A model generated the notes under the pieces. That model had not been told where the DNA came from, did no database searches, and worked only from the letters and a program-made list of their open reading frames with translations. A stretch of 64,000 bases of DNA from Desulfovibrio sp. UCD-KL4C (lineage in GTDB: Bacteria; Desulfobacterota; Desulfovibrionia; Desulfovibrionales; Desulfovibrionaceae): positions 1,002,843 through 1,066,842 of the forward strand of contig NZ_VCNC01000001.1 in the NCBI RefSeq assembly GCF_006210265.1, given 5' to 3'. Both the position numbers and the translations under genes were made by a program. Of the stretch, positions 1-64,000 are shown piece after piece; within the stretch, counting starts at the first letter, position 1; each line of letters starts with the position of its first letter.

Positions 1-208
1 CCTTAACGGTCGTCGTGGTAAGGTTAGCAACATGGAAGCCCGTGCTAATGCGCAGGTCATTAAATGTGATGTTCCTCTTAGCGAAATGTTCGGTTATGCA
101 ACTGACCTTCGTTCTAAGACTCAGGGACGTGCAACATTCTCCATGCAGTTCGACCATTACGAACCAGTTCCAGCAAGTATTGCAGAAGAGTTGATCAATA
201 AAAGTTAA
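1..208 (+). CDS. fusA: Elongation factor G, C-terminal end (partial)
   Basis: The reading frame enters from the left edge (first full codon at 2) and stops with TAA at 206-208. The 68 visible residues match the C-terminal domains IV-V of EF-G, with the typical [14 protein letters not shown] and [16 protein letters not shown] stretches. EF-G is the GTPase that drives ribosome translocation. Its position ahead of rpsJ is the normal str-S10 arrangement, but no tuf gene lies between fusA and rpsJ. A strong terminator follows. Confidence 0.97.
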
Positions 209-264
209 GATTAAATTTAACTTTATCTTAGATTTTACTTGACAGCGACAGCTGAAAAGCAGTA

Positions 265-305
265 AGCCTCCCGAACCCACAGTGTTTGGGAGGCTCTTTT
301 TTTTT
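265..305 (+). terminator. Intrinsic terminator after fusA
   Basis: A 12-pair stem (265-276 with 284-295, one G-T pair) closes a 7-base loop and runs into nine T (297-305). It should separate str-operon transcription from the S10 operon. Confidence 0.93.
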
Positions 306-449
306 ACGGGAGTCGCCCCGTGAAACCACAGAGATAAGGTATAAGGTCCGGCATGCTGGCTGGACGACCATACCAGGCAATAAGAGGAACCTCACAGCCT
401 TTTAGCCGTTGCAAGCTAGCCGTCTCTGAATCTATTCAGGAGTATTATT
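306..449 (+). promoter_or_regulatory. rpsJ leader region with candidate RNA structure
   Basis: This is the roughly 140-base untranslated stretch before the S10 operon. It can form an outer stem (CAGAGA 329-334 with TCTCTG 423-428) and an inner hairpin around 338-375. It carries the 12-mer GCCTTTTAGCCG at 397-408, also found exactly in the rpmJ leader, and a direct repeat TAGCCGT at 403-409 and 417-423. The ribosome site AGGAG lies at 438-442. I could not identify a convincing sigma-70 promoter. A role in autogenous control is inferred. Confidence 0.45.
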
Positions 450-767
450 ATGGTTTCTATGACTAATGATCGAATTCGTATCAAGCTCAAGGCTTACGAT
501 TACCGTATCCTTGATAAAGCTGTAACTGAGATTGTGGATACTGCCCGCAATACCGGCGCAGCTATCGCAGGTCCCATTCCATTGCCTACACAGATTCATC
601 GCACAACCGTGCAGAAATCTGTGCACGTAGACAAAAAGTCTCGTGAGCAGTTTGAAATGCGGATCCACAAGCGCCTGCTTGATATCCTTGAACCCACCCA
701 GCAGACAGTTGACGCACTTGGCAAGCTTAGCCTTCCAGCAGGCGTTGACGTCGAAATTAAGCTATAG
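450..767 (+). CDS. rpsJ: 30S ribosomal protein S10
   Basis: 105 residues, the usual S10 length, with the characteristic [11 protein letters not shown] start and GPIPLPT loop. S10 is part of the 30S head and, as NusE, of antitermination complexes. It is the first gene of the S10 operon. The start at 450 is preferred because AGGAG lies 7 bases upstream; an in-frame ATG at 459 is the alternative. The stop TAG (765-767) supplies the first G of a ten-G run that leads into rplC. Confidence 0.97.
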
Positions 768-776
768 GGGGGGGGG
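767..776 (+). repeat. Ten-G homopolymer acting as rplC ribosome binding site
   Basis: Ten consecutive G (767-776) begin inside the rpsJ stop codon and end 4 bases before the rplC ATG at 781. There is no other purine-rich Shine-Dalgarno candidate for rplC, so the tract itself must pair with the 16S tail. Confidence 0.85.
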
Positions 777-780
777 CAAC

Positions 781-1413
781 ATGGCAAAAACTATCGGATT
801 ACTCGGTAAAAAATTGGGCATGACCCGCGTGTTCTCTGACGATGGTAGCATTGTACCAGTCACAGTACTCGAAATTGGTCCATGTCCTGTCATTCAGGTT
901 AAGACTGAAGAGAAGGAAGGCTACAACGCCATCCAGATCGGCTATGACTCACTGCCTGAGCGTAAGGTGAATAAACCTTCTAAAGGTCATCAGGAAAAAG
1001 CTGGTAAAGGCTATTTTCGTCACCTTCGTGAATTCCCGCTTGAGTCTGTAGCTGATTATGAACTTGGCCAGGAGATCTCTGTTGATATCTTTGCTGCTGG
1101 TGAGAAGGTTAAAGTAACCGGAACATCTAAAGGTAAAGGTTTTCAGGGTGTAATGAAGCGCTGGAACTTTAAAGGAATGAAAGCATCTCATGGTGCTGAA
1201 AAAGTTCACCGTTCACCTGGTTCAATCGGCCACGCTACTTTCCCTGGTAAAGTCTTTAAGGGTAAAAAAATGCCCGGTCAGATGGGTAACGAGCGCGTCA
1301 CTGTTTCCAACATTGAAATCGTAGACGTTCGCACCGAGGAAAACGTTCTCGTGGTTAAGGGACAAGTTCCTGGACCTAAGAACGGATTGGTGATGATCCG
1401 CAAGACCAGCTAG
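781..1413 (+). CDS. rplC: 50S ribosomal protein L3
   Basis: 210 residues starting [16 protein letters not shown], a classic L3 start. The central GTSKGKGF segment and the [11 protein letters not shown] segment, which carries the glutamine methylated in some species, are present. L3 is an early 50S assembly protein near the peptidyl-transferase centre. An upstream in-frame ATG at 643 would overlap rpsJ deeply and is rejected. Its ribosome site is the poly-G tract. rplD follows 11 bases later. Confidence 0.97.
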
Positions 1414-1424
1414 AGGGAAAAAAC

Positions 1425-2045
1425 ATGGCTACCATTACTATATACGATCAAACGAAAAAGGAAGTAGGGAGCATGGATCTTGCTCCGGAAGTTTTTGAAG
1501 TTCCGGTCAAACCCGAAATCCTGAACCTTGTTGTCCGCGCACAGCTCGCTGCAAAGCGTAGCGGTACACATGCCACGAAGACTCGTGCCATGAAGCGCGG
1601 CGGCGGCGCCAAACCTTGGCGTCAGAAAGGAACAGGACGTGCACGTGCCGGTTCCTCACGTTCTCCGCTTTGGCGGGGAGGTGGTGTGACTTTCGGTCCA
1701 CAGCCCAGAGACTACTCCTTCAAGGTTAATAAAAAGGTCCGTCGTCTTGCTCTCAAGATGGCTCTTACTTCAAGACTCAGCGAAGAACAGCTGATGATTG
1801 TGAAGAATATCGACCTTCCCGAGATTAAAACTAAGCTTTTCGCTCAGGTTGCAGAAACTCTCGGACTTTACAAAGCCTTGATTATTGTCAAGGATGCTGA
1901 TAATAAACTCCTCCTTTCTGCGAGGAATATCCCAGGCATTAAAATGATCTCTGCTGACCAGATAAATGTTTATGACATTTTGCGTCACCATCAGGTTGTT
2001 ATGCTTGAGAATGCAGCACAGGATCTGCAGGAGAGGTTAAAATAG
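1425..2045 (+). CDS. rplD: 50S ribosomal protein L4
   Basis: 206 residues. The extended internal loop that lines the exit tunnel is visible as a Gly/Arg-rich stretch (RGGGAKPWRQKGTGRARAG) around residues 60-80, followed by SPLWRGGGVTFGP. In enterobacteria L4 represses the S10 operon through its leader. Whether that applies here is unknown, but a structured leader precedes rpsJ. Ribosome site GAGGG precedes the ATG. Confidence 0.97.
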   Translation: MATITIYDQTKKEVGSMDLAPEVFEVPVKPEILNLVVRAQLAAKRSGTHATKTRAMKRGGGAKPWRQKGTGRARAGSSRSPLWRGGGVTFGPQPRDYSFKVNKKVRRLALKMALTSRLSEEQLMIVKNIDLPEIKTKLFAQVAETLGLYKALIIVKDADNKLLLSARNIPGIKMISADQINVYDILRHHQVVMLENAAQDLQERLK

Positions 2046-2047
2046 TC

Positions 2048-2338
2048 ATGGACTATACTCAGATTCTTATCAAACCGGTTATTTCAGAAAAGGCTACTGA
2101 CATTAAAGAGACTTCTAACCAAGTTACTTTTTATGTTTTGCCATCTGCAAATAAGGTTGAAGTAAAAAAAGCTGTCGAAAGCGCTTTTGATGTTAAAGTT
2201 GATTCCGTACGTATTGTTCGGAAAAGACCCGGTCTTCGCAGAAAGTTCGGTCGCGTTGTCGGCAAATTGTCCGGCTACAAGAAAGCTTATGTTAAGCTTT
2301 TAGCGGGCGAAAAAATCGAATTCTTCGAGGGAGTTTAA
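2048..2338 (+). CDS. rplW: 50S ribosomal protein L23
   Basis: 96 residues starting MDYTQILIKPVISEKAT, the usual L23 start, with the VESAFDVKVDSVRIV core. L23 sits at the exit of the peptide tunnel and docks trigger factor, SRP and SecYEG. It follows rplD after 2 bases and precedes rplB by 3 bases, so it is tightly coupled within the operon. Confidence 0.96.
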   Translation: MDYTQILIKPVISEKATDIKETSNQVTFYVLPSANKVEVKKAVESAFDVKVDSVRIVRKRPGLRRKFGRVVGKLSGYKKAYVKLLAGEKIEFFEGV

Positions 2339-2341
2339 GAG

Positions 2342-3172
2342 ATGGCTACTCGTAAACTGAAACCTACCTCACCTGGTCGTCGGTTCCAGACTATCTCAAC
2401 ATTTGATGAGATCACAAAGTCTACACCGGAAAAAGCTCTTACTAAAGGGTTGACCAAAAAGGCAGGTAGAAACAATAACGGTAGAGTTACTTCCCGTCAT
2501 CGTGGCGGTGGTACTAAACGTCTTTACCGTGTTATCGACTTCAAACGTAATAAGGTTGAAGTCCCAGCAACTGTTGCTTCAATAGAATACGATCCTAACA
2601 GAAGTGCTCGTATCGCTCTGCTTAATTATGCAGACGGTGAAAAGCGCTATATTCTCGCTCCGGTTGGTCTCAACCAGGGTGATAAAATTATTGCTGGAGA
2701 GAAAGCCGATATTAAACCCGGTAATGCTCTCGTGCTTAAGAATATCCCTGTTGGTACTATCGTTCATAATATAGAATTGCATCCCGGTAAGGGCGGACAG
2801 TTTTGTCGCGCTGCCGGTACTTACGCTCAGCTTGTGGCTAAAGAAGGTAAATATGCTCTTATGCGTATGCCTTCCGGTGAAGTTCGCAAGGTTCTCGCAA
2901 CATGTTGTGCTACCGTTGGTCAGGTTGGAAATATCCAGCATGAAAAGATCTCCATCGGTAAAGCCGGACGTAACCGCTGGCTTGGTAATAGACCAAAAGT
3001 CAGAGGTGTTGCTATGAACCCTGTTGACCATCCTCTCGGTGGTGGTGAAGGTCGTAGCTCTGGTGGTAGACACCCTTGTTCTCCGTGGGGTATGCCTGCT
3101 AAGGGATACAAAACACGTAGTAAGAAGAAACCTTCTTCCAAGCTCATCGTTAAACGCCGCGGGCAGAAGTAG
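2342..3172 (+). CDS. rplB: 50S ribosomal protein L2
   Basis: 276 residues, full length. It carries the [12 protein letters not shown] motif and the highly conserved C-terminal [20 protein letters not shown] segment, whose histidine lies near the peptidyl-transferase centre. L2 is needed for subunit association and peptide-bond formation. It is cotranscribed with rplW and rpsS. Confidence 0.97.
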
Positions 3173-3181
3173 GAGACTGTA

Positions 3182-3463
3182 ATGCCAAGATCACTGAAAA
3201 AAGGCCCGTTTATAGACGATCATCTGCTTAAAAAGGTCGTAAAGGCACAGGATTCCGGAGACCGCAAGGTAATCCAGACCTGGTCCAGACGTTCAACCAT
3301 CATTCCAGAAATGGTGGGACTGACCTTCGCAGTTCACAATGGCCGTAAGTTTATTCCTGTCTTCGTCACAGAAAACATGGTAGGACACAAGTTGGGTGAA
3401 TTTTCACCTACTCGTACTTATTATGGACATGCGGCAGACAAGAAAAGCAAAGCCAAACGCTAG
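3182..3463 (+). CDS. rpsS: 30S ribosomal protein S19
   Basis: 93 residues starting [15 protein letters not shown], diagnostic for S19, and ending in a basic KKSKAKR tail. It forms a complex with S13 in the 30S head. Ribosome site AGGAG lies upstream (about 3172-3176). Confidence 0.97.
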
Positions 3464-3476
3464 AAGGTGTTAAGCA

Positions 3477-3809
3477 ATGGAAGCTAGAGCTATTGCAAAA
3501 TATATGCGCATTTCTGCACAGAAAGTGCGCTTGGTAGCGGAAAACATCAAAGGGAAGCCTGTTGAGGAAGCTCTCAACATTCTGAAATTCACACCCAAAA
3601 AGGGTGCTGACTTACTCAGTAAAGTGCTTTATTCTGCTGTTGCTAACGCAGAGCAGATTCCCGGAGTGGATGTTGACACTCTCCGAGTATCCGTCGTCAA
3701 AATTGACGAAGGTCCTACTTGGAAGAGGATTCAGCCCAGGGCTATGGGGCGTGCCTTCAGAATTTTGAAGCGCACAAGCCATATAACCGTCGTAGTAAAA
3801 GAATCGTAG
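3477..3809 (+). CDS. rplV: 50S ribosomal protein L22
   Basis: 110 residues. The start [19 protein letters not shown] and the end ([10 protein letters not shown]) are typical. The beta-hairpin that reaches into the exit tunnel, where macrolide-resistance mutations occur in other species, corresponds to roughly residues 80-100 ([10 protein letters not shown]). Confidence 0.97.
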
Positions 3810-3818
3810 GGTAGCGTC

Positions 3819-4460
3819 ATGGGTCAGAAAGTACATCCATACGGGTTCAGGCTTGGTTATACCAAGAACTGGCTTTCCAGGTGGTTCAGCAAAAAGGACT
3901 ACCCCGCTTTCGTCTACGAAGACGACAGCATTCGTAAATATGTTAAAGAGAAAATCTTCCACGCAGGTATAGCGAAGATTGAGATCGAACGTGCCGGTGG
4001 CAAAATTCGTCTCATCATTCACACAGCTCGCCCCGGTATAATTATCGGTCGCAAGGGTGTTGAAATCGAAAAACTGCGTAATGATCTTCGTCAAAAATAT
4101 AATAAAGAATTCGCCCTTGAAGTAAGTGAAATTCGCCGTCCTGAAACTGACGCGCAGCTCGTTGCTGAGAGTATAGCTCAGCAGCTCGAACGCCGTGTAG
4201 CTTTCCGTCGTGCGATGAAACGTACTGTAGGTCTTGCTCGCAAATTTGGAGCAGAAGGAATTAAGGTTGCATGTGCTGGTCGTTTGGCTGGTGCTGAAAT
4301 CGCACGTACTGAATGGTACCGTGATGGCCGCGTTCCTCTTCAGACTCTTAGAGCTGACATTGATTATGGTGTTGCGAGAGCAAACACTACTTACGGTGTC
4401 ATCGGTATTAAGGTCTGGATCTTTAAAGGAGAAATTCTTGACCAAGAGGTGAACCAGTAA
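3819..4460 (+). CDS. rpsC: 30S ribosomal protein S3
   Basis: 213 residues starting [15 protein letters not shown]. It includes the KH RNA-binding domain ([15 protein letters not shown]) and the RRAMKRTV segment. S3 forms part of the mRNA entry channel. Its TAA overlaps the rplP ATG by one base (TAATG at 4458-4462), so translation of the two is likely coupled. Confidence 0.97.
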
Positions 4461-4873
4461 TGCTTTCACCAAAAAAAGTTAAATTCCGTAAACGTCAGAA
4501 AGGCCGCAATAAGGGTAAAGCTCTGCGTGGTTCCACTATCGCTTTTGGTGATATCGCCATTAAGACTTTGGAACACGGCAAATTGAGCAACAACCAGATT
4601 GAAGCTGCTCGTATCGCTATTATGCGACACATTAAGCGTGGCGGACAGGTTTGGATCAGGGTTTTCCCTGATGTTCCTGTAACTGCCAAGCCTGCTGAAG
4701 TTAGACAGGGTAAAGGTAAAGGTTCCCCAGTTGGTTGGTGTGCACCTGTCAAACCAGGACGTATTCTTTATGAAGTAAAGGGTGTTGACCTTGCGCTTGC
4801 TAAAGAAGCTCTGGTTCGTGCATCTCACAAACTCTCTGTCAAGACTATGATTGTAGTTAAGGAGGGTTTGTAA
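4460..4873 (+). CDS. rplP: 50S ribosomal protein L16
   Basis: 137 residues starting [16 protein letters not shown] with the KPGRILYEV segment. L16 contacts the A site tRNA and organises the tRNA binding region of the 50S subunit. The start shares one base with the rpsC stop; rpmC begins 1 base after its own stop. Confidence 0.97.
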
Positions 4874-4874
4874 T

Positions 4875-5069
4875 ATGAAAACCAAAGAAATGCGTGAACT
4901 CGATACTACTGCTCTTGCTGAAAAGTTGAAAGATGCCCGTTTAGAGTTGTTTAATTTACGCTTTAAGCATGCAACTTCTCAGTTGGAAAATACCCAGAGT
5001 CTTGTCAATGTCAAAAAAGACATTGCAAAGCTTCAGACAATTCAGCGTGAAAAGGAACTGGGAGCATAA
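4875..5069 (+). CDS. rpmC: 50S ribosomal protein L29
   Basis: 64 residues, a short two-helix protein with the MKTKEMREL start and the LRFKHATSQLENT motif typical of L29. It sits beside L23 at the tunnel exit. GGAGG lies a few bases upstream inside the end of rplP. Confidence 0.95.
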   Translation: MKTKEMRELDTTALAEKLKDARLELFNLRFKHATSQLENTQSLVNVKKDIAKLQTIQREKELGA

Positions 5070-5072
5070 GCC

Positions 5073-5339
5073 ATGGCAGAGCTTAATTTAAAAGGAAACA
5101 GACGTGTTCTTAACGGACTAGTCGTAAGCGATAAGGGTGACAAAACTATTGTTGTCCGCGTCGAGACTCTCGTTAAACACCCACTGTATAAAAAATTCAT
5201 CCGCCGTCACACAAAGTTCATGGCACACGATCCTGCTAATGAATGCGGTGTTGGCGATAAAGTACAGATTGTAGAATTCCGTCCCCTTAGCCGACGCAAA
5301 AGGTGGCATTTGGATAAAATTCTGGAAAAAGCAGTTTAG
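5073..5339 (+). CDS. rpsQ: 30S ribosomal protein S17
   Basis: 88 residues with the [15 protein letters not shown] and [10 protein letters not shown] segments of S17, an OB-fold primary 16S-binding protein. It follows rpmC after 3 bases. Confidence 0.96.
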
Positions 5340-5350
5340 GGGTATATGCC

Positions 5351-5719
5351 ATGATTCAGGTAGAATCCAGACTAGACGTAGCTGACAACTCTGGCGCCAA
5401 ACAGATTCTTTGTATAAAGGTTCTCGGTGGTTCTAAGAGACGTTACGCAAGTGTCGGAGATATTATTGTGGTTTCCATTAAGGAAGCTATGCCCCATTCC
5501 AAAGTGAAGAAGGGCTCTGTGATGAAAGCTGTCGTAGTACGTACCAAAAAAGAAATTGGTCGTCCTGACGGATCTTACATCAAGTTTGACAATAACTCTG
5601 CCGTTCTTCTGAACAGCTCAAATGAACCAGTAGGGACTCGTATTTTCGGTCCCGTTGCAAGAGAATTGAGGTCAAGCGGCTTCATGAAAATAGTTTCTCT
5701 TGCTCCTGAGGTTCTTTAA
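5351..5719 (+). CDS. rplN: 50S ribosomal protein L14
   Basis: 122 residues, exactly the usual length, starting [17 protein letters not shown] and ending in [13 protein letters not shown]. It lies at the subunit interface with L3 and L19. Confidence 0.97.
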
Positions 5720-5747
5720 ATCCTTATCATAAGAGAAGGTTAACGGC

Positions 5748-6065
5748 ATGAACAAGATACATGTTGATGACAAGGTAATGGTCATCGCCGGCAAGGATAA
5801 GGGGAAGATCGGCAAGGTCTTAAAGATCAACCGCAAGAAGGATAATATCCTTGTTGAGCAAGTTAATAAGGTTTCTAGGCATACTAAGCCTAATCCTTAT
5901 GCTAACCAGCCCGGCGGTATTGTTGAGAAAGAAGCCCCTCTTCACATCTCCAACATTCAGGTTGTGTGCCCATCGTGCACAAAAACAACCAGAGTTGGAG
6001 TTCGTGAAAACAATGACGGGACGAATGTCCGTTTTTGTAAAAAATGTAACGAAATCATCGACTAG
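5748..6065 (+). CDS. rplX: 50S ribosomal protein L24, four-cysteine form
   Basis: 105 residues. The N-terminal KOW motif ([13 protein letters not shown]) identifies L24, an early 50S assembly initiator. The C-terminal third carries two CxxC pairs (CPSC and CKKC), the zinc-ribbon-like form found in many bacteria outside the gamma group. It is preceded by a 28-base gap, longer than most in this operon. Confidence 0.96.
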
Positions 6066-6074
6066 GGTCTTGCG

Positions 6075-6614
6075 ATGACACGTCTCGAACAAATATATAC
6101 GGACAAGGTCGGCCCGACTCTTAATAAAGAGTTTGGGTATAAGAGTTCAATGGAGATCCCTTCCATAAAGGCTATCTCTCTAAACATCGGACTCGGCGAA
6201 GCAAGCCAGAACGCAAAGCTCATTGACGGCGCAGTTGCTGAACTTACTGCTCTTGCAGGTCAGAAAGCAGTTGTCACTAGAGCCAAGAAATCCATCGCAG
6301 CATTTAAGTTGCGTGAGGGTATGCCAGTAGGCGCCCGTGTAACTCTTCGCAGAGAATACATGTGGGATTTTCTTGATAAACTCGTTAGTTTTGCGCTCCC
6401 TCGCGTGCGTGACTTCCGTGGAATACCTGATAAAGGATTCGACGGTCGTGGTAACTTCACTCTTGGTATCAAGGAATTAACCATATTCCCTGAAATTAAG
6501 CTTGATCAGATTGAGCTTACTAAAGGAATGAACGTGACAATCGTCACCACCGCTAAAACTGACAAAGAAGGCAAGATGCTCCTCGAGCTTCTTGGAATGC
6601 CCTTCAAGAAATAG
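6075..6614 (+). CDS. rplE: 50S ribosomal protein L5
   Basis: 179 residues, the standard L5 length, with [18 protein letters not shown] and RDFRGI in the conserved core. L5 binds 5S rRNA and contacts the P-site tRNA. It follows rplX after 9 bases. Confidence 0.97.
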
Positions 6615-6623
6615 GAGGTCAGT

Positions 6624-6809
6624 GTGGCCAGAACAGCGTTAAAAGTTAAGGCTGGACGTAAGCCTAAGTTCAAGGTGCGCGGATATAATAGATGTCCAAT
6701 ATGTGGACGTCCTCGTGCATTCCTGCGGAAATACGGCATCTGCCGTATTTGCTTCAGGGAGAAGGCCCTCGCGGGTGAACTTCCCGGCGTGCGTAAAGCC
6801 AGCTGGTAA
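6624..6809 (+). CDS. rpsN: 30S ribosomal protein S14, zinc-binding short form
   Basis: 61 residues, starting at GTG 6624 behind AGGAGG. Two CxxC pairs (CPIC and CRIC, about residues 24-43) mark the zinc-binding type Z form, not the longer cysteine-free type. It packs in the 30S head with S10 and S3. Confidence 0.96.
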
Positions 6810-6824
6810 TATAAGGAGTTTGAT

Positions 6825-7208
6825 ATGCCTGTTGTCGATCCAATCGCCGATATGCTGACCCGCATACGTAATGCTCACGGTGCTTACCATAAGACTGTGT
6901 CCATTCCAGGGTCAAAAATTAAAACCGCAATTGCCGGAATTCTTAAGGAAGAAGGTTATATCAATGACTTCACTGCTGAAGAAAAAGATATCACTGTAAC
7001 TCTTAAGTATGTTGATGGAAAATCGCTAATCAGCGGTATGAAAAAAATCAGCACACCCGGAAGACGCGTATTTGTAGGCGTTGAAGATATTCCCAGTGTC
7101 CTTAATGGACTAGGGGTTTGCATACTTTCCACTTCAAAGGGCGTAGTTGACGGAGTCAAGGCGAAAGACTTGAACGTCGGTGGCGAGCTCTTGTGCGAAA
7201 TCTGGTAG
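6825..7208 (+). CDS. rpsH: 30S ribosomal protein S8
   Basis: 127 residues with MADMLTRIRNA-like start (DPIADMLTRIRNAH) and the C-terminal ILSTSKGVVDGVKAK segment. S8 is a primary 16S binder and in E. coli represses the spc operon. AGGAG precedes the ATG. Confidence 0.97.
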   Translation: MPVVDPIADMLTRIRNAHGAYHKTVSIPGSKIKTAIAGILKEEGYINDFTAEEKDITVTLKYVDGKSLISGMKKISTPGRRVFVGVEDIPSVLNGLGVCILSTSKGVVDGVKAKDLNVGGELLCEIW

Positions 7209-7220
7209 AGAGGGTTTAAG

Positions 7221-7757
7221 ATGTCCAGAATTGGAAAAAAACCTATTGATATACCTTCTGGCGTAGAAGTTACTGTCGGAGCTGATTCAGTTTCTGTCAA
7301 AGGACCTAAGGGTTCTATTTCTACTCCTATACACCCCATGGTCAGCTATAAAATAGCTGACAATGTGGTAGAGGTAATGAGGTCTGGCGAAACTCGTCAG
7401 GAATGTGCACAACACGGCCTGCACCGCACCCTTCTTTTCAATTGTATTGAAGGAGTCTCCAAAGGCTTCTCTAAAACATTGGAAGTAATCGGTGTTGGTT
7501 ATAAGGTGTCTGTTCAGGGTAAAAACATCATACTTAACGTAGGATATTCACACCCCGTACAGTTCCCACTTCCTGCTGGCATTGATGCTAAAGCAGAAGG
7601 TAGCAAGCTTACCGTTGGCGGAGTTGATAAACAACTCGTTGGCGAAGTTGCCGCACAAATTCGTCGTGTACGCCCACCTGAACCTTACAAAGGTAAAGGT
7701 ATTAAATACATTGACGAACAGATTAGACGTAAAGCCGGTAAGTCCGGTAAAAAATAG
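7221..7757 (+). CDS. rplF: 50S ribosomal protein L6
   Basis: 178 residues starting MSRIGKKPIDIPSGV, with the duplicated L6 fold and the ending RPPEPYKGKGIKY, a signature of the family. It supports the sarcin-ricin loop region. rplR begins 9 bases later. Confidence 0.97.
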   Translation: MSRIGKKPIDIPSGVEVTVGADSVSVKGPKGSISTPIHPMVSYKIADNVVEVMRSGETRQECAQHGLHRTLLFNCIEGVSKGFSKTLEVIGVGYKVSVQGKNIILNVGYSHPVQFPLPAGIDAKAEGSKLTVGGVDKQLVGEVAAQIRRVRPPEPYKGKGIKYIDEQIRRKAGKSGKK

Positions 7758-7766
7758 GGTACAGCC

Positions 7767-8126
7767 ATGAAAATGACTAAAGAACAGGCAAGAAGACGTA
7801 AAAAAGTACGTATCCGCAAAAAAATCAGCGGTACTGCTTCACGTCCACGTCTTGTCGTTTTCCGTTCAAATAAACACATGTACGCTCAGCTCGTAGATGA
7901 TTTGATTGGCAAAACCGTGACAGCTTCCTCTACTAGCGCTCTTTTTAAGGGTGACGATGCTGTGAAGCTCACCTGCAAGGCCGCTGAAGCTGTTGGTAAA
8001 GACATTGCTGCCAAGGCTAAGGAATTGAATATCGATAAGGTCGTTTTCGACCGTAGCGGATATATCTATCACGGCAGGGTGAAGGCCCTTGCAGACGGCG
8101 CTCGTGAGGGTGGCCTGAAATTCTAA
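7767..8126 (+). CDS. rplR: 50S ribosomal protein L18
   Basis: 119 residues with the basic N-terminus ([11 protein letters not shown]), [17 protein letters not shown] and the [21 protein letters not shown] ending of L18, a 5S rRNA binder. An in-frame ATG at 7773 is an alternative start. Confidence 0.96.
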
Positions 8127-8142
8127 ACTTATGGGAATATCC

Positions 8143-8634
8143 ATGGAACAGAATGATCTGGGTCTGATTGAAAAAATCGTTTATCTCAACCGAGTTGCTA
8201 AAGTCGTAAAAGGCGGTAGAAGGTTCTCCTTCAGTGCCCTGGTTGTGGTAGGTGACGGTAAAGGTCAAGTCGGTTTTGGACTTGGTAAGGCTAACGAAGT
8301 TCCTGAAGCTATTAGAAAAGCTTCAGAAAGAGCACGGAAGGATATGATTTCCGTTCCTCTTCTTGATGGAACACTTCCTTACGAAGTGCTGGGCCGTTAT
8401 GGTGCAGGACGCGTTATGCTCAAACCCGCTTCAAAGGGTACCGGAATTATTGCCGGTGGACCTGTTCGTGCGGTACTTGAAGTTGTAGGCGTTCACGATA
8501 TCCTTACTAAGGCTATCGGCACTAATAATCCGCATAATGTACTTCGCGCGACTATCGCCGGGCTTGCTTCTCTGCGTAGCGCAGACGAAGTTTCTCAGCT
8601 TCGCGGGAAGAAAGTTGTGACTCCCAGAAAGTAG
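8143..8634 (+). CDS. rpsE: 30S ribosomal protein S5
   Basis: 163 residues from ATG 8143 ([20 protein letters not shown]). This start is preferred to an upstream ATG at 8131 because GGGA lies about 6 bases before 8143 and nothing suitable lies before 8131. The double-stranded RNA-binding-like domain ([19 protein letters not shown]) and the GTNNPHNV segment are present. S5 helps decoding accuracy. Confidence 0.95.
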
Positions 8635-8645
8635 GAGTACTTTAA

Positions 8646-8819
8646 ATGCTTAAAGTTAAACTTATTCGCAGCAAGATTGGTTGCAATCCTAAACAGCGCA
8701 AGACTCTTGTCGCTATGGGACTGCGTAAGATCAGACAAGAAAGAAGCTTTGAAGATAGTCTCGTTATTCGAGGTATGATCAATAAAGTTTCTCACCTTGT
8801 GGAGGTATCAGAATCATGA
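8646..8819 (+). CDS. rpmD: 50S ribosomal protein L30
   Basis: 57 residues reading MLKVKLIRSKIGCNP at the start, with the GLRKIRQER segment, a complete short L30. The TGA (8817-8819) overlaps the rplO ATG (8816) as ATGA, so the two are translationally coupled. The start has GGAG 8-11 bases upstream. Confidence 0.95.
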   Translation: MLKVKLIRSKIGCNPKQRKTLVAMGLRKIRQERSFEDSLVIRGMINKVSHLVEVSES

Positions 8820-9262
8820 GGCTGCATGAATTATATCCGTTCCCTGAGGAACGCAAAAATCGCAAACGCATAGGTCGCGGTGGTGGATCTGGAACTGGGG
8901 GAACCTCAGGAAAAGGTCACAAAGGTCAGAACGCACGTTCTGGCGGTGGTGTCCCTGCCTGGTTCGAAGGTGGACAGATGCCTCTAGCTCGCCGTTTGCC
9001 TAAACGTGGTTTCAAGAATCCTTTCCGTGAAGAGTATGTTGCTCTGAACATTGGAGCAATTCTTGGAGCATTTGAAGGCAAGACTGAAATCTCACTTCAG
9101 GATATTTATGATCGTGGTCTTTGTAAAAAGAATGCTCTCGTAAAAGTTCTTGGAATGGGCGAAATCAGTACAGCTGTTACCATTGAAGCTCATCGCTTCA
9201 GTGCGTCTGCAACTGAAAAAATCACCAAGGCCGGCGGAACGGCCACAGCTCTGGAAGGATAA
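8816..9262 (+). CDS. rplO: 50S ribosomal protein L15
   Basis: 148 residues starting MRLHELYPFPEERKNRKRIGRG, with the glycine-rich GGGSGTGGTSGKGHKGQNAR stretch and FEGGQMPL. It is a late 50S assembly protein. GGAGG lies in the end of rpmD. Confidence 0.97.
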   Translation: MRLHELYPFPEERKNRKRIGRGGGSGTGGTSGKGHKGQNARSGGGVPAWFEGGQMPLARRLPKRGFKNPFREEYVALNIGAILGAFEGKTEISLQDIYDRGLCKKNALVKVLGMGEISTAVTIEAHRFSASATEKITKAGGTATALEG

Positions 9263-9264
9263 TT

Positions 9265-10575
9265 GTGGCAACTGCTGGAGTTGACAATCTTTCCCGACTG
9301 CCGGAACTAAAGAAAAAAATCCTTTGGACGTTTTTTCTTCTGGCTGTCTACCGGGCCGGGATTCACATCCCGGTTCCCGGTGTTGACAGTGCAGCATTAG
9401 CCGATTTTTTTGAGAGTGTTTCTAATACTCTCTTCGGCTTATTTGATATGTTTTCCGGTGGCGGGTTGCGTAATCTGTCTATATTCGCGTTAGGCATCAT
9501 GCCTTATATCTCCGCGTCTATTATCATCCAACTTCTTAATGTAGTAAGTCCAGACCTCAAAAGACTTAGTCAGGAAGGGGCTCAGGGACGCAAGAAGATT
9601 ACTCAGTATACCAGGTATGCTACTGTATTAATTACAGTCGTACAGGGATTCGGTATCGCTATGGGACTCGAAAGTATGGTTAGTCCTACTGGCGCACCGG
9701 TTGTTCTCTATGCTGGATGGTCCTTCCGCCTAATTACCATTCTCACTTTAACTGCTGGAACTGTTTTCTTGATGTGGCTCGGTGAACAAATGACCGATCG
9801 CGGAATTGGAAACGGAATTTCAATGATCATTTTCGCTGGTATCGTAGCAGGCCTTCCGGCAGCTATTTTTAATACCGTAAGATTAATGAAAGCTGGAGAG
9901 ATTACTCTTTTCCTGCTTATTTTTATTTTAGCTTTTATGATCGCTATTCTTGCTTTTATCGTGTTTATGGAAAGAGGTCAGCGTCGAATACCTATTCATT
10001 ACGCTAAACGTATGATGGGACGTAAAATGATGGGTGGGCAGACTACACATTTGCCTCTTAGAATTAATACCGCAGGTGTTATTCCTCCGATTTTTGCTTC
10101 CAGTATTCTACTCTTTCCTACTACTTTGGCAAGCTTCTCTAATATTGAGTGGTTGTCAGAGATGTCTGCGCATTTTAGATCGGATTCTATCCTCTACAAT
10201 GTAGTATTTGTAGCTCTGATTATCTTTTTCTGCTATTTTTATACAGCGATCATTTTTGATCCTAAAGGAATTGCAGAGAATATTCAAAAGCAGGGTGGTT
10301 TTATCCCTGGTATCCGTCCCGGCACTAAAACTCGTGAATACATTGACCGAGTTCTTGCAAGAATTACCCTATGGGGTTCCTTGTATGTAGCTGCCATTTG
10401 TGTAATTCCTATGTTGTTAATCGCGCAGTTCAACGTTCCTTTCTATTTTGGAGGAACTGCACTGTTGATCGTAGTAGGTGTAGCCATGGACTTCATGGGC
10501 AAGATTGAATCCTACTTGATTTCCCGTCAATATGACGGACTCATGGGTAAAGGAAGCAAGATTAAGGGCAGGTAG
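9265..10575 (+). CDS. secY: Protein translocase subunit SecY
   Basis: 436 residues with ten predicted membrane helices. It forms the channel of the SecYEG translocon in the inner membrane. Recognisable features are the N-terminal helix (LPELKKKILWTFFLLAVYR), the plug region after VPGVD, GIMPYISASIIIQL, the basic cytosolic loop ERGQRRIPIHYAKR used by SecA and ribosomes, and the end loop GGFIPGIRPG. GTG start 2 bases after the rplO stop, coupled to L15 as usual in spc operons. Confidence 0.97.
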   Translation: MATAGVDNLSRLPELKKKILWTFFLLAVYRAGIHIPVPGVDSAALADFFESVSNTLFGLFDMFSGGGLRNLSIFALGIMPYISASIIIQLLNVVSPDLKRLSQEGAQGRKKITQYTRYATVLITVVQGFGIAMGLESMVSPTGAPVVLYAGWSFRLITILTLTAGTVFLMWLGEQMTDRGIGNGISMIIFAGIVAGLPAAIFNTVRLMKAGEITLFLLIFILAFMIAILAFIVFMERGQRRIPIHYAKRMMGRKMMGGQTTHLPLRINTAGVIPPIFASSILLFPTTLASFSNIEWLSEMSAHFRSDSILYNVVFVALIIFFCYFYTAIIFDPKGIAENIQKQGGFIPGIRPGTKTREYIDRVLARITLWGSLYVAAICVIPMLLIAQFNVPFYFGGTALLIVVGVAMDFMGKIESYLISRQYDGLMGKGSKIKGR

Positions 10576-10581
10576 TAAGTT

Positions 10582-11349
10582 TTGAAGAAATTCAGAGGGA
10601 TATACCTCAAAAATGACAAAGAGATTGGCCTCCTTCGTGAGGCCAATCGTTTTGTTTCTTTGATACTAGATATGCTTGGTGAATCAGTTAAATCTGGTAT
10701 TAGCACTATGGACCTTGAGGATCTTGCAGCTAAAGCTTGTGAAGATTTTGGTGTTGATCCTGCCTTTAAGGGCTACCATGGATTTCCATTTGTTTTATGC
10801 TGCTCTGTGAATGAAGAAATAGTTCATGGGTTTCCATCAAAAGAACGTATTTTGAAAGATGGGGATATCATCAGCATTGACATGGGAGTTGTTTATAAAG
10901 GTTTTGTTGGTGATTCCGCCCGTACATTTGCTGTTGGTTCAATCCCTGAAAGTACCCAAAAGCTGCTTGATGTAACTTATGAATCTTTAATGAAGGGAAT
11001 CGAACAAGCTAGACCGGGTAATAATCTTTATGATATTTCAAGGGTAGTTCAAGAACACGCAGAATCCAATGGATTTGGAGTAGTTCGCAGATTTGTCGGC
11101 CACGGTATTGGTCGTAATATGCATGAGAAACCCGAAGTTCCGAATTTTGTCCCTGTCGGTTTACCGGGAGTGGCTCTTAAAACGGGAATGGTTATAGCCA
11201 TCGAACCGATGGTTACAGTTGGTTCATATGAGGTAGAAATTCTATCTGATAATTGGACTGCAGTTACCAAAGACAGGAAGCTGTCTGCCCATTTTGAACA
11301 CTCAATTGCCATAACATCTGATGGCCCAATGATATTGAGCCTATCTTAA
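10582..11349 (+). CDS. map: Type I methionine aminopeptidase
   Basis: 255 residues. It removes the initiator methionine from nascent proteins. All five metal ligands of the family can be seen in order: two Asp in DMGVVYKGFVGDSA, His in GHGIGRNMHEKP, Glu in IAIEPMV and Glu in HFEHSIAIT. The TTG start at 10582 has only a weak ribosome site, and the first residues MKKFRGIYLKN suit the family. In many species adk and infA flank map here; both are absent. Confidence 0.95.
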   Translation: MKKFRGIYLKNDKEIGLLREANRFVSLILDMLGESVKSGISTMDLEDLAAKACEDFGVDPAFKGYHGFPFVLCCSVNEEIVHGFPSKERILKDGDIISIDMGVVYKGFVGDSARTFAVGSIPESTQKLLDVTYESLMKGIEQARPGNNLYDISRVVQEHAESNGFGVVRRFVGHGIGRNMHEKPEVPNFVPVGLPGVALKTGMVIAIEPMVTVGSYEVEILSDNWTAVTKDRKLSAHFEHSIAITSDGPMILSLS

Positions 11350-11374
11350 TTTTGATTAATTACTTAAACAGTGC

Positions 11375-11403
11375 TTGATTTTTAGAAATTAGTTCTGTAT
11401 AAG
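11375..11403 (+). promoter_or_regulatory. Sigma-70-type promoter of the rpmJ-rplQ (alpha) segment
   Basis: TTGATT (11375-11380), a 17-base spacer and TATAAG (11398-11403) make a good housekeeping promoter. Transcription would start near 11410, leaving about 135 bases of leader before rpmJ. Confidence 0.65.
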
Positions 11404-11409
11404 TCATCC

Positions 11410-11544
11410 TTTGAATTTTCGTGGCAACGGAAGACTTAGCATGGATTCAACTGCCTTTTAGCCGGGTAGTTGAGACATCATTGGCCCGCAGTCGGCTTGC
11501 TCCCGATTGGTTAAACTGTTAAACTGCATTATTTGGAGACGGTC
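11410..11544 (+). promoter_or_regulatory. rpmJ/alpha-operon leader with shared motif
   Basis: An untranslated leader containing GCCTTTTAGCCG at 11453-11464, identical to 397-408 in the S10 leader. It also has a small hairpin (about 11490-11508) and a direct repeat of GTTAAACT at about 11510-11525. It resembles the S10 leader in position and in a nearby GGCAA upstream of the motif. Autogenous control by a ribosomal protein is a guess. Confidence 0.45.
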
Positions 11545-11658
11545 ATGAAAGTAAGACCATCTGTTAAGAAGATTTGTCCCAAATGCAAAGTAATCAGACG
11601 CAAAGGTGTTCTTCGGGTGATATGTGAAAACCCAAGACACAAACAGCGTCAAGGATAG
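11545..11658 (+). CDS. rpmJ: 50S ribosomal protein L36, zinc-binding form
   Basis: 37 residues ([19 protein letters not shown] start, ending KQRQG). The CxxC pair plus a later Cys and His form the zinc site of the C+ type L36. GGAG lies at 11534-11537. It opens the alpha segment, followed 12 bases later by rpsM. Confidence 0.96.
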
Positions 11659-11670
11659 AGAGGTATAACT

Positions 11671-12039
11671 GTGGCTCGTATCGCTGGAGTAGACCTTCCG
11701 AAAAATAAGCGTTTGGATATTGCATTGACTTACATTTTTGGTGTAGGTCGCACTACTGCACTCAAGATTCTTGACACCGTAGGTGTTGACTGGATGTTGA
11801 AAACTGATGACCTTAGCGGTGAACAGGTAAACGACATTCGTAAAGAACTTGAAGATAACTATAAAGTTGAAGGTGACCTCCGTCGTAATCAAGTTGCTGA
11901 TATTAAGCGCTTGATGGACATTGGTAGTTACCGTGGACTCCGCCATCGTCGCGGACTGCCCGTACGCGGACAGAGTTCCAAAACCAACGCAAGGACTCGT
12001 AAAGGTCCCCGTCGCTCAGTAATGAGTAGGAAGAAATAG
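11671..12039 (+). CDS. rpsM: 30S ribosomal protein S13
   Basis: 122 residues from GTG 11671 ([14 protein letters not shown]). The helix-two-turn region ([10 protein letters not shown]) and the basic C-terminal tail ([19 protein letters not shown]) are typical. S13 bridges the 30S head to 50S and contacts the P-site tRNA. An 88-base gap separates it from rpsK. Confidence 0.97.
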
Positions 12040-12067
12040 TAAATAAGATCAATCCGCAGACTTTGAG

Positions 12068-12119
12068 CCAGATTTTATAGGGTCTTCGTGCTGCTGGTAT
12101 AAATTCAACTCATCTGGAG
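12068..12119 (+). promoter_or_regulatory. Possible long-range hairpin hiding the rpsK ribosome site
   Basis: In the 88-base rpsM-rpsK gap, CCAGAT (12068-12073) is complementary to ATCTGG (12112-12117), and the second arm overlaps the rpsK Shine-Dalgarno GGAG (12116-12119). This could limit rpsK translation. It is only six pairs, so the support is weak. Confidence 0.25.
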
Positions 12120-12127
12120 AGAATGGT

Positions 12128-12517
12128 ATGGCTAGACCTCGCCGTTCCGGCAAGAAAAAAGAAAAAAAGAATGTTCCCGTGGGCATCGCCCACGTTAAAG
12201 CGACATTCAATAATACTATAATTACCTTCACTGATTTAAAAGGTAACGTTATCAGTTGGGCTACTTCTGGTGCTTCTGGTTTTAAGGGATCTAGAAAATC
12301 TACTCCCTTCGCTGCTCAGATTGCAGCAGAAACCGCCGCTAGAAAAGCTCAAGACCAGGGTATGCGTACCGTGGGAATCTTTGTAAAAGGCCCCGGTTCC
12401 GGTCGTGAGGCTGCTATGCGCGCCATCGGTAACATCGGTATGAAGGTCAACTTCATTCGCGATATCACGCCCATACCGCACAACGGCTGTCGTCCGCCGA
12501 AGCGCCGCAGGGTCTAA
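12128..12517 (+). CDS. rpsK: 30S ribosomal protein S11
   Basis: 129 residues with a Lys/Arg-rich start, the [15 protein letters not shown] segment and the [10 protein letters not shown] ending diagnostic of S11. It forms the 30S platform and contacts mRNA in the E site. Confidence 0.97.
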
Positions 12518-12536
12518 CGTTCGCAGGAGAAAAACC

Positions 12537-13163
12537 TTGGCCAGATATACAAAAGCAAAATGCAGACTCTGCCGTAGAGAGGGCGAAAAGCTCTTCATCA
12601 AAGGCGACCGCTGCTTTACTGATAAGTGTTCATATGAACGTCGTCCCTATGCGCCTGGTATTGCTGGACGCATGAGAAAGAAAATGAGTGACTATGCTAT
12701 TCAGCTTCGTGAGAAGCAGAAAGTACGTCGCATGTACGGTATCCTTGAAGGTCAGTTCCGCGGTTATTTTAAACGCGCTGATTCTATGAAGGGTGTAACC
12801 GGTGCGAACCTTCTCATTATTCTTGAAAGTCGCCTTGACAACACCATTTACCGTTTAGGATTTGCCAACTCTCGCAATCAGGCTCGCCAGCTTGTTAGAC
12901 ACGGTATCTTCAACAAAAATGGAAGACGTGTAGACGTTCCTTCCATGCAGGTAAAACCTGGTGATGTTATTGAAGTTCGTGAAGAATCCCGTAAAATTCC
13001 GGTAATTCTCGAAGCTCAAGAAGTCATCGCTCGTCGTGGATGCCCTGAATGGCTCCAGTCTGACGGTGCTGCCTTTAAAGGCGAAGTAAAAGCGATGCCG
13101 ACTAGGGAAGACATACAGTTCCCTATCAACGAACAGCTGATTGTCGAGCTGTACTCCAAATAA
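12537..13163 (+). CDS. rpsD: 30S ribosomal protein S4, four-cysteine form
   Basis: 208 residues from TTG 12537 behind GCAGGAG. The N-terminal domain keeps a zinc-type arrangement (CRLC, then C-x4-C near residue 25-31). The S4 RNA-binding domain ([24 protein letters not shown]) lies around residues 98-125. In other bacteria S4 is the repressor of the alpha operon and has a role in transcription antitermination. Confidence 0.97.
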
Positions 13164-13176
13164 GAAGGATTAGTGC

Positions 13177-14217
13177 ATGCTTATTCAAGACGGTGACAAA
13201 CTCATCAACACACGCAACTGGGCCGAGCTTGTCAAGCCGGAACAGCTTGTGCGCGATTCCAAGTCCAACGAGCTTTATGGCAAGTTCATTTGTGAACCCT
13301 TGGAGCGTGGATTTGGCACAACCATAGGCAATTCCCTTCGTCGGGTACTTTTGTCTTCTATGCAGGGTGCAGCTGTGGTTGCTGTTAAGATCGAAGGCGT
13401 ACAGCACGAATTCACCACCATTGAAGGTGTGATGGAAGATGTCACTGAAGTCGTGCTGAACATCAAACAGATTAGATTCGCAATGACAACTGATGAACCT
13501 CAGTTTCTTACCTTATCGGTAAATAAGCAGGGTGTCGTCACCGCAGCTGATATTCAGGAAAACCAGAACGTCAAAGTCCTCAATCCTGAGCAGACTATTG
13601 CGACTCTCTCTGAAAAGATGGTACTCGATATGACTTTCGAGATCCGTATGGGCAAGGGATATGTTCCTGCTGATATGCATGAGGGTCTTGTTAACGAAAT
13701 AGGTCATATTCAATTAGACTCAAGCTTTTCTCCGATCCGTAAGGTAGCTTACAGTGTAGAGCAGGCTCGTGTCGGTCAAATGACCAACTATGACAAGCTC
13801 GTTCTTGAAGTCTTTACCGATGGTTCTGTCACTCCTGAAGATGCTGTCGCTTATAGCGCCAAAATTCTTAAGGAACAGCTTTCTGTTTTCATTAATTTTG
13901 ATGAAATGGGCTCTGAACAAGAAGAGTCTAAAGAATGTGACCTCGACCTGAACCCGAATCTATTCAAAAGTATCGATGAACTTGAATTGTCCGTTCGCGC
14001 GACTAACTGCCTCAAGGCTGCTAACATTCGTATTGTTGGTGAACTTGTACAGCGCACTGAACAGGCCATGCTTAAGACTAAGAACTTCGGACGTAAGTCT
14101 TTAGATGAAATCCGCAGAGTTCTTGACAGTATGGAACTTAAGTTCGGGATGCCCTTAGAGGATTTCGACAAAAAGCATCAGGAATGGCTGAAGAGGAAAG
14201 AGAAAAATGAGGCATAA
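13177..14217 (+). CDS. rpoA: RNA polymerase alpha subunit
   Basis: 346 residues. The N-terminal dimerisation domain (about 1-235; [25 protein letters not shown]) assembles beta and beta-prime. The C-terminal domain (about 265-330; [19 protein letters not shown], then FGRKSLDEI) contacts UP elements and activators. It is slightly longer than the E. coli protein because of a Lys/Glu-rich tail. It overlaps rplQ by 11 bases. Confidence 0.97.
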
Positions 14218-14638
14218 TAAGTCCGGAAGAAAGTTCAACAGAACCGGTTCACATAGAAAAGCCATGTTCCGTAACATGGTCCGTTCACTGTTGACTTATG
14301 AACATATGCGTACCACAGAGCCAAAAGCGAAAGAACTGAGAAGTTTTGCTGAAAAGCTGATTACTCTCGCTCTTCGCGACGACCTACACTCAAGACGTCT
14401 TGCTTACAAGACTCTCGAGAACCATAGTCTCGTTCAAAAGCTCTTTGATGAAATCGGTCCCCGCTTTGTAGGCGGAGGCGGTGGTTACACTCGTATTATC
14501 AAACTCGCTGAACCACGTAAGGGCGATTGCGCTCCTATGGTGATCATCGAACTTACAAAACGTGCTGAAGCTCCTGTAGCTGCGGCGACTGAGACTCCTG
14601 CAGAGGAAACTCCTGCAAAAGAAACTCAGGAAGCATAA
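14207..14638 (+). CDS. rplQ: 50S ribosomal protein L17
   Basis: 143 residues. The conserved core ([24 protein letters not shown], then [11 protein letters not shown]) is complete and followed by a roughly 25-residue Ala/Glu/Thr/Pro-rich tail that core L17 lacks. It is the last gene of the alpha segment, ahead of a strong terminator. Confidence 0.97.
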
Positions 14639-14652
14639 ATTATGCTACTTAG

Positions 14653-14688
14653 AAAGGGGCGGAATTATTTCCGCCCCTTTTTTTTAAT
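14653..14688 (+). terminator. Terminator of the ribosomal protein superoperon
   Basis: A 12-pair perfect stem (14653-14664 with 14669-14680, loop TTAT) followed by a T-run up to 14685. Confidence 0.95.
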
Positions 14689-14723
14689 TTTATGTATAGA
14701 TATTTCTGATAAGAGGTATTGAA

Positions 14724-15623
14724 ATGGACTTACGAAGACTTGAAGCTTTTTGTAAGGTTTACGAATGTAAAAGTTTTTCTAAGGCTGGAAGAGAATTATT
14801 TCTTTCACAGCCTACAATTAGTGCTCATATTTCGACTCTTGAAGAAGAACTTGATGTACAGCTTTTTGACAGATTGGGAAGATCTATTTTGCCGACTCAG
14901 GCAGGAGATGTGCTATATCGAAATGCTAAAAATATTTATGACCTGATTGGAAAAGCACATTCTGAAATTAATTTGCTTCGTGATAAAGTTGTGGGTGATT
15001 TAGATATCGGAGGAAGTACAATACCTTCGCATTATCTTTTACCTGGTATTTTATATGAATATTGTAAAAAATATCCTGATGTTCGAGTTCATCTCTCTGT
15101 TGGCGACACTTCTGAAATTTTAAGCAGGATTCGTTGCGGTGAACTGATTGCCGGAGTCGTCGGCGCAACAAGTGAAGCTCCAAATATTGATTTTGTTCCC
15201 ATTATGAGAGATGAGCTTGTAATTGTTGCTCCTCCTGTTCTGGTAAAGAACTATGAAGGGATTGTAGATATACAGCAGCTTGCTGAATTACCTTGGGTAA
15301 TGCGTGAAGAAGGTTCCGGGACTCGTAAAGCTCTTGAAGCTGGTCTGTCAGAGATTGGGACCAGTATACGCGACCTCAATGTAACTGTCTGGGTAGAATC
15401 GACTCAGGCCGTAGTTCAGTGTGTTAAAGCAGGGCTTGGTATCAGTGTTACATCACGTCTTGCTGCACAGTCTTTAATTGATTCAGGTGAACTTGTTCAT
15501 ATTAGCGGCTTACCTTTGAACCTAGAGCGCAGTTTTTATCTTGCGCACCTCAGTGGTAGAGATTTTTTTCCTGCCGTTTGTTATTTTATTGAACACATAA
15601 AGAACAGTACTTTCTCTTTTTAA
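14724..15623 (+). CDS. LysR-family transcriptional regulator
   Basis: 299 residues. The N-terminal winged helix-turn-helix (about 1-60; RLEAFCKVYECKSFSKAGRELFLSQPTISAHISTLEEEL) is textbook LysR. It is followed by a two-lobed effector domain (about 90-295). The start and helix sequence resemble the regulators often annotated in sulfate reducers as selenium-metabolism-associated LysR proteins, but nothing nearby confirms that role. It is a single gene, convergent with mqnA across a shared terminator. The effector is unknown. Confidence 0.9.
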   Translation: MDLRRLEAFCKVYECKSFSKAGRELFLSQPTISAHISTLEEELDVQLFDRLGRSILPTQAGDVLYRNAKNIYDLIGKAHSEINLLRDKVVGDLDIGGSTIPSHYLLPGILYEYCKKYPDVRVHLSVGDTSEILSRIRCGELIAGVVGATSEAPNIDFVPIMRDELVIVAPPVLVKNYEGIVDIQQLAELPWVMREEGSGTRKALEAGLSEIGTSIRDLNVTVWVESTQAVVQCVKAGLGISVTSRLAAQSLIDSGELVHISGLPLNLERSFYLAHLSGRDFFPAVCYFIEHIKNSTFSF

Positions 15624-15642
15624 GAGATCTTGATTTTAATAA

Positions 15643-15680
15643 AAAAGCCGGAAACTTGAATAGTTCCGGCTTTTGTTATT
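15643..15680. terminator. Bidirectional terminator between lysR and mqnA
   Basis: An 11-pair stem (AAAAGCCGGAA 15643-15653 with its complement 15664-15674) flanked by A and T runs, able to end transcripts from both sides. Confidence 0.88.
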
Positions 15681-15683
15681 TTG

Positions 15684-16511
15684 TTATATTTGAATAAAAT
15701 TAAGATCAGGAATTTTTGATATTTGCCCTGTCTTTTTTAAATATTTTGCAAAGACCTTGAGCCCTTCAGTTTCAGTTTCTTTCAGGTTGTATACTAATCC
15801 TTCATAATAAGAACTCACTTCAGGCAGTGCAAGAACGCTTTTTTCCGCAGTAAGCTCTGACATGCGGCTAATATTAGCCTGTCCCCATTCCTTACCTTTT
15901 ATTAAAGTGCGAACAGCATCTTTAACAGCAGGGTTGTCAGCTACATCTTTACGTACGACCCATACTCCAAAGATAAAGGGGAGGCCTGTCCACTTTCTCC
16001 ATGCTTCACCTAGGTCCAATTTATATGAATAATCTTTGTGATGGCGCAGATTCAAAGCTTCATCACCAATTGTCAGAATAGCTTCCGGTCTTTCTCCTGA
16101 TTCAATCAATTCTGCAGCATTTCCTGTTTCATATTCTGGATAAATAGGAATATACTCAGTTAGTAAAACTTTGAGTAAGGCTGCTGAAGTATGTGTCTGT
16201 GCACTGACAAGAATTTTACATCCTTTAAGATCCTTAATCGGCTTGCGGCTGATTAGTAAAACAGACTGAACTGGTCCACAGCTGCCGATAGCAATGTCAG
16301 GGATTAGTTTATACTGTTCTGCGTGGCGCAGGTATTCAATTGAAGATGTTGATGAAATATGAAGCAATCCCTCAGCCATCAACTTATTCAGTTGAGCAGG
16401 AGGGCCATAGAAAAATTTAAAGTTATTTTCTATGATTTTAGATTCCAGTGGGTAATATATCGGCAGAACATTTAAATATGAGATTCTGCCTACTTTAATT
16501 TCATCAACCAT
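15684..16511 (-). CDS. mqnA: Chorismate dehydratase MqnA
   Basis: 275 residues, a periplasmic-binding-protein-like fold enzyme that acts in the cytoplasm. It dehydrates chorismate to 3-enolpyruvyl-benzoate, the first step of the futalosine route to menaquinone. The start VGRISYLNVLPIYYPLE and the ISSTSSIEYLRHAEQY segment match the family. The gene overlaps the end of mqnC by 8 bases and sits with mqnE, so they form one operon. No signal peptide is present, which argues against a transport binding protein. Confidence 0.93.
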   Translation of the reverse strand: MVDEIKVGRISYLNVLPIYYPLESKIIENNFKFFYGPPAQLNKLMAEGLLHISSTSSIEYLRHAEQYKLIPDIAIGSCGPVQSVLLISRKPIKDLKGCKILVSAQTHTSAALLKVLLTEYIPIYPEYETGNAAELIESGERPEAILTIGDEALNLRHHKDYSYKLDLGEAWRKWTGLPFIFGVWVVRKDVADNPAVKDAVRTLIKGKEWGQANISRMSELTAEKSVLALPEVSSYYEGLVYNLKETETEGLKVFAKYLKKTGQISKIPDLNFIQI

Positions 16512-17601
16512 TACTTTTCTCTGTAAGAGTATAATCCATCAGCCTTTGCTTTGGAGTAAAGCCTGCTTTTTTGATTAGGTTAGCTATTTCATTTTCAGAT
16601 AAGCTGAAACTTACTCCAGCAGCTTTAACAACATTTTCTTCAATCATTGTTGATCCGAAGTCATTACCGCCGTATGAGAGTGCAAGTTGGGCTATTTTAG
16701 GCCCCATTGTGACCCATGAAACCTGAATATTATCAAAGTTATCTAGCACTATTCGTGATACAGCCAGCATGCGCAAATATTCAACGCTGGTCAGCCTGCG
16801 CGCATTTGGAATGTTGGTATTGTCGGGCTGAAATGTCCATGGAATGAATGCGGTAAATCCACCTGTCCTATCTTGAACTTCGCGAAGGGCAAAAAGATGT
16901 TTCAGTCTGTCTGAAGGCTGTTCCGCATGACCGAACATCATGGTCGCAGTCGTTCTGATTCCCATGTTGTGAGCTGTTTCCATGACGTTAAGCCATTTAG
17001 CCGTTGAGCATTTGTTTGGTGCAATATCGTTTCTTACTTCATCTACAAGTATTTCAGCTCCGCCACCGGGAATGGAGGCAAGCCCCGCGTCAATAAGTCT
17101 TCTTAAAACTTCTTTTACCGGAATTCCTTCTAGTTCGCTGAAATATACAATTTCCGGTGGCGAAAAAGCATGAATATGAATTGGATAGTTATCTTTAATA
17201 AATCTGAGCATGTCTTCATAAAAAGTAAGCGGTAAATCAGGATTGTGACCGCCTTGCATAAGAATTTGCGTTCCGCCCAGATCTATTGTCTCCTGAATTT
17301 TTTGCCCTAGCTCTTCTCTGCTGATGACGAAACCGCCATCTTGACCCGGAGCTACATAAAATGCACAAAACTTACAGCCGCATGCGCAAATATTTGAGTA
17401 GTTGATATTTCTATCAACTACGTATGTAACGTCCATATCAGAGTGTTTAGCCATTCTTACCTGATGAGCTAAACTTGCCAGATCGAATATGTCGGCCTTT
17501 TCAAGAAGAATCATTGCTTCATCAAAATTAATGCGTTCTCCTGCTGAAACTTTTGCACCTATTTCTAGGACTTCAGCCGGACTTTGAGTAATATTTGTCA
17601 T
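16504..17601 (-). CDS. mqnC: Cyclic dehypoxanthinyl futalosine synthase MqnC
   Basis: 365 residues, a radical SAM enzyme with the cluster motif CACGCKFC (residues about 72-79; the SAM-cluster cysteines are the C-x3-C-x2-C). The LMQGGHNPDLP and SIPGGGAEIL segments and FIPWTFQP fit MqnC better than MqnE. It cyclises dehypoxanthine futalosine in menaquinone synthesis. It lies between mqnE and mqnA in one operon. Confidence 0.93.
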   Translation of the reverse strand: MTNITQSPAEVLEIGAKVSAGERINFDEAMILLEKADIFDLASLAHQVRMAKHSDMDVTYVVDRNINYSNICACGCKFCAFYVAPGQDGGFVISREELGQKIQETIDLGGTQILMQGGHNPDLPLTFYEDMLRFIKDNYPIHIHAFSPPEIVYFSELEGIPVKEVLRRLIDAGLASIPGGGAEILVDEVRNDIAPNKCSTAKWLNVMETAHNMGIRTTATMMFGHAEQPSDRLKHLFALREVQDRTGGFTAFIPWTFQPDNTNIPNARRLTSVEYLRMLAVSRIVLDNFDNIQVSWVTMGPKIAQLALSYGGNDFGSTMIEENVVKAAGVSFSLSENEIANLIKKAGFTPKQRLMDYTLTEKSNG

Positions 17602-17620
17602 ATTAAATTATCCTTCTGAC

Positions 17621-18712
17621 TCAGGAAATTTTATTAAAAGCAGCATCGCGTTCAACCGGAACAAATCCGCAACCGATAATCATCTCTTCCAGATCTTTTC
17701 TGGTGATAGCCTGATCAGATGATGCTCCTGCCATATGCCCGATTATTTCTTCCACAACTGTTCCGTCAAAATCATCTGCTCCATAGTGAAGAGCAGCCTG
17801 AGCTTGTTTTACAGTGAGCATTACCCAATAGGCTTTTATGTGTGGAATGTTGTCCAGCATAAGTCTGCTTATGGCGATAGTTTTCAGTTCGTCTAAACCA
17901 GTCAGCGGGTTTTCTATTTTAAGCTTGCTGTTCTCTGTGAGGAATGGAAGAGGGATGAAGCAATTATACCCTCCTGAAATATCTTGCTGTTTACGTAGCC
18001 TATCCAAATGATCAAGGCGGTCGGCAATTGATTCGACATGCCCGTAAAGCATTGTACAGTTGGTGGAGAATCCAAGTGAATGAGCTTCGCCATGAATTTT
18101 AAGCCATGTTTCGGCATCGATTTTTTTAGGACATATTTTGTTGCGCGTTTCAGGTGCGAATATTTCAGCTCCTCCACCTGTCAGCATTTCAACTCCGACA
18201 GCTTGTAATCTTTTTAGAATTTCAAGTGTCGTAGTTTTTTCAATGTTTGCGAAGTTTGCAATTTCAACAACTGTAAAGCATTTCAACGTTGCTTTGGGAA
18301 ATTCTTTTTTAACCTCTGCGAAGGTTTCTTCAAAAAAAGAAAGAGGAATATCCGGATGGCAACCGCCGACCACATGAATTTCACGTGGCGAAACGGGAGC
18401 ATTGCGCAATTTTTCTAAGATTTCACTCTTTGATAAATGAAATGATCCTTCCTCGCCACGTTGGCGGGCATATGCACAAAATTTACAACCGTTAATACAA
18501 ATATTGGTATAGTTGATATGACGGTTTAAAACATAAAAAGCTTTGTTCCCGTGCAATTTGCGTCTTGCTATTGATGCCAGTGCGCCCAGCGCAGTGATGT
18601 CAGTGCAATTATATAGGGTATGACCGTCTTCGATAGAGAGTCTTTCCCCGTCCAGAACTTTTTCCAGAATGGAACCAAGTCCGACGTTGTCGAAATATTT
18701 TTTTGAAATCAT
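17621..18712 (-). CDS. mqnE: Aminodeoxyfutalosine synthase MqnE
   Basis: 363 residues, a radical SAM enzyme that joins 3-enolpyruvyl-benzoate with the adenosyl radical of SAM to make aminodeoxyfutalosine. The cluster motif CINGCKFC is near residue 72, and the HVVGGCHPDIP segment is the MqnE-type variant. Paralogous with mqnC next door. Its start is preceded by AGGTGA. It is the first gene of the leftward mqnE-mqnC-mqnA operon. Confidence 0.93.
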   Translation of the reverse strand: MISKKYFDNVGLGSILEKVLDGERLSIEDGHTLYNCTDITALGALASIARRKLHGNKAFYVLNRHINYTNICINGCKFCAYARQRGEEGSFHLSKSEILEKLRNAPVSPREIHVVGGCHPDIPLSFFEETFAEVKKEFPKATLKCFTVVEIANFANIEKTTTLEILKRLQAVGVEMLTGGGAEIFAPETRNKICPKKIDAETWLKIHGEAHSLGFSTNCTMLYGHVESIADRLDHLDRLRKQQDISGGYNCFIPLPFLTENSKLKIENPLTGLDELKTIAISRLMLDNIPHIKAYWVMLTVKQAQAALHYGADDFDGTVVEEIIGHMAGASSDQAITRKDLEEMIIGCGFVPVERDAAFNKIS

Positions 18713-18802
18713 ATGTTCACCTTTGTTGAATCGTAAATAAAAGTCGGCTCGTACTATGTCAATACTGGATTTTATATCAGTAAAAATATAAAACTCATTC
18801 CC
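18713..18802. promoter_or_regulatory. Divergent promoter region mqnE/mqnD
   Basis: A 90-base AT-rich gap between two divergent menaquinone genes that must hold both promoters. No clear -35/-10 pair or operator stands out. The mqnD side lacks a recognisable Shine-Dalgarno. Confidence 0.5.
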
Positions 18803-19651
18803 ATGAGTAAAATATTAAAATTGGGATTTTCACCATGCCCTAACGATACCTTTATATTTCACGCTCTCGCAAGCGGAGCAATTAATATTGAACCTTATAA
18901 CCTAGACATTACCCTTGCTGATGTTGAAGAACTTAATTCTCTGGCTCGCACAGGGCAAATGGATATCTGTAAAGTTTCAGCTCATGCCGCCGCACATATT
19001 ATGAATGATTATATCCTTCTGCGTGCAGGGGGAGCTATGGGCAGAGGAGTCGGGCCGCTTTTACTGACTCGGGAACCTTGCACCATACAGGCCCTGAATG
19101 GCAAGCGTGTTGCTATACCAGGTGTCCACACAACTGCAAATTTATTATTCAGCCTGATGTGCCGTGAAGCCGGTATACATGTTGAAACCGTTGAAATGGT
19201 TTTTGATGAAATTATGGTTGCGATTGCTTCCGGTAAAGTAGAAGCCGGTGTTGTTATCCATGAAGGGCGATTTACATTTGAAGGGATGGGACTTGCAAAA
19301 CTTGCTGATCTTGGAAAGTGGTGGGAGGATTATTCAGGTTTGCCCATTCCGCTCGGCTCTATCGCTATAAAAAGATCACTTGGAAGCGAAGTTGCTTCCT
19401 TGATAAACTCCGCAATACGTAGAAGCTTGACTCTTTCGCAGGTCGACCCTAGTCAATCGTGGCCCTACATAAAAGGTCATGCGCAGGAGATGGACGAGAA
19501 TGTGATCAAAGAGCATATAAGCACCTTTGTTACCGACTACAGCATGGATGTAGGTAAAGAAGGAGAGGAAGCTGTTTCCAGACTTTTGCGTGAAGCAGCT
19601 CAAATGGATTCTCTTGAACTTCCTGACGGTCCCTTTTTTATTAAGGAATAG
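18803..19651 (+). CDS. mqnD: 1,4-dihydroxy-6-naphthoate synthase MqnD
   Basis: 282 residues starting MSKILKLGFSPCPNDTFIFHAL, the family signature. It opens the cyclic futalosine product to dihydroxynaphthoate. Related in fold to MqnA. It is transcribed away from mqnE, so all four specific early steps except the futalosine hydrolase MqnB are encoded here. The 3' end overlaps the convergent transporter gene by 11 bases. No good ribosome site is visible before the ATG. Confidence 0.93.
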   Translation: MSKILKLGFSPCPNDTFIFHALASGAINIEPYNLDITLADVEELNSLARTGQMDICKVSAHAAAHIMNDYILLRAGGAMGRGVGPLLLTREPCTIQALNGKRVAIPGVHTTANLLFSLMCREAGIHVETVEMVFDEIMVAIASGKVEAGVVIHEGRFTFEGMGLAKLADLGKWWEDYSGLPIPLGSIAIKRSLGSEVASLINSAIRRSLTLSQVDPSQSWPYIKGHAQEMDENVIKEHISTFVTDYSMDVGKEGEEAVSRLLREAAQMDSLELPDGPFFIKE

Positions 19652-20582
19652 GGGTAACTGTTAATTTAGTTTTTTTATGGCTGCGACGATCCTGACTGAG
19701 GATTACACCAAACATTACAAGTCCTGCTGCTAGGAGCTGTATGGTGTTTAACTTCTCATCCAGTATCGTCCAGCCCATGATCAAAGTAAAAACAGGAATC
19801 AGATTCACATATGCGCTGGTCTGACTGGCCGGCAACCGGCTCATTCCATAATTATACAAACCGTATGCTCCTAAAGTGATTCCTATTCCCAGATAAACAA
19901 TTGAAAATACTGCAGCAGGGTGGAATTCTTTAGGCAAAACAGTTGTCGGTAGTGCTAGCAATGGTAGATAAAAAATTGCTCCCATGATTGCTTGAAAAGC
20001 GGTGATGAAAACTGGTGAATATCGGGAGGTCATTTTCTTTAAAGTTGTCATATAGCCAACACAACAGCACATTGCTAAAAATTCAAGAAAATTTCCCAGC
20101 GCTGGGTTTGGTGATGATTCAGTTGAACTACTGTAAATAGAGAGCCAAATTCCTCCGGTTACAGCCAGTATGAATCCAATAAGAGTTTTTCGACTCAGTT
20201 TTTCCCCTAAAATAAACCTTGCTGACACTGCCATAAGCAGTGGCAACGCAGCCACAATCATTCCGGCTTCTGATGCGGAAGTGTACAACATCGCATGGCT
20301 TTCAAATATAAAGTACATGCACGGTTCACAAAATGCCATGAAGACCAGTAACTTGAAATCGCCTTTTTGAATTTTTTGTTTTCGTATGGATGGAAGAAAA
20401 AATATGATGCATAGTGACGCCAGCATCATTCTGCCGAAAATTACAACCATGGGGTCGTAGACTGCCAAGGCAATTTTAAGAACAATAAATGAACTTGCCC
20501 ACAAGAAAACAGCGGTAACAAGGGCAACTATAGGTAAATATTTTGAATCAGCAAAGGGCATTTTGTTACTCTTAACAGTCAT
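19641..20582 (-). CDS. EamA/DMT-family inner-membrane transporter
   Basis: 313 residues with ten hydrophobic helices and two EamA repeats (about 15-150 and 165-300), the layout of drug/metabolite exporters. Conserved EamA features include FLWASSFIVLKIAL in helix 1 and the second-repeat INLIPVFTLIMGW-like region (VNLIPVFTLIMGWTIL). The substrate cannot be told. The start at 20582 could instead be the ATG at 20561 (MPFADSKY). A second, unrelated-in-sequence EamA gene lies 1 kb further on. Confidence 0.85.
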   Translation of the reverse strand: MTVKSNKMPFADSKYLPIVALVTAVFLWASSFIVLKIALAVYDPMVVIFGRMMLASLCIIFFLPSIRKQKIQKGDFKLLVFMAFCEPCMYFIFESHAMLYTSASEAGMIVAALPLLMAVSARFILGEKLSRKTLIGFILAVTGGIWLSIYSSSTESSPNPALGNFLEFLAMCCCVGYMTTLKKMTSRYSPVFITAFQAIMGAIFYLPLLALPTTVLPKEFHPAAVFSIVYLGIGITLGAYGLYNYGMSRLPASQTSAYVNLIPVFTLIMGWTILDEKLNTIQLLAAGLVMFGVILSQDRRSHKKTKLTVTPIP

Positions 20583-20620
20583 CTTTTACAGGTGTAAGGT
20601 AAAACCAAACATTAAAAGAG

Positions 20621-20653
20621 AAACCCCGGAAGAACTGATTCTTCCGGGGTTTT
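20621..20653 (-). terminator. Terminator after the zinc-ribbon gene
   Basis: A 12-pair perfect stem (20621-20632 with 20641-20652, 8-base loop). On the minus strand it runs into TTTCTCTTTT; on the plus strand into TTTTAG. Confidence 0.85.
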
Positions 20654-20676
20654 AGTTACTTTAAAGAAGATTCAGA

Positions 20677-20934
20677 CTATTTGCACCACGCAAGCAGATT
20701 GAATGGATGGTAATTGTTATCCGGGTTTTCTGCATAACGGCAACCTAAGTTTGAGTCATCGCGTTTGTTGATGATATCAGAATCAGATCCAACAAAAAAT
20801 TTACATTTGTTATTGTTGCAAACAACGATAACTCCCCATCCTGATTCAGGAGGAGCAATCCATGGTGAAAGAGGCTCGTTACAATGAGGGCAAACTCTTT
20901 CTTCTAATTCAACACCGCTATAAATATAAGTCAT
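20677..20934 (-). CDS. Small zinc-ribbon protein of unknown function
   Basis: 85 residues. Two cysteine pairs, CPHC near residue 14 and C-x5-C near residue 39 (CNNNKC), suggest one zinc ribbon. There is no signal peptide or membrane segment. The rest (ESGWGVIVVCNNNKCKFFVGS) looks like a conserved small cytoplasmic protein, with no function I can name. It has its own terminator and is probably monocistronic. Confidence 0.75.
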   Translation of the reverse strand: MTYIYSGVELEERVCPHCNEPLSPWIAPPESGWGVIVVCNNNKCKFFVGSDSDIINKRDDSNLGCRYAENPDNNYHPFNLLAWCK

Positions 20935-21020
20935 GGCTAGTCTCCTTGATATATGCTTAAAAAGATTGTCGCTGTGAAATAATTCACAACATCTATAAAG
21001 TAATGATCATTGATAGAACG

Positions 21021-21548
21021 TCAAGAGGGTAATTCAACTACTTCGCGTAAAGCCTTGAATAGAGCTTTGGAAGATTTAGGAGGTTTTCCCAAATCTAATT
21101 CCTTTTTAGCATTTCTGGCGAGCTGTGCGATTCTTTGTCTTTCTGCATGAGGATGAAGTTCCATGATTTCATCAAGCATGGTCATATCACCATCAATAAG
21201 CCGTTTTCTCCATTTTTCAAGCATATTGAATCTCATGTTATCTTCACTGTTGCCGAATTCGACGTCATTTAGAAAATCGATTACGGGCTGAGTTTCAATT
21301 TCACGCATCAATTTACCGAGGTATTGAGTTTGACGTCTTTTCGCTTCGTGAGCAGTGATAGCTATAGCGTCCAGAACTTCATCTATAAAATATTTTGGAA
21401 GACCTGATTTTTTAAGAGACTCAGGGCTAAGCTTCATTAAATCTTCAGCTAATTTCTGTAACTTAGTCATTTCCCTTTTTTTTTGGGAACGGCTAGGTCC
21501 TGAATATTCCTCTTCTTCTTCGTAGTATTCTTCTTCGTAGTTAGACAT
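21021..21548 (-). CDS. darP: Ribosome-associated protein DarP/YjgA (DUF615)
   Basis: 175 residues. The central HEAKRRQTQYLGKLMRE and C-terminal RIAQLARNAKKE plus KPPKSSKALFKALRE segments are those of YjgA, now called DarP, a 50S-associated assembly factor. The Glu/Tyr-rich N-terminus (YEEEYYEEEEEY) is acidic and lineage-specific. A perfect 7-pair inverted repeat (21566-21583) sits just upstream, and no ribosome site is visible before the ATG. Confidence 0.88.
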   Translation of the reverse strand: MSNYEEEYYEEEEEYSGPSRSQKKREMTKLQKLAEDLMKLSPESLKKSGLPKYFIDEVLDAIAITAHEAKRRQTQYLGKLMREIETQPVIDFLNDVEFGNSEDNMRFNMLEKWRKRLIDGDMTMLDEIMELHPHAERQRIAQLARNAKKELDLGKPPKSSKALFKALREVVELPS

Positions 21549-21565
21549 ATTTTTTCTGTTTTGTA

Positions 21566-21583
21566 GTTATGGATACCCATAAC
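21566..21583. promoter_or_regulatory. Inverted repeat in the darP promoter region
   Basis: GTTATGGATACCCATAAC has perfect 7-base arms around ATAC, ending 17 bases before the darP start. It could be an operator or an RNA hairpin near the start codon. Confidence 0.4.
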
Positions 21584-21647
21584 GAAATGATGATTTTTTT
21601 AAAAAAGGATCATCCACTTTTTTACAAATAATCACAAGCTAAGATAT

Positions 21648-22529
21648 TCAGCTCCTGTTAGTAAGCCAGACCCCGCTGATTGTAAGAATTCCACCGATAA
21701 TTAGCGGCATTCCAACGGATTCACCAAGAAAAATAACCCCAAGAAGTATGGCTGTTATAGGAACAAGGTTAATAAATATGCCTGTTTTTGAAGGACCGAT
21801 TTTTCCGATAGCATCGCAGTACCAGCTGAAAGCCAGAGTTGTTCCAAGAAAAGAAAGATACAAAATACTACCTAGATCAAGTAATGACATAACCTTAACT
21901 TCGGCAATTAGGTTATTAGAAAAGGCTGGAATTGCCAGCATTCCTGTGCCGAATAAACATGACCAAAAGACGGCATTTAAGGGTGAAGTTTTTTTCATTA
22001 CAGGTTTTCCAGCTAATGAGTAAGCTGTCCAGCTTAAAACACAGCCTATAATACAAAGATCACCAAAGCTGACTCCTTGAGTCAGCAGAGTAAATGGATT
22101 TCCATTTCCGATAACCGTGCATACTCCTGCAAGGGCAAGTAGAAAGCCGATTACTTTTGATAGAGTGAATTTTTCTTTAAAAATTATGGCAGAACCTATG
22201 GCAATTACTGTCGGCATCGCTGCTATTATCAAAGAAGCTCTGCCAGCTGAAATAGTTTGAAGCCCTTTGAAAAACATAATATTGTAAAGAAAAACTCCGC
22301 TCACTGCGAGAAACATCAAAGGAAGGATTTCGACTTTGCTACACTTTGGAGGTTTTCCAGTTGATCTGCATACAAGTATAAACATGAAAAATGTTGCGGA
22401 TAAGAACCGGAGAAATGCTGCTGAGTATGGTGACATATCTCCGGCTAAAATTTTCCCGGCAATCCATGTTCCACCCCAAAAGACTACTGATCCGATCAGT
22501 TTAAAATAAATAATGCGAGATGGTGACAT
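21648..22529 (-). CDS. EamA/DMT-family transporter
   Basis: 293 residues, ten hydrophobic helices and two EamA repeats (about 8-140 and 155-290). Helix 1 carries the GSVVFWGGTWIAGKIL motif. Its start codon shares one base with the stop of the upstream C_GCAxxG_C_C gene, so the pair is an operon. Substrate unknown. Confidence 0.86.
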   Translation of the reverse strand: MSPSRIIYFKLIGSVVFWGGTWIAGKILAGDMSPYSAAFLRFLSATFFMFILVCRSTGKPPKCSKVEILPLMFLAVSGVFLYNIMFFKGLQTISAGRASLIIAAMPTVIAIGSAIIFKEKFTLSKVIGFLLALAGVCTVIGNGNPFTLLTQGVSFGDLCIIGCVLSWTAYSLAGKPVMKKTSPLNAVFWSCLFGTGMLAIPAFSNNLIAEVKVMSLLDLGSILYLSFLGTTLAFSWYCDAIGKIGPSKTGIFINLVPITAILLGVIFLGESVGMPLIIGGILTISGVWLTNRS

Positions 22530-22972
22530 TAGTTTTTTTGTTCGCTTGTAAGGATGTTTAGAGTGTAGTCAGTAACTTCTTCAACGAGATCTAAACAGAC
22601 TTTTTGCTTAATATCATTGTTTTTGAATTTATCTCTGCCTTCAGTTATCGATAAGTCACAATCGATAATCTTAAAACAGTTGTCACTATTGAATTTGTTT
22701 TTAAAATGGGCCGTAAGTTGCTGTGTAAGTTTATAGCACAGATCTACTGACTGGTCAGGCTCTGTCCGTCCATGAATTAAGCTTATTGCCAGAATTCCTC
22801 CTGCTAAAGCTCCGCAATTTCCCTTGGTTCTCGCTGTTCCTGAACAGAACGCTGTAGCAATAGCCGGAATACTAGAATTTTCAATCTTCTGTGCTTCACA
22901 GATTGCAAGCAAAACGCTTTCCGCACACATATAGCCGTTTTCAAAATAATATCGTGCTTTTTGTCCGTTCAT
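22529..22972 (-). CDS. C_GCAxxG_C_C family redox-type protein
   Basis: 147 residues with spaced cysteines: one in GYMCAESVLL (C16), one in FCSGTARTKGNCGALAGG, and later ones in LCYKL, DNCFKI, DCDL and VCLDL. This pattern matches the C_GCAxxG_C_C family, common next to transporters and redox enzymes in anaerobes; its biochemical role is unknown. AGAGGA lies before the ATG. It is translationally coupled to the EamA exporter (1-base overlap). Confidence 0.82.
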   Translation of the reverse strand: MNGQKARYYFENGYMCAESVLLAICEAQKIENSSIPAIATAFCSGTARTKGNCGALAGGILAISLIHGRTEPDQSVDLCYKLTQQLTAHFKNKFNSDNCFKIIDCDLSITEGRDKFKNNDIKQKVCLDLVEEVTDYTLNILTSEQKN

Positions 22973-23235
22973 ATAAAAATCCTCTGGTAAAAATAGGGAT
23001 GCTTCAGGTGTGTATTGGTAATGATGGATAGGACTTGGTAATATTTAACCCTGTGATGGAAGTGAAAAATAGTTAGTTCTTATAAATGTGTCAAGATTGT
23101 TTAAATGTGATTTGTGAATTCTTATTTATATATAAAATGTAATTTTACGAATATTATGCTGTAAAAGCTTCCAATTCGGCACAAAAGACTTTAATTGAAT
23201 GGTAGATTAGCTTATTTTTAGAGTATTATTGTGTA

Positions 23236-23262
23236 TGGTGGTTTTAGAACTACCAGTTTTTT
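23236..23262 (+). terminator. Orphan intrinsic terminator
   Basis: An 8-pair stem (23236-23243 with 23248-23255, loop TTAG, one G-T pair) followed by six T (23257-23262). No gene on the plus strand precedes it, so it may end a small RNA. Confidence 0.45.
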
Positions 23263-23406
23263 GTTTGCACGCAGCTCAATTCATGGTTGATGAATCATAA
23301 TCTTTATTTTAGTGAGAACATGAGTTCTTTTACTGATTTATATTCTTTGAATTTGTTGTTTCTCAAAACTTTAATCTGTGTTGTGGTGTTAATTGCGTCT
23401 TTTATC

Positions 23407-23444
23407 TTGACAAAATCTGTAAAATTGAATTTTATTCGAATAAA
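23407..23444 (+). promoter_or_regulatory. lrp promoter with overlapping palindromic operator
   Basis: TTGACA at 23407-23412 is followed after 17 bases by TTTTAT (23430-23435). A perfect 14-base palindrome TTTATTCGAATAAA (23431-23444) overlaps the -10 element and ends 3 bases before the ATG. This looks like an autoregulatory operator. Confidence 0.6.
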
Positions 23445-23447
23445 CAC

Positions 23448-23930
23448 ATGAGTAAGAAAAAAATCGACGAAACTGACAGAAGAATTCTGACAATACTTCA
23501 GAATAGCGGAAGAATTTCGAATGCCGATATCGCAAGAAAAGTCGGAATGGCTCCTTCTGCTGTGCTTGAGAGAGTGCGTAAGCTGGAAAGCAAGGGCATA
23601 CTTGTCGGATATGAGGCTATTGTGTCCCCTAAGGCTGTAGGGCGATCTTTGACAGCATTTATTTACGTTAATGCAAGTGAAGGGGTTGGAGCTACAGATA
23701 CTGGCGCAGAATTAGCTAGGGTGCCCGGGGTATTGGAAGTGCATTATTGTGCAGGGCGGGATAGCTATTTGATTAAGGTAAGGTGCGAAGATACTGACGG
23801 CCTTGCGATTATGCTCGGCAGTATTGGTCGTATTGATACCGTAAGAGATACAAATTCCACTATCGTTTTAAATACGATTAAGGAATCCAGATCTATTCCC
23901 CTTGGTGAAGACATTGATGAAGATTTTTAG
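23448..23930 (+). CDS. Lrp/AsnC-family transcriptional regulator, likely of putA
   Basis: 160 residues. The helix-turn-helix (about 8-60; KIDETDRRILTILQNSGRISNADIARKVGMAPSAVLERVRKLE) and the C-terminal ligand-binding ferredoxin-like RAM domain (about 70-150) are both present. No Shine-Dalgarno precedes the ATG, and the predicted transcript start lies within a few bases of it, so the mRNA may be nearly leaderless. Because the adjacent PutA has no DNA-binding domain, this protein is the natural candidate to sense proline and control putA. That role is inferred from position. Confidence 0.88.
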   Translation: MSKKKIDETDRRILTILQNSGRISNADIARKVGMAPSAVLERVRKLESKGILVGYEAIVSPKAVGRSLTAFIYVNASEGVGATDTGAELARVPGVLEVHYCAGRDSYLIKVRCEDTDGLAIMLGSIGRIDTVRDTNSTIVLNTIKESRSIPLGEDIDEDF

Positions 23931-23973
23931 CAGACTGTGCAAATCTCCTGCCGATAGTTTTGCAGTATAGCAT

Positions 23974-24000
23974 GAATTGGAGCTGTGAATGCTCCAATTC
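23974..24000. repeat. Perfect inverted repeat between lrp and putA
   Basis: Ten-base arms (GAATTGGAGC and GCTCCAATTC) around a 7-base loop. No T-run follows, so it is either an operator, a transcript-stabilising hairpin, or a Rho-assisted end for lrp. Confidence 0.55.
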
Positions 24001-24088
24001 TTGGATAGCGTGAAAACTTAGGTGTGATTTTTAATCAGTCTGCGAAAATAATTTCAAAGGCGAACATTAAAAATCATGGAGAATTTTT

Positions 24089-27000
24089 ATGAGTGTAGAA
24101 ATTTCTACTCTTGACCCGCAGGTCATTGAGCGCGGCAAAGTCTTTTTTAAATCTATTTCAGGTGAGGCCCCATCCGTTTTTAATAAAGGGTGGTGGACTG
24201 GAAAAGTTATGGACTGGGCAATGAAGAATGAAGACTTCAAGGTCCAGATGTTTCGCTTTGTCGATGTATTGCCATATCTGAATACTTCTGATTCACTTTC
24301 AAGACATATTAAAGAATATTTTGCAGCGGATGATAGCAATATTCCTGATGTTCTAAAATGGGGAGCATCTAAAACTGGATTCGGTGGAGGGCTTGTTGCC
24401 AAGGTTCTCAATAAAACAATCCGCACCAATATTGAAGGTATGGCGCGCCAGTTTATCATCGGTCAGCAGGCTAAAGAAGCTGTAAAAGGTATTCGTAAAC
24501 TTCGTAAAGACGGCTTTGCATTTGTTTTGGATCTTCTAGGTGAAGCTACTGTTAGTGAAGAAGAAGCAAAGGCTTATCTTGACGGGTATATGGAAGTTTT
24601 AAACGCCATCGAAAAAGAATATAAAAAATGGGATGGCCTTGATAGTTCCGGTGATCTTGACTGGGGAAGTGCTCCGAAAATAAATGTAGCTGTAAAACCA
24701 TCAGCATTTTATTCACAGTCCAAGCCTGTTGACCTTGAAGGAACAGTACAGGGCATGATTAAAAGCATTGAGCCTATTTACCAGAAAGTGATGAGTATGG
24801 ATGGGTTTATGTGCATTGATATGGAGTCTCTGAAATATAAAGAGCCTACCGTTGAAATGTTTAAAAGGCTCAGAAAGAAATATCCTGAATATCAGCATCT
24901 CGGAATAGTTTTTCAAGCATATCTCAAGAGTGTTGATGACGATGTTAAAGATTTGCTCGATTGGGCTAGAGAAGAAAATTTGCCCATATCCATACGTCTT
25001 GTAAAAGGAGCTTACTGGGATTCTGAAACAGTTATAGCTAAACAGAATGACTGGGAAGTTCCTGTTTGGACTCATAAGCCTGAAACTGATGCGGCTTATG
25101 AACGTGTTGCTAAAATGATCCTCGAAAACAGTGATATCTGTCATTTTGCCTGCGCATCACATAATATTCGTACTATTTCTGCTGTTATGGAAATGGCTAG
25201 TGTTATGAATGTTCCTGATGAAAGGTACGAATTTCAGGTCTTGTACGGAATGGCTGAGCCTGTCCGTAAAGGCTTAAAAAATGTTGCCAAGCGTGTTCGC
25301 TTATATTGCCCTTACGGTGATCTAATTCCCGGTATGGCGTATCTTGTTCGCCGTTTGCTTGAAAATACCGCAAATGAATCTTTCTTAAAACAGACTTTTG
25401 CCGATGAAGCAGATGTCAGTATTCTTCTTGAAAATCCTGAACTAACTCTTGAACGGGAGTTGGCGAATAAACCTGTCGCTAAGCCTGATGCCAGAGTGCG
25501 TTATCAAGGCGTTGAAGGTGAACTTGAGCCTTTCAATAATTTCCCTCCAGTAGACTTTACTATTAAAGAAGAGCGTGAAGTATATCCTGCTGCTATGAGC
25601 AGAGTCCGTAAGGATTTCGGTAAAAAGTATGCTCTGCATATTAACGGGCAGGATATTGTAACTGACGATACTTTAGACTCTTACAATCCTGCTGATCCTT
25701 CAGAGATCGTCGGAACAGTATGTCAGGCCGGAATTTCTGAAGTTGATCAGGCTGTAAGCGCAGCCAAGCAGGCTTACATTGATTGGCGCAATGTGGCACC
25801 TAGAGAGCGTGCTCAGTATCTTCTCAAGGCTTCTCAGTATTGCAAAGAGCATATTCATGATCTCTGTGCATTACAAGTTCTTGAAGTAGGTAAGCAGTGG
25901 GATCAGGCTCAGGCTGATATAGGTGAAGCCATTGACTTTATGGAATATTATGCTCGCGAAATGATCCGCCTTGGTGATCCTAAACGTATGGGTAATTCCC
26001 CCGGTGAATTCAGTCAGTATTTTTATCAGGGTAAAGGTGTCGCTGCTGTAATTGCTCCTTGGAATTTTCCTCTGGCAATCAGTGTCGGAATGGTTTCAGC
26101 TGCGATTGTCTGCGGTTGTCCGGTCGTCTACAAACCTGCAGGTATTTCATCTGTAGTAGGGCACGGACTTGTTGATATGTTCAAGGCGGCAGGGCTGCCG
26201 GACGGTGTCTTTAACTACACTCCCGGTCGCGGTTCTATAATGGGTGATTATCTTGTCGACCATCCTGATGTCGCAGTCATAGCTTTTACTGGATCAATGG
26301 AAGTAGGTCTTAGGATTCAGGAACGTGCTGCAAAGGTTCACCCGGGGCAGGAACATTGCAAAAAAGTTATCGCTGAAATGGGTGGTAAAAATGCAGTCAT
26401 AATTGATGACGATGCCGACCTTGATGAAGCCGTTCTCGGAGTACTTTATGCAGCTTTCGGATTCCAAGGGCAGAAATGTTCTGCATGTTCCCGTGTAATT
26501 GTCCTTGATTCCATCTACGATAGATTTGTGCACCGTTTGAAAGAAGCTGCTGAGTCCGTTAAGCTTGGACCTGCTGAAGATCCATCAAATTATATGGGAC
26601 CAGTTGTCGATAAGGCTGCTCAGAAAAATGTTCTAAATTATGGAAAAATAGCTGAAGAGGAAGGTGTAATTCTTGTTAAGCATGAAGCTCCTGCTGAGTA
26701 CACTTCAAAAGGTGGATGCTATACGCCTCTACTTATTGTGGAAAGTATTACTAAGGAGCATCGCATTGCTCAGGAAGAAGTCTTCGGGCCTATACTTGCC
26801 GTTATGAAGGCAAGCACATTCTTGGAAGCTGTCGATATTGCAAACTCAACAAAATTTGCATTAACAGGGGCAGTTTATTCCAGAAGTCCTAAAAATCTTG
26901 AATATGCTTCCAGAGAGTTCAGAGTTGGTAATTTATATCTTAATAAACCAAGTGTCGGAGCTCTTGTTGAAAGGCATTCATTCGGTGGATTTAAGATGTC

Positions 27001-27127
27001 AGGTGTCGGCTCAAAATCCGGTGGTCCTGATTACTTATTACAGTTCATGGACCCACGCTTAGTTTGTGAGAATACTATGCGTCGCGGATTTGCACCTATT
27101 TCTGAAGATGATGATTGGGTAGCATAA
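24089..27127 (+). CDS. putA: Bifunctional proline dehydrogenase / P5C dehydrogenase
   Basis: 1012 residues. It oxidises proline to P5C with FAD, then to glutamate with NAD. The proline dehydrogenase barrel spans about 125-470 (ISIRLVKGAYWDSE, then PYGDLIPGMAYLVRRLLENTANESF). The aldehyde dehydrogenase part spans about 510-985 (IAPWNFPLAIS, FTGSMEVG, EMGGKNAVI, catalytic C797 in GQKCSACSR, EEVFGP). There is no N-terminal ribbon-helix-helix domain, so it cannot self-regulate like the E. coli protein. GGAG precedes the ATG, and a strong terminator follows. Proline would serve as a carbon, nitrogen and electron source. Confidence 0.95.
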   Translation: MSVEISTLDPQVIERGKVFFKSISGEAPSVFNKGWWTGKVMDWAMKNEDFKVQMFRFVDVLPYLNTSDSLSRHIKEYFAADDSNIPDVLKWGASKTGFGGGLVAKVLNKTIRTNIEGMARQFIIGQQAKEAVKGIRKLRKDGFAFVLDLLGEATVSEEEAKAYLDGYMEVLNAIEKEYKKWDGLDSSGDLDWGSAPKINVAVKPSAFYSQSKPVDLEGTVQGMIKSIEPIYQKVMSMDGFMCIDMESLKYKEPTVEMFKRLRKKYPEYQHLGIVFQAYLKSVDDDVKDLLDWAREENLPISIRLVKGAYWDSETVIAKQNDWEVPVWTHKPETDAAYERVAKMILENSDICHFACASHNIRTISAVMEMASVMNVPDERYEFQVLYGMAEPVRKGLKNVAKRVRLYCPYGDLIPGMAYLVRRLLENTANESFLKQTFADEADVSILLENPELTLERELANKPVAKPDARVRYQGVEGELEPFNNFPPVDFTIKEEREVYPAAMSRVRKDFGKKYALHINGQDIVTDDTLDSYNPADPSEIVGTVCQAGISEVDQAVSAAKQAYIDWRNVAPRERAQYLLKASQYCKEHIHDLCALQVLEVGKQWDQAQADIGEAIDFMEYYAREMIRLGDPKRMGNSPGEFSQYFYQGKGVAAVIAPWNFPLAISVGMVSAAIVCGCPVVYKPAGISSVVGHGLVDMFKAAGLPDGVFNYTPGRGSIMGDYLVDHPDVAVIAFTGSMEVGLRIQERAAKVHPGQEHCKKVIAEMGGKNAVIIDDDADLDEAVLGVLYAAFGFQGQKCSACSRVIVLDSIYDRFVHRLKEAAESVKLGPAEDPSNYMGPVVDKAAQKNVLNYGKIAEEEGVILVKHEAPAEYTSKGGCYTPLLIVESITKEHRIAQEEVFGPILAVMKASTFLEAVDIANSTKFALTGAVYSRSPKNLEYASREFRVGNLYLNKPSVGALVERHSFGGFKMSGVGSKSGGPDYLLQFMDPRLVCENTMRRGFAPISEDDDWVA

Positions 27128-27158
27128 ACTGTAAATAGTTTATTAGTTAATCAAGTAA

Positions 27159-27190
27159 AAAAGGGGGCTGCATATGCAGCCCCCTTTTCT
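27159..27190. terminator. Bidirectional terminator between putA and the chemoreceptor gene
   Basis: A 13-pair stem (27159-27171 with 27176-27188, loop ATAT) with A-run before and T-run after; serves both convergent genes. Confidence 0.92.
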
Positions 27191-29175
27191 TATTTATTAT
27201 AATTGTTAAGTTTACCTATTAATGAATGGAGAGATCCGGCAAGTGAGGTTATGTTTTTTACCGTATTGATAGATCTATCGACACTGTCAGATGTCTCGGT
27301 GGAGATAGTATTGATCTCTATGGTAGCCACATTTATCTGTTCACATGCTGCTGATTGTTCTTCTGTTGCTGTGGCAATAGAATGAACTTGATCAGCAGAC
27401 TCAGCTACAAGATCAACGATGGATTTAAGAGATTGCCCCGCCTCGGTGGCAAGTTCAGAGCATTGTCTGACAGAGTCTTCAGTATCGTTCATGATCGTCA
27501 GGCTGGAGGTCGTGCCATCTTGAATGCTGGAAATAGCTTTGCCTACTTCCTGTGTTGCGGTCATTGTCTTTTCAGCAAGTTTGCGGACTTCATCTGCAAC
27601 TACAGCGAAACCTCGTCCTGCTTCACCCGCTCGGGCTGCTTCAATTGCAGCGTTTAAAGCCAGAAGGTTTGTTTGGTCTGCAATGTCAGAAATGACTCCC
27701 ATAATCTGACCGATTGCTTCCGCTTGATGGCTATGTTCAGCAAGCGCGTTTTTTAAAGAAGAAGTATTGTTTTGAACTTCATCGGTCGCAGTTACAACCT
27801 GTTCAACAATCGTGAATCCTTCTGTAGCTTTTTTATTTGCTTCCGATGTGCCGTTTGAAGCATTTGCTGAACTTCCTGCAACTTCTAATATTGTAGCGTT
27901 CATCTGCTCTACGGCTGTAGCTGTTTCATGGGTGCGATCTTTTTGGTTATCAGCACCTGTTTTAATCTCACGGCTTTGCTCAGACAGTTGTTCGGTTGCG
28001 GTATTCAAGTCTACAGTAATAGTTGCAATTTCATTTGATATTGCAGACATTTTATCGATCAAAGAGTTCGCGTATTCTTTTTCTTTATGTGCTTCCAGCA
28101 TTGATTGCTTAGCTTTTTCGGCTTGTTCATTAGCTTCAACGCTTTTTAACTGTGCGTCATTCATACTCTGTTTCAGCTTAATGATCATTTGCGCAATAGT
28201 TACACGAAGCGATTCCAATTCTCCTGATAGTTCCATTTCAGAGCAAGCTTCATAATTCCCTTCGCTGACTTGCAGAGCGCATCTTTCAAGAGAATTCAGA
28301 GGGGTAAGAATAGATTTTATAATAAGTGTTATTGCAATGAGCAGTATGAGAGTAGTAGCAATCTCAACACAGATAACTATCGATGATATCGTGCTTTGTC
28401 GCTTCTGGCGAAAAACTCCAGCTTTTGCTGAGAGTTTTTTAAGAATAGGCTCCATTTGGCGGGCAATTTTTATAAACTCAACGTCATCTTTTTTAATTTT
28501 CAGTGTTAAGCTAGCATAATTTTCCATGTCACTTTGATAACTGGATAGAAGCTGTAAAATTTCTTGTTTTCTTCTTTCAGTGAAGTTGGATTGTTTAACA
28601 CGCTCTATTAAGCTGGTTATAGTTGATTTAAAATTATCAATTTGCAGGGCTTCTCTCCACATCATGAAATTTTTTTCATAGCGGCGGAGCATGTTAATCG
28701 ACCCTTCAAAAGATTTGTCTTCATCAATTATGTTTTTTTCAACTGATCGAATGGTGTCCCGCAGCTTTCCTTGCACCCCTTCTGTTGGAATAAGTCCTAA
28801 TTTTATGTAGTTATCGGAAATGGTTGAGAAGGCCGCCATGTATACAGCTGCTTGCTTTATTCCTTCTGTTGAAATCTTTTGTAAATCAGGTTCGTTAATT
28901 TTTTTAAGATATCGTACCATGATTTCATAATTCGACTTCATTCTATCAAGATACTTAGCATCCTTTCTCATCAGGAAGTTTTTTTCTTGTCTGCGTGTTT
29001 GCAGCAAAAAAACATCTGCCTTAACAGCATTGTCTTCAAGGATAATAGCTTCAGCGATTAGTTTTTCACCTACGTAATTAACAGTGAAAATTGTTGCTAA
29101 TCCTACAATTGCGCATAAACCGATGAGCCATAATTTAACTCTAATTGTCATTAGCTTGCCTTTTTTGCCATTCAA
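27190..29175 (-). CDS. Methyl-accepting chemotaxis protein with helical-bimodular sensor
   Basis: 661 residues. Membrane segment 1 (about 12-30), a periplasmic all-helical sensor (about 32-275) containing the [13 protein letters not shown] and [12 protein letters not shown] motifs typical of HBM domains, membrane segment 2 (about 280-300), HAMP (about 302-355), and a cytoplasmic signalling domain whose tip ([20 protein letters not shown]) is intact. No C-terminal CheR-binding pentapeptide is present. HBM sensors in other species bind small organic acids or polyamines; the ligand here is unknown. GGAGG precedes the start. Confidence 0.92.
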
Positions 29176-29492
29176 CCTCCGATTCAGATAATTAGAGAGT
29201 AAAATACAAGATGATAAACTTCAATAGTAATAGTATAATAGTAACGTTTGATTTGGTTATTTTATAAAATTATAAGCATTGATTATTAATTTAATAGATA
29301 ACTATTTATTAATTATAGTTAAATTAAAAAATATTATATAATCCTCTTGTAACACAGCCTTTGTTTGTTATAAGAATGCAAGTATATGCTCATATATTCA
29401 TCTTTTGAATATTTTTTGTAGCTTTCTTTTCATCTTTTCTCCTGATAAATATATATGTTAATAGTTATAAAACATTAAACCATGAAGGATGT
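29176..29492. other. 317-base AT-rich divergent intergenic region
   Basis: The gap between the leftward chemoreceptor and the rightward mla-type operon. It is strongly AT-rich (long A/T blocks near 29290-29340) and must hold both promoters. I find no sigma-28 or sigma-54 match and no conserved structure. Confidence 0.6.
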
Positions 29493-30608
29493 ATGGGATC
29501 AGGTTTTATTAAACTTGAAAAATCAGCTAACAATATTAAGCTTTCAGGAAGGCTTGATGGTGAAGGAGCTGGGAAAATATGGGAACAGGCGCGTTCTGCC
29601 GTTTCTTCAGGCATCAATTCTGTTGATTGTTCTGCCGTTGACTATATGGACGGTGGCGGAGCTTCTCTTTTTATGATGTTGGACGTTGCTTGTCGCGATA
29701 GAGGAGCTACTTTAAGTGTTAACGCTTTGGATCCTGAATTTGTGAAATTTCTAGAACTTTTTGATGTTGAAAAAGCTGCTCCTCCAAAAACAGCAGAAGC
29801 CAAAACAACCGGTTTGTATAGTTGGGTTTGCTCTATAGGTGAATCTGCTCAAACAGTTATGAAGGATATGCGAGAGCAGATAGAATTTACGGGCAACTGC
29901 GTACTTGCTTTTTTTGATGTTTCGACAGGCCGCCGCCGTCTTCGCTGGCCTGATTTTTGGTTGTCATCTGAGAAGGTCGGTGCTGACGGATTGCCGATTA
30001 TTTTATTGATTGGTTTTTTGATGGGGCTGATTATGTCATTTCAGTCAGCTGTTTCGCTCAGGCGGTTTGGTGGTGAAATTTTTGTGCCGAACATGCTTGG
30101 GCTGGTAATGTTCAGAGAGCTTGGCCCAATGGTCACTGCTATTTTACTCGCTGGTAGAACAGGTTCTGCATTTGCTGCAGAAATCGGGACCATGAAGGTA
30201 AACGAAGAACTTGATGCGTTAAGTACTATGGGGCTTAATCCGGTAAGTTTTTTAGTTATTCCGAGAGTTCTTGCTACCGTTTTTGTGACGCCGCTTCTCA
30301 CTTTATTTTTTAATTTTATGAGCCTGGTAGGCGGAGCTATTGTCATGATGTCCATGGGGTATCCATTGGCTACATTTTGCGGAAGAGTTTTTCAAAATGT
30401 GCAGTGGATGGATTTTTCAGGTGGAATGATTAAAGCCGTTGTATTCAGTTTTCTTGTTGCCGGGATAGGGTGCCAGCGCGGTCTTGTTACTAAGTCCGGA
30501 GCAAGTGCTGTAGGTGATTCTGCAACAAGTGCAGTTGTCAGCGGTATAATTCTGATTGCTTTTTTTGACGGCATTTTTGCTGTAGTATTTTTCATGGCGG
30601 GTATTTAA
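29493..30608 (+). CDS. mlaE: MlaE-type lipid ABC permease with fused STAS domain
   Basis: 371 residues. An N-terminal STAS domain (about 1-105; VDCSAVDYMDGGGASLFMMLDVA) is followed by an MlaE/YrbE permease (about 125-371; FRELGPMVTAILLAGRTGSAFAAEIGTMKVNEELDAL). In E. coli the STAS protein MlaB is separate; here it is fused to the permease. Mla systems move phospholipids between inner and outer membranes. It heads a four-gene operon (spacing 0, -4 and -1 bases). AGGA lies before the start. Confidence 0.92.
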   Translation: MGSGFIKLEKSANNIKLSGRLDGEGAGKIWEQARSAVSSGINSVDCSAVDYMDGGGASLFMMLDVACRDRGATLSVNALDPEFVKFLELFDVEKAAPPKTAEAKTTGLYSWVCSIGESAQTVMKDMREQIEFTGNCVLAFFDVSTGRRRLRWPDFWLSSEKVGADGLPIILLIGFLMGLIMSFQSAVSLRRFGGEIFVPNMLGLVMFRELGPMVTAILLAGRTGSAFAAEIGTMKVNEELDALSTMGLNPVSFLVIPRVLATVFVTPLLTLFFNFMSLVGGAIVMMSMGYPLATFCGRVFQNVQWMDFSGGMIKAVVFSFLVAGIGCQRGLVTKSGASAVGDSATSAVVSGIILIAFFDGIFAVVFFMAGI

Positions 30609-31406
30609 TTGGGTAAGCCTGAAAAAAATATAATAGATGTTCAGAATCTGACCTGTGCATATGGTGATTTAGTCATAATAAATGATATTTCATTCGGGGT
30701 TCAGCAGGGTGAAATTTTTGTAATCCTCGGTGGATCTGGTTGTGGTAAAAGTACAGTTCTTAAGCATATGATAGGCCTTTATCCTCCTGCGCACGGGGAG
30801 ATCTTAATTGATGGAGATGACATTGGTTCCGCCAGAGGGAATGCAAGGCTCGATATTTTACGTCGTATCGGAGTTATGTATCAGATGGGAGCCCTGTTTG
30901 GTTCCATGACTCTACTGGAAAATGTTAGGCTTCCGCTTGAGGAATTTACATCCATGCCGGTTGAAGCCATGAATTATGTTGCCAGAATGAAGCTCTCCCT
31001 TGTCGGGCTCGAAGGTTCTGCTGACAAAATGCCGTCTGAATTGTCGGGGGGAATGCTTAAGCGTGGAGCAATTGCCCGTGCAATGGCGCTTGATCCTAAG
31101 ATTTTATTTCTTGATGAACCTTCAGCAGGGCTTGATCCTATTACATCTGCTGATCTTGACGAATTGATTCGAAGTCTTTCTCGTTCACTTGGGGTAACTT
31201 TTGTAATCGTAACTCATGAGCTACAATCAATTTTTTCAATAGCAGATAGAATTATTATGCTTGATAAAAATACAAAAGGCATTATTGCCGAGGGAGATCC
31301 CCGCAAATTGCGTGATAAGTCTGAGATCCCTCTAGTCCGCCAATTTTTTCATAGAGAACTGACTGAAAAGGCAAGTACCGTAACCCCAGTCATGGAGACA
31401 TTATGA
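30609..31406 (+). CDS. mlaF: MlaF-type lipid ABC transporter ATPase
   Basis: 265 residues from TTG 30609, directly after the mlaE stop. Walker A (GGSGCGKST), signature (LSGGMLKRGAIARA), Walker B (ILFLDEPSAGLDP) and switch histidine (VTHEL) are all intact. It powers the MlaE permease from the cytoplasm. It overlaps mlaD by 4 bases (ATGA). Confidence 0.94.
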   Translation: MGKPEKNIIDVQNLTCAYGDLVIINDISFGVQQGEIFVILGGSGCGKSTVLKHMIGLYPPAHGEILIDGDDIGSARGNARLDILRRIGVMYQMGALFGSMTLLENVRLPLEEFTSMPVEAMNYVARMKLSLVGLEGSADKMPSELSGGMLKRGAIARAMALDPKILFLDEPSAGLDPITSADLDELIRSLSRSLGVTFVIVTHELQSIFSIADRIIMLDKNTKGIIAEGDPRKLRDKSEIPLVRQFFHRELTEKASTVTPVMETL

Positions 31407-32548
31407 GCCGCAAGACAAATCCCTTCAGGCTGGGACTTTTTGTGATAATTGGATCGCTTCTATTTATAGTTGCACTTGCAATTTTAGGGGCAGGTAAAAT
31501 ATTTGAAAAAACAATCAAAATGGAAACTTATATCAACGAGTCCGTTAACGGTCTTGAGGTTGGTTCTCCTATTAAATTCAGAGGCGTGAAAATTGGTACT
31601 GTAAGTAAGATAGGATTTGTTACTGATGAGTACGTTGCAATAAATGAAAGTGAATTACGATATGTCTATGTCCTTGGTGAACTTGACAGTAAATTGTTTA
31701 GTACAATTGAAGGCAAGGAAATGAAGGACTCTTTGCAGATAGAAGTTGAACGCGGTCTTCGTGCTCGTCCTGTGTCACTAGGCCTTACTGGGCAGCTTTT
31801 TCTTGAAATTGATTATGTTAATCCAGAAAAAAATACTCCGCTTGAAATAACTTGGAAGCCTGAATATCTTTATGTTCCATCTGCTCCATCTATACTTAGT
31901 AGAGTTGAAGGTGCTGTAGCTTCAATCAGCGAGACTTTGGAAGATATTAGCCAAGCCAAGATTGCCGCAGCCATTGATGATGTGAGAAATGTTGCAAAAA
32001 GCGTTAGTGCGTTTTTAGATAAAGCCGATGCTGGAGAGCTCAGCAAACGGCTAAGCGGAACTCTTACTCAGGCAGAAAAGTTTATTACCCGTGTTAATGT
32101 TCTGCTTGCAGATCCGAAGGTTGATTCTTTAATGCCGGATGTTGCATCCGCGGCTCATAATTTAAAATTTGTTATGGAATCTTCTTCCGGTGATATTGTT
32201 AATGCACTAAGCGATATTCGCAAAGCTTCAGCTAGTGCTAAGAATGTCAGCGGTGATTTAGAAGGATTTCTGCAAAGCCCTGAAGGCAAGAATACTTTAA
32301 AAGATTTATCAAAAACTTTAAATAATATTGGGCAAGCTTCTGATAAGATTAAGGATGCTGCTACCAGATTTGAGGGCACACTTTCACGCGTTAATGTAAT
32401 GGTTGCAGGACAGCAGGGAAATATAGAAGCAATTTTAGAGAACGTTAGAAGACTTGTTGAAAATTTACGAGAGCTTAGCAATGAGGCTAAAAAGTACCCG
32501 TCCGGAGTGCTTTTCGGTGATCCTCCAAAAAAATCAGCGGTAAAATAA
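31403..32548 (+). CDS. mlaD: MCE-domain lipid-binding protein (MlaD family)
   Basis: 381 residues. One membrane anchor (about 11-30; LGLFVIIGSLLFIVALAIL), one MCE domain (about 38-130; SVNGLEVGSPIKFRGVKIGTV) and a long helical C-terminal tail (about 170-370). E. coli MlaD is about 183 residues, so the tail makes this closer to the longer MCE proteins that form a channel across the periplasm. It overlaps the following lipoprotein gene by 1 base. Confidence 0.92.
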   Translation: MSRKTNPFRLGLFVIIGSLLFIVALAILGAGKIFEKTIKMETYINESVNGLEVGSPIKFRGVKIGTVSKIGFVTDEYVAINESELRYVYVLGELDSKLFSTIEGKEMKDSLQIEVERGLRARPVSLGLTGQLFLEIDYVNPEKNTPLEITWKPEYLYVPSAPSILSRVEGAVASISETLEDISQAKIAAAIDDVRNVAKSVSAFLDKADAGELSKRLSGTLTQAEKFITRVNVLLADPKVDSLMPDVASAAHNLKFVMESSSGDIVNALSDIRKASASAKNVSGDLEGFLQSPEGKNTLKDLSKTLNNIGQASDKIKDAATRFEGTLSRVNVMVAGQQGNIEAILENVRRLVENLRELSNEAKKYPSGVLFGDPPKKSAVK

Positions 32549-33201
32549 TGGAGCGGACTGTGAAAAAATATGTCTCAAAAAAAATGATAACAGTATGCGT
32601 AGCAGCCTGTTTCTTAATGGTTGCATCTGCTGGATGTGTTAAGCTTGAACGTCCATCTCTTGATCGTAAATATTATACTTTGTCAGCTGCTCGCAGTGGG
32701 CAGGCTGTTTATACTAATGGAAACTTAGAAAATTTAATTGTTCGGCGTATTAAAGTCTCACCTCGTTATGAGGATAGAGATTTAGTTTATCGCGTATCTG
32801 AAAATGGCTATGAATCTGATTACTATAATGCTTTTTTTGTGGCGCCGGCTTCCATGGTGACACAAGAGCTTAAAGTCTGGATGGCGGATTCAGGTATTTT
32901 TGCGAATGTTCTGGGTACTGATAGCATGGGAACAGGAGAATTCCTGCTTGAAGGGGCTGTAAACTCTATATACGGAGATCTTAGTGGCTCTTCGCCTAAG
33001 GCTGTTATCAATATGCAATTTTTTATGATTGATAATTCAGACGCGGATATGCCGATTATTTATTCGCGAACATTTAACAAGGAAGTTGTTGCAAAATCGT
33101 CTAGCGCATCAGCGATTGTTGTTGCAATGAATAAAGGGATCACTGATATTTTTAGTGAACTTGAGAAAGATATTGCTGCTGTTGTAAAAGTTAAAAACTA
33201 A
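32548..33201 (+). CDS. ABC-type transport auxiliary lipoprotein (PqiC/YmbA-like)
   Basis: 217 residues. A lipoprotein signal ends at Cys30 (ASAGC). The mature protein starts with a YYTLSAARSG-like segment and ends with a DIFSELEKDIAAVV helix, the pattern of the ABC_trans_aux family (PqiC/YmbA). It would sit in the outer membrane and receive or pass lipids from the MlaD-type protein. The start shares one base with the mlaD stop. Confidence 0.85.
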   Translation: MERTVKKYVSKKMITVCVAACFLMVASAGCVKLERPSLDRKYYTLSAARSGQAVYTNGNLENLIVRRIKVSPRYEDRDLVYRVSENGYESDYYNAFFVAPASMVTQELKVWMADSGIFANVLGTDSMGTGEFLLEGAVNSIYGDLSGSSPKAVINMQFFMIDNSDADMPIIYSRTFNKEVVAKSSSASAIVVAMNKGITDIFSELEKDIAAVVKVKN

Positions 33202-33232
33202 AAGCACAGGTTGTGGCCATTTTTTGTTGCCA

Positions 33233-34372
33233 TTAAAAGTAGACTCTGTTTTTACCTTTTATTTTAGCTCGGTACATATTTTCATCCGCGCGCTTTAACA
33301 TTTCATCAAGAGATTCTTCAGGCTGGTACTGTGCGATACCAATGCTCATGGTTTTTTGAACTGGGTCGCCGCTATTTGGATGAAACTCTTTTTGGGCTAA
33401 AGTTATGCGTATTTCTTCTGCTATTCTGATAGCTTCTTTCTGCTCAGTTTCAGGAAGGACAGTGATGAACTCCTCACCTCCGTACCTGAAAGCACTGTCA
33501 AACTCGCGCAGAGAATCTTTGATGATTCTGCTTACACTTTTCAATACAACATCACCTGCGGAGTGCCCGTAAGAGTCATTGAAGTTTTTAAAATTATCTA
33601 CGTCCATCAGTAGGATGCATAGTGGTGTTTTATTCTTTTTATTTCTGGCTAGTTCACTACGTGCTACATCTTGTAAATGTCTACGGTTATAAAGACCTGT
33701 CAACGGGTCTGTAATGCTGAGACTTTTGAACATTTCTTCGCTTTCCCGCAATTTTTTTTCAGCTTTTTTTCTTTCAGATATTTCTTTTTCAAGTATTAAA
33801 TTTTTATCATCAAGTTCATGTAATAGAATCGAGAGTTGTGCGGAATTGTCTTCCTGCAGTTCTTTCACTTCCATTAGCTCTTGAATTAGTTCTTCGTTGC
33901 GGAGTTTATTTTCTTTTTCTTTGGTAATGTTTTTAAATATGCATATTGAAGTGTCGCACGAATTACTGTCTTCTTTGAGGTGCTTTATAGACATATCAAC
34001 CCAAATTTCTTCATGGTTTTTATTAACCATTTGGAAAGTTAAGTTCGTACTATCTATAACGTTAGAAGAAATATTTTTTATAAAGTCGGCAGTGCTTTTA
34101 TTAGGTGAAAGCATAATTTGATGAATGGGTTTCATCAAAATTTCATCTTGCGAAAATCCAGTAATATTATTGAACATTTTATTGGCGAAAACAATCTTTC
34201 CACCATCGTTTAGTACAACAATAGCAGAAGCAGCGTGTATAAAAAGATCTTTAAATTTAGCTTGTCCGCATTCAGGGCACTTTATTGCAATTTGCTGCTT
34301 GAGCTCTTCATACTTTCGACGTAAAAAATTAATTTCAGCGGTGTCCGCTGAAATCTTTAGTCCCTTGTTCAT
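33233..34372 (-). CDS. PAS-GGDEF diguanylate cyclase
   Basis: 379 residues from ATG 34372, chosen because GGGGG lies 5 bases upstream; an in-frame start at 34441 would add 23 residues. A short N-terminal helix with a CPEC pair is followed by a PAS domain (about 42-155; IVVLNDGGKIVFANKMF), a coiled coil (about 160-215) and a GGDEF domain (about 220-379). The active site GGEEF is intact, and an RxxD inhibitory site lies five residues before it, so an active, product-inhibited c-di-GMP synthase is expected. No membrane segment. It faces the mla operon end to end. Confidence 0.93.
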   Translation of the reverse strand: MNKGLKISADTAEINFLRRKYEELKQQIAIKCPECGQAKFKDLFIHAASAIVVLNDGGKIVFANKMFNNITGFSQDEILMKPIHQIMLSPNKSTADFIKNISSNVIDSTNLTFQMVNKNHEEIWVDMSIKHLKEDSNSCDTSICIFKNITKEKENKLRNEELIQELMEVKELQEDNSAQLSILLHELDDKNLILEKEISERKKAEKKLRESEEMFKSLSITDPLTGLYNRRHLQDVARSELARNKKNKTPLCILLMDVDNFKNFNDSYGHSAGDVVLKSVSRIIKDSLREFDSAFRYGGEEFITVLPETEQKEAIRIAEEIRITLAQKEFHPNSGDPVQKTMSIGIAQYQPEESLDEMLKRADENMYRAKIKGKNRVYF

Positions 34373-34605
34373 ATCAACCCCCAGTTCCACCTTTGATTGA
34401 ATATTAGAGACACAAACTACACTGATTCTGTTACTAATCAAGTTTTTTTATGGAACATAAATTATAATCATACAGTGATGTATATAAAAATAAATAAAAT
34501 AGTATTGTTGCGAGGCACTTGCTCTTTTATAAATTTTAGACAAGTATGTCATCGCACTTTGCGAATAAAGCAAAGAAGTAAAATAGTTAAGGGAATAAAA
34601 AAACG

Positions 34606-35208
34606 ATGATTACAATGAAGCTTCTTCTTTCACCGGTTATATGTGCGCTAATCGGTTGGGTTACAAATTTTCTTGCTGTTAAAATGCTTTTTCACCCGCA
34701 TAAGGCTATTCACATTGGTCCATTTGTTATTCAGGGTATTTTCCCTAAACGACAAAAGGAACTTGCTAAGAGCCTAGGAGAAATGATTGAACGTGAGCTG
34801 ATATCACATGCTGATATTAAAAACGTTATTAATGATCCTTCTTTTATTGATAAACATAAAGATGTTGTTCTGGAATATCTTGATTTGTTTTTCAGAGAAA
34901 AACTGACAACTCTTCATCCAATGGTCGGGATGTTTCTTAACGATGATACGCTTAAGACTGTCAGGGGTATGCTCTCCAAAGAACTTGATGAAATGCTGCC
35001 CAAACTGATTAATACAACTGCATCAGAACTTGAATGCTCACTCGATTTTAAATGCCTTGTTCAGGATAAAGTTGAATGCTTTTCAATGGAACAGCTTGAA
35101 GCTATCCTTTTCGGCATAATGAAAAAAGAATTTCGTTTTATCGAAATTATCGGTGGTGTTCTTGGATTTATTATAGGTCTTATTCAGGTTGGTATTTTTC
35201 TTTTATAA
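34606..35208 (+). CDS. DUF445 family membrane protein
   Basis: 200 residues. The N-terminal helix with IGWVTNFLAVKMLFHPHKAI and the IFPKRQKELAKSLGE segment are the DUF445 signature. A second hydrophobic helix lies at the very C-terminus (about 180-200), so it is anchored at both ends. It is short for the family, which often reaches 400 residues. Function unknown. An ATG at 34615 is an alternative start. Confidence 0.85.
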   Translation: MITMKLLLSPVICALIGWVTNFLAVKMLFHPHKAIHIGPFVIQGIFPKRQKELAKSLGEMIERELISHADIKNVINDPSFIDKHKDVVLEYLDLFFREKLTTLHPMVGMFLNDDTLKTVRGMLSKELDEMLPKLINTTASELECSLDFKCLVQDKVECFSMEQLEAILFGIMKKEFRFIEIIGGVLGFIIGLIQVGIFLL

Positions 35209-35251
35209 GTTTAAGCTTATATTTATTCTTTAGTGGCTATAATATGAAACG

Positions 35252-35291
35252 AAAAAAGCGTCTCTGGAATTTAATCTAGAGACGCTTTTTT
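35252..35291. terminator. Bidirectional terminator between the DUF445 gene and rpe
   Basis: A 14-pair stem (35252-35265 with 35278-35291) with six A on one side and six T on the other. Confidence 0.92.
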
Positions 35292-35309
35292 GTTGTTTAT
35301 AAGCTGGAA

Positions 35310-35981
35310 CTATTTGCCTGCGCAACGTTCAACAAATAATTTATGACGTTCTGCGTAAGGAGGAAACTTAAAGAAAGCTGAACCTGAAACAAGTACGTCA
35401 GCGCCGGCTTCTACAAGTTCTCTACAGTTATTAATGGTGACACCTCCGTCGAGTTGAATGAGGGTGTCAGCTCCCTGTTCAGTTATCATGGTTTTTAAAT
35501 CCCTGACTTTATCGGTGCAGAAAGGAATATATTTCTGTCCTCCGAAACCAGGGTTAACGCTCATGATAAGAACCATATACAACTGCGGAATCAGGTATTT
35601 AATTGATTCCAAAGGAGTTGCAGGGTTGAGGGCAATCGCTGGTTTAGCTCCGGCTTCAACAATAGCTGTAACAGCTCTTTCAAGGTGATTTGTAGATTCC
35701 GCGTGAATACAGATAAGATCTGCTCCGGCATCTGCAAATTCAGTAATATATCTTTCAGGCTGCTCAATCATCAGATGACAGTCGAAAAACAAATTACATT
35801 CTTTACGCATTGATTTGATTACAGGTGGGCCAAAAGTGATATTAGGTACGAATTTACCGTCCATGACATCTAAGTGAGCCCATTTAAGTCCGGCCTCTTC
35901 GAGAGCTTTAAGTTCGTCGGCAAGCCTACTGAAATCGCATGAAAGCAGTGATGGTGAAATAATGGTTTCTTTTTCAGCCAT
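35310..35981 (-). CDS. rpe: Ribulose-phosphate 3-epimerase
   Basis: 223 residues, a TIM-barrel enzyme interconverting ribulose 5-phosphate and xylulose 5-phosphate. SPSLLSCDFSRLADEL, HLDVMDGKFVPNITFG, DCHLMIEQPERY, MSVNPGFGGQ and LDGGV segments carry the metal and substrate residues. Its start overlaps the ahbB stop by one base, so it is the last gene of the heme operon, an odd partner for a pentose-phosphate enzyme. Confidence 0.95.
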   Translation of the reverse strand: MAEKETIISPSLLSCDFSRLADELKALEEAGLKWAHLDVMDGKFVPNITFGPPVIKSMRKECNLFFDCHLMIEQPERYITEFADAGADLICIHAESTNHLERAVTAIVEAGAKPAIALNPATPLESIKYLIPQLYMVLIMSVNPGFGGQKYIPFCTDKVRDLKTMITEQGADTLIQLDGGVTINNCRELVEAGADVLVSGSAFFKFPPYAERHKLFVERCAGK

Positions 35982-36445
35982 TAGTCATTCTCCTTGTCAT
36001 CATCCATATTAAAATCAACTTTAATTTTAAACATGGAACTTGCCGGAAGGTTCAGAATTTTGATTCCAGTTTTATCGGTGATAGACTGGAGAGTATTAAC
36101 AACATTATCCAAATCTGTTCCGATGTAAGTGAACCATATGTTGAATTCATTTTCGCGCAGATAGTTGTGAGTAACACCTTTGTGTCTATTCACTTCTGTA
36201 ACAAATTCATCAATCTTGTCTTCGGGAACTTTCGCCGCACAAAGAGTTGATTTCCAGCCAAGCTCTCTTGAACCGAAGTTTGCGCCGATTCGGCGGATAA
36301 CTCCGTCTTTTCTAAGCTTTGTTACGCGACTTAAGGTTTCTTCTTCGGTGATTCCTATCTTTTCGCCTACAACCGCGTAAGGGCGGGTGGCGATAGGGAA
36401 TTCTGATTGGATAATACCAAGTATCTGCTTATCGACTGCGTCCAT
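35981..36445 (-). CDS. ahbB: Siroheme decarboxylase subunit, Lrp-like (AhbA/AhbB)
   Basis: 154 residues with an Lrp/AsnC-like fold: a degenerate helix-turn-helix (about 3-60) and a C-terminal RAM-like domain. The GVIRRIGANFGSRELGWKSTLCA and GVTHNYLRENEFNIWFTYIG segments are those of the AhbA/AhbB (NirD/L/G/H) family, in which the heterodimer decarboxylates siroheme to 12,18-didecarboxysiroheme. Only one subunit gene is present here. The assignment as AhbB rather than AhbA rests on its place beside ahbD. The partner must be elsewhere. Confidence 0.85.
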   Translation of the reverse strand: MDAVDKQILGIIQSEFPIATRPYAVVGEKIGITEEETLSRVTKLRKDGVIRRIGANFGSRELGWKSTLCAAKVPEDKIDEFVTEVNRHKGVTHNYLRENEFNIWFTYIGTDLDNVVNTLQSITDKTGIKILNLPASSMFKIKVDFNMDDDKEND

Positions 36446-37624
36446 TTAGGATTCCTTTTTAGCTTTTTTCTTTGGAGTGTATGAACACAAAGGCTCAGGT
36501 CCGAGATAACTCCCTTCCATTGTGGCGGCGCGGGCGCGGCATCCTCCGCAAACTTTTTCAAATTCACAGTGTCCGCATTTACCATCATAAGTTTCTGGGT
36601 TTCTAAGATTTAAAAACTGTTGCGATTTGCTCCAGATCTGCGGGAAAGGAGTAGTGCGAACATTACCGCAATCAAGCTCAAGGTAGCCGCACGGCTGAAC
36701 TTGACCTGTATGTGAGATAAAGCAGAACCCAACTCCGCCCAGACATCCTCGGCTTACGGCGTCAAGACCAAAATTCTCGAAATTAACCGGAATTCCGTCT
36801 TCTTTAGCACGCTGTCTCAGGATGCGGTGGTAGTGCGGGGCGCATGTTGCTTTTAGTTGCATGTCAGTTGTTTTCTGGAAATCGTAGAACCAGTTCAGAA
36901 CTTCTTCATATTCATCAGCACTGATAACCTGTTCGCCTAGTTCTGCAGCTCTGCCCATAGGAACCAGCAGGAAAATATGCCATGCTGAGGCGCCGAGGTC
37001 TTTGGCAAGGTGGAAGATTTCTTTGAACATATGCAGGTTATTACGTGTCACAGTTGTGTTGATCTGGAACTCTATACCTGCATCCTTGAGGAATTGAATG
37101 CCGCGCATTGAAGCATCAAAAGCACCTTTTTCACCTCTGAATTCATCGTGATGTTCAGCTGATGCTGCATCGATTGAGATTGAACAGCGTTCAATTCCGA
37201 CTTCTTTGAGGTGAACAGCATTTTCAGCAGTAAGAAGTGTTCCGTTCGGTGCCATTACGCAGCGCAAGTCTTTTGTCTTGGCGTAGGCGACTAGTTCGAA
37301 CACATCTTTTCTGAGCAGAGGTTCTCCGCCTGTGAAAATGATGATTGGATTCCCTGTTTCAGGAAAAGTATCGATGAGAGCTTTTGCTTCATCGGTTGAA
37401 AGCTCACCGGGGTAAGGTTCTGGGTGAGCCTCCGCACGGCAGTGTTTGCAGGCAAGGTTGCATGAACGGGTTACTTCCCATGCAATAAGGCGCAGTGGGG
37501 GGGAACCGTCCGCATTTACTTGCGGGATAGGGTTTACGCCTGGATGTCCACCTGGGTGGCCACCCATTTTGCCAGGGTGTCCTTTCGGATGACCAGCCGG
37601 ATGTGATTTATTATTATCGCTCAT
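36446..37624 (-). CDS. ahbD: Radical SAM heme synthase AhbD
   Basis: 392 residues. It converts iron-coproporphyrin III to heme by decarboxylating two propionates. The N-terminus is a repetitive His/Pro/Gly segment (HPAGHPKGHPG, GGHPGGHPG), then the radical SAM motif CNLACKHC near residue 55-62, and a SPASM-type C-terminus with CGYLELDC and CGHCEFEKVCGGC cysteines for an auxiliary cluster. It directly abuts ahbB (0 bases) and follows hemB by 1 base. Confidence 0.93.
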   Translation of the reverse strand: MSDNNKSHPAGHPKGHPGKMGGHPGGHPGVNPIPQVNADGSPPLRLIAWEVTRSCNLACKHCRAEAHPEPYPGELSTDEAKALIDTFPETGNPIIIFTGGEPLLRKDVFELVAYAKTKDLRCVMAPNGTLLTAENAVHLKEVGIERCSISIDAASAEHHDEFRGEKGAFDASMRGIQFLKDAGIEFQINTTVTRNNLHMFKEIFHLAKDLGASAWHIFLLVPMGRAAELGEQVISADEYEEVLNWFYDFQKTTDMQLKATCAPHYHRILRQRAKEDGIPVNFENFGLDAVSRGCLGGVGFCFISHTGQVQPCGYLELDCGNVRTTPFPQIWSKSQQFLNLRNPETYDGKCGHCEFEKVCGGCRARAATMEGSYLGPEPLCSYTPKKKAKKES

Positions 37625-37625
37625 A

Positions 37626-38609
37626 TTATTTATTACCCATGTATTTGAGTACGTCTTCTGTGAAGTAGGTCATGATTAAATCTGCTCCGGAACGCTTAAG
37701 CCCGAGGAGTGATTCCAAAACTACAGCTTTTTCATCAATCCAGCCGTTTATTGCAGCTGCTTTGATCATTGAATACTCACCGCTGACCTGATAGGCCGCA
37801 ACAGGAGTATCAAATGAATCGCGGACCATACGGATGACATCCTGATAAGGTCCTGCCGGTTTAACCATAATTATATCCGCGCCTTCAAGGACATCTGCAG
37901 CTGCCTCGCGAAGTCCTTCGCGTGCGTTTGCAGGGTCCATCTGATAGGTCTTACGATCGCCAAATTGAGGTGCACTTTCCGCCGCTTCTCTGAAAGGTCC
38001 GTAGTACGCAGATGCATATTTGACAGCGTAAGACATTATCGGAAGCTCTTCAAATCCTGATTCATCAAGCCGTTCACGGATTGCAGCAACACGTCCATCC
38101 ATCATGTCGGAAGGAGCGACTATGTCAGCTCCGGCTTTTGCATGGGACAGGGCTGTTTGTGCGAGAAGCTCAATGGTTGGGTCATTCAGGATTCTACCGT
38201 CTTTAATCAGGCCGCAATGCCCGTGGGAAGTGTATTCGCAGAGACATACATCTGTTGCAACAACAAGGTCAGGCCAGAGTTTTTTTATTCTTCTGACAGC
38301 CTGCTGGACAATTCCTTCTTCGGCGTAGGCTTGTAATCCTACAGGATCTTTTTCTGCCGGTAGTCCGAAAATCATTAGACTTTTCAGGCCGTTTGCAACC
38401 GCTTCAGCTACATGCAGTTCAAGTTGTTTAAGGCTTAGCTGAAACTGTCCGGGCATAGAAGATATAGGCTTTTTGTAGTCCTGATCGTCTGTTTCAATAA
38501 CGAAATAGGGCATCATCAAATCAGCGGATGAAAGAGTTGTTTCTCTGACTAAGTCACGAATTACTGAGGTGCGTCTTAGTCTGCGCCCTCTGTGAAAGTC
38601 GAATACCAT
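37626..38609 (-). CDS. hemB: Porphobilinogen synthase (ALA dehydratase)
   Basis: 327 residues. It condenses two 5-aminolevulinate molecules. The two Schiff-base lysines are in [10 protein letters not shown] and MVKPAGPY. The zinc-type metal site is present as [13 protein letters not shown] (three cysteines), so this is the zinc-dependent class. It lies between the two radical SAM heme genes, a hallmark of the siroheme-dependent route in sulfate reducers. Confidence 0.96.
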
Positions 38610-38648
38610 AGCTTACTCCGTTATAAACGGTGAAACGTTATTAGAAAT

Positions 38649-38767
38649 CCGGCGTGTATCAGCCGGGAAAGCTTTATAGCGCAAATCCCGACGGACCTCA
38701 AAGAAGACCGCCGGGATTAATGTGTCATTGTCGTCTAGGCGACTGCTGAATGTTTGTTGCGAGCAAC
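38649..38767. repeat. Cluster of hairpins between ahbC and hemB
   Basis: The 172-base ahbC-hemB gap holds three inverted repeats: CCGGC/GCCGG (38649-38666), a 9-base-arm repeat (38686-38694 with 38708-38716, one wobble) and TGTTGC-GA-GCAACA (38754-38767). They could mark an mRNA processing site or differential-stability element inside the operon. The last may also be the ahbC transcript end. Confidence 0.45.
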
Positions 38768-38781
38768 AGTAAACAGTGTGT

Positions 38782-39966
38782 CTAGTCTTTTTTTATTTCC
38801 TCGTCGGTGAGGTAACATGCTGGGTCTTGAGCCCAAATGTCGTCGTAGTATGCCTCAGCTCTGGAACGGAAGTTTCCGGCACAGATATTGAGGTAACGAC
38901 ACTGTGCACATCTGCCTCCTACATGAGGCTTTTTATCTTTTAATTTGTGCAACAATTCAATTTTTGGGTCGGTCCAGATTTCTGAGAAAGGACGTTCGAG
39001 TACATTACCGAAAGTATGGTTACGCCAGAACTGGTCTGCATGAACCTGTCCATCCCAAGAAATACAGCCTATACCGCGACCGGAGCTGTTGCCTTCATTA
39101 TACTGCAGAAGTTCTAAAACTTCTTTAGCGCGTTCAGGGTCTTCTTTTAGCATGCGCAGATAAACGTAAGGTCCATCAGCGTGGTTGTCTACTGTCAGGA
39201 TTTCTTTAGGAGTTCCTGCGTCTGCCATGGCTCTGGTTTCGTCCATGATAAGGTCAACAACCTGACGGGTTTCTGCGTGATCAAGATCTTCTTTAATGAG
39301 CTCAGATCCGCGGCCTGAATATACTAGATGGTAGAAACATGCTCTTGGAACTTCAAGGTCTTTAAGAAGCTTGAATATTGTTGGAATTTCTCTCCAGTTG
39401 CGTTTATTAATTGTGAAGCGCAGACCGACTTTTAGTCCTTCGGCTTTACAGTTTTCAATACCCTCGATAGCTCTTTTGAATGCGCCGTTGACGCCACGGA
39501 ATTTATCGTGAGTTTCTTCAGCTCCGTCGAGAGATATTCCGACGTAAGAAAGATCAACTTCTTTAAGCTCTTTAGCCTTTTCTTTAGTAATAAGAGTTCC
39601 GTTTGTGGAGATAACTGCTCGCATGCCTTTACCTTTGGCGTGGTGAGCAAGTTCGACCAAGTCTTTACGGACAAGGGGTTCTCCTCCGGAGAAAAGCATA
39701 ACTGGAGCACCGAACTGTGCAAGGTCGTCAATCATGGTTTTAGCCTGAGATGTTGAAATCTCATCTACACCGTCAGGGTCAACAGCCTGTGCATAGCAAT
39801 GAACACATTTAAGGTTACATCTTCTAGTCATGTTCCAGACAACAACAGGCTTTTTATCTTCGGAGAATTGGAGGAGGTGAGATGGAAGTTTTGCTGAATC
39901 GCGGCCGTAGCGCAGCACATCAGAAGGTTCAACCGCTCCACAGTAAAGTTTTGAAATACCAATCAT
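38782..39966 (-). CDS. ahbC: 12,18-didecarboxysiroheme deacetylase AhbC
   Basis: 394 residues, a radical SAM enzyme. It removes two acetate side chains from didecarboxysiroheme to give iron-coproporphyrin III. The cluster motif CNLKCVHC lies near residue 49-56. The C-terminal CISWDGQVHADQF and CAQCRYLNICAGNFRSR segments match AhbC/NirJ. It is first in the leftward heme gene set; hemB follows after a 172-base gap with hairpins. Confidence 0.92.
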   Translation of the reverse strand: MIGISKLYCGAVEPSDVLRYGRDSAKLPSHLLQFSEDKKPVVVWNMTRRCNLKCVHCYAQAVDPDGVDEISTSQAKTMIDDLAQFGAPVMLFSGGEPLVRKDLVELAHHAKGKGMRAVISTNGTLITKEKAKELKEVDLSYVGISLDGAEETHDKFRGVNGAFKRAIEGIENCKAEGLKVGLRFTINKRNWREIPTIFKLLKDLEVPRACFYHLVYSGRGSELIKEDLDHAETRQVVDLIMDETRAMADAGTPKEILTVDNHADGPYVYLRMLKEDPERAKEVLELLQYNEGNSSGRGIGCISWDGQVHADQFWRNHTFGNVLERPFSEIWTDPKIELLHKLKDKKPHVGGRCAQCRYLNICAGNFRSRAEAYYDDIWAQDPACYLTDEEIKKD

Positions 39967-40233
39967 TTAAAAAGTCCTCACTAGCCGGGAAAATAGCTTC
40001 CGTGCCAGGTTATTGGGTTAGAACGATTTTTTTCAGGGACGGATATCACTTTATTAAATCCTGATACCGTCAACTCATGAAATCATCGATTATTCATACT
40101 GAATGAGCTGTGTCGATTACCACAAATGACGACAGGGGAAAAGTCGAAAATAGGTGTATTCTATAATGTTTGTAATTGTATGATTTTATAGTAATATTTT
40201 CAGAAAGTAGCCTTTTGGGGATATGTTCTTCAT
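39967..40233. other. Region upstream of ahbC
   Basis: A noncoding stretch holding the ahbC promoter (minus strand) and the end of the neighbouring convergent-side terminator. An imperfect repeat of CTCATGAA/TTCAT-type words occurs at about 40073-40108. I see no confident promoter elements; a GTGCCA at 40001 lacks the GC element needed for sigma-54. Confidence 0.45.
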
Positions 40234-40276
40234 AAAAAAACATCCTCTTTCGGTTCCATTTCGAAGGAGGATGTTT
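40234..40276 (-). terminator. Terminator after the OmpA-like lipoprotein gene
   Basis: A stem of about 15 pairs (40238-40252 with 40262-40276, one wobble on the RNA) followed on the minus strand by a run of seven T. Confidence 0.9.
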
Positions 40277-40297
40277 AGAGCTTCAACAAATTTATGA

Positions 40298-41437
40298 CTA
40301 AGGAGCAATTGAAACCTGAACTCTGCGGTTCAAAAGTTTATTATATTTAGTACTGTTGGGGACCAAAGGTCTGGATTCACCAAATCCAGTAGTGGCTATT
40401 CTGCTAGAGTTTATAGGAAATTTTTGGGTTAGGTATGCTTTAACAGCCTCAGCCCTTTTTTTACTTAACTCTAAATTATATTCTGCAGAAGCATCAGAAT
40501 CTGTGTGCCCCGCAATGACAACACTTTTATCGTTAAGTTTGTCACTGGTCAGAGCTTTCCCCAGCTCGTTTAAAAGAGGGTAGGATTCTGGATTTATTAT
40601 TGCAGAATTTACATCAAATTGAATTGCTAAATTAATTGATTTAGCTTTCGGCGGAGTAACTGGTGAGCTGTTCGGTGTAGATGTTATTTTTGCCTGTGAT
40701 TCTTGTGGAGATGTTTGCACTGTTTGCGGTGACTGTTGAGGAGTGTATGATATCATCTGTGGTTTATCTGCATCAGCCTTGGCGACAGTAAGTCCTGCGA
40801 TGATCCCTTTATTGGTGTTTTCATACCTTGCCCATGATGTGAGCGGTACAGCCATATCTGTTGCAATAGATTGAATTATTTGGAAAAAAGATGAATCAGG
40901 CATGCGGTGTTCGCGCTTAGCAATGATAAAGTCATCATCCATTCGCTTAGGTAGGCGTCCTGACTGCTCAAACGAGCAAACCATTTGTCCGTGTTTCGTT
41001 TCATATATTTTAACTTGAAGCGTTACGGCAGAGTCATCCATCGTATGTCCTAAGTAGAGATACGGAACAAAGCCGACGACTAACAAATCAAATCCTCTTG
41101 AACGTGCGGTGAACATGGCGTCATCCAGCCCGCGGTATACAAGCTTATCATCAAATACCATTGAGGGAAAAATTTGTAGGCTTGTCCAGTTTTGCCAGAC
41201 ATTTTTGCTGATCAGTTTACCCCAGTCTTTTCCATCTTTAATTGTTTGAGTCACAAAATATGGATAGAATAAGGCAGAAAGTGGACCGTAGTGAGGTTTT
41301 TCCGGTCTGGAATAAACCATAAGCTGCGACAACTGAACTTTTGCATCTTCGTAAAAGATGGATTGAGTTGTCAGCTGAGGTTCAAATTTATTACATGCAG
41401 ATAACAGTAAAATTAATATTATCAGATACTTTTTCAT
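40298..41437 (-). CDS. OmpA-family lipoprotein
   Basis: 379 residues from ATG 41437, where a classic lipoprotein signal begins (MKKYLIILILLLSAC, Cys15). An upstream TTG would add 26 residues ahead of the signal and is rejected. The first two thirds are unassigned (about 20-230), then a Pro/Gln/Ser/Thr-rich linker (about 235-270) and an OmpA C-terminal peptidoglycan-binding domain (about 275-379; AGHTDSDASAEYN, then RVQVSIAP). It should tether the outer membrane to peptidoglycan. No clear Shine-Dalgarno. No partner genes adjoin. Confidence 0.88.
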   Translation of the reverse strand: MKKYLIILILLLSACNKFEPQLTTQSIFYEDAKVQLSQLMVYSRPEKPHYGPLSALFYPYFVTQTIKDGKDWGKLISKNVWQNWTSLQIFPSMVFDDKLVYRGLDDAMFTARSRGFDLLVVGFVPYLYLGHTMDDSAVTLQVKIYETKHGQMVCSFEQSGRLPKRMDDDFIIAKREHRMPDSSFFQIIQSIATDMAVPLTSWARYENTNKGIIAGLTVAKADADKPQMISYTPQQSPQTVQTSPQESQAKITSTPNSSPVTPPKAKSINLAIQFDVNSAIINPESYPLLNELGKALTSDKLNDKSVVIAGHTDSDASAEYNLELSKKRAEAVKAYLTQKFPINSSRIATTGFGESRPLVPNSTKYNKLLNRRVQVSIAP

Positions 41438-41557
41438 TGTATATATCGTAGGTGAAAGGTTGCATTCCGGTGCGTCCGAAAAATGACTATAAACCGTCTG
41501 ATTGTAAGGAAGCAATATTCATGCCGCGAAATTATAAACATTTGAGGGTAGAGTAAG

Positions 41558-41595
41558 AAAAATGAGCGACCTTTTTGTAAAAGCCGCTCATTTTA
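41558..41595 (-). terminator. Terminator after the 111-residue protein gene
   Basis: About ten pairs (41559-41568 with 41585-41594) with A/T flanks; lies just past the stop at 41596. Confidence 0.8.
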
Positions 41596-41931
41596 TTATT
41601 GAAGCAATTTAGTTGGGGAAGGAGCAGTTTGCATTGATTCTAGAATTTGCTCTCGTGATTGGATTAAACTTTCACGAAGTTCAAGTTTTCGTTGCGTGGA
41701 TAATTTTTTAAATTCCGGCTGCATGGTCAGAGTTGTCAGTTGTTCCATCTCCGTTTTAATCCTTTCCACCCGGTGCAACACATTTTCTTGAGGGTGGCAA
41801 ACTTGTGAACAAGCATCAGCTAGATCAGATATTTCTTTTGCCATACTCTGAAAGCTTTTGGGATTAATTTCTTTTTCTAATTGCATACGTTTCTTAGCTT
41901 TAGAAAGAATTTTTTTAATCCATTCAAACAT
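41596..41931 (-). CDS. Hypothetical helical protein
   Basis: 111 residues, mostly helical and charged (KKILSKAKKRMQLEKEI at the start; RKLELRESLIQSREQILESM near the end). No signal peptide or membrane segment. Two cysteines (CSQVC) sit near residue 41-45. It is 18 bases downstream of the YIP1 gene and probably cotranscribed. No family is recognised. Confidence 0.7.
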   Translation of the reverse strand: MFEWIKKILSKAKKRMQLEKEINPKSFQSMAKEISDLADACSQVCHPQENVLHRVERIKTEMEQLTTLTMQPEFKKLSTQRKLELRESLIQSREQILESMQTAPSPTKLLQ

Positions 41932-41949
41932 ATATGTGTCCTCAAGATA

Positions 41950-42930
41950 TTAAATTGTCGGCTGGCTTAAGCCTGAATACATTCCCAAAATTGTCAGCAG
42001 TAATACTGCCGGAATTACTATGGAAAGGACAACTCTCATATAAGATGTATTGTGAATAGTTTTATATGCAACGATTGAGAATACAAAACTTGCAAGCGAT
42101 CCTACAGCGTAACCTATAACCGGTATTATGCACAGTATTATCGGCGCATATGTGTAAACAGCTGCACGGTAGGTTGCCTGAAAACCTCTTTCGCCTGCTC
42201 CGAAAATCATGAGTAACAAATGCGTTATCGCAATGAGAGGGAAAAAAGCGAGTGAACCTAAGAGCGGGTAAATTGCCACTAATAATAGTGCCGTAGTGCC
42301 TAAATTTATCGTCAAAGAAGGATCAACAACCTGTCCCATTTGAGAACCTAGGTTGCTTGGAGCTCCTGCTACTGTCCAGATGTAGCTGCATATTCCTTGA
42401 AATATCATCAAAGTTAACAGGAACAAAAATGGTTTTATGTACCCGTTTAGCTCCATATTTTTAAAAAAAGTAGTGGGGCTGAGAATTATTTTTTTTACAG
42501 TGAGGAAGAATGCCGGAAAAAATCCATATTTCTCTATTACTTCAAAAGGAATTTCGTTGTCAGCAACCTGTTCAATGTCTGCTGTTTCTTCTGTATGGAC
42601 TGTATCCTCTTCAGGAGACATTGAGTCAAGGCTGTTCCATATATCAGATCCATTTTGCGGCTGCTGAATATTTGTAGATTCTATTGGAGCCTGCTGATGA
42701 GTTTCATTGTCTTCTGAATTGTCATGGACAATATTTGTTTGTTCGTATGAATCGTACTGCTGTTCGCTATCCGGTCCCGTATCATCCATATTTTCATTTA
42801 TTTCATCTTCAACAATTCTGAATCTGAATTTCATTTGGCATCTAGGACAGGTTGCAAGCTGTGCGTTGTCCGGTATTTTTTCTTCCGGGATTTCACTGGT
42901 AAAATTACATTCTGGGCAAATTACTTTCAT
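41950..42930 (-). CDS. YIP1-family membrane protein with zinc-finger N-terminus
   Basis: 326 residues. The N-terminal 40 residues form an MJ0042-type zinc ribbon (CPEC near 5-8 and CPRC near 28-31). An acidic, Asn/Gln/Ser-rich disordered segment follows (about 45-125). The C-terminal part (about 150-325) has five hydrophobic helices in a YIP1-like domain (TFFKNMELNGYIKPFLFLL). The role is unknown; this architecture is common in delta-type proteobacteria. Confidence 0.82.
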   Translation of the reverse strand: MKVICPECNFTSEIPEEKIPDNAQLATCPRCQMKFRFRIVEDEINENMDDTGPDSEQQYDSYEQTNIVHDNSEDNETHQQAPIESTNIQQPQNGSDIWNSLDSMSPEEDTVHTEETADIEQVADNEIPFEVIEKYGFFPAFFLTVKKIILSPTTFFKNMELNGYIKPFLFLLTLMIFQGICSYIWTVAGAPSNLGSQMGQVVDPSLTINLGTTALLLVAIYPLLGSLAFFPLIAITHLLLMIFGAGERGFQATYRAAVYTYAPIILCIIPVIGYAVGSLASFVFSIVAYKTIHNTSYMRVVLSIVIPAVLLLTILGMYSGLSQPTI

Positions 42931-43021
42931 ATTATTTCCTTAAGGCTGATTGTCTGGATAGTTTGATCAGACCTAATAAATTTTATATTTTAAGGCAATG
43001 GTAATTGTTAACGAACATCAT

Positions 43022-44212
43022 CTATATAATAATTGGAGGAAGAATTATCGGTAGTAATGGAACATCTTCTTGCGGTTTGATTAGCTTAGAATCAAGGGTT
43101 GGAAGCTCATGATTAAGTTTGTGCGTTATTTTTCCACCTGCCGCATTATTAAAATTTGTTAGCTTAGATTCAATCTCGTCGCGATTTTTAATAAGGTGAG
43201 TAAGGTGGCTTATTGGGGAACCTGCAATAATTCCTGTATATCCTTTAAGTCCAGTAATCTGTTCATGGATATTTTTAATGAATCTTATTTTTGGAGATTT
43301 TCGGAAAAATCTAAGTTGCAAATCAGGCCAAAGCCCGAACCCGATCCTACAGTGGTCCTTATCAGGGTAAAAAGTTAAACGCGGGAAATACCAATAATCA
43401 CACTTGTCATACGAAGCAATTTTTTTCAGTAAATCCCAGTCCTTGATTGTGAGTCGTTCATCTGCGTCTAAGTATATAACCCAGTCACCTTGGCAGTGCT
43501 CCAGCATTACATTTCGTTGTGCTCCGAAGTTGTTGCTCAGCGGATTGCAGACATTTACAATTTTTAAGTCGGACTCGCAAGTAATAACGGGTAGTTGGGA
43601 ATAATCGTTACAGTCCCAAACAAGAACAAGTTCATAAATCCATGACGGAAACGAAGAAATAAAAGAATCAAGATCAGGTTCATTTGGGCTGACTATAGCT
43701 GCTGCAGAAATTTTTATGTTTGAATTCTGATTGTCAGGTATTTGAATACTTTTATGGCTTGAAAATAGTTTTTGTAAAGATTGATGTTTTTTTTTATTTT
43801 CACCTTCAAGACATGGATTAAGAATCAAGCGGCTCTTGATGGCTGTAAATCCGTATTGAATTAGGAGTAATAAAACTGCCCAGATTGATGAATCTACAAG
43901 CAGATGAGTTTTTGAGTTTAATAAATCTGATGTAAAATTATAGTCTTTGATTTTTAGGATATTTTCTGGGTAAAGATCGCAAATAATTAATTCCATCCAA
44001 GCTGGTTTAGAGTCGGCAAGAGCTTTGGCCAATTTGCCGTCGCCTGCTCCGAACAGAATAATTGATTCTGCGTCGGATTGCTCTGCAAACTGGATATTTC
44101 TTTGAACAATTTTTTCAGTGTCGTAATTTAGCCAAAGATCATTGTGCTTCTTTTGACCTTCAAGCTTAAAGGAAAGTATTTGCTTTGAATATATATCAAA
44201 AGGATGGTTCAT
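43022..44212 (-). CDS. Family 2 glycosyltransferase with extra N-terminal domain
   Basis: 396 residues. The C-terminal GT2 domain (about 170-345) shows AAAIVSPNEPDLDSFISSFP, the DADER metal-binding motif (GDWVIYLDADE) and a family-typical Trp/His-rich end (FIKNIHEQI). The first about 160 residues look like a Rossmann-type domain (SIILFGAGDGKLAKALAD) reminiscent of motility accessory or DUF115-type proteins. Together with the next glycosyltransferase and the fli genes, it may glycosylate flagellin or a surface glycan. That is inferred from context. Confidence 0.8.
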   Translation of the reverse strand: MNHPFDIYSKQILSFKLEGQKKHNDLWLNYDTEKIVQRNIQFAEQSDAESIILFGAGDGKLAKALADSKPAWMELIICDLYPENILKIKDYNFTSDLLNSKTHLLVDSSIWAVLLLLIQYGFTAIKSRLILNPCLEGENKKKHQSLQKLFSSHKSIQIPDNQNSNIKISAAAIVSPNEPDLDSFISSFPSWIYELVLVWDCNDYSQLPVITCESDLKIVNVCNPLSNNFGAQRNVMLEHCQGDWVIYLDADERLTIKDWDLLKKIASYDKCDYWYFPRLTFYPDKDHCRIGFGLWPDLQLRFFRKSPKIRFIKNIHEQITGLKGYTGIIAGSPISHLTHLIKNRDEIESKLTNFNNAAGGKITHKLNHELPTLDSKLIKPQEDVPLLPIILPPIII

Positions 44213-44213
44213 A

Positions 44214-45302
44214 TTATTTTTGAAAACCTTTAGATTCTAACAATTCAATATAAATCTTTCCAAGTTTGTCCGCAATGTCTTGTTCGCGGAATAGTTCAGT
44301 TGCTTTAGTTCTGCCGTTTTCGCCCATTTCACGAGCTTCCTGCGGGTGAGTTAAAAGAAATTTAACAGCTTCCACATATTCTTGAGTGTTGTTTGCAATT
44401 AACCCTGTCTTGCCATGATCAACAAGTTCCAGCTGTGCATTGTCGCGTAACTCTTTGCTTGGATGAGTTATTACCGGGAGGCCTGCCGCCATTGCTTCTG
44501 CTATGACAAGGCCGAAAGATTCTCCTGTTGCATTTGCGTGAACCATAAAAGATATGGAGTTTAAAAAAACAGAAATTTCTTGATCTGTTAGAATTGGTGG
44601 TAAAAAATTAACGTAATTATCAAATTTATTTTCTTTAACAAATCTTTCCGCTTCGGGAATCCCGCCTATAATATTGTATGTAAAGAGCGCGATATCATTG
44701 TTTTTAACCATTTGGTGTAAATCTGGTAATATTTCAAGGGCAAGAGGAGACCATTTTCCGGGATCAGCTCTTGAAATTCGACCAAATGCATGCGGTGGAA
44801 AATAGCGATCAGCAGGGCAGTTGGCAGCAAAAAAATCTGTATCAACTGGATTATAGAGAACGGAATATTTAGGAGGAACAGCTGAGATTGAATTTACTTT
44901 TCCGAATCTTTGCGCGCAGAAGTGGGATACAAATAGGTGCCGATCAATGAGCTTTCCATCCGGGCTGGGATCGTGGTGTCCGAAGACATTTGTTTCAACA
45001 ATAACTGGTATGCGTGTAAGTTTGAAAGGACGTAATGAGCCTGGTTCAGGCCATCCGGCTCGGTGCAAATGAACTATGTCAGGTTTAAATTTTTCTAGAA
45101 GTGGTAAAAGATCAATCCCTATGAATGTTTCAATGCTATTTTGGCGTAGTAATTTAGCTCTTGGCCCGTTTGACGGGGAGAATACCGCTGTATGGAAAAT
45201 TTCAGTATCAAGGTTGGTGACAAATGATTGCATCACCTTTTCTGTGCCTCCAAGTCCAAGTGAGGAGGCGACGTGCAGTACTCTTATCTTTTCTTCTGCC
45301 AT
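44214..45302 (-). CDS. GT4-family glycosyltransferase
   Basis: 362 residues, GT-B fold. The N-terminal VLHVASSLGLGGTEKVMQSF and the C-terminal donor-binding FGLVIAEAMAAGLPVITHPS (Glu-x7-Glu-like region) mark family GT4. It is followed after 1 base by the GT2 gene, so they form an operon. Substrate unknown; the location just after fliS suggests flagellar or surface glycosylation. Confidence 0.87.
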   Translation of the reverse strand: MAEEKIRVLHVASSLGLGGTEKVMQSFVTNLDTEIFHTAVFSPSNGPRAKLLRQNSIETFIGIDLLPLLEKFKPDIVHLHRAGWPEPGSLRPFKLTRIPVIVETNVFGHHDPSPDGKLIDRHLFVSHFCAQRFGKVNSISAVPPKYSVLYNPVDTDFFAANCPADRYFPPHAFGRISRADPGKWSPLALEILPDLHQMVKNNDIALFTYNIIGGIPEAERFVKENKFDNYVNFLPPILTDQEISVFLNSISFMVHANATGESFGLVIAEAMAAGLPVITHPSKELRDNAQLELVDHGKTGLIANNTQEYVEAVKFLLTHPQEAREMGENGRTKATELFREQDIADKLGKIYIELLESKGFQK

Positions 45303-45346
45303 GATCTAAATAAAATGACAGATATGAGGTGGGAAGTAAAGAAATC

Positions 45347-45382
45347 GGCAAAAAAAAGCCTCCGTTTTACAGAGGCTTTTAA
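45347..45382 (-). terminator. Terminator after fliS
   Basis: A 9-pair stem (45354-45362 with 45372-45380) followed on the minus strand by an eight-base T-run (45357 to 45350). Confidence 0.88.
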
Positions 45383-45386
45383 CTAC

Positions 45387-45929
45387 TTATCTAGCAGAAC
45401 CGTAAGCATTGGCTGCTTTTTTAAGGCGTATAGAATTCGGAGATGGCATATTTCCGGAAACAGTTGGAAGACCGTATCCAGGTCCGTTTGCAAAGCTTGC
45501 ATTAATATTTGTTGAGCCACTTGAGGCAGACGCTTGTGTCTGCAATGGAGCATCTTGAGCTTCCATTTTTGGAATAATTTCTCTATATGCAGAGGCAATT
45601 CCATCAATGATTTTGATTACTTCATCAATTTTTTCATTGTCCATCTTTAAATTTGCCTGCAACAATCTTGTGTTGCAGTAAATATAAAGCTGGCTAAGAT
45701 TTTCAGCAAGAGACCCACCTTTTTCTTTGTTGAGGCTTGATGTCAACTCTGAAATAACTTCAATAGCTTTTGAAATAAGAATTCCTTTCGCGGCATAGTC
45801 TTTTTCGTCAATCTTAATTTTTGCCTGCTTCATGAATTTTATGGCGGCATCGTAAAGCATGAGGAGAAGTTCTCCCTTAGAAGTGGTATGTACCTGAGTT
45901 GAAAGATATGCTTGAGCGGCTTTATTCAT
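45387..45929 (-). CDS. fliS: Flagellar secretion chaperone FliS with extended tail
   Basis: 180 residues. The core (about 1-125; MNKAAQAYLSTQVHTTSKGELLLMLYDAAI, then LYIYCNTRLLQANL) is FliS, the chaperone that keeps flagellin unfolded before export. Family members average about 130-140 residues; here a 55-residue Ala/Ser/Asn/Pro/Gly-rich tail follows, probably disordered. GAGGAG lies before the ATG. It lies 136 bases after fliD, likely read from the same promoter. Confidence 0.92.
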   Translation of the reverse strand: MNKAAQAYLSTQVHTTSKGELLLMLYDAAIKFMKQAKIKIDEKDYAAKGILISKAIEVISELTSSLNKEKGGSLAENLSQLYIYCNTRLLQANLKMDNEKIDEVIKIIDGIASAYREIIPKMEAQDAPLQTQASASSGSTNINASFANGPGYGLPTVSGNMPSPNSIRLKKAANAYGSAR

Positions 45930-46065
45930 TTATTGCTCCTCCTGACATATATATCGGTCTTCTGTCTAAAAAACCTTAGAGGATATTTAGATTATTTTAT
46001 AAATACTTGTAAATCTCTGTTTTTTAGAGATCTTATTAAAATTATTTTTTAACTGCGATTGGTTT

Positions 46066-47835
46066 CTAAGCGGTGCTTCCTAACTGCTCGATGCTTGAGG
46101 TTAACTGCGCTTGTATCCCTTGATATTTACCGAGTAAAGCGTCAAGTCTTGAATATTTTAATTTCAGATTCTGTTCAAAAAGGTCAATTCGATCTTCTTC
46201 GCGTGCAATTTTTTCATCAATATTATCCATGATATCATTATAGTTTTCTTCAAGGATATTAAGTGGACCTGTTTTACTGAGAATTTCAGTTATTGCACCG
46301 ACCATTTCGCCGATTTTCCCTTCTTTGACACTTACCAGAATTGCATCAGAAGCGTTGTCGTTAGAGTTTCCGTAAACTCCATCAGTATGATTTTGTACTT
46401 TCATACCCAAACCAGCTTCCGGTGTTCCACCTGCTCCGGTAATTTCCCATGTTCCAGCTATCACTTTAGCAGCATGTCCATTGATAGTTGCAGAAATAAG
46501 TGTGCCACCGGAAATTTCATATTGAACGTTGTAGTTCCCAGGCTGGGTCGACCCTTCAATATGAGATATGTATTGAAGGTCTGGGGAGTTGCTGGCTCCT
46601 TTTTCATGCGCTGCGAAAACTTCTGCTACAGCGTATGGATCATCTAAAAGAGCTTTACTGAGTTCGTCCATATCAAGTTCTAGAAGACCTGCTTTTGCGC
46701 CACCAGTATCTGCATTAGTCAATATTCCTAATTGAGAGAGTGCTGAATACTTGTCGCCCTTAGTTCCTCCTCCAGATAGTTCTTCATACCAAAGAAATCC
46801 TTCAGATCTTGATGAGGCGATACTTTTAAGTCGCTGCCCTATCAGTAGTTCAACTCCGTAGTTACCTGTAAGAATAGACCCCTGTGGCTTTTCAGCAGTG
46901 GTGTCGATGGCAGTCATGTCCTTAATTTTTTGTCTGACCTCATTAACTTGGTCAACAAATTTTTGAACATTTTCTTTTATTTGTTCAGTGTCAGATGTGA
47001 TTCCTACCTTAAACGAAGATAGATCACCATTTGAGCTTATTATTGTAGAAGTATCTTTTAGGTTTAATGTTACACCTGTAATGACATCGTCAATAGAATT
47101 AGTTGGACGGCCAATGAAGGTTTGTGTTGCAAGGCTACCAGTCAGTGGCGGGAAACCATCTACTCTAATCAGAGAGTTTAAAGCAACTTGGGAATCCATA
47201 TATTGTTCCATACCGCCGGAAGTTCCAGTCAAAGTTAGGTTTAGAATGTTGTTTTCAGCACCTTGATCTTTACCTGTTAATTGGATGTGACATTGAATTC
47301 CAGAGTAAAGAACTGATGCTCGTATTTTATCTTTGGTATCAATATGATTATTTATAAGATTTACAAATCCTTCCATAGTAGTTCCAGCAGCAATATTGCT
47401 AATTACTACATTTTCACCATGATAGGAAAATGATATAGATCCGTTTGAGGAAAAAATTGAGTCCTTGATTGATGCTGTTCCGGCTGAGGATGTTTTAACA
47501 GCGGCTTGTGCCAGCTGTGCAACTTCTACTGTGTGCGATGTTGTAATTGCTTCACTTGTTGCTGTAGCTGTAAGAGTTTCTTCATTAGAACTTGTAGCTA
47601 CCTTGCTCATGAACTCGTCAATAGTGTCCATGGATTTAAGTGTAGTCTGTAAAGATAAAAGGGCGGTGTTAAGCTCATGGAATTGGTCAATTTTTGAGCT
47701 CCAAGTCTTTTTCCATGCTTCAAGAGAGTTGATTTGAGTGCGTTCCAGTTTAACAACACCCTCAATCATTTCCGCAAAGTCCGTGCCACTACCAAGGCCG
47801 GCGAAGCTTATATTTCCTGAAGTTAGGTCAGCCAT
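46066..47835 (-). CDS. fliD: Flagellar cap protein FliD
   Basis: 589 residues. The N-terminal FliD_N domain (about 8-105; ISFAGLGSGTDFAEMIEGVVKLE) and the C-terminal FliD_C region (about 225-575), which ends in a coiled coil (REEDRIDLFEQNLKLKYSRLDALLGKYQGIQAQL), are both seen. FliD caps the filament and helps flagellin polymerise. It is driven by a sigma-54 promoter 52-66 bases upstream of its start. GGAG precedes the ATG. Confidence 0.95.
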   Translation of the reverse strand: MADLTSGNISFAGLGSGTDFAEMIEGVVKLERTQINSLEAWKKTWSSKIDQFHELNTALLSLQTTLKSMDTIDEFMSKVATSSNEETLTATATSEAITTSHTVEVAQLAQAAVKTSSAGTASIKDSIFSSNGSISFSYHGENVVISNIAAGTTMEGFVNLINNHIDTKDKIRASVLYSGIQCHIQLTGKDQGAENNILNLTLTGTSGGMEQYMDSQVALNSLIRVDGFPPLTGSLATQTFIGRPTNSIDDVITGVTLNLKDTSTIISSNGDLSSFKVGITSDTEQIKENVQKFVDQVNEVRQKIKDMTAIDTTAEKPQGSILTGNYGVELLIGQRLKSIASSRSEGFLWYEELSGGGTKGDKYSALSQLGILTNADTGGAKAGLLELDMDELSKALLDDPYAVAEVFAAHEKGASNSPDLQYISHIEGSTQPGNYNVQYEISGGTLISATINGHAAKVIAGTWEITGAGGTPEAGLGMKVQNHTDGVYGNSNDNASDAILVSVKEGKIGEMVGAITEILSKTGPLNILEENYNDIMDNIDEKIAREEDRIDLFEQNLKLKYSRLDALLGKYQGIQAQLTSSIEQLGSTA

Positions 47836-47886
47836 TTTAATCTCCGGGAATTAATTTCCCTAGTTTTTCTCATTTACTTATGGCTT

Positions 47887-47901
47887 GCAAAGGTGGTGCC
47901 A
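47887..47901 (-). promoter_or_regulatory. Sigma-54 promoter of fliD
   Basis: On the minus strand TGGCAC (47901-47896), a 5-base spacer and TTGC (47890-47887) match the -24/-12 consensus fully. The start should fall near 47876, about 40 bases before the fliD ATG. Confidence 0.82.
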
Positions 47902-47945
47902 ATTGATTTCTCGTTTTTTGGGTAGTTTTTTAAAATTTAAGGAAT

Positions 47946-47985
47946 AAAAGCCGAGCCGAAAATTTCGCCTCGGCTTTTATTTTTT
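47946..47985. terminator. Terminator after fliC
   Basis: A 10-pair stem (46-55 with 69-78 of 47946-47978) extended inside by CGAAA/TTTCG, with a T-rich plus-strand tail. It ends the leftward fliC transcript, though its T-run is stronger in the plus direction. Confidence 0.82.
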
Positions 47986-48030
47986 GTCTGACTTATAACT
48001 GAATGAGTTGCGATGAGCTAAACGGTGATA

Positions 48031-48915
48031 TTAACCACCAATTAGGTTCATAGCTAGTCGTGGCATACTGTTCGCCTGTGACAGCATTGCAACAGCAGAC
48101 TGAGTCAGAATCTGATTCTTGGTGAATTCAGTCATTTCGGTTGCTACATCAACGTCAGAGATGCGGGATTCCGCAGCCTGAATATTTTCAGCCTGAACGG
48201 ATAGATTGGTAATGGTGTTTTCCAATCTGTTCTGCATGGCTCCTAGGTTAGCACGAATCTTATCCTTGGATATGATTGCGTTATTTAGCTTATCCAGAGA
48301 AGCCTGTGCAAGTGCCTGAGTGGATATTGAGTTGTTAGCTGCAAGTCCAACTCCGAGCGATGACGCTGTCGAATTGTTAATGGAAACGTAGTAATAATCT
48401 TCTGCGGAATCGTTACCGGTACCAAAGTGAACCTTAATCGGACCAGTGGAAGTGATACCGTTACCGTTGTGCGCAGAATTTGCTCCTGACAGATTTCCAT
48501 TAAGCAGGTGAATGCCGTTAAAGTCAGTTGCGTTAGCAATTCGAGTGATTTCTGATGCCATTGCCTGATATTCTGAATCGATAATCAGACGCTGGTCAGA
48601 GTTGTAGGTACCCGTTGCGGCCTGTGTTGCGAGTTCCTTCATCCTAATGAGCTTTTCATCGATGACGCCAAGTGCGCCGTCAGCTGTTTGGATCATGGAA
48701 ATTGCATCGTTAGCGTTACGAATACCCTGATTAAGAGCTGAGATGTCTGAGCGCATGATTTCGCGAATTGCGAGACCTGCAGCATCATCTGCCGCTGTTC
48801 CAACACGCAGACCTGAAGACAGGCGACGAGTCGAAACTGCAAGGCTGTTATACGAACTCGAAAGATTTCGATTCGCATTCATAGCCATCAGATTGTGGTT
48901 AATTACTAAAGCCAT
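48031..48915 (-). CDS. fliC: Flagellin
   Basis: 294 residues from ATG 48915, chosen because GGAGG lies 5 bases upstream and the protein then begins MALVINHNLMAMNANRNL, the standard flagellin start. The D0/D1 regions at both ends are conserved (SSGLRVGTAADDAAGLAIRE; ENIQAAESRISDVDVATEMTE, ending LIGG-like), with a short variable middle (about 140-200), so the filament surface domain is small. Expression is expected from a sigma-28 promoter and is likely controlled by CsrA through the leader hairpin. Confidence 0.96.
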   Translation of the reverse strand: MALVINHNLMAMNANRNLSSSYNSLAVSTRRLSSGLRVGTAADDAAGLAIREIMRSDISALNQGIRNANDAISMIQTADGALGVIDEKLIRMKELATQAATGTYNSDQRLIIDSEYQAMASEITRIANATDFNGIHLLNGNLSGANSAHNGNGITSTGPIKVHFGTGNDSAEDYYYVSINNSTASSLGVGLAANNSISTQALAQASLDKLNNAIISKDKIRANLGAMQNRLENTITNLSVQAENIQAAESRISDVDVATEMTEFTKNQILTQSAVAMLSQANSMPRLAMNLIGG

Positions 48916-48920
48916 GTTTT

Positions 48921-48951
48921 CCTCCATGAAGTATATTGGCGTCCTTGCCAA
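48921..48951 (-). promoter_or_regulatory. Candidate CsrA-binding hairpin in the fliC leader
   Basis: On the mRNA, UUGGC (48951-48947) and GCCAA (48940-48936) pair around the loop AAGGAC, which exposes GGA. Eighteen bases downstream, the Shine-Dalgarno GGAGG (48925-48921) provides a second GGA. Two GGA sites, one in a hairpin loop and one in the ribosome site, is the layout of CsrA-repressed flagellin mRNA. Confidence 0.6.
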
Positions 48952-49007
48952 AAACATTGCTCTGGAACTTAAGGTTCACAAAGCTATCTGGTCCTTCCGT
49001 ATTGTTC

Positions 49008-49034
49008 TGATCGACTGTTGTTACGATTTCTTTA
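49008..49034 (-). promoter_or_regulatory. Sigma-28 (FliA) promoter of fliC
   Basis: On the minus strand TAAA (49034-49031), 15 bases, then GTCGATCA (49015-49008) matches the flagellar consensus TAAA-N15-GCCGATAA at ten of twelve positions. The transcript would start near 49001, giving a leader of about 86 bases. Confidence 0.75.
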
Positions 49035-49063
49035 GACTTCTTACTCTTTTTTTATATTAAAAC

Positions 49064-49100
49064 AAAAAAAGGATCTTCAATATATATTGAAGATCCTTTA
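49064..49100 (-). terminator. Terminator after tsaB
   Basis: A 14-pair perfect stem (49068-49081 with 49086-49099) around ATAT, followed on the minus strand by a T-run. Confidence 0.88.
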
Positions 49101-49123
49101 GTAAAAGCAGATTTAAAATGATG

Positions 49124-49933
49124 TTAAACTAGAGAAATGTCCTTTAACTTCTTGCGGGCAACGTCTAAAGAGACTCCTAATTTTTTAGTGATAGCTTCAA
49201 GGTTATCTTCCGCATCAGATCCTCTAAGGTACATTGGAAAGGGCATTTCATTACTGAATTCTGCAAGATCAGCACCTGATAGAATATCCAGAACTGCCGG
49301 AGTATTAAATCTTTCAGGAAGTTTTTCAAGTTGAGGATTTTCTGTTAAAAAATCGTCAAAAAAAGGCTTGTTTTTTATTAGTCCGCTTCCACAAATAACA
49401 GCTTTATCATGATTATATGATTTGATGATCGATGCAGATTCTTCTACTGACACCGAAAGGACTGGGGTCAGCTCTTTCGGAACACTTTCACCTTCTGATA
49501 GCGGTTCAAATCCTTGGATATAAACCTTCATTCTACGTGAATGCGTTACAACCCAGATTGGAACATTTGTGAATTTAGCAGGTCCGGCAGCAAGTAATGG
49601 AAGGTATTTCAGCCCCGCAATCAGAGCGTTGTTACCGGAGATAATCCCCGCCGCCGCAGAAAACGTAAGTCGCAACCCTGTGAAACTGCCTGGGCCCGCA
49701 ATGCAGGCCAGATGTGTAATTTCTTTTGCCGTAAAGCCAAAAAGATCCAAACTGTTTTTAATGGCCGGAACCATGAAAAAAGCTGATTTTCCTGGGACAA
49801 TTAAAGTTCTTGCATCGAGAAGTGAGAATTTTCCCTCAGTTTCTTCGCGCTTAGCAAGAATTATTTGGAGAGCTTCTTCTGTCCCGTCGAGGGCAAGTAA
49901 AAGTTCCATTTTAGTATTTGAAAGTAGACTCAT
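49124..49933 (-). CDS. tsaB: tRNA threonylcarbamoyladenosine protein TsaB
   Basis: 269 residues, an ASKHA-fold partner of TsaD/TsaE in t6A37 tRNA modification. The family motif IAGPGSFTGLRLTFSAAAG is at about 78-96, and the N-terminal LLALDGTEEALQIIL strand-loop is present. The first 8 residues before MELLLALDG may be an over-extension. It starts directly at the rseP stop, so it is the last gene of cdsA-dxr-rseP-tsaB. Confidence 0.9.
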   Translation of the reverse strand: MSLLSNTKMELLLALDGTEEALQIILAKREETEGKFSLLDARTLIVPGKSAFFMVPAIKNSLDLFGFTAKEITHLACIAGPGSFTGLRLTFSAAAGIISGNNALIAGLKYLPLLAAGPAKFTNVPIWVVTHSRRMKVYIQGFEPLSEGESVPKELTPVLSVSVEESASIIKSYNHDKAVICGSGLIKNKPFFDDFLTENPQLEKLPERFNTPAVLDILSGADLAEFSNEMPFPMYLRGSDAEDNLEAITKKLGVSLDVARKKLKDISLV

Positions 49934-50998
49934 TTATTTAAACGTTCGGACTAAATCGTTAAAGATAGCAAAAGCCATCAGGGAAAATAGGAATAGTAAG
50001 CCAACACGGGTTGCCGCACTCTGAAGTCTTTCACTTAGCGGTCTGCGTAAAACAGTTTCAAGTCCGAAGAACAGTAGGTGTCCACCGTCAAGCACTGGAA
50101 TCGGGAGCAGGTTGAGCAGTCCAAGGTTTATGCTAATGAAAGCTGTAAACTGAAGAAGTTCAAGTAGTCCTCGTTCAGATTGCTGTTTAATAGCTTGCGC
50201 TATCATGATTGGTCCTCCGATTGAATCCATCGGTACGACTCTTTCAACCATTTTAACAATACTTGTGCAGATTAGTTTTGTAACAGTCCAAGTCTGAATA
50301 ACTGCTGCTTTTGCGCCAGATGCACCACTAAGCTTAACTGTTTTAGTCTTTCCGGCAGCGACAATTCCAACAACTGGTACACGGATCGTTTCACCGAAAA
50401 TGTTTTTAAGCTCCTGAACTTGCGGCCTAATTACAATACTTTTCTGTTCACCGTTTCTAGCAATTATAAAATTAAGAGAATCTGTTTTACTAGTTTGGAT
50501 GGTCTCAGCAAGATCACTCCAGAAAACAATTTTTTTTCCGTTAATGGAAAGAACATTGTCTCCGGTTTGAATTCCAGCCTGAAGAGCAGGGCCGTCAGGC
50601 TGCAGATTGCCAACTTCAGGAGTCATTCCCATCTGACCATGGGTTAGGATAATTCCCCAGAAAATTATCCATGCAAGAATAAAGTTGAAAACAGGTCCTG
50701 CTGCGACAACAAGCATTCTGTGCCATGGTGGGCGGTTCATGAATAATTGTTTGGAATTGAACTCCGAGTCCTTATCCATTCCACGTTCCTCTCCGGCAAG
50801 GCTTACGTAGCCTCCGAGAGGTATGAGCGATAATTTATACTCTGTGTTGCCGAGTGAAAATCCGGCAAGTTTCGGGCCGAAGCCTAATGAAAATGTTTTA
50901 ACTCCGATTCCGAGCAAACGGGCAACGGCAAAATGGCCTAATTCATGAAAAAAGATTAAACCGCCGAGAACCAGTACGAAATAAAATATCCATGTCAT
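49934..50998 (-). CDS. rseP: Site-2 intramembrane zinc metalloprotease RseP
   Basis: 354 residues. The zinc motif HELGH is at residue 18-22 in the first membrane helix, one PDZ domain follows (about 110-205; PDGPALQAGIQTGDNVLSINGKKI), and the LDG-type motif NLLPIPVLDGGH lies near residue 300. Single-PDZ form, in contrast to the tandem PDZ of E. coli RseP. It cleaves membrane-embedded regulators or signal-peptide remnants. It follows dxr by 8 bases. Confidence 0.94.
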   Translation of the reverse strand: MTWIFYFVLVLGGLIFFHELGHFAVARLLGIGVKTFSLGFGPKLAGFSLGNTEYKLSLIPLGGYVSLAGEERGMDKDSEFNSKQLFMNRPPWHRMLVVAAGPVFNFILAWIIFWGIILTHGQMGMTPEVGNLQPDGPALQAGIQTGDNVLSINGKKIVFWSDLAETIQTSKTDSLNFIIARNGEQKSIVIRPQVQELKNIFGETIRVPVVGIVAAGKTKTVKLSGASGAKAAVIQTWTVTKLICTSIVKMVERVVPMDSIGGPIMIAQAIKQQSERGLLELLQFTAFISINLGLLNLLPIPVLDGGHLLFFGLETVLRRPLSERLQSAATRVGLLFLFSLMAFAIFNDLVRTFK

Positions 50999-51006
50999 AT
51001 TTTGCC

Positions 51007-52209
51007 TTATGCGATAGAGTTCATAACATCGCGTCTGGTTTTGACATCAAGCTCCAGAACGGCTCTCGCTTCACTTACGTCGCAGGAAGTATGCTGTTCC
51101 AGTGCTGAGTCTATTATTGAAGGGATGTCAGTGAACCCGATTTTTTCATGTAGAAATAGGTCTACAGCCACTTCATTGGCCGCATTTAATACTATAGGGT
51201 GACTTTGTCCTGCGGAGAAAGCTTCAAACGCTAATTTCAAACAGGGGAAAACCTCAAGGTCAGGTTTTTCAAAAGTTAGAGTTCCTATTTCTGCAAGGTT
51301 CAAAGGTTTTAAATCAAGAGGAACTACCTTCGGGAAACAGATGCTGTATGCAATTGGAATTTGCATGTTAGGAAGGCCTAGGTGTCCAAGCTGTGAACCG
51401 TCAACATATTCAACAAGTGAATGAATAATACTTTGCGGATGGACAACTACATCAATTTGTTCAGGTGGAAGACCGTATAAATGGCAAGCTTCGATAACCT
51501 CAAGTCCCTTATTCATAAGGGTTGCGGAGTCTATGCTGATTTTTGCCCCCATATCCCAGTTGGGATGGTTGAGGGCCTGTGCGCGGGTAACATTTTCAAG
51601 AAATTCTTTGCTTTTACCACGGAATGGACCGCCGGAAGCTGTCAGGATAAGTCTGCTTACGTCTGATCCGTTATGTCCTGCAAGGCCTTGAAACAGGGCA
51701 TTGTGTTCAGAATCGACAGGTAAAATAGTTGCGCCTGTTGCATGGCAGGTGGCTCTGATAATGTGTCCACCAAGAACTAGTGATTCTTTGTTAGCCAAAG
51801 CAATCATTTTTCCTTTCTTTGCTGCGGCAAGAGTCGGTTCGAATCCGGCTGCTCCTACAATAGAAGAAAGAACAACATCTACTTCTTCAAGTGAAGCTAA
51901 TGTTACATATGCTTCGGGACCTGTAAGAATTTCAGGTTTATAATCAGCTGGGAGCAACGTAGTTAACTCTTCAGCAATTTTATCTGAAAGAACTGCAAGG
52001 TAAGCAGGGCGGTGCTTAATTGCCTGTTGTGCTAGAAGTTTAGCATTTCTGCCGCCTGCAAGAGCTGTTATTTTAAAAAGATCAGGATGCTGTTCAATTA
52101 CGTTTAGTGTGTTAGTTCCGATTGAACCGGTGCAGCCCAAAATAGAAATTGTTCTAGGGAAATTCGGTAGTTTTGCAGTAGCAGGCCAAGGGGATATGTA
52201 TGTTTTCAA
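51007..52209 (-). CDS. dxr: 1-deoxy-D-xylulose 5-phosphate reductoisomerase
   Basis: 400 residues. It makes methylerythritol 4-phosphate, the committed step of the MEP isoprenoid route. The NADPH-binding ILGCTGSIGTNTL, the LANKESLV and SEHNALFQ segments and the metal-site region with NKGLEVIEACHLYG are all intact. The N-terminal 18 residues before the Rossmann motif are extra. It lies 48 bases after cdsA and has no strong ribosome site. Confidence 0.95.
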   Translation of the reverse strand: MKTYISPWPATAKLPNFPRTISILGCTGSIGTNTLNVIEQHPDLFKITALAGGRNAKLLAQQAIKHRPAYLAVLSDKIAEELTTLLPADYKPEILTGPEAYVTLASLEEVDVVLSSIVGAAGFEPTLAAAKKGKMIALANKESLVLGGHIIRATCHATGATILPVDSEHNALFQGLAGHNGSDVSRLILTASGGPFRGKSKEFLENVTRAQALNHPNWDMGAKISIDSATLMNKGLEVIEACHLYGLPPEQIDVVVHPQSIIHSLVEYVDGSQLGHLGLPNMQIPIAYSICFPKVVPLDLKPLNLAEIGTLTFEKPDLEVFPCLKLAFEAFSAGQSHPIVLNAANEVAVDLFLHEKIGFTDIPSIIDSALEQHTSCDVSEARAVLELDVKTRRDVMNSIA

Positions 52210-52257
52210 AATTAAAATTCCGTCGTGTTTTGTGAGCTGAAAATTTTTAAGCTCTGT

Positions 52258-53061
52258 TTAGAAAAAGGCGTGTATCTGTCTTGCCAGAATATACACTGGA
52301 AGCGCAAGGACAAGACTGTCTATTCTGTCTAAGACTCCGCCATGTCCCGGTAAAATCTTTCCTGAATCTTTAACGTCTAATTTACGTTTTAGTGCTGATT
52401 CAAAAAAGTCCCCCATCTGAGAGGCGAGATTTAAAGAAGCGGCAAGTATTGCCCAGTAAAGTACAGGTGCATTGCCTAACGCTCTTCCATAAACTGTGCA
52501 ACAAACAATGCATACAATAAAGCCTCCGATTGATCCTGCCCATGATTTTTTGGGGCTGATGCGTGGCCATATTTTCTTTTTCCCCAAATATGTTCCGGCA
52601 TAAAATGCGGCAGTATCGGATGCAGAGGATGAAAGTAGAACAAATAATATTTCCCAGCTGGTCATGGAAGTTAAAAATTGGAGTGACAAAGGAATATAAA
52701 TAAGTCCGGAAAAAAGGATCAGGGAATTTTTATATGAAGCTTCGTCTGGATTTGCACTATAAGAAAAAAGGAATTTAAAATTGTAAATCCAAAATATGCC
52801 GAGGAGTAAGATTAGTACCCATGTCGGGGAAGATAAAGATGCTGTTAAAACTATTGCAGCTCCTGAAGCGATTCCGATTAATTTGGAAATATAGTGTGAT
52901 TTGTCTTTCCAGAACATAGAATAAAATTCATTGAGAGCGACAACGGCAAAAAGCGTAACTGCGCCGATAAGGATATACCCGCCTAAATATAGTGCTGAAA
53001 AAAGTGCCAAGACAAGAAGTACTGAGGTTATAATCCGTTGTTGCAAAGAGCTTAAAGTCAT
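52258..53061 (-). CDS. cdsA: Phosphatidate cytidylyltransferase
   Basis: 267 residues with about eight membrane helices. It makes CDP-diacylglycerol, the precursor of all phospholipids. The C-terminal signature runs from SDTAAFYAGTYLGKKK through SPKKSWAGSIGG to GDFFESALKRKLDVKDSGKILPGHGGVLDRIDS. In related genomes uppS and frr sit upstream; here a long intergenic gap lies there instead, so this gene heads the operon. Confidence 0.95.
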   Translation of the reverse strand: MTLSSLQQRIITSVLLVLALFSALYLGGYILIGAVTLFAVVALNEFYSMFWKDKSHYISKLIGIASGAAIVLTASLSSPTWVLILLLGIFWIYNFKFLFSYSANPDEASYKNSLILFSGLIYIPLSLQFLTSMTSWEILFVLLSSSASDTAAFYAGTYLGKKKIWPRISPKKSWAGSIGGFIVCIVCCTVYGRALGNAPVLYWAILAASLNLASQMGDFFESALKRKLDVKDSGKILPGHGGVLDRIDSLVLALPVYILARQIHAFF

Positions 53062-53539
53062 GAATATCCTCTAATAATATTTCTAATTACTAAAAATGAA
53101 ATATTACATTTGTATTGTTTTTTTTGATACTATATTTTTATCTAACTAAATTTTATATTACAAAACTAAATTAGGTCGGTGGTATTTGTTTTAATGGTAA
53201 TTAATCTTTAAAAAACTGCATAATTATAATTCATTAATAGTTATGGGGCAACCCGTAGAAGCTTCTTTTTTGTGATTAGTTAGATCATAACTTAATTCAA
53301 GTCTACAGCCGTTAATGCTAAATAATCTAATGCGTTGATTAATAAACATGCGGCTATACGATTGATTTGAATTATTTAATGAAAAAGGGATGTATCACAA
53401 TTAGATTAAGCTGCTGAATCATTCAAATATTGCGATATATTATTTATATTCCTGTCTTTTTTTATAGTATAGCAGTATGTTTTTTAAAAAAAGAATTGCA
53501 AATTTATATTATATTGATGGATGTGAACTTAGGAACGTT
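53062..53539. other. Long divergent intergenic region cdsA / HD-GYP gene
   Basis: A 478-base AT-rich stretch between divergent genes. It contains no convincing coding frame; an in-frame ATG at 53477 lacks a ribosome site. I looked for a c-di-GMP riboswitch and found none. A T-run follows GAAGCTTC at about 53258-53275. Confidence 0.6.
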
Positions 53540-55276
53540 ATGAAAAAAAAGATTGCAAAAATAAACACTATCGGTGCTGCCGCAATTGAGAAACTTTTAA
53601 GAGATATGATCAAAGATACCGAGTGTGTCCAATGTCGTAAGGCATTAAAGGAACTCACTGATCCTATTCTTTCAGCAGTTTCAAAGATGTTTGGCGAGCA
53701 GATGAATCTTGTGGACAGACTTACTGAGATCGGTTTGGCCCTTTCAGGAGAAACACGGCTTGAGCATCTTTTGGAGATGATAGTTGATGAAGCGCGTGTT
53801 CTGACAAAAGCAGATGCGGGGACTCTTTATATTGTAAATAAAGAAACTCGAAAGCTGGAATTTTCCATTATTCAAAATGACTCAATGAATGTACGCATCG
53901 GGGGAACTAATAATAGGGAATCATCTTTGCCCCCTGTTCCTCTTTATACATCAGACAATATTCCAAACAAATCTCATGTATCTGCTTATTGTGTCCTGAC
54001 AGGTGAAACCGTCAATATTGCAGATGTTTATGAAGCTGAAGGTTTTGATTTTACCGGACCTAGAAAATATGATGAAACAACAGGTTACCGTTCAAAATCT
54101 ATGCTTGTTCTGGCTCTGAAAAATCACGAACAGGATATAATAGGTGTAATTCAGCTTCTTAATGCGCTTGATGAGAATGGAGAGATTGTCGAATTTTCGG
54201 ATGATATCGTTGATATAGTCGGTTCACTTGCTTCTCAAGCTGCGATAGCTCTGACAAATGCTCAGTTGATCCAAGGTCTTAAAGATTTACTTTATTCTGT
54301 TATCCAAAGTATAGCTGCTGCGATTGACGCCAAATCTCCTTACACCAATGGACACATTGAGCGGGTTGTGATTCTTACCATGATGATTGCTGAAGCTGTT
54401 AACAACTCATCAGAAGGTAAATATGCCGACATACAATTTTCCATTGATGAACTTGAAGAATTGAAACTTGCAGCATGGATGCACGATGTCGGCAAAATCT
54501 CTATTCCTGAGCATATTGTCGATAAATCCACTAAGCTTGAAACTATTTATGATCGGTCAGAGCTTGTTGATAATCGGTTTAGATTAATTGCTGAGATTAT
54601 TAAAAACAGGAAACTCGAAGAAATAGTAACGGTTCTGTCAGATCAGACTGATCATGAGCTAATTCATGCGATTGAAGTAAAATATGCAGTTGAACTTGAA
54701 CAGCTTGAAGACGACAGAAAATTTATTGCTTCCTGCAATATTTCTAAGGAATTTATGACTGATGAACGGATTGAAAGGGTTCTTAAAATTGCTGCGCGTA
54801 CTTATGAGAGCGGGGGCGAAACTTTTAATTGGCTAAGTGATGATGAGGTCACTAATTTGTGTATTCGCAAGGGCACGCTGACAGATTGTGAACGTAAAAT
54901 TATAGAAAGCCATGCGGCAATTACTCTTGAAATGCTTTCAAGGCTTCCGTTCCCCAAAAGACTGTCACACGTTCCGGAGTACGCCGCTGCTCATCATGAA
55001 AAACTTGACGGGTCCGGTTATCCGAAAGGTTTGACCGCAGAAGAGCTCTCATTGCAGGCACGAATCATGGCAGTAGCTGATATTTTTGAGGCTCTTACTG
55101 CTAAAGACAGGCCGTATAAAAAACCTATGAAGATTACACAGGCTATTAAAATTCTCGGTTTTATGGAGAAGGAAAACCAGATTGACCCTGATATTTGTAG
55201 ACTCTTTCTCGATACCGGTCTGTTTATGGAATACGCAAAAGCTGAGCTTGATCCTTTACAGTTTGAAGACGACTAA
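53540..55276 (+). CDS. GAF/HD-GYP c-di-GMP phosphodiesterase-type protein
   Basis: 578 residues from ATG 53540, chosen because AGGA lies 6 bases upstream. A short helix with a CVQC pair is followed by a GAF domain (about 60-245; GYRSKSMLVLALKN) and an HD-GYP domain. The HD pair is at 315-316 (MHDVGK) and the signature HHEKLDGSGYP at 485-495, so the catalytic motifs are intact. They are about 170 residues apart, over 100 more than usual, because of an insertion at about 335-445. Probable role: hydrolysis or sensing of c-di-GMP, consistent with the neighbouring exopolysaccharide genes. No membrane segment. Confidence 0.9.
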   Translation: MKKKIAKINTIGAAAIEKLLRDMIKDTECVQCRKALKELTDPILSAVSKMFGEQMNLVDRLTEIGLALSGETRLEHLLEMIVDEARVLTKADAGTLYIVNKETRKLEFSIIQNDSMNVRIGGTNNRESSLPPVPLYTSDNIPNKSHVSAYCVLTGETVNIADVYEAEGFDFTGPRKYDETTGYRSKSMLVLALKNHEQDIIGVIQLLNALDENGEIVEFSDDIVDIVGSLASQAAIALTNAQLIQGLKDLLYSVIQSIAAAIDAKSPYTNGHIERVVILTMMIAEAVNNSSEGKYADIQFSIDELEELKLAAWMHDVGKISIPEHIVDKSTKLETIYDRSELVDNRFRLIAEIIKNRKLEEIVTVLSDQTDHELIHAIEVKYAVELEQLEDDRKFIASCNISKEFMTDERIERVLKIAARTYESGGETFNWLSDDEVTNLCIRKGTLTDCERKIIESHAAITLEMLSRLPFPKRLSHVPEYAAAHHEKLDGSGYPKGLTAEELSLQARIMAVADIFEALTAKDRPYKKPMKITQAIKILGFMEKENQIDPDICRLFLDTGLFMEYAKAELDPLQFEDD

Positions 55277-55294
55277 ATTTCATCACTGATTGCT

Positions 55295-56263
55295 TTATTT
55301 CTTTGCTCGGTATTTATAAAAATCTGTCAGTTTATCCAGTGCTGCATCTGGCGTTGATGCGTAAGGGATGACTGGAAAGTTAAGTTTGTTAATCTCTTTC
55401 AAATAATCTGCGTATTGTGACTCTTTGATGTATTCAATATCAAAAATTGTTATTCCATAATCAGAAAGCTCCTTTGCTAATTTCAAACGATAGTTTTGGT
55501 CTTCTTTGCTGAAAATATTTTCCAGCAAACTTTCCAGTCCGACCATGTTTATAGTTTTGAAATATAAGTCACGATAAACAGGGGAGCAATCTGCAATGAT
55601 TCCTAGGCCGTTCTGCGGGCTGATAATAAAGTCCTTTCCAGATTTTGTGCGACAGTAATCAGCAATTCTTTTAACCAGTTTGACCATATCGTCAGCAGTA
55701 GCTTTTACATTAACGCCTTGTTCATGCCAGAACCAGTACGCATCAATAATATCTAAATAAACTCCGTCAAATCCAGCTTCTAATATGCGGTCTAAATATG
55801 GGCGAAGACCGGTTTCCCACCAATCCTCACGCCAGTAACGAACTTTGTAATTTTCAGGCCAGTCCGGATTTTCCGGACCTAGAAAATTTGGAGGATTTTC
55901 TTCCCATTCTTTTTTCCAGTAGAATCTGTATTTTTCCGCTTCTCCAATAGAGAAATAGCAGAGAACCGTCTTATCGAATTTATGCAGAATAGAAATATCG
56001 TCAGCAGTGAACTTCTTCTTGTCGGTTCCATCTGCTGAATAATCCATAACGATTAAATCATAGGGGGATTCAACCATTGCTGCAATTGATGGGGTTTGAA
56101 GCCAATACCCCCAGCTTGTTATTTCTTTTTGGGCTATATGAGTTTTTTGATGTTGTTGCATTTTGGGTTCAATCTCTGGCAGTTTTGTTGAACATGAAAA
56201 GGTAATAAAAGATATCATTAGCAACAATAAGTATTTAAATTTCAGTATGTTGGTACATTTCAT
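55295..56263 (-). CDS. GH114/TM1410-type glycoside hydrolase lipoprotein
   Basis: 322 residues. A lipoprotein signal ends at Cys24 (ITFSC). The mature domain (about 48-318) is a TIM barrel of the endo-alpha-1,4-polygalactosaminidase/TM1410 family: WGYWLQTPSI, LCYFSIGEAEKYR, GFDGVYLDIIDAYWFW (Asp candidate acid) and ISPQNGLGI. It is transcribed away from the Pel-like genes and resembles the hydrolase domain of PelA. It may trim or cleave a galactosamine-rich polymer in the periplasm or on the cell surface; function inferred. Confidence 0.82.
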   Translation of the reverse strand: MKCTNILKFKYLLLLMISFITFSCSTKLPEIEPKMQQHQKTHIAQKEITSWGYWLQTPSIAAMVESPYDLIVMDYSADGTDKKKFTADDISILHKFDKTVLCYFSIGEAEKYRFYWKKEWEENPPNFLGPENPDWPENYKVRYWREDWWETGLRPYLDRILEAGFDGVYLDIIDAYWFWHEQGVNVKATADDMVKLVKRIADYCRTKSGKDFIISPQNGLGIIADCSPVYRDLYFKTINMVGLESLLENIFSKEDQNYRLKLAKELSDYGITIFDIEYIKESQYADYLKEINKLNFPVIPYASTPDAALDKLTDFYKYRAKK

Positions 56264-56694
56264 GTTAAACCTTTAGCTAAAAGATAAAATTATAATTGGA
56301 TCTTAGATCAAAATGTAACACTTTAGTCCGTAAGTAGAAGTGAGTACTTGTTAGCACACGAATAATTTATGACGTGTTGTTCAAAGGAATGAAAATTTCT
56401 TTTCAATATTATCATAAAGGGTTAGTGTTGTTTTAATCCTATATTCATCGTTGTGTGGTTTGAGTATATACTTATTTATATGCTTGTTAAAGAAGCTTTT
56501 TGATTTGATGACTAAGCTGTACTTGTAAATGTGTGGTTAATAGATCGTAATATGCTGTTAACTCGTAACTTTATTATGTATTCAAATTTTGGGGAGTAGT
56601 TATACCTTAAATTTGTAAGTTATTTTATAACATAATTTAATCTCGTTAGAAGTTTTAAATACTTAACATTTGATATGGAGTTAGGAGGGGTAAA
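56264..56694. other. 431-base divergent region before the Pel-like genes
   Basis: An AT-rich gap that must hold the promoters of the GH114 lipoprotein gene and the pelC-like gene. No sigma-54 or sigma-28 match and no GEMM-type riboswitch is visible. An excellent ribosome site (AGGAGGGG) stands just before the pelC-like GTG. Confidence 0.6.
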
Positions 56695-57255
56695 GTGAAA
56701 AAAAGTTTATTTCCAGTGTTTTTTTTGATCATGATTCTTGCCGGATGTTCTGGGGCATATATGAAAGGGTATGTCCAGCCTCAAGGTATTGCAAGTGAAG
56801 CCCGCCATGCAGCAGTACTCCCTTTGGTTAATTTAACAAATACTCCTAATGCCGGGCGTATGGTCGGCGATCTGCTTTCTACAGAGCTTTATTCTTCCAC
56901 TAAATTCCAATTGATGGAGTCTACAGAAATGCTCAAACGAGTTAAGGGAGATAGTGATGACCTTGAATTCGTTATAGAAGATGCTGTGGCCCAAAAACTA
57001 GGAACCAGTCTCGGCGTTGATACTATTATTTATGGATCTGTATCTGAATATCAGTACAAGCGCGGTGTAAATCAAAGCCCTACTGTCGGAATTAATTTGA
57101 GAATGATTGATGTTTCTTCTGGAAAAGTTCTGTGGGCTTCATCTGTATCTAAGAGTGGAGGTTGCTTTTTCGGATGCACAGAATCTTTAAACAGCGTTGC
57201 TCAGGAAGCTCTGACAGAAATGGTAGCTTCAATGGCTGCTGTTTCTGCACAGTAG
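56695..57255 (+). CDS. pelC: PelC-like outer-membrane lipoprotein
   Basis: 186 residues from GTG 56695 behind AGGAGGGG. A lipoprotein signal ends at Cys18 (ILAGC). The mature part shows AAVLPLVNLTNTPNAGRMVGDLLSTEL, close to the PelC pattern, and an ILWAS-like VLWASSVSKSG strand; it belongs to the wider CsgG/DUF799-type fold. PelC forms a ring on the periplasmic face of the outer membrane that funnels Pel polysaccharide to PelB. It is the first gene of the cluster, whereas pelA usually comes first elsewhere. Confidence 0.8.
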   Translation: MKKSLFPVFFLIMILAGCSGAYMKGYVQPQGIASEARHAAVLPLVNLTNTPNAGRMVGDLLSTELYSSTKFQLMESTEMLKRVKGDSDDLEFVIEDAVAQKLGTSLGVDTIIYGSVSEYQYKRGVNQSPTVGINLRMIDVSSGKVLWASSVSKSGGCFFGCTESLNSVAQEALTEMVASMAAVSAQ

Positions 57256-57263
57256 TTTTTGCA

Positions 57264-58094
57264 GTGGCTCTAATTTCATTTTCTTTGTTCGGCAGTACTT
57301 TTGCGTTTGGAAAAAACAAAAATAAAGTGTCGACATGGTGCTGTTATTACGGACAGCAGGATAAGGCAGAAGATTTAATCCGGTTTGATCTTGCTGTTCT
57401 AGCTGTTGACGGCCAAAATCCGGCTCCACTTCGTAAACACGGAGTTAAATGTCTTGTTTATGTAAGTCTTGGTGAAGTTCATGCAGACAGTCCTTATTAT
57501 GCTCAGGCCGAGAAACTCGGACTGCTTGTCAGGTATAATGAGAACTGGGATTCATGGGTTGTTGATATCCGCCGTTCGGAGTGGAAAAAGATGCTTTTTG
57601 AACAGATAATTCCCGATGCGCTTAAGGCGGGATATGATGGTCTCTTTTTCGATACTTTGGATTCTCCGATTGATATGCAAAGACATGATCCTGACACATA
57701 TAAAGGAACTGAGCGAAGTTCTGTGGAATTAATTAAAGACATTCGGAAACATTACCCAAAGTTGATTCTCTGCCAAAATCGCGGATTCGAAATTATTCAA
57801 AGAACCGCACCTTATGTTGATTATTTATTAATCGAAGGTCTTAGCAGCTCTATGGATATTGCTACTGGAACCAGAAGTGATGTCTCTGCTATGGATCGCG
57901 AATTTCTAATTACCAAAGCAGACTCAGCTATTAAAAGTAATCGTAATCTTGTGGTTCTGAGTTTGGATTATGTTCCGTTTAATGATTCGCGAACGATTGA
58001 TAGCGTTTATGAATTTTCACGCAAACAGGGGTTTGTTCCTTATGTTAGTACGCCAGAACTTCATCAGGTTAATACCTATGCGCCTACTCCTTAG
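57264..58094 (+). CDS. GH114-type hydrolase, N-terminal half of a split PelA
   Basis: 276 residues from GTG 57264, 8 bases after the pelC stop. In-frame starts at 57162 (TTG) and 57174 (ATG) would overlap pelC by over 80 bases and give a long pre-signal stretch, yet the GTG start leaves a short signal with no basic residues, so the start is uncertain. The TIM-barrel domain (about 25-270) carries candidate acids D130 (FFDTLDS) and E191 (LIEGLS). In P. aeruginosa this is the N-terminal endo-hydrolase domain of PelA. Here it is a separate gene overlapping the next by 17 bases. Confidence 0.78.
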   Translation: MALISFSLFGSTFAFGKNKNKVSTWCCYYGQQDKAEDLIRFDLAVLAVDGQNPAPLRKHGVKCLVYVSLGEVHADSPYYAQAEKLGLLVRYNENWDSWVVDIRRSEWKKMLFEQIIPDALKAGYDGLFFDTLDSPIDMQRHDPDTYKGTERSSVELIKDIRKHYPKLILCQNRGFEIIQRTAPYVDYLLIEGLSSSMDIATGTRSDVSAMDREFLITKADSAIKSNRNLVVLSLDYVPFNDSRTIDSVYEFSRKQGFVPYVSTPELHQVNTYAPTP

Positions 58095-60162
58095 TTTTGT
58101 TATTTTTGTTCTCTCTTTTTCTTCCGCAGTTCAAGTGAGCTACGCAGCGCAGCTAAAGCGTAAAGTTTTAGTTTTGTATAATAGTGCTGAAAAGCAGGAC
58201 GCAACGGAAAACCTTTTTGTTGAAGGGTTTGCTATGCCGCTTAACTATCTGGGAATTTTATACAATACCCGCGATGTAAATAAGCGTCCGCTTCCTAGCG
58301 CTAAGGAAATGGAGCAATATTTAGGTGTTTTTACAACTTTTGCTGACGACTTGATGGAGAAGCCGGAAGATTACTTGAACTGGTTGATTAAGCAGCAAAA
58401 GAACGGGCGTAAAGTTCTTATTGCAGGCAGTCTTGGTGCAGCGCGTAATCTTAACGATGAAAATGTTGAACCTGCTTTAATAAAAAAAGTTTATTCTAAT
58501 TTAGGTTTTTCATGGCAAGGCAATGCTACCAATGAGCGCATCCGTCTTACATATGATTCTATTGATCAGAGTAAGATGAATTTTGAGCGAGAGCTCACTC
58601 TTTTTCCAGTCAGATATATTCATATTGTTCCTGTTGATGCCGACGCAAGATCGTGGGTGACCGTAAAAATTAAGAATAAACCTGATTCTGACGGAAGTGT
58701 TGTGGGCGTAAGCTCACGCGGAGGGTTTGTTCTGGATGGATACATGCGTTGGCAGGACCCTGTAACATTTCTCGAGCAGTGGTATCTTAATCCTTTCGAC
58801 TTTTTACAGCAATCTTTGAATTTAGATGGGGTTCCTGCTCTCACCCCGACAACGCTTAATGGTTTAAGAGTAGCTTTTGCTCATATTGATGGTGACGGTT
58901 TCGCAGGCTATACTGAAATAGATAAAAATAAGAATTGCGCTGAAATTTTAATGGAACGTATTTTTGGTCGTTATGATTTTCCAAATTCTGCATCTGTAAT
59001 TGCAGGAGAAATTGATCCTGATGTAAAGGGGAGTCCTGCGAACGTTCTTCTTGCACAAACTCTGTTCGAAATGAAAAATATCGAACCAGCGTCACATTCG
59101 TACACTCATCCTTTTGCATGGAATAAAAAACTTAGAGAATCACCTGAGTATCAAGAAGAATTTGTTGTCGGTCAGTACGAAAAAACTGGTTATAAGTTTA
59201 ATGCTACATATGAAATTGTTGATTCATGCAAATACATTTCTACAGATTTAACGCCGCCTAATCATCCGTGCAAAGTCCTTTTTTGGTCAGGGATGTGCGA
59301 TCCAAACGGGAATCAAGCTGAAATAGCCGAGAAGGCCGGACTGCTTAATTTAAATGGTGGTGATACTATTTTTGATGCCAGTCACAACTCATATTTTGGA
59401 GTTTCTCCGCTTTATAAGCCTCTTGGTGAACAAAGTCAGATTTATACCGGGCAGGCAAATGAAAATATCCTGACTAATCTATGGGCCGGACCTTATTTTG
59501 GATTTCGCAATATAGTGGAAACCATGAAGAGGACAGGCTCACCTCGTCGTGTGATGCCTGTTGATATTTATTATCATTTTTATAGCGGTGAAAAGTTTGC
59601 TTCTCTTAAAGCGTTGGAAGACGTTTATGATTGGGTTGTCTCGCAGGATTTCGCCAAGGTTTACGCCTCTGCCTACATTAAAATGGTTAATGGATATTTA
59701 TCCGGCAAAATAGACATTATCGATGCAGATCATTTTGTTATATCAGATTATAATGATTGTCTTTCATTGCGGCTGGACGGTGTGGATAAGGTGCCTGATC
59801 TGGCAAAATGCAAAAATATTATAGGTTATGACACTGAACCGGAAGGCGTTTTTGTACACTTAAATCCAGGGGCAGAGAAGGCAGAACTTGTCCTGTCTTC
59901 CAACATTAAAGTGAACGAAGGCTTTGCGTATATTAAAAGTGGCTCAGGCTGGATAAAAGATTTTCAACATATTGAGCGTGGTGCGCGGTTTATTTTTGAA
60001 TGTTTCAACAAAGGAAAGATTGTTGTTGCCGGTTTGAAACCTAACCGGAAGTTTAAAATTGTCGGGAATAAATTTTCAGCATTAGAAGTGACAGCTAACA
60101 ACAATGGTGAGATTATTATACAGAATGTAACATCTGGACCGTTGGAGATTTCGCTGATTTGA
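58078..60162 (+). CDS. pelA: PelA-like polysaccharide deacetylase
   Basis: 694 residues from ATG 58078, where a normal signal peptide begins (MRLLLSFVIFVLSFSSAVQVSYAA, cleavage near 24). A Rossmann-like region (about 28-250) precedes the deacetylase domain, whose metal ligands are D271/D273 (HIDGDGF) and H340, H344 (SHSYTHP). This spacing closely follows the D...HxxxH site of PelA. A beta-rich C-terminal domain spans about 590-694. It would deacetylate the exported galactosamine polymer in the periplasm. The start lies inside the end of the hydrolase gene, so the two are coupled and together match full-length PelA. Confidence 0.85.
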   Translation: MRLLLSFVIFVLSFSSAVQVSYAAQLKRKVLVLYNSAEKQDATENLFVEGFAMPLNYLGILYNTRDVNKRPLPSAKEMEQYLGVFTTFADDLMEKPEDYLNWLIKQQKNGRKVLIAGSLGAARNLNDENVEPALIKKVYSNLGFSWQGNATNERIRLTYDSIDQSKMNFERELTLFPVRYIHIVPVDADARSWVTVKIKNKPDSDGSVVGVSSRGGFVLDGYMRWQDPVTFLEQWYLNPFDFLQQSLNLDGVPALTPTTLNGLRVAFAHIDGDGFAGYTEIDKNKNCAEILMERIFGRYDFPNSASVIAGEIDPDVKGSPANVLLAQTLFEMKNIEPASHSYTHPFAWNKKLRESPEYQEEFVVGQYEKTGYKFNATYEIVDSCKYISTDLTPPNHPCKVLFWSGMCDPNGNQAEIAEKAGLLNLNGGDTIFDASHNSYFGVSPLYKPLGEQSQIYTGQANENILTNLWAGPYFGFRNIVETMKRTGSPRRVMPVDIYYHFYSGEKFASLKALEDVYDWVVSQDFAKVYASAYIKMVNGYLSGKIDIIDADHFVISDYNDCLSLRLDGVDKVPDLAKCKNIIGYDTEPEGVFVHLNPGAEKAELVLSSNIKVNEGFAYIKSGSGWIKDFQHIERGARFIFECFNKGKIVVAGLKPNRKFKIVGNKFSALEVTANNNGEIIIQNVTSGPLEISLI

Positions 60163-62969
60163 ACATCAAGTTATGGCGGATATTTTTATTTGTGCTCGTA
60201 TTTTTCGGAGCCACCTATCTTATCTATCCTTTTCCGAGAGATATGGTTCCGCTGTATCTTAAAAATGGTGAGATTGCGAAGGCTACTGATATAATCTCGG
60301 CACTTCTGGATAAAAATCCTGACGATCTACAACTTCTTGATATGGGAGCAGATGTATATCTTCTGCGCGGTATGCCAGATAAAGCTATCGCCAGTTTGAA
60401 GCGTATTCTTGATTCTGAACCTGAAGATGTAGCTATCCTTGAAAAGCTTGTTAAGTGTTACGAGTGGAATGTTATGCCCAGTGAAGCATTACAAACATGG
60501 GAACGCATTGCACAGTTAAGCCCTAAATGGGAAAAGCCGTTAAAAAAAATGGTTATGTATTATCGTTTTTACAACATGGTTCATAATGAAGTTTCAGCTA
60601 TAATAAAGCTTAATGATTTGCAGGCCACTAAAGAAATTACAGATGCGTTTAGTAAAGGGATAAATCTTGATGTGGCTCGTCTTTCTAAATCCTATGACAT
60701 GCAAAATAAAGATCCGTATCTGGATTATATCATCAGGCGTATTTATATTGTGGGAGAGCTGTTTAAAATAGATTTAGTTGAGAATAAGAAAATTAATTAT
60801 TTGCAATTTATTACTTATGTCCTCGAATATTATGTTCAAGTTGATCGTATTGAAGGTGCTTTAAACTTTGCAGCTTATATGGATAAAGCAATTGACAAGG
60901 GCATTAAAAGTCGCATTCAGCTTGTGAAAATCCTTGGGTGGTCGCAGCAAAATGCTGCCGCTTTAGAGCTGGCAGAGCAACTTTATAAACTTAAACCTGA
61001 TAATATTGAGCTGCTAAATGAAATGGCATGGCTCGCTCAGAGTTTAAGGAGAAATGATCTGGCTGAAGTAGTATTGAAACAGTTAGTTCGCCTTGAACCT
61101 GACAATACCAAACACCGCGAAGACCTCGGGAATATGTATTTTAATGAGGGCAAATTCGATCAGGCTGTTACTGTGTTTAGAGAGTTGGCTCAAAAATTCA
61201 GCAATTTGCTAAAGTATGCTCACAATATGTTAAGGGCTGCTTTATATAGTTCTGATCCGCAGCTTATGGCAGAAGTTGTAGCGGAAACAGGTCATCTTGA
61301 TATTGCTGATCCTGATTATCAGAGAACTAAAGCTGAACTTTTCCTCGCTCTTAATCGGCCGCGTGATGCTTATCCCATATTGAGGTCCGTAGCTGAAGGG
61401 GGGGACGGAACAATTAATGATTATGTCAGACTTCTGGACGCCGCCGGAGCAACTGGAGATGCCAAGCTTGTTGCCGAAACTGTCGACCTTGCTTTGCGCT
61501 TTGAACCGGATGACAGTTCTCTCATGCGGCAGGGGGCTGAAGCATGGTTAAATGCTGGTAATCCCGAAAAATCTTATCAGTTGTATCGTAAGTTGGTAAG
61601 CAAAGAAGGGCTGGAAAAAGATGTTATCGAAATGTTGCTGGCCGTATCTGAAACTCAAAGTCTTAAAACTGCAAAAAATGCCGCGGAATATGCAGTTAAA
61701 GTTCTGCCTGATAATTTGAAAGTACTGTCTCAAGCCGGAGAAATAATGCTTTGGCTTAACTCACCAGTTGATGGTTATCCTTATTTCAAGAAAGTAGCTG
61801 TTTTAACAGGTGGTGATAAAGACGCTGTTATGAAGCTTATGCAGGTTGCTTCTTATACAACCAATCGTAAAATTTTTAGAGATGCAGCTACGGTTGCAGT
61901 TAAATTAAGACCCTATGATGAACAGGTTGCAATGCTTGCTGCTGGCGTATGGGCTGCTGCCGGAGATACGAATAAGGCTACACACCTAATTAGCCGCTTT
62001 GCAGATAGAAAGGGTGAAACATATGAAATGCTTGTGCAGTGGGCAGAGTTTGCAGACACTTCAGGGCTTACTGAAGAAGCGTATAGACTCTATGATCAAA
62101 TTCATTCATTGAATTCAAAAGATAAAAAAGTACGCGCGAATTTAGCAAGACTTGCAGGGTGGACAAATCGTCCTAAGGTGTCAGCTAAACTTTTTGGTGA
62201 AATGTCTGATGAACAACCGCGCAGTCTCTCTTTGGCAATGCAGGCGGCAAAAGGGTATTCTGACGCAGCTGAATATGCCAAAGCTGTGAGATATTATGAA
62301 AGAGCTTTGTCACTTAAGAGTGGCGATTCTGATTTGAAGTTGGAACTTGCGCGTAACTACGGCTTTGCAGGGATGAACAGTAAGCGGATTATTTTGCTGC
62401 AAGAACTTAATGCGCAGGGAGTACTTCCGCAGGCTGAAAAAATAGAACTGGCCAGAGCTTATCTTGAAGAAAAAAATGCGCAGAAAGCTCTTGAGATTTT
62501 GGAGCCGTATGCAAGCTTAAAGACTCTTCCGAGGTTTGAAGGTTTCTTACTTGCTTCTGCTTACGATCTGGCTGGACGCAGGGAGGATGCTTCTGAAATC
62601 TATAAAAGGCTCGGCCGTGAGCATGGTAATGATGAGGTCTTCATGGCTCGCCTTGGAGCTGAGGCCCTTTTTAATAATCATGCTGATGAGGCTTTTTCGT
62701 TGTTTAAATTCGCCCTTAAGCAGGATATAAATAATCAGACTGCTCTAAAGGGAATTGCTATGATTTATGCTCAGCGAAATGAGTATAAGAAAGCTATAGC
62801 TAAATTCAGAGCATATAACAGAGTTGTTCCCGATGATGTAGATGCCAGATTCCAGCTCGGAGAAATTTATATGCAGACAGGGCGTGAAGGTGAAGCTTTA
62901 AGAGAGTTTAAAACGGCAAAGAGAATTTTGAAGCGGCATGGCATTAATGAGAAATCTCTTTTCGACTAA
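60159..62969 (+). CDS. Membrane-anchored TPR protein, PelB-like periplasmic part
   Basis: 936 residues from TTG 60159, overlapping the pelA stop (TTGA). One membrane anchor (about 4-24; LWRIFLFVLVFFGATYLIYPF) is followed by tandem TPR/helical repeats to the end. P. aeruginosa PelB (about 1190 residues) has the same N-terminal anchor and TPR scaffold, which binds PelA, then a C-terminal beta-barrel. No barrel is visible here; it may be encoded by the next gene. The anchor requires the TTG start, whose ribosome site (GGAG) is 12 bases away. No recognisable catalytic domain. Confidence 0.75.
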   Translation: MNIKLWRIFLFVLVFFGATYLIYPFPRDMVPLYLKNGEIAKATDIISALLDKNPDDLQLLDMGADVYLLRGMPDKAIASLKRILDSEPEDVAILEKLVKCYEWNVMPSEALQTWERIAQLSPKWEKPLKKMVMYYRFYNMVHNEVSAIIKLNDLQATKEITDAFSKGINLDVARLSKSYDMQNKDPYLDYIIRRIYIVGELFKIDLVENKKINYLQFITYVLEYYVQVDRIEGALNFAAYMDKAIDKGIKSRIQLVKILGWSQQNAAALELAEQLYKLKPDNIELLNEMAWLAQSLRRNDLAEVVLKQLVRLEPDNTKHREDLGNMYFNEGKFDQAVTVFRELAQKFSNLLKYAHNMLRAALYSSDPQLMAEVVAETGHLDIADPDYQRTKAELFLALNRPRDAYPILRSVAEGGDGTINDYVRLLDAAGATGDAKLVAETVDLALRFEPDDSSLMRQGAEAWLNAGNPEKSYQLYRKLVSKEGLEKDVIEMLLAVSETQSLKTAKNAAEYAVKVLPDNLKVLSQAGEIMLWLNSPVDGYPYFKKVAVLTGGDKDAVMKLMQVASYTTNRKIFRDAATVAVKLRPYDEQVAMLAAGVWAAAGDTNKATHLISRFADRKGETYEMLVQWAEFADTSGLTEEAYRLYDQIHSLNSKDKKVRANLARLAGWTNRPKVSAKLFGEMSDEQPRSLSLAMQAAKGYSDAAEYAKAVRYYERALSLKSGDSDLKLELARNYGFAGMNSKRIILLQELNAQGVLPQAEKIELARAYLEEKNAQKALEILEPYASLKTLPRFEGFLLASAYDLAGRREDASEIYKRLGREHGNDEVFMARLGAEALFNNHADEAFSLFKFALKQDINNQTALKGIAMIYAQRNEYKKAIAKFRAYNRVVPDDVDARFQLGEIYMQTGREGEALREFKTAKRILKRHGINEKSLFD

Positions 62970-62998
62970 GCGAAACAGGGCCTCGGCAAGGAAAAATT

Positions 62999-64000
62999 TT
63001 GAAAGAAGTCAAAGAATATAAATTTATAATTTTGTTAGTAGCATGTTTGCTACTCTTTGTTTCTGCGCCGTTCTTGCAGGCGAAAGAGAATTCTTCCGGT
63101 GCGATTGAAAAAGTGTGGACTGTTCGTGTTTCTACTTTTGAAAATGAAAGCAATGCGTGGGATTTTGTTACATATTTAAAGAGTAAAGGTTATAAACCGG
63201 TTGTTATAAGACTTTTTGACTCAAAATATAAACTTTGGACTGCTGTGCAGGTTGGTGATTACCCGACACATAGTCAGGCCGTGGCATCAGGGCGTTCATT
63301 TAAGCGTAAAATGAAATTGAACTATCAGATCAAAAAAATGGATGCCAAGTTTCTTTCTGAAAGAACAGCTGTTTCATCAAAGACTCCGCTACCTGTAAGA
63401 CCTGATGAAATAGGACCAAGTTATTCTGTTAGAAAGAAAGTTGTTAAGACTGTTCTGACTAGTGGTAAAAAAGCAGTGAATTTATCTAGTGTTTCTGAAG
63501 AGTCCTTTTATGAAATTACTCAGGATGATGTCCTTCGGGCTGTCTCTACACGGCAGAGAAAAATTATTTTAACCCGTATTATGGTTAGACGTGGTTACAT
63601 TGATGACGGAATCAGGATGTATGAAAAATTGCTTAAGATATACCCTGAAGATATGGATCTGCGTGAAGAATATATTTCAACGCTTATCGATAATGAAGAG
63701 TACAATAAGGCAGGAAGTCTGCTTCAGAGCTGGCTTGAGGATGATCCTGCCGCTGCTGGAGCCTTAAGACAGAATACGCGGCTTAAATTTTTAACTGGTG
63801 ACTATTCACAGCAACAGGCTTCTTTAAATTATCTTTTGAAACTTCGTCCTGGAGATATTGATGCGTTGTCTTCAAGCGCGTACGGGCGGCAGGAAGGTGG
63901 AGATTGGCTTGGAGCTATCGAAAGTTTTTCCGAACTGATCGATCGTGAGCCTGATAATGCTGATGCGCGGATAGCACTGTCCGGTCTCCTCAAACAGCAC
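62999..64000 (+). CDS. Secreted SPOR-domain and helical-repeat protein (partial)
   Basis: 334 residues are visible from TTG 62999 (AGGA 8 bases upstream), and the frame is open to the right edge. An N-terminal signal or anchor (about 8-27; FIILLVACLLLFVSAPFLQA) is followed by a SPOR peptidoglycan-binding domain (about 38-115; VWTVRVSTFENESNAWDFVTYLK), a linker, then TPR-like repeats from about residue 175. It lies 29 bases after the TPR gene and is very likely cotranscribed. If the downstream part encodes a beta-barrel, it would be the outer-membrane half of a split PelB; that cannot be seen here. Confidence 0.75.
   Translation, partial: MKEVKEYKFIILLVACLLLFVSAPFLQAKENSSGAIEKVWTVRVSTFENESNAWDFVTYLKSKGYKPVVIRLFDSKYKLWTAVQVGDYPTHSQAVASGRSFKRKMKLNYQIKKMDAKFLSERTAVSSKTPLPVRPDEIGPSYSVRKKVVKTVLTSGKKAVNLSSVSEESFYEITQDDVLRAVSTRQRKIILTRIMVRRGYIDDGIRMYEKLLKIYPEDMDLREEYISTLIDNEEYNKAGSLLQSWLEDDPAAAGALRQNTRLKFLTGDYSQQQASLNYLLKLRPGDIDALSSSAYGRQEGGDWLGAIESFSELIDREPDNADARIALSGLLKQH

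Follow-up and report, generated by a model that had tools for sequence, protein, structure and literature searches.

A Pel-type exopolysaccharide locus at the right end of the window (the whole 64,000-nucleotide stretch of Desulfovibrio sp. UCD-KL4C that was analysed) raises the question of how such a secretion machine is assembled when PelA and PelB are each encoded in two parts and a SPOR module is added to one of them. The initial annotation had recognized this arrangement in genes reaching the window's edge and had expected pelD, pelE, pelF and pelG beyond it. We examined 33 kb of the 3.93-Mb host genome, reaching ~23 kb past the right edge of the window. The genes begin with pelC (56695-57255, 186 codons), which encodes a PelC-type outer-membrane lipoprotein, and continue with an in-operon GH114 hydrolase (57162-58094) and a PelA-type deacetylase (58078-60162), each as its own gene. 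These are followed by a 936-codon gene for a membrane-anchored TPR protein, the counterpart of the N-terminal part of PelB (60159-62969), and a 626-codon gene for a SPOR-TPR-barrel porin, the counterpart of its C-terminal part (62999-64879), which crosses the window edge and stops 879 bases beyond. Then come pelD (64964-66382), pelE (66354-67424), pelF (67402-68937), pelG (68941-70311), an epimerase gene (70326-71285) and an HDOD-like gene (71337-72413), the last two named from sequence, outside any family call. From pelC onward every gene lies on the plus strand; several overlap their neighbors, and no gap exceeds 84 bases.

The reading frames from pelC to the porin gene are all present where they had been placed, and the four expected genes lie directly downstream. 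Family scans across the locus found GH114 twice, TPR, SPOR, GAF with a weak GGDEF, PelF (NF038011, 521.3 bits, cut-off 100) and PelG (PF16933, 464.4 bits, cut-off 29); pelE was assigned mainly by its place. Two outcomes had been named as telling against a Pel locus, an absence of pelD to pelG or membership of the deacetylase and lipoprotein in other families, and neither occurred. Together with matches to PelC, the PelA deacetylase and PelB, described below, these results show that the locus for Pel, a biofilm exopolysaccharide, is complete and unfused here, and that it is clearly related to that of Pseudomonas. Both PelG and the SPOR-barrel gene occur in 16 of 17 genomes of the window's genus, probably Maridesulfovibrio (G002 has neither), and the same eleven-gene order was found in all 16 loci obtained from the genus, one of them the window's. 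Because the order is the same in all of these loci, the layout is no frameshift and more than chance.

All seven functions are shared with pelABCDEFG of Pseudomonas aeruginosa (9cgy, PtPelA; 9h80, PelBC; the PA7 locus, L100): PelC, the PelA deacetylase, PelF and PelG are alike by sequence and the PelB barrel by predicted fold. The window's locus differs in that the PelA functions and PelB each occupy two genes, pelC comes first, the porin carries a SPOR module, and PelC lacks Asp119 and Trp149. Searched alone against the PDB, the lipoprotein matched PelC (9h80_C, E 9e-13), in agreement with its earlier description as PelC-like, and it has a lipobox-like LAGC by eye. It also passes the Pfam CsgG, LpoB and GNA1162 models and falls short of the NCBIfam LpoB equivalog (38.3 of 110.55 bits). 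Throughout the genus (16/16) Asp119 is replaced by Asn, and Trp149 by Gly within a CFFGC insert; among 55 other loci, 52 keep the Asp and 49 the Trp. PelC of L070, from another genus of the family, has the Asp and a CFYGC insert. In P. aeruginosa, Asp119 and Trp149 hold the PelB-PelC joint and the lipid anchors, according to the available portion of PMC12141448. Because both residues are replaced, the joint has probably been rebuilt in the genus. The PelD c-di-GMP I-site RxxD is kept in 17/17 genus rows and the Arg402 column holds Asn in the same 17/17 (two of the rows being one contig). PelE has N-terminal hydrophobic stretches, HEAT/TPR matches and the expected place, and its profile also catches other TPR proteins.

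The SPOR module spans porin residues 36-116 (63104-63346, plus strand). It was identified by PF05036 (30.6 bits, cut-off 21) and by fold; the same family was found at E 0.01 or better in 16/16 genus porins, with the bit cut-off compared for the window porin only. The gene had been described as secreted, SPOR-plus-repeat and running off the edge, and its full 626 codons do open with a signal-peptide-like start. Modeled alone, the module reached a pLDDT of 94.6, and its top folds were 6ozd, CwlC, RlpA, DedD and DamX (Z 10.7 to 7.1, the rest at most 5.3; best Foldseek E 1.3e-3). It thus shares the fold of the CwlC, RlpA, DedD and DamX SPOR domains (Z 9.3, 8.8, 7.6 and 7.1) and, unlike them, is fused to a polysaccharide porin and has Arg in place of the ligand Gln. 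This Gln (RlpA Q270, FtsN Q251) is highly conserved and contacts denuded glycan, as the accessible part of PMC6895207 reports. The replacement by Arg was found in 18 of 19 rows (16 of the genus, L070 and L171), Gln remaining only in L183, and all six other SPOR domains of the window's genome keep the Gln. In an alignment to FtsN, the Arg285 position holds Val or Ala in the module and Trp283 is kept; Arg at position 285 is also absent from several other SPOR domains of the genome. The initial annotation had called this a peptidoglycan-binding part. Its SPOR fold speaks for that description and the loss of the conserved Gln against it: wall binding, usual for domains of this kind, is plausible, and the Gln-to-Arg change suggests that the module may bind something other than ordinary denuded wall.

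From the gene content, the homologies, the predicted barrel and SPOR folds, the kept catalytic residues and the conservation in the genus, we infer the activities of the parts, the hand-over between the PelB halves and the ligand of the SPOR module, as follows. PelF would make the polymer, expected for Pel to be a partly deacetylated alpha-1,4-GalNAc chain, and PelD, PelE and PelG would keep the synthase in place and move the polymer across the inner membrane, roles taken from their families; by the same reasoning c-di-GMP could switch on synthesis via the PelD RxxD. The membrane-anchored TPR protein would carry the polymer through the periplasm, where the free PelA-type deacetylase and free GH114 hydrolase would act on it. 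A separate outer-membrane porin would then take over the polymer with its own TPRs inside the PelC ring, and export would occur through a PelB-type gated barrel. The SPOR module, on a flexible linker, would most likely anchor the pore at the cell wall, possibly where cells divide. This unfused exporter, with its SPOR module tying pore to wall, is the reading that we favor and hold to be somewhat probable.

The same exporter might instead carry a SPOR module retuned to the exported Pel polymer or another glycan, which it would pass from the TPR scaffold to the pore. The Gln-to-Arg change in most rows, set against the intact Gln of the genome's other SPOR domains, is consistent with such retuning, as is the position of the module on the porin, along the polymer path. 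So are the Val or Ala at position 285 beside the retained Trp283, given the muramic acid contacts seen in SPOR complexes in the accessible part of PMC6895207; Pel has no muramic acid. However, other SPOR domains of the genome also lack the 285 Arg, so that its loss is not telling, and L183 keeps the Gln; we consider a polymer-binding module unlikely.

To see how far the module extends, we turned to the order, where PelG occurs in 33 of 297 genomes, of which 16 belong to the genus, 15 to other members of the family and 2 lie elsewhere. Sixteen of the 17 non-genus loci were fetched, G458 (43% complete) being left out. A SPOR module and barrel occur together in three of the 16 (L171, L183 and L175, the last probably the same contig as L070), all from one other genus of the family. 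The Pfam SPOR scores of L070, L171 and L183 are 15.8 to 16.9 bits, under the cut-off of 21, and a profile made from the window's genus finds L171, L183 and L175. Four family relatives (L172, L173, L185 and L186) have a two-part PelB without SPOR. The remaining nine loci comprise five of a single genus, which show pelF-pelG-epimerase with no deacetylase, TPR protein, porin or pelC in the stretch, together with L179 (a TPR protein, no barrel found), L184 (a fused PelA at a contig end), L182 (cut) and L180 (masked). At E 0.1 no SPOR was found on 10 barrels from outside the family, one of them a one-piece PelB and one from Azospirillum, so that with the four family relatives none of the 14 other PelB barrels scanned has one. 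SPOR is therefore an addition within the family and not a consequence of the PelB split. The idea that SPOR makes up for the PelB split was considered and is weakened by the four family relatives above, in which PelB is split and SPOR absent. We found no description of a SPOR-bearing PelB or of a Desulfovibrionaceae pel locus in open-licence PMC text (figures and supplements aside), and a SPOR module on a PelB-type porin, shared by the window's genus and a second genus of the family, is apparently new.

Mapped onto a 32-row PelF+PelG tree, the presence of SPOR takes two changes to explain, and the sister of the genus (96/96) is L172, which lacks SPOR. This pattern would suit a passenger module of little function, gained or lost at random within the family. 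Selection argues otherwise: in five pairs, dN/dS (calculated with our own script) was 0.06-0.15 in the SPOR region against 0.21-0.37 in the adjoining linker, with 0.045-0.071 in the barrel, and the module is present in 16/16 genus loci. The SPOR region is under purifying selection, and we regard a passenger role as quite unlikely. Whether SPOR was gained once can be argued either way: the tree calls for two changes, while a similar stretch after the SPOR module in both genera, seen by eye, speaks for a single gain.

The initial annotation had proposed examining the complete SPOR gene for a C-terminal beta-barrel, and a PelB-like barrel of 16 strands is predicted. The AlphaFold2 model of the porin (17 sequences; mean pLDDT 78, pTM 0.51) has a signal-peptide-like start, the SPOR fold, a low-confidence linker (138-180), helices (184-334) and 16 strands (337-625). 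A short helix (455-460) separates strands 7 and 8, and strands 15 and 16 are linked by a Gly-rich loop. The model's best PDB match is PelB (9h80_M; Foldseek E 7.7e-16; Z 27.5 over 336 residues, rmsd 3.5), followed by 4y25, which we take to be PgaA (Z 26.4), BcsC (Z 26.3) and other porins (at most 18.8). In PelB, Plug-I and Plug-S occupy places equivalent to the helix and the loop, as described in the available portion of PMC12141448. The Pfam PelB barrel model PF24604 had no match at E 0.01 in 17/17 porin rows, so the porin is recognized as PelB from its predicted structure, the order of the genes and chained profiles; a profile-profile comparison of the porin with PelB gave E 2.2e-6, carried by the TPRs, with the barrel part aligned poorly. 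Since 4y25 and BcsC are nearly as close, the fold alone cannot tell PelB from either, and gene content does. Another exopolysaccharide system, of the PNAG or cellulose type, might also be suggested by the TPR matches, which include PgaA and BcsC models, all far below cut-offs. It is very improbable, as the gene content contradicts it: PelF and PelG score far above their cut-offs, and PelC and the PelA deacetylase match by sequence.

The 936-residue TPR protein, earlier described as membrane-anchored, is encoded as such at 60159-62969 and matches TPR families, with an N-terminal hydrophobic helix by eye. Its gene precedes the barrel gene in 16/16 genus loci, and PelB is thus not one chain from inner to outer membrane here, the TPR protein and porin being separate genes. 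That the splits in PelA and PelB are sequencing errors or decay of one-piece proteins has next to no chance of being right, being refuted by identical gene borders in 16/16 genus loci; a signal-peptide- or helix-like start (by eye) on each product and the SPOR module standing between the two PelB halves also speak against it. A case resembling error or decay was seen elsewhere, in L142, whose PelF and PelG are nearly identical to those of L133, which has a one-piece PelB.

The proposed division of PelB is real, and it is recurrent and already in print: the available text of PMC7112194 reports "pelB fission" for aquatic thermophiles. On a PelF+PelG tree of 57 rows (26 split, 22 one-piece, 9 without label; quick method, labels set by hand, L142 being a possible frameshift and L062 labelled with its small partner gene out of view), the two PelB states require six changes, at least three of them forced by starred branches. 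Splitting of PelB is therefore recurrent. The thermophile loci resemble the window's in their two-gene PelB, and the section 10 text of PMC7112194 makes no mention of SPOR. A plasmid locus of Azospirillum thermophilum (L157) likewise has separate genes for GH114, deacetylase, TPR protein and porin, then pelD-like, pelF and pelG; it differs in having no SPOR, in placing pelC after the porin and in a PelG that is 36% identical. The N-terminal stretch of its porin looks wall-binding by eye and had no Pfam match at E 10. A natural two-part PelB offers a direct test of whether polysaccharide export requires a single chain that reaches from the inner to the outer membrane, and the family relatives with and without SPOR, and with Gln or Arg, provide a ready comparison of exporter placement at the wall.

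For PelA, a deacetylase profile built from 14 genus members had a single match in the PDB, PelA 9cgy (residues 419-812, E 2.4e-80). We take the PelA numbering of PA7 to be shifted by 6 relative to PAO1. By alignment, D530, H600 and H604 of P. aeruginosa PelA, which are metal or base residues, correspond to D273, H340 and H344 of the window's deacetylase, and D160 and E218 of the PelA hydrolase correspond to D164 and E225 of the in-operon GH114; the roles of these catalytic residues follow the accessible part of PMC12022489. The GH114 protein (PF03537, 72.4 bits, cut-off 27) is 28% identical to the hydrolase part of PA7 PelA over 243 residues. The hydrolase and the D...HxxxH deacetylase had been proposed as two genes overlapping by 17 bases, which these matches and the deacetylase ATG at 58078 bear out; the two activities are not in one chain but in two genes in 16/16 genus loci. 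With its first possible start, the GH114 gene shares 94 bases with pelC. A GTG in the same frame at 57264, 8 bases past the pelC stop and before a signal-peptide-like stretch, appears from the sequence to be an equally good start.

The initial annotation had supposed that the same machine was divided here, and for PelA the trees point elsewhere. We examined the best 80 of 583 loci confirmed by PelF, a list ordered by closeness to the window in which Pseudomonas is abundant. To these were added the 10 further loci of the phylum in which PelG passes its cut-off; such a PelG occurs in 11 of 395 genomes of the phylum, the window's own included. Together the loci gave 79 deacetylases of sufficient length (L069 repeating the L052 contig): 49 fused to GH114, 27 not and 3 cut. 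After removal of the 3 cut sequences, 22 of the fused ones and 7 from the genus, a tree of 47 rows, some with long branches, separates 27 fused forms from 20 standalone forms at a single branch (98/94). The standalone forms come from Thermodesulfobacteriota, Planctomycetota, Calditrichota, Myxococcota, Elusimicrobiota, Bdellovibrionota and one further bacterium. Adding Azospirillum and Cetobacterium (41 rows) still gave a single change, with weaker support (93/65); the terminal branch of the Cetobacterium outgroup, at 7 changes per column, is too long to fix the root. The PelF+PelG tree likewise has one fused/standalone change.

Because fused and standalone forms fall on either side of one branch, the two-gene PelA is more likely the older state, and PelA was probably never fused in the window's lineage, with a root that we infer. 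Under the same root, the simplest reading is one PelA fusion, in a lineage comprising Pseudomonas, other families of the phylum, a myxobacterium and Verrucomicrobiota. The trees suggest that the fused PelA on which the standard model is based is one derived form, the separate enzymes spanning more phyla. In Gram-positive bacteria PelADA is also standalone: in pelDEADAFG (Bacillus cereus), as portrayed in the available parts of PMC7112168 and PMC13254593, the deacetylase and hydrolase are separate, as in the window, and outer-membrane parts are lacking, whereas the window's locus has PelC, the TPR protein and the porin. The form is thus known in pieces, with separate PelA parts in Gram-positives and pelB fission in thermophiles; pel genes of other sulfate reducers, Seep-SRB1a and 1g, are published as well (PMC10553843, in its accessible part).

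A bolder proposal, possible but rather doubtful, is that the exporter has no single membrane-bridging chain, that its pore is placed by a retuned SPOR module, either at peptide-stripped wall sites or on the polymer, and that one-piece PelA is derived, Pel having begun as separate parts. If the retuned module does sit at peptide-stripped wall sites, the polymer would come out where cells divide.

Upstream of pelC, on the minus strand, lies a divergent second GH114 gene of the TIGR01370 type (55295-56263; 220.9 bits, cut-off 181.25). A scan of 56264-56700 found no terminator, and two promoter-like sites against 2.7 expected. The divergent gene is present in 15 of the 16 genus loci, the sixteenth (L052) being cut by a contig end, and may be part of the Pel system.

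Five genomes of one genus in the family to which the window organism belongs carry pelF, pelG and an epimerase gene together with a nearby PelD-like ORF (loci L174, L176, L177, L178 and L181), and pelE was found at four of the five. None of the five has a gene for a deacetylase, a TPR protein or a porin within the ~19 kb searched, and pelC is absent there too; judged by gene content, each is, over that distance, a Pel-type synthase minus the export parts. At L179, a locus from another genome of the order (G614), the operon is Pel-like apart from a barrel-less 254-codon ORF after the TPR protein, with a signal peptide and TPRs. The barrel may have been lost, or the gene may be broken.

A plasmid of the fusobacterium Cetobacterium somerae carries a pel locus whose deacetylase is likewise a gene of its own (L156:8895-10724). 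This protein matches Pfam DUF2194 with 313.8 bits, and the same model also touches the window deacetylase (33.1 bits). Because it matches both, DUF2194 seems to be the family of PelADA, the standalone PelA-type deacetylase of Gram-positives.

The window PelC (56695-57255) contains a CFFGC insert at the place expected for Trp149 of P. aeruginosa PelC. This insert is kept across the genus, and its sequence makes a disulfide in the lipoprotein possible.

Adjoining the window locus is an HD-GYP-like gene (53477-55276; c-di-GMP breakdown), recognized by eye from its motifs, with strong relatives within the fetched stretch at only three of the 15 other genus loci (L044, L045 and L046). The operon is followed by an HDOD-like gene, also assigned by eye, in 16/16 genus loci (71337-72413 in window coordinates, past the right edge; L002:17337-18413 in the fetched 33-kb stretch).

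Pfam, even at E 10, returned nothing on the N-terminal ~110 residues (L157:6805-7140) of the SPOR-less Azospirillum thermophilum plasmid porin. Relatives of this porin, covering 94% of the protein, occur on two more Azospirillum plasmids.
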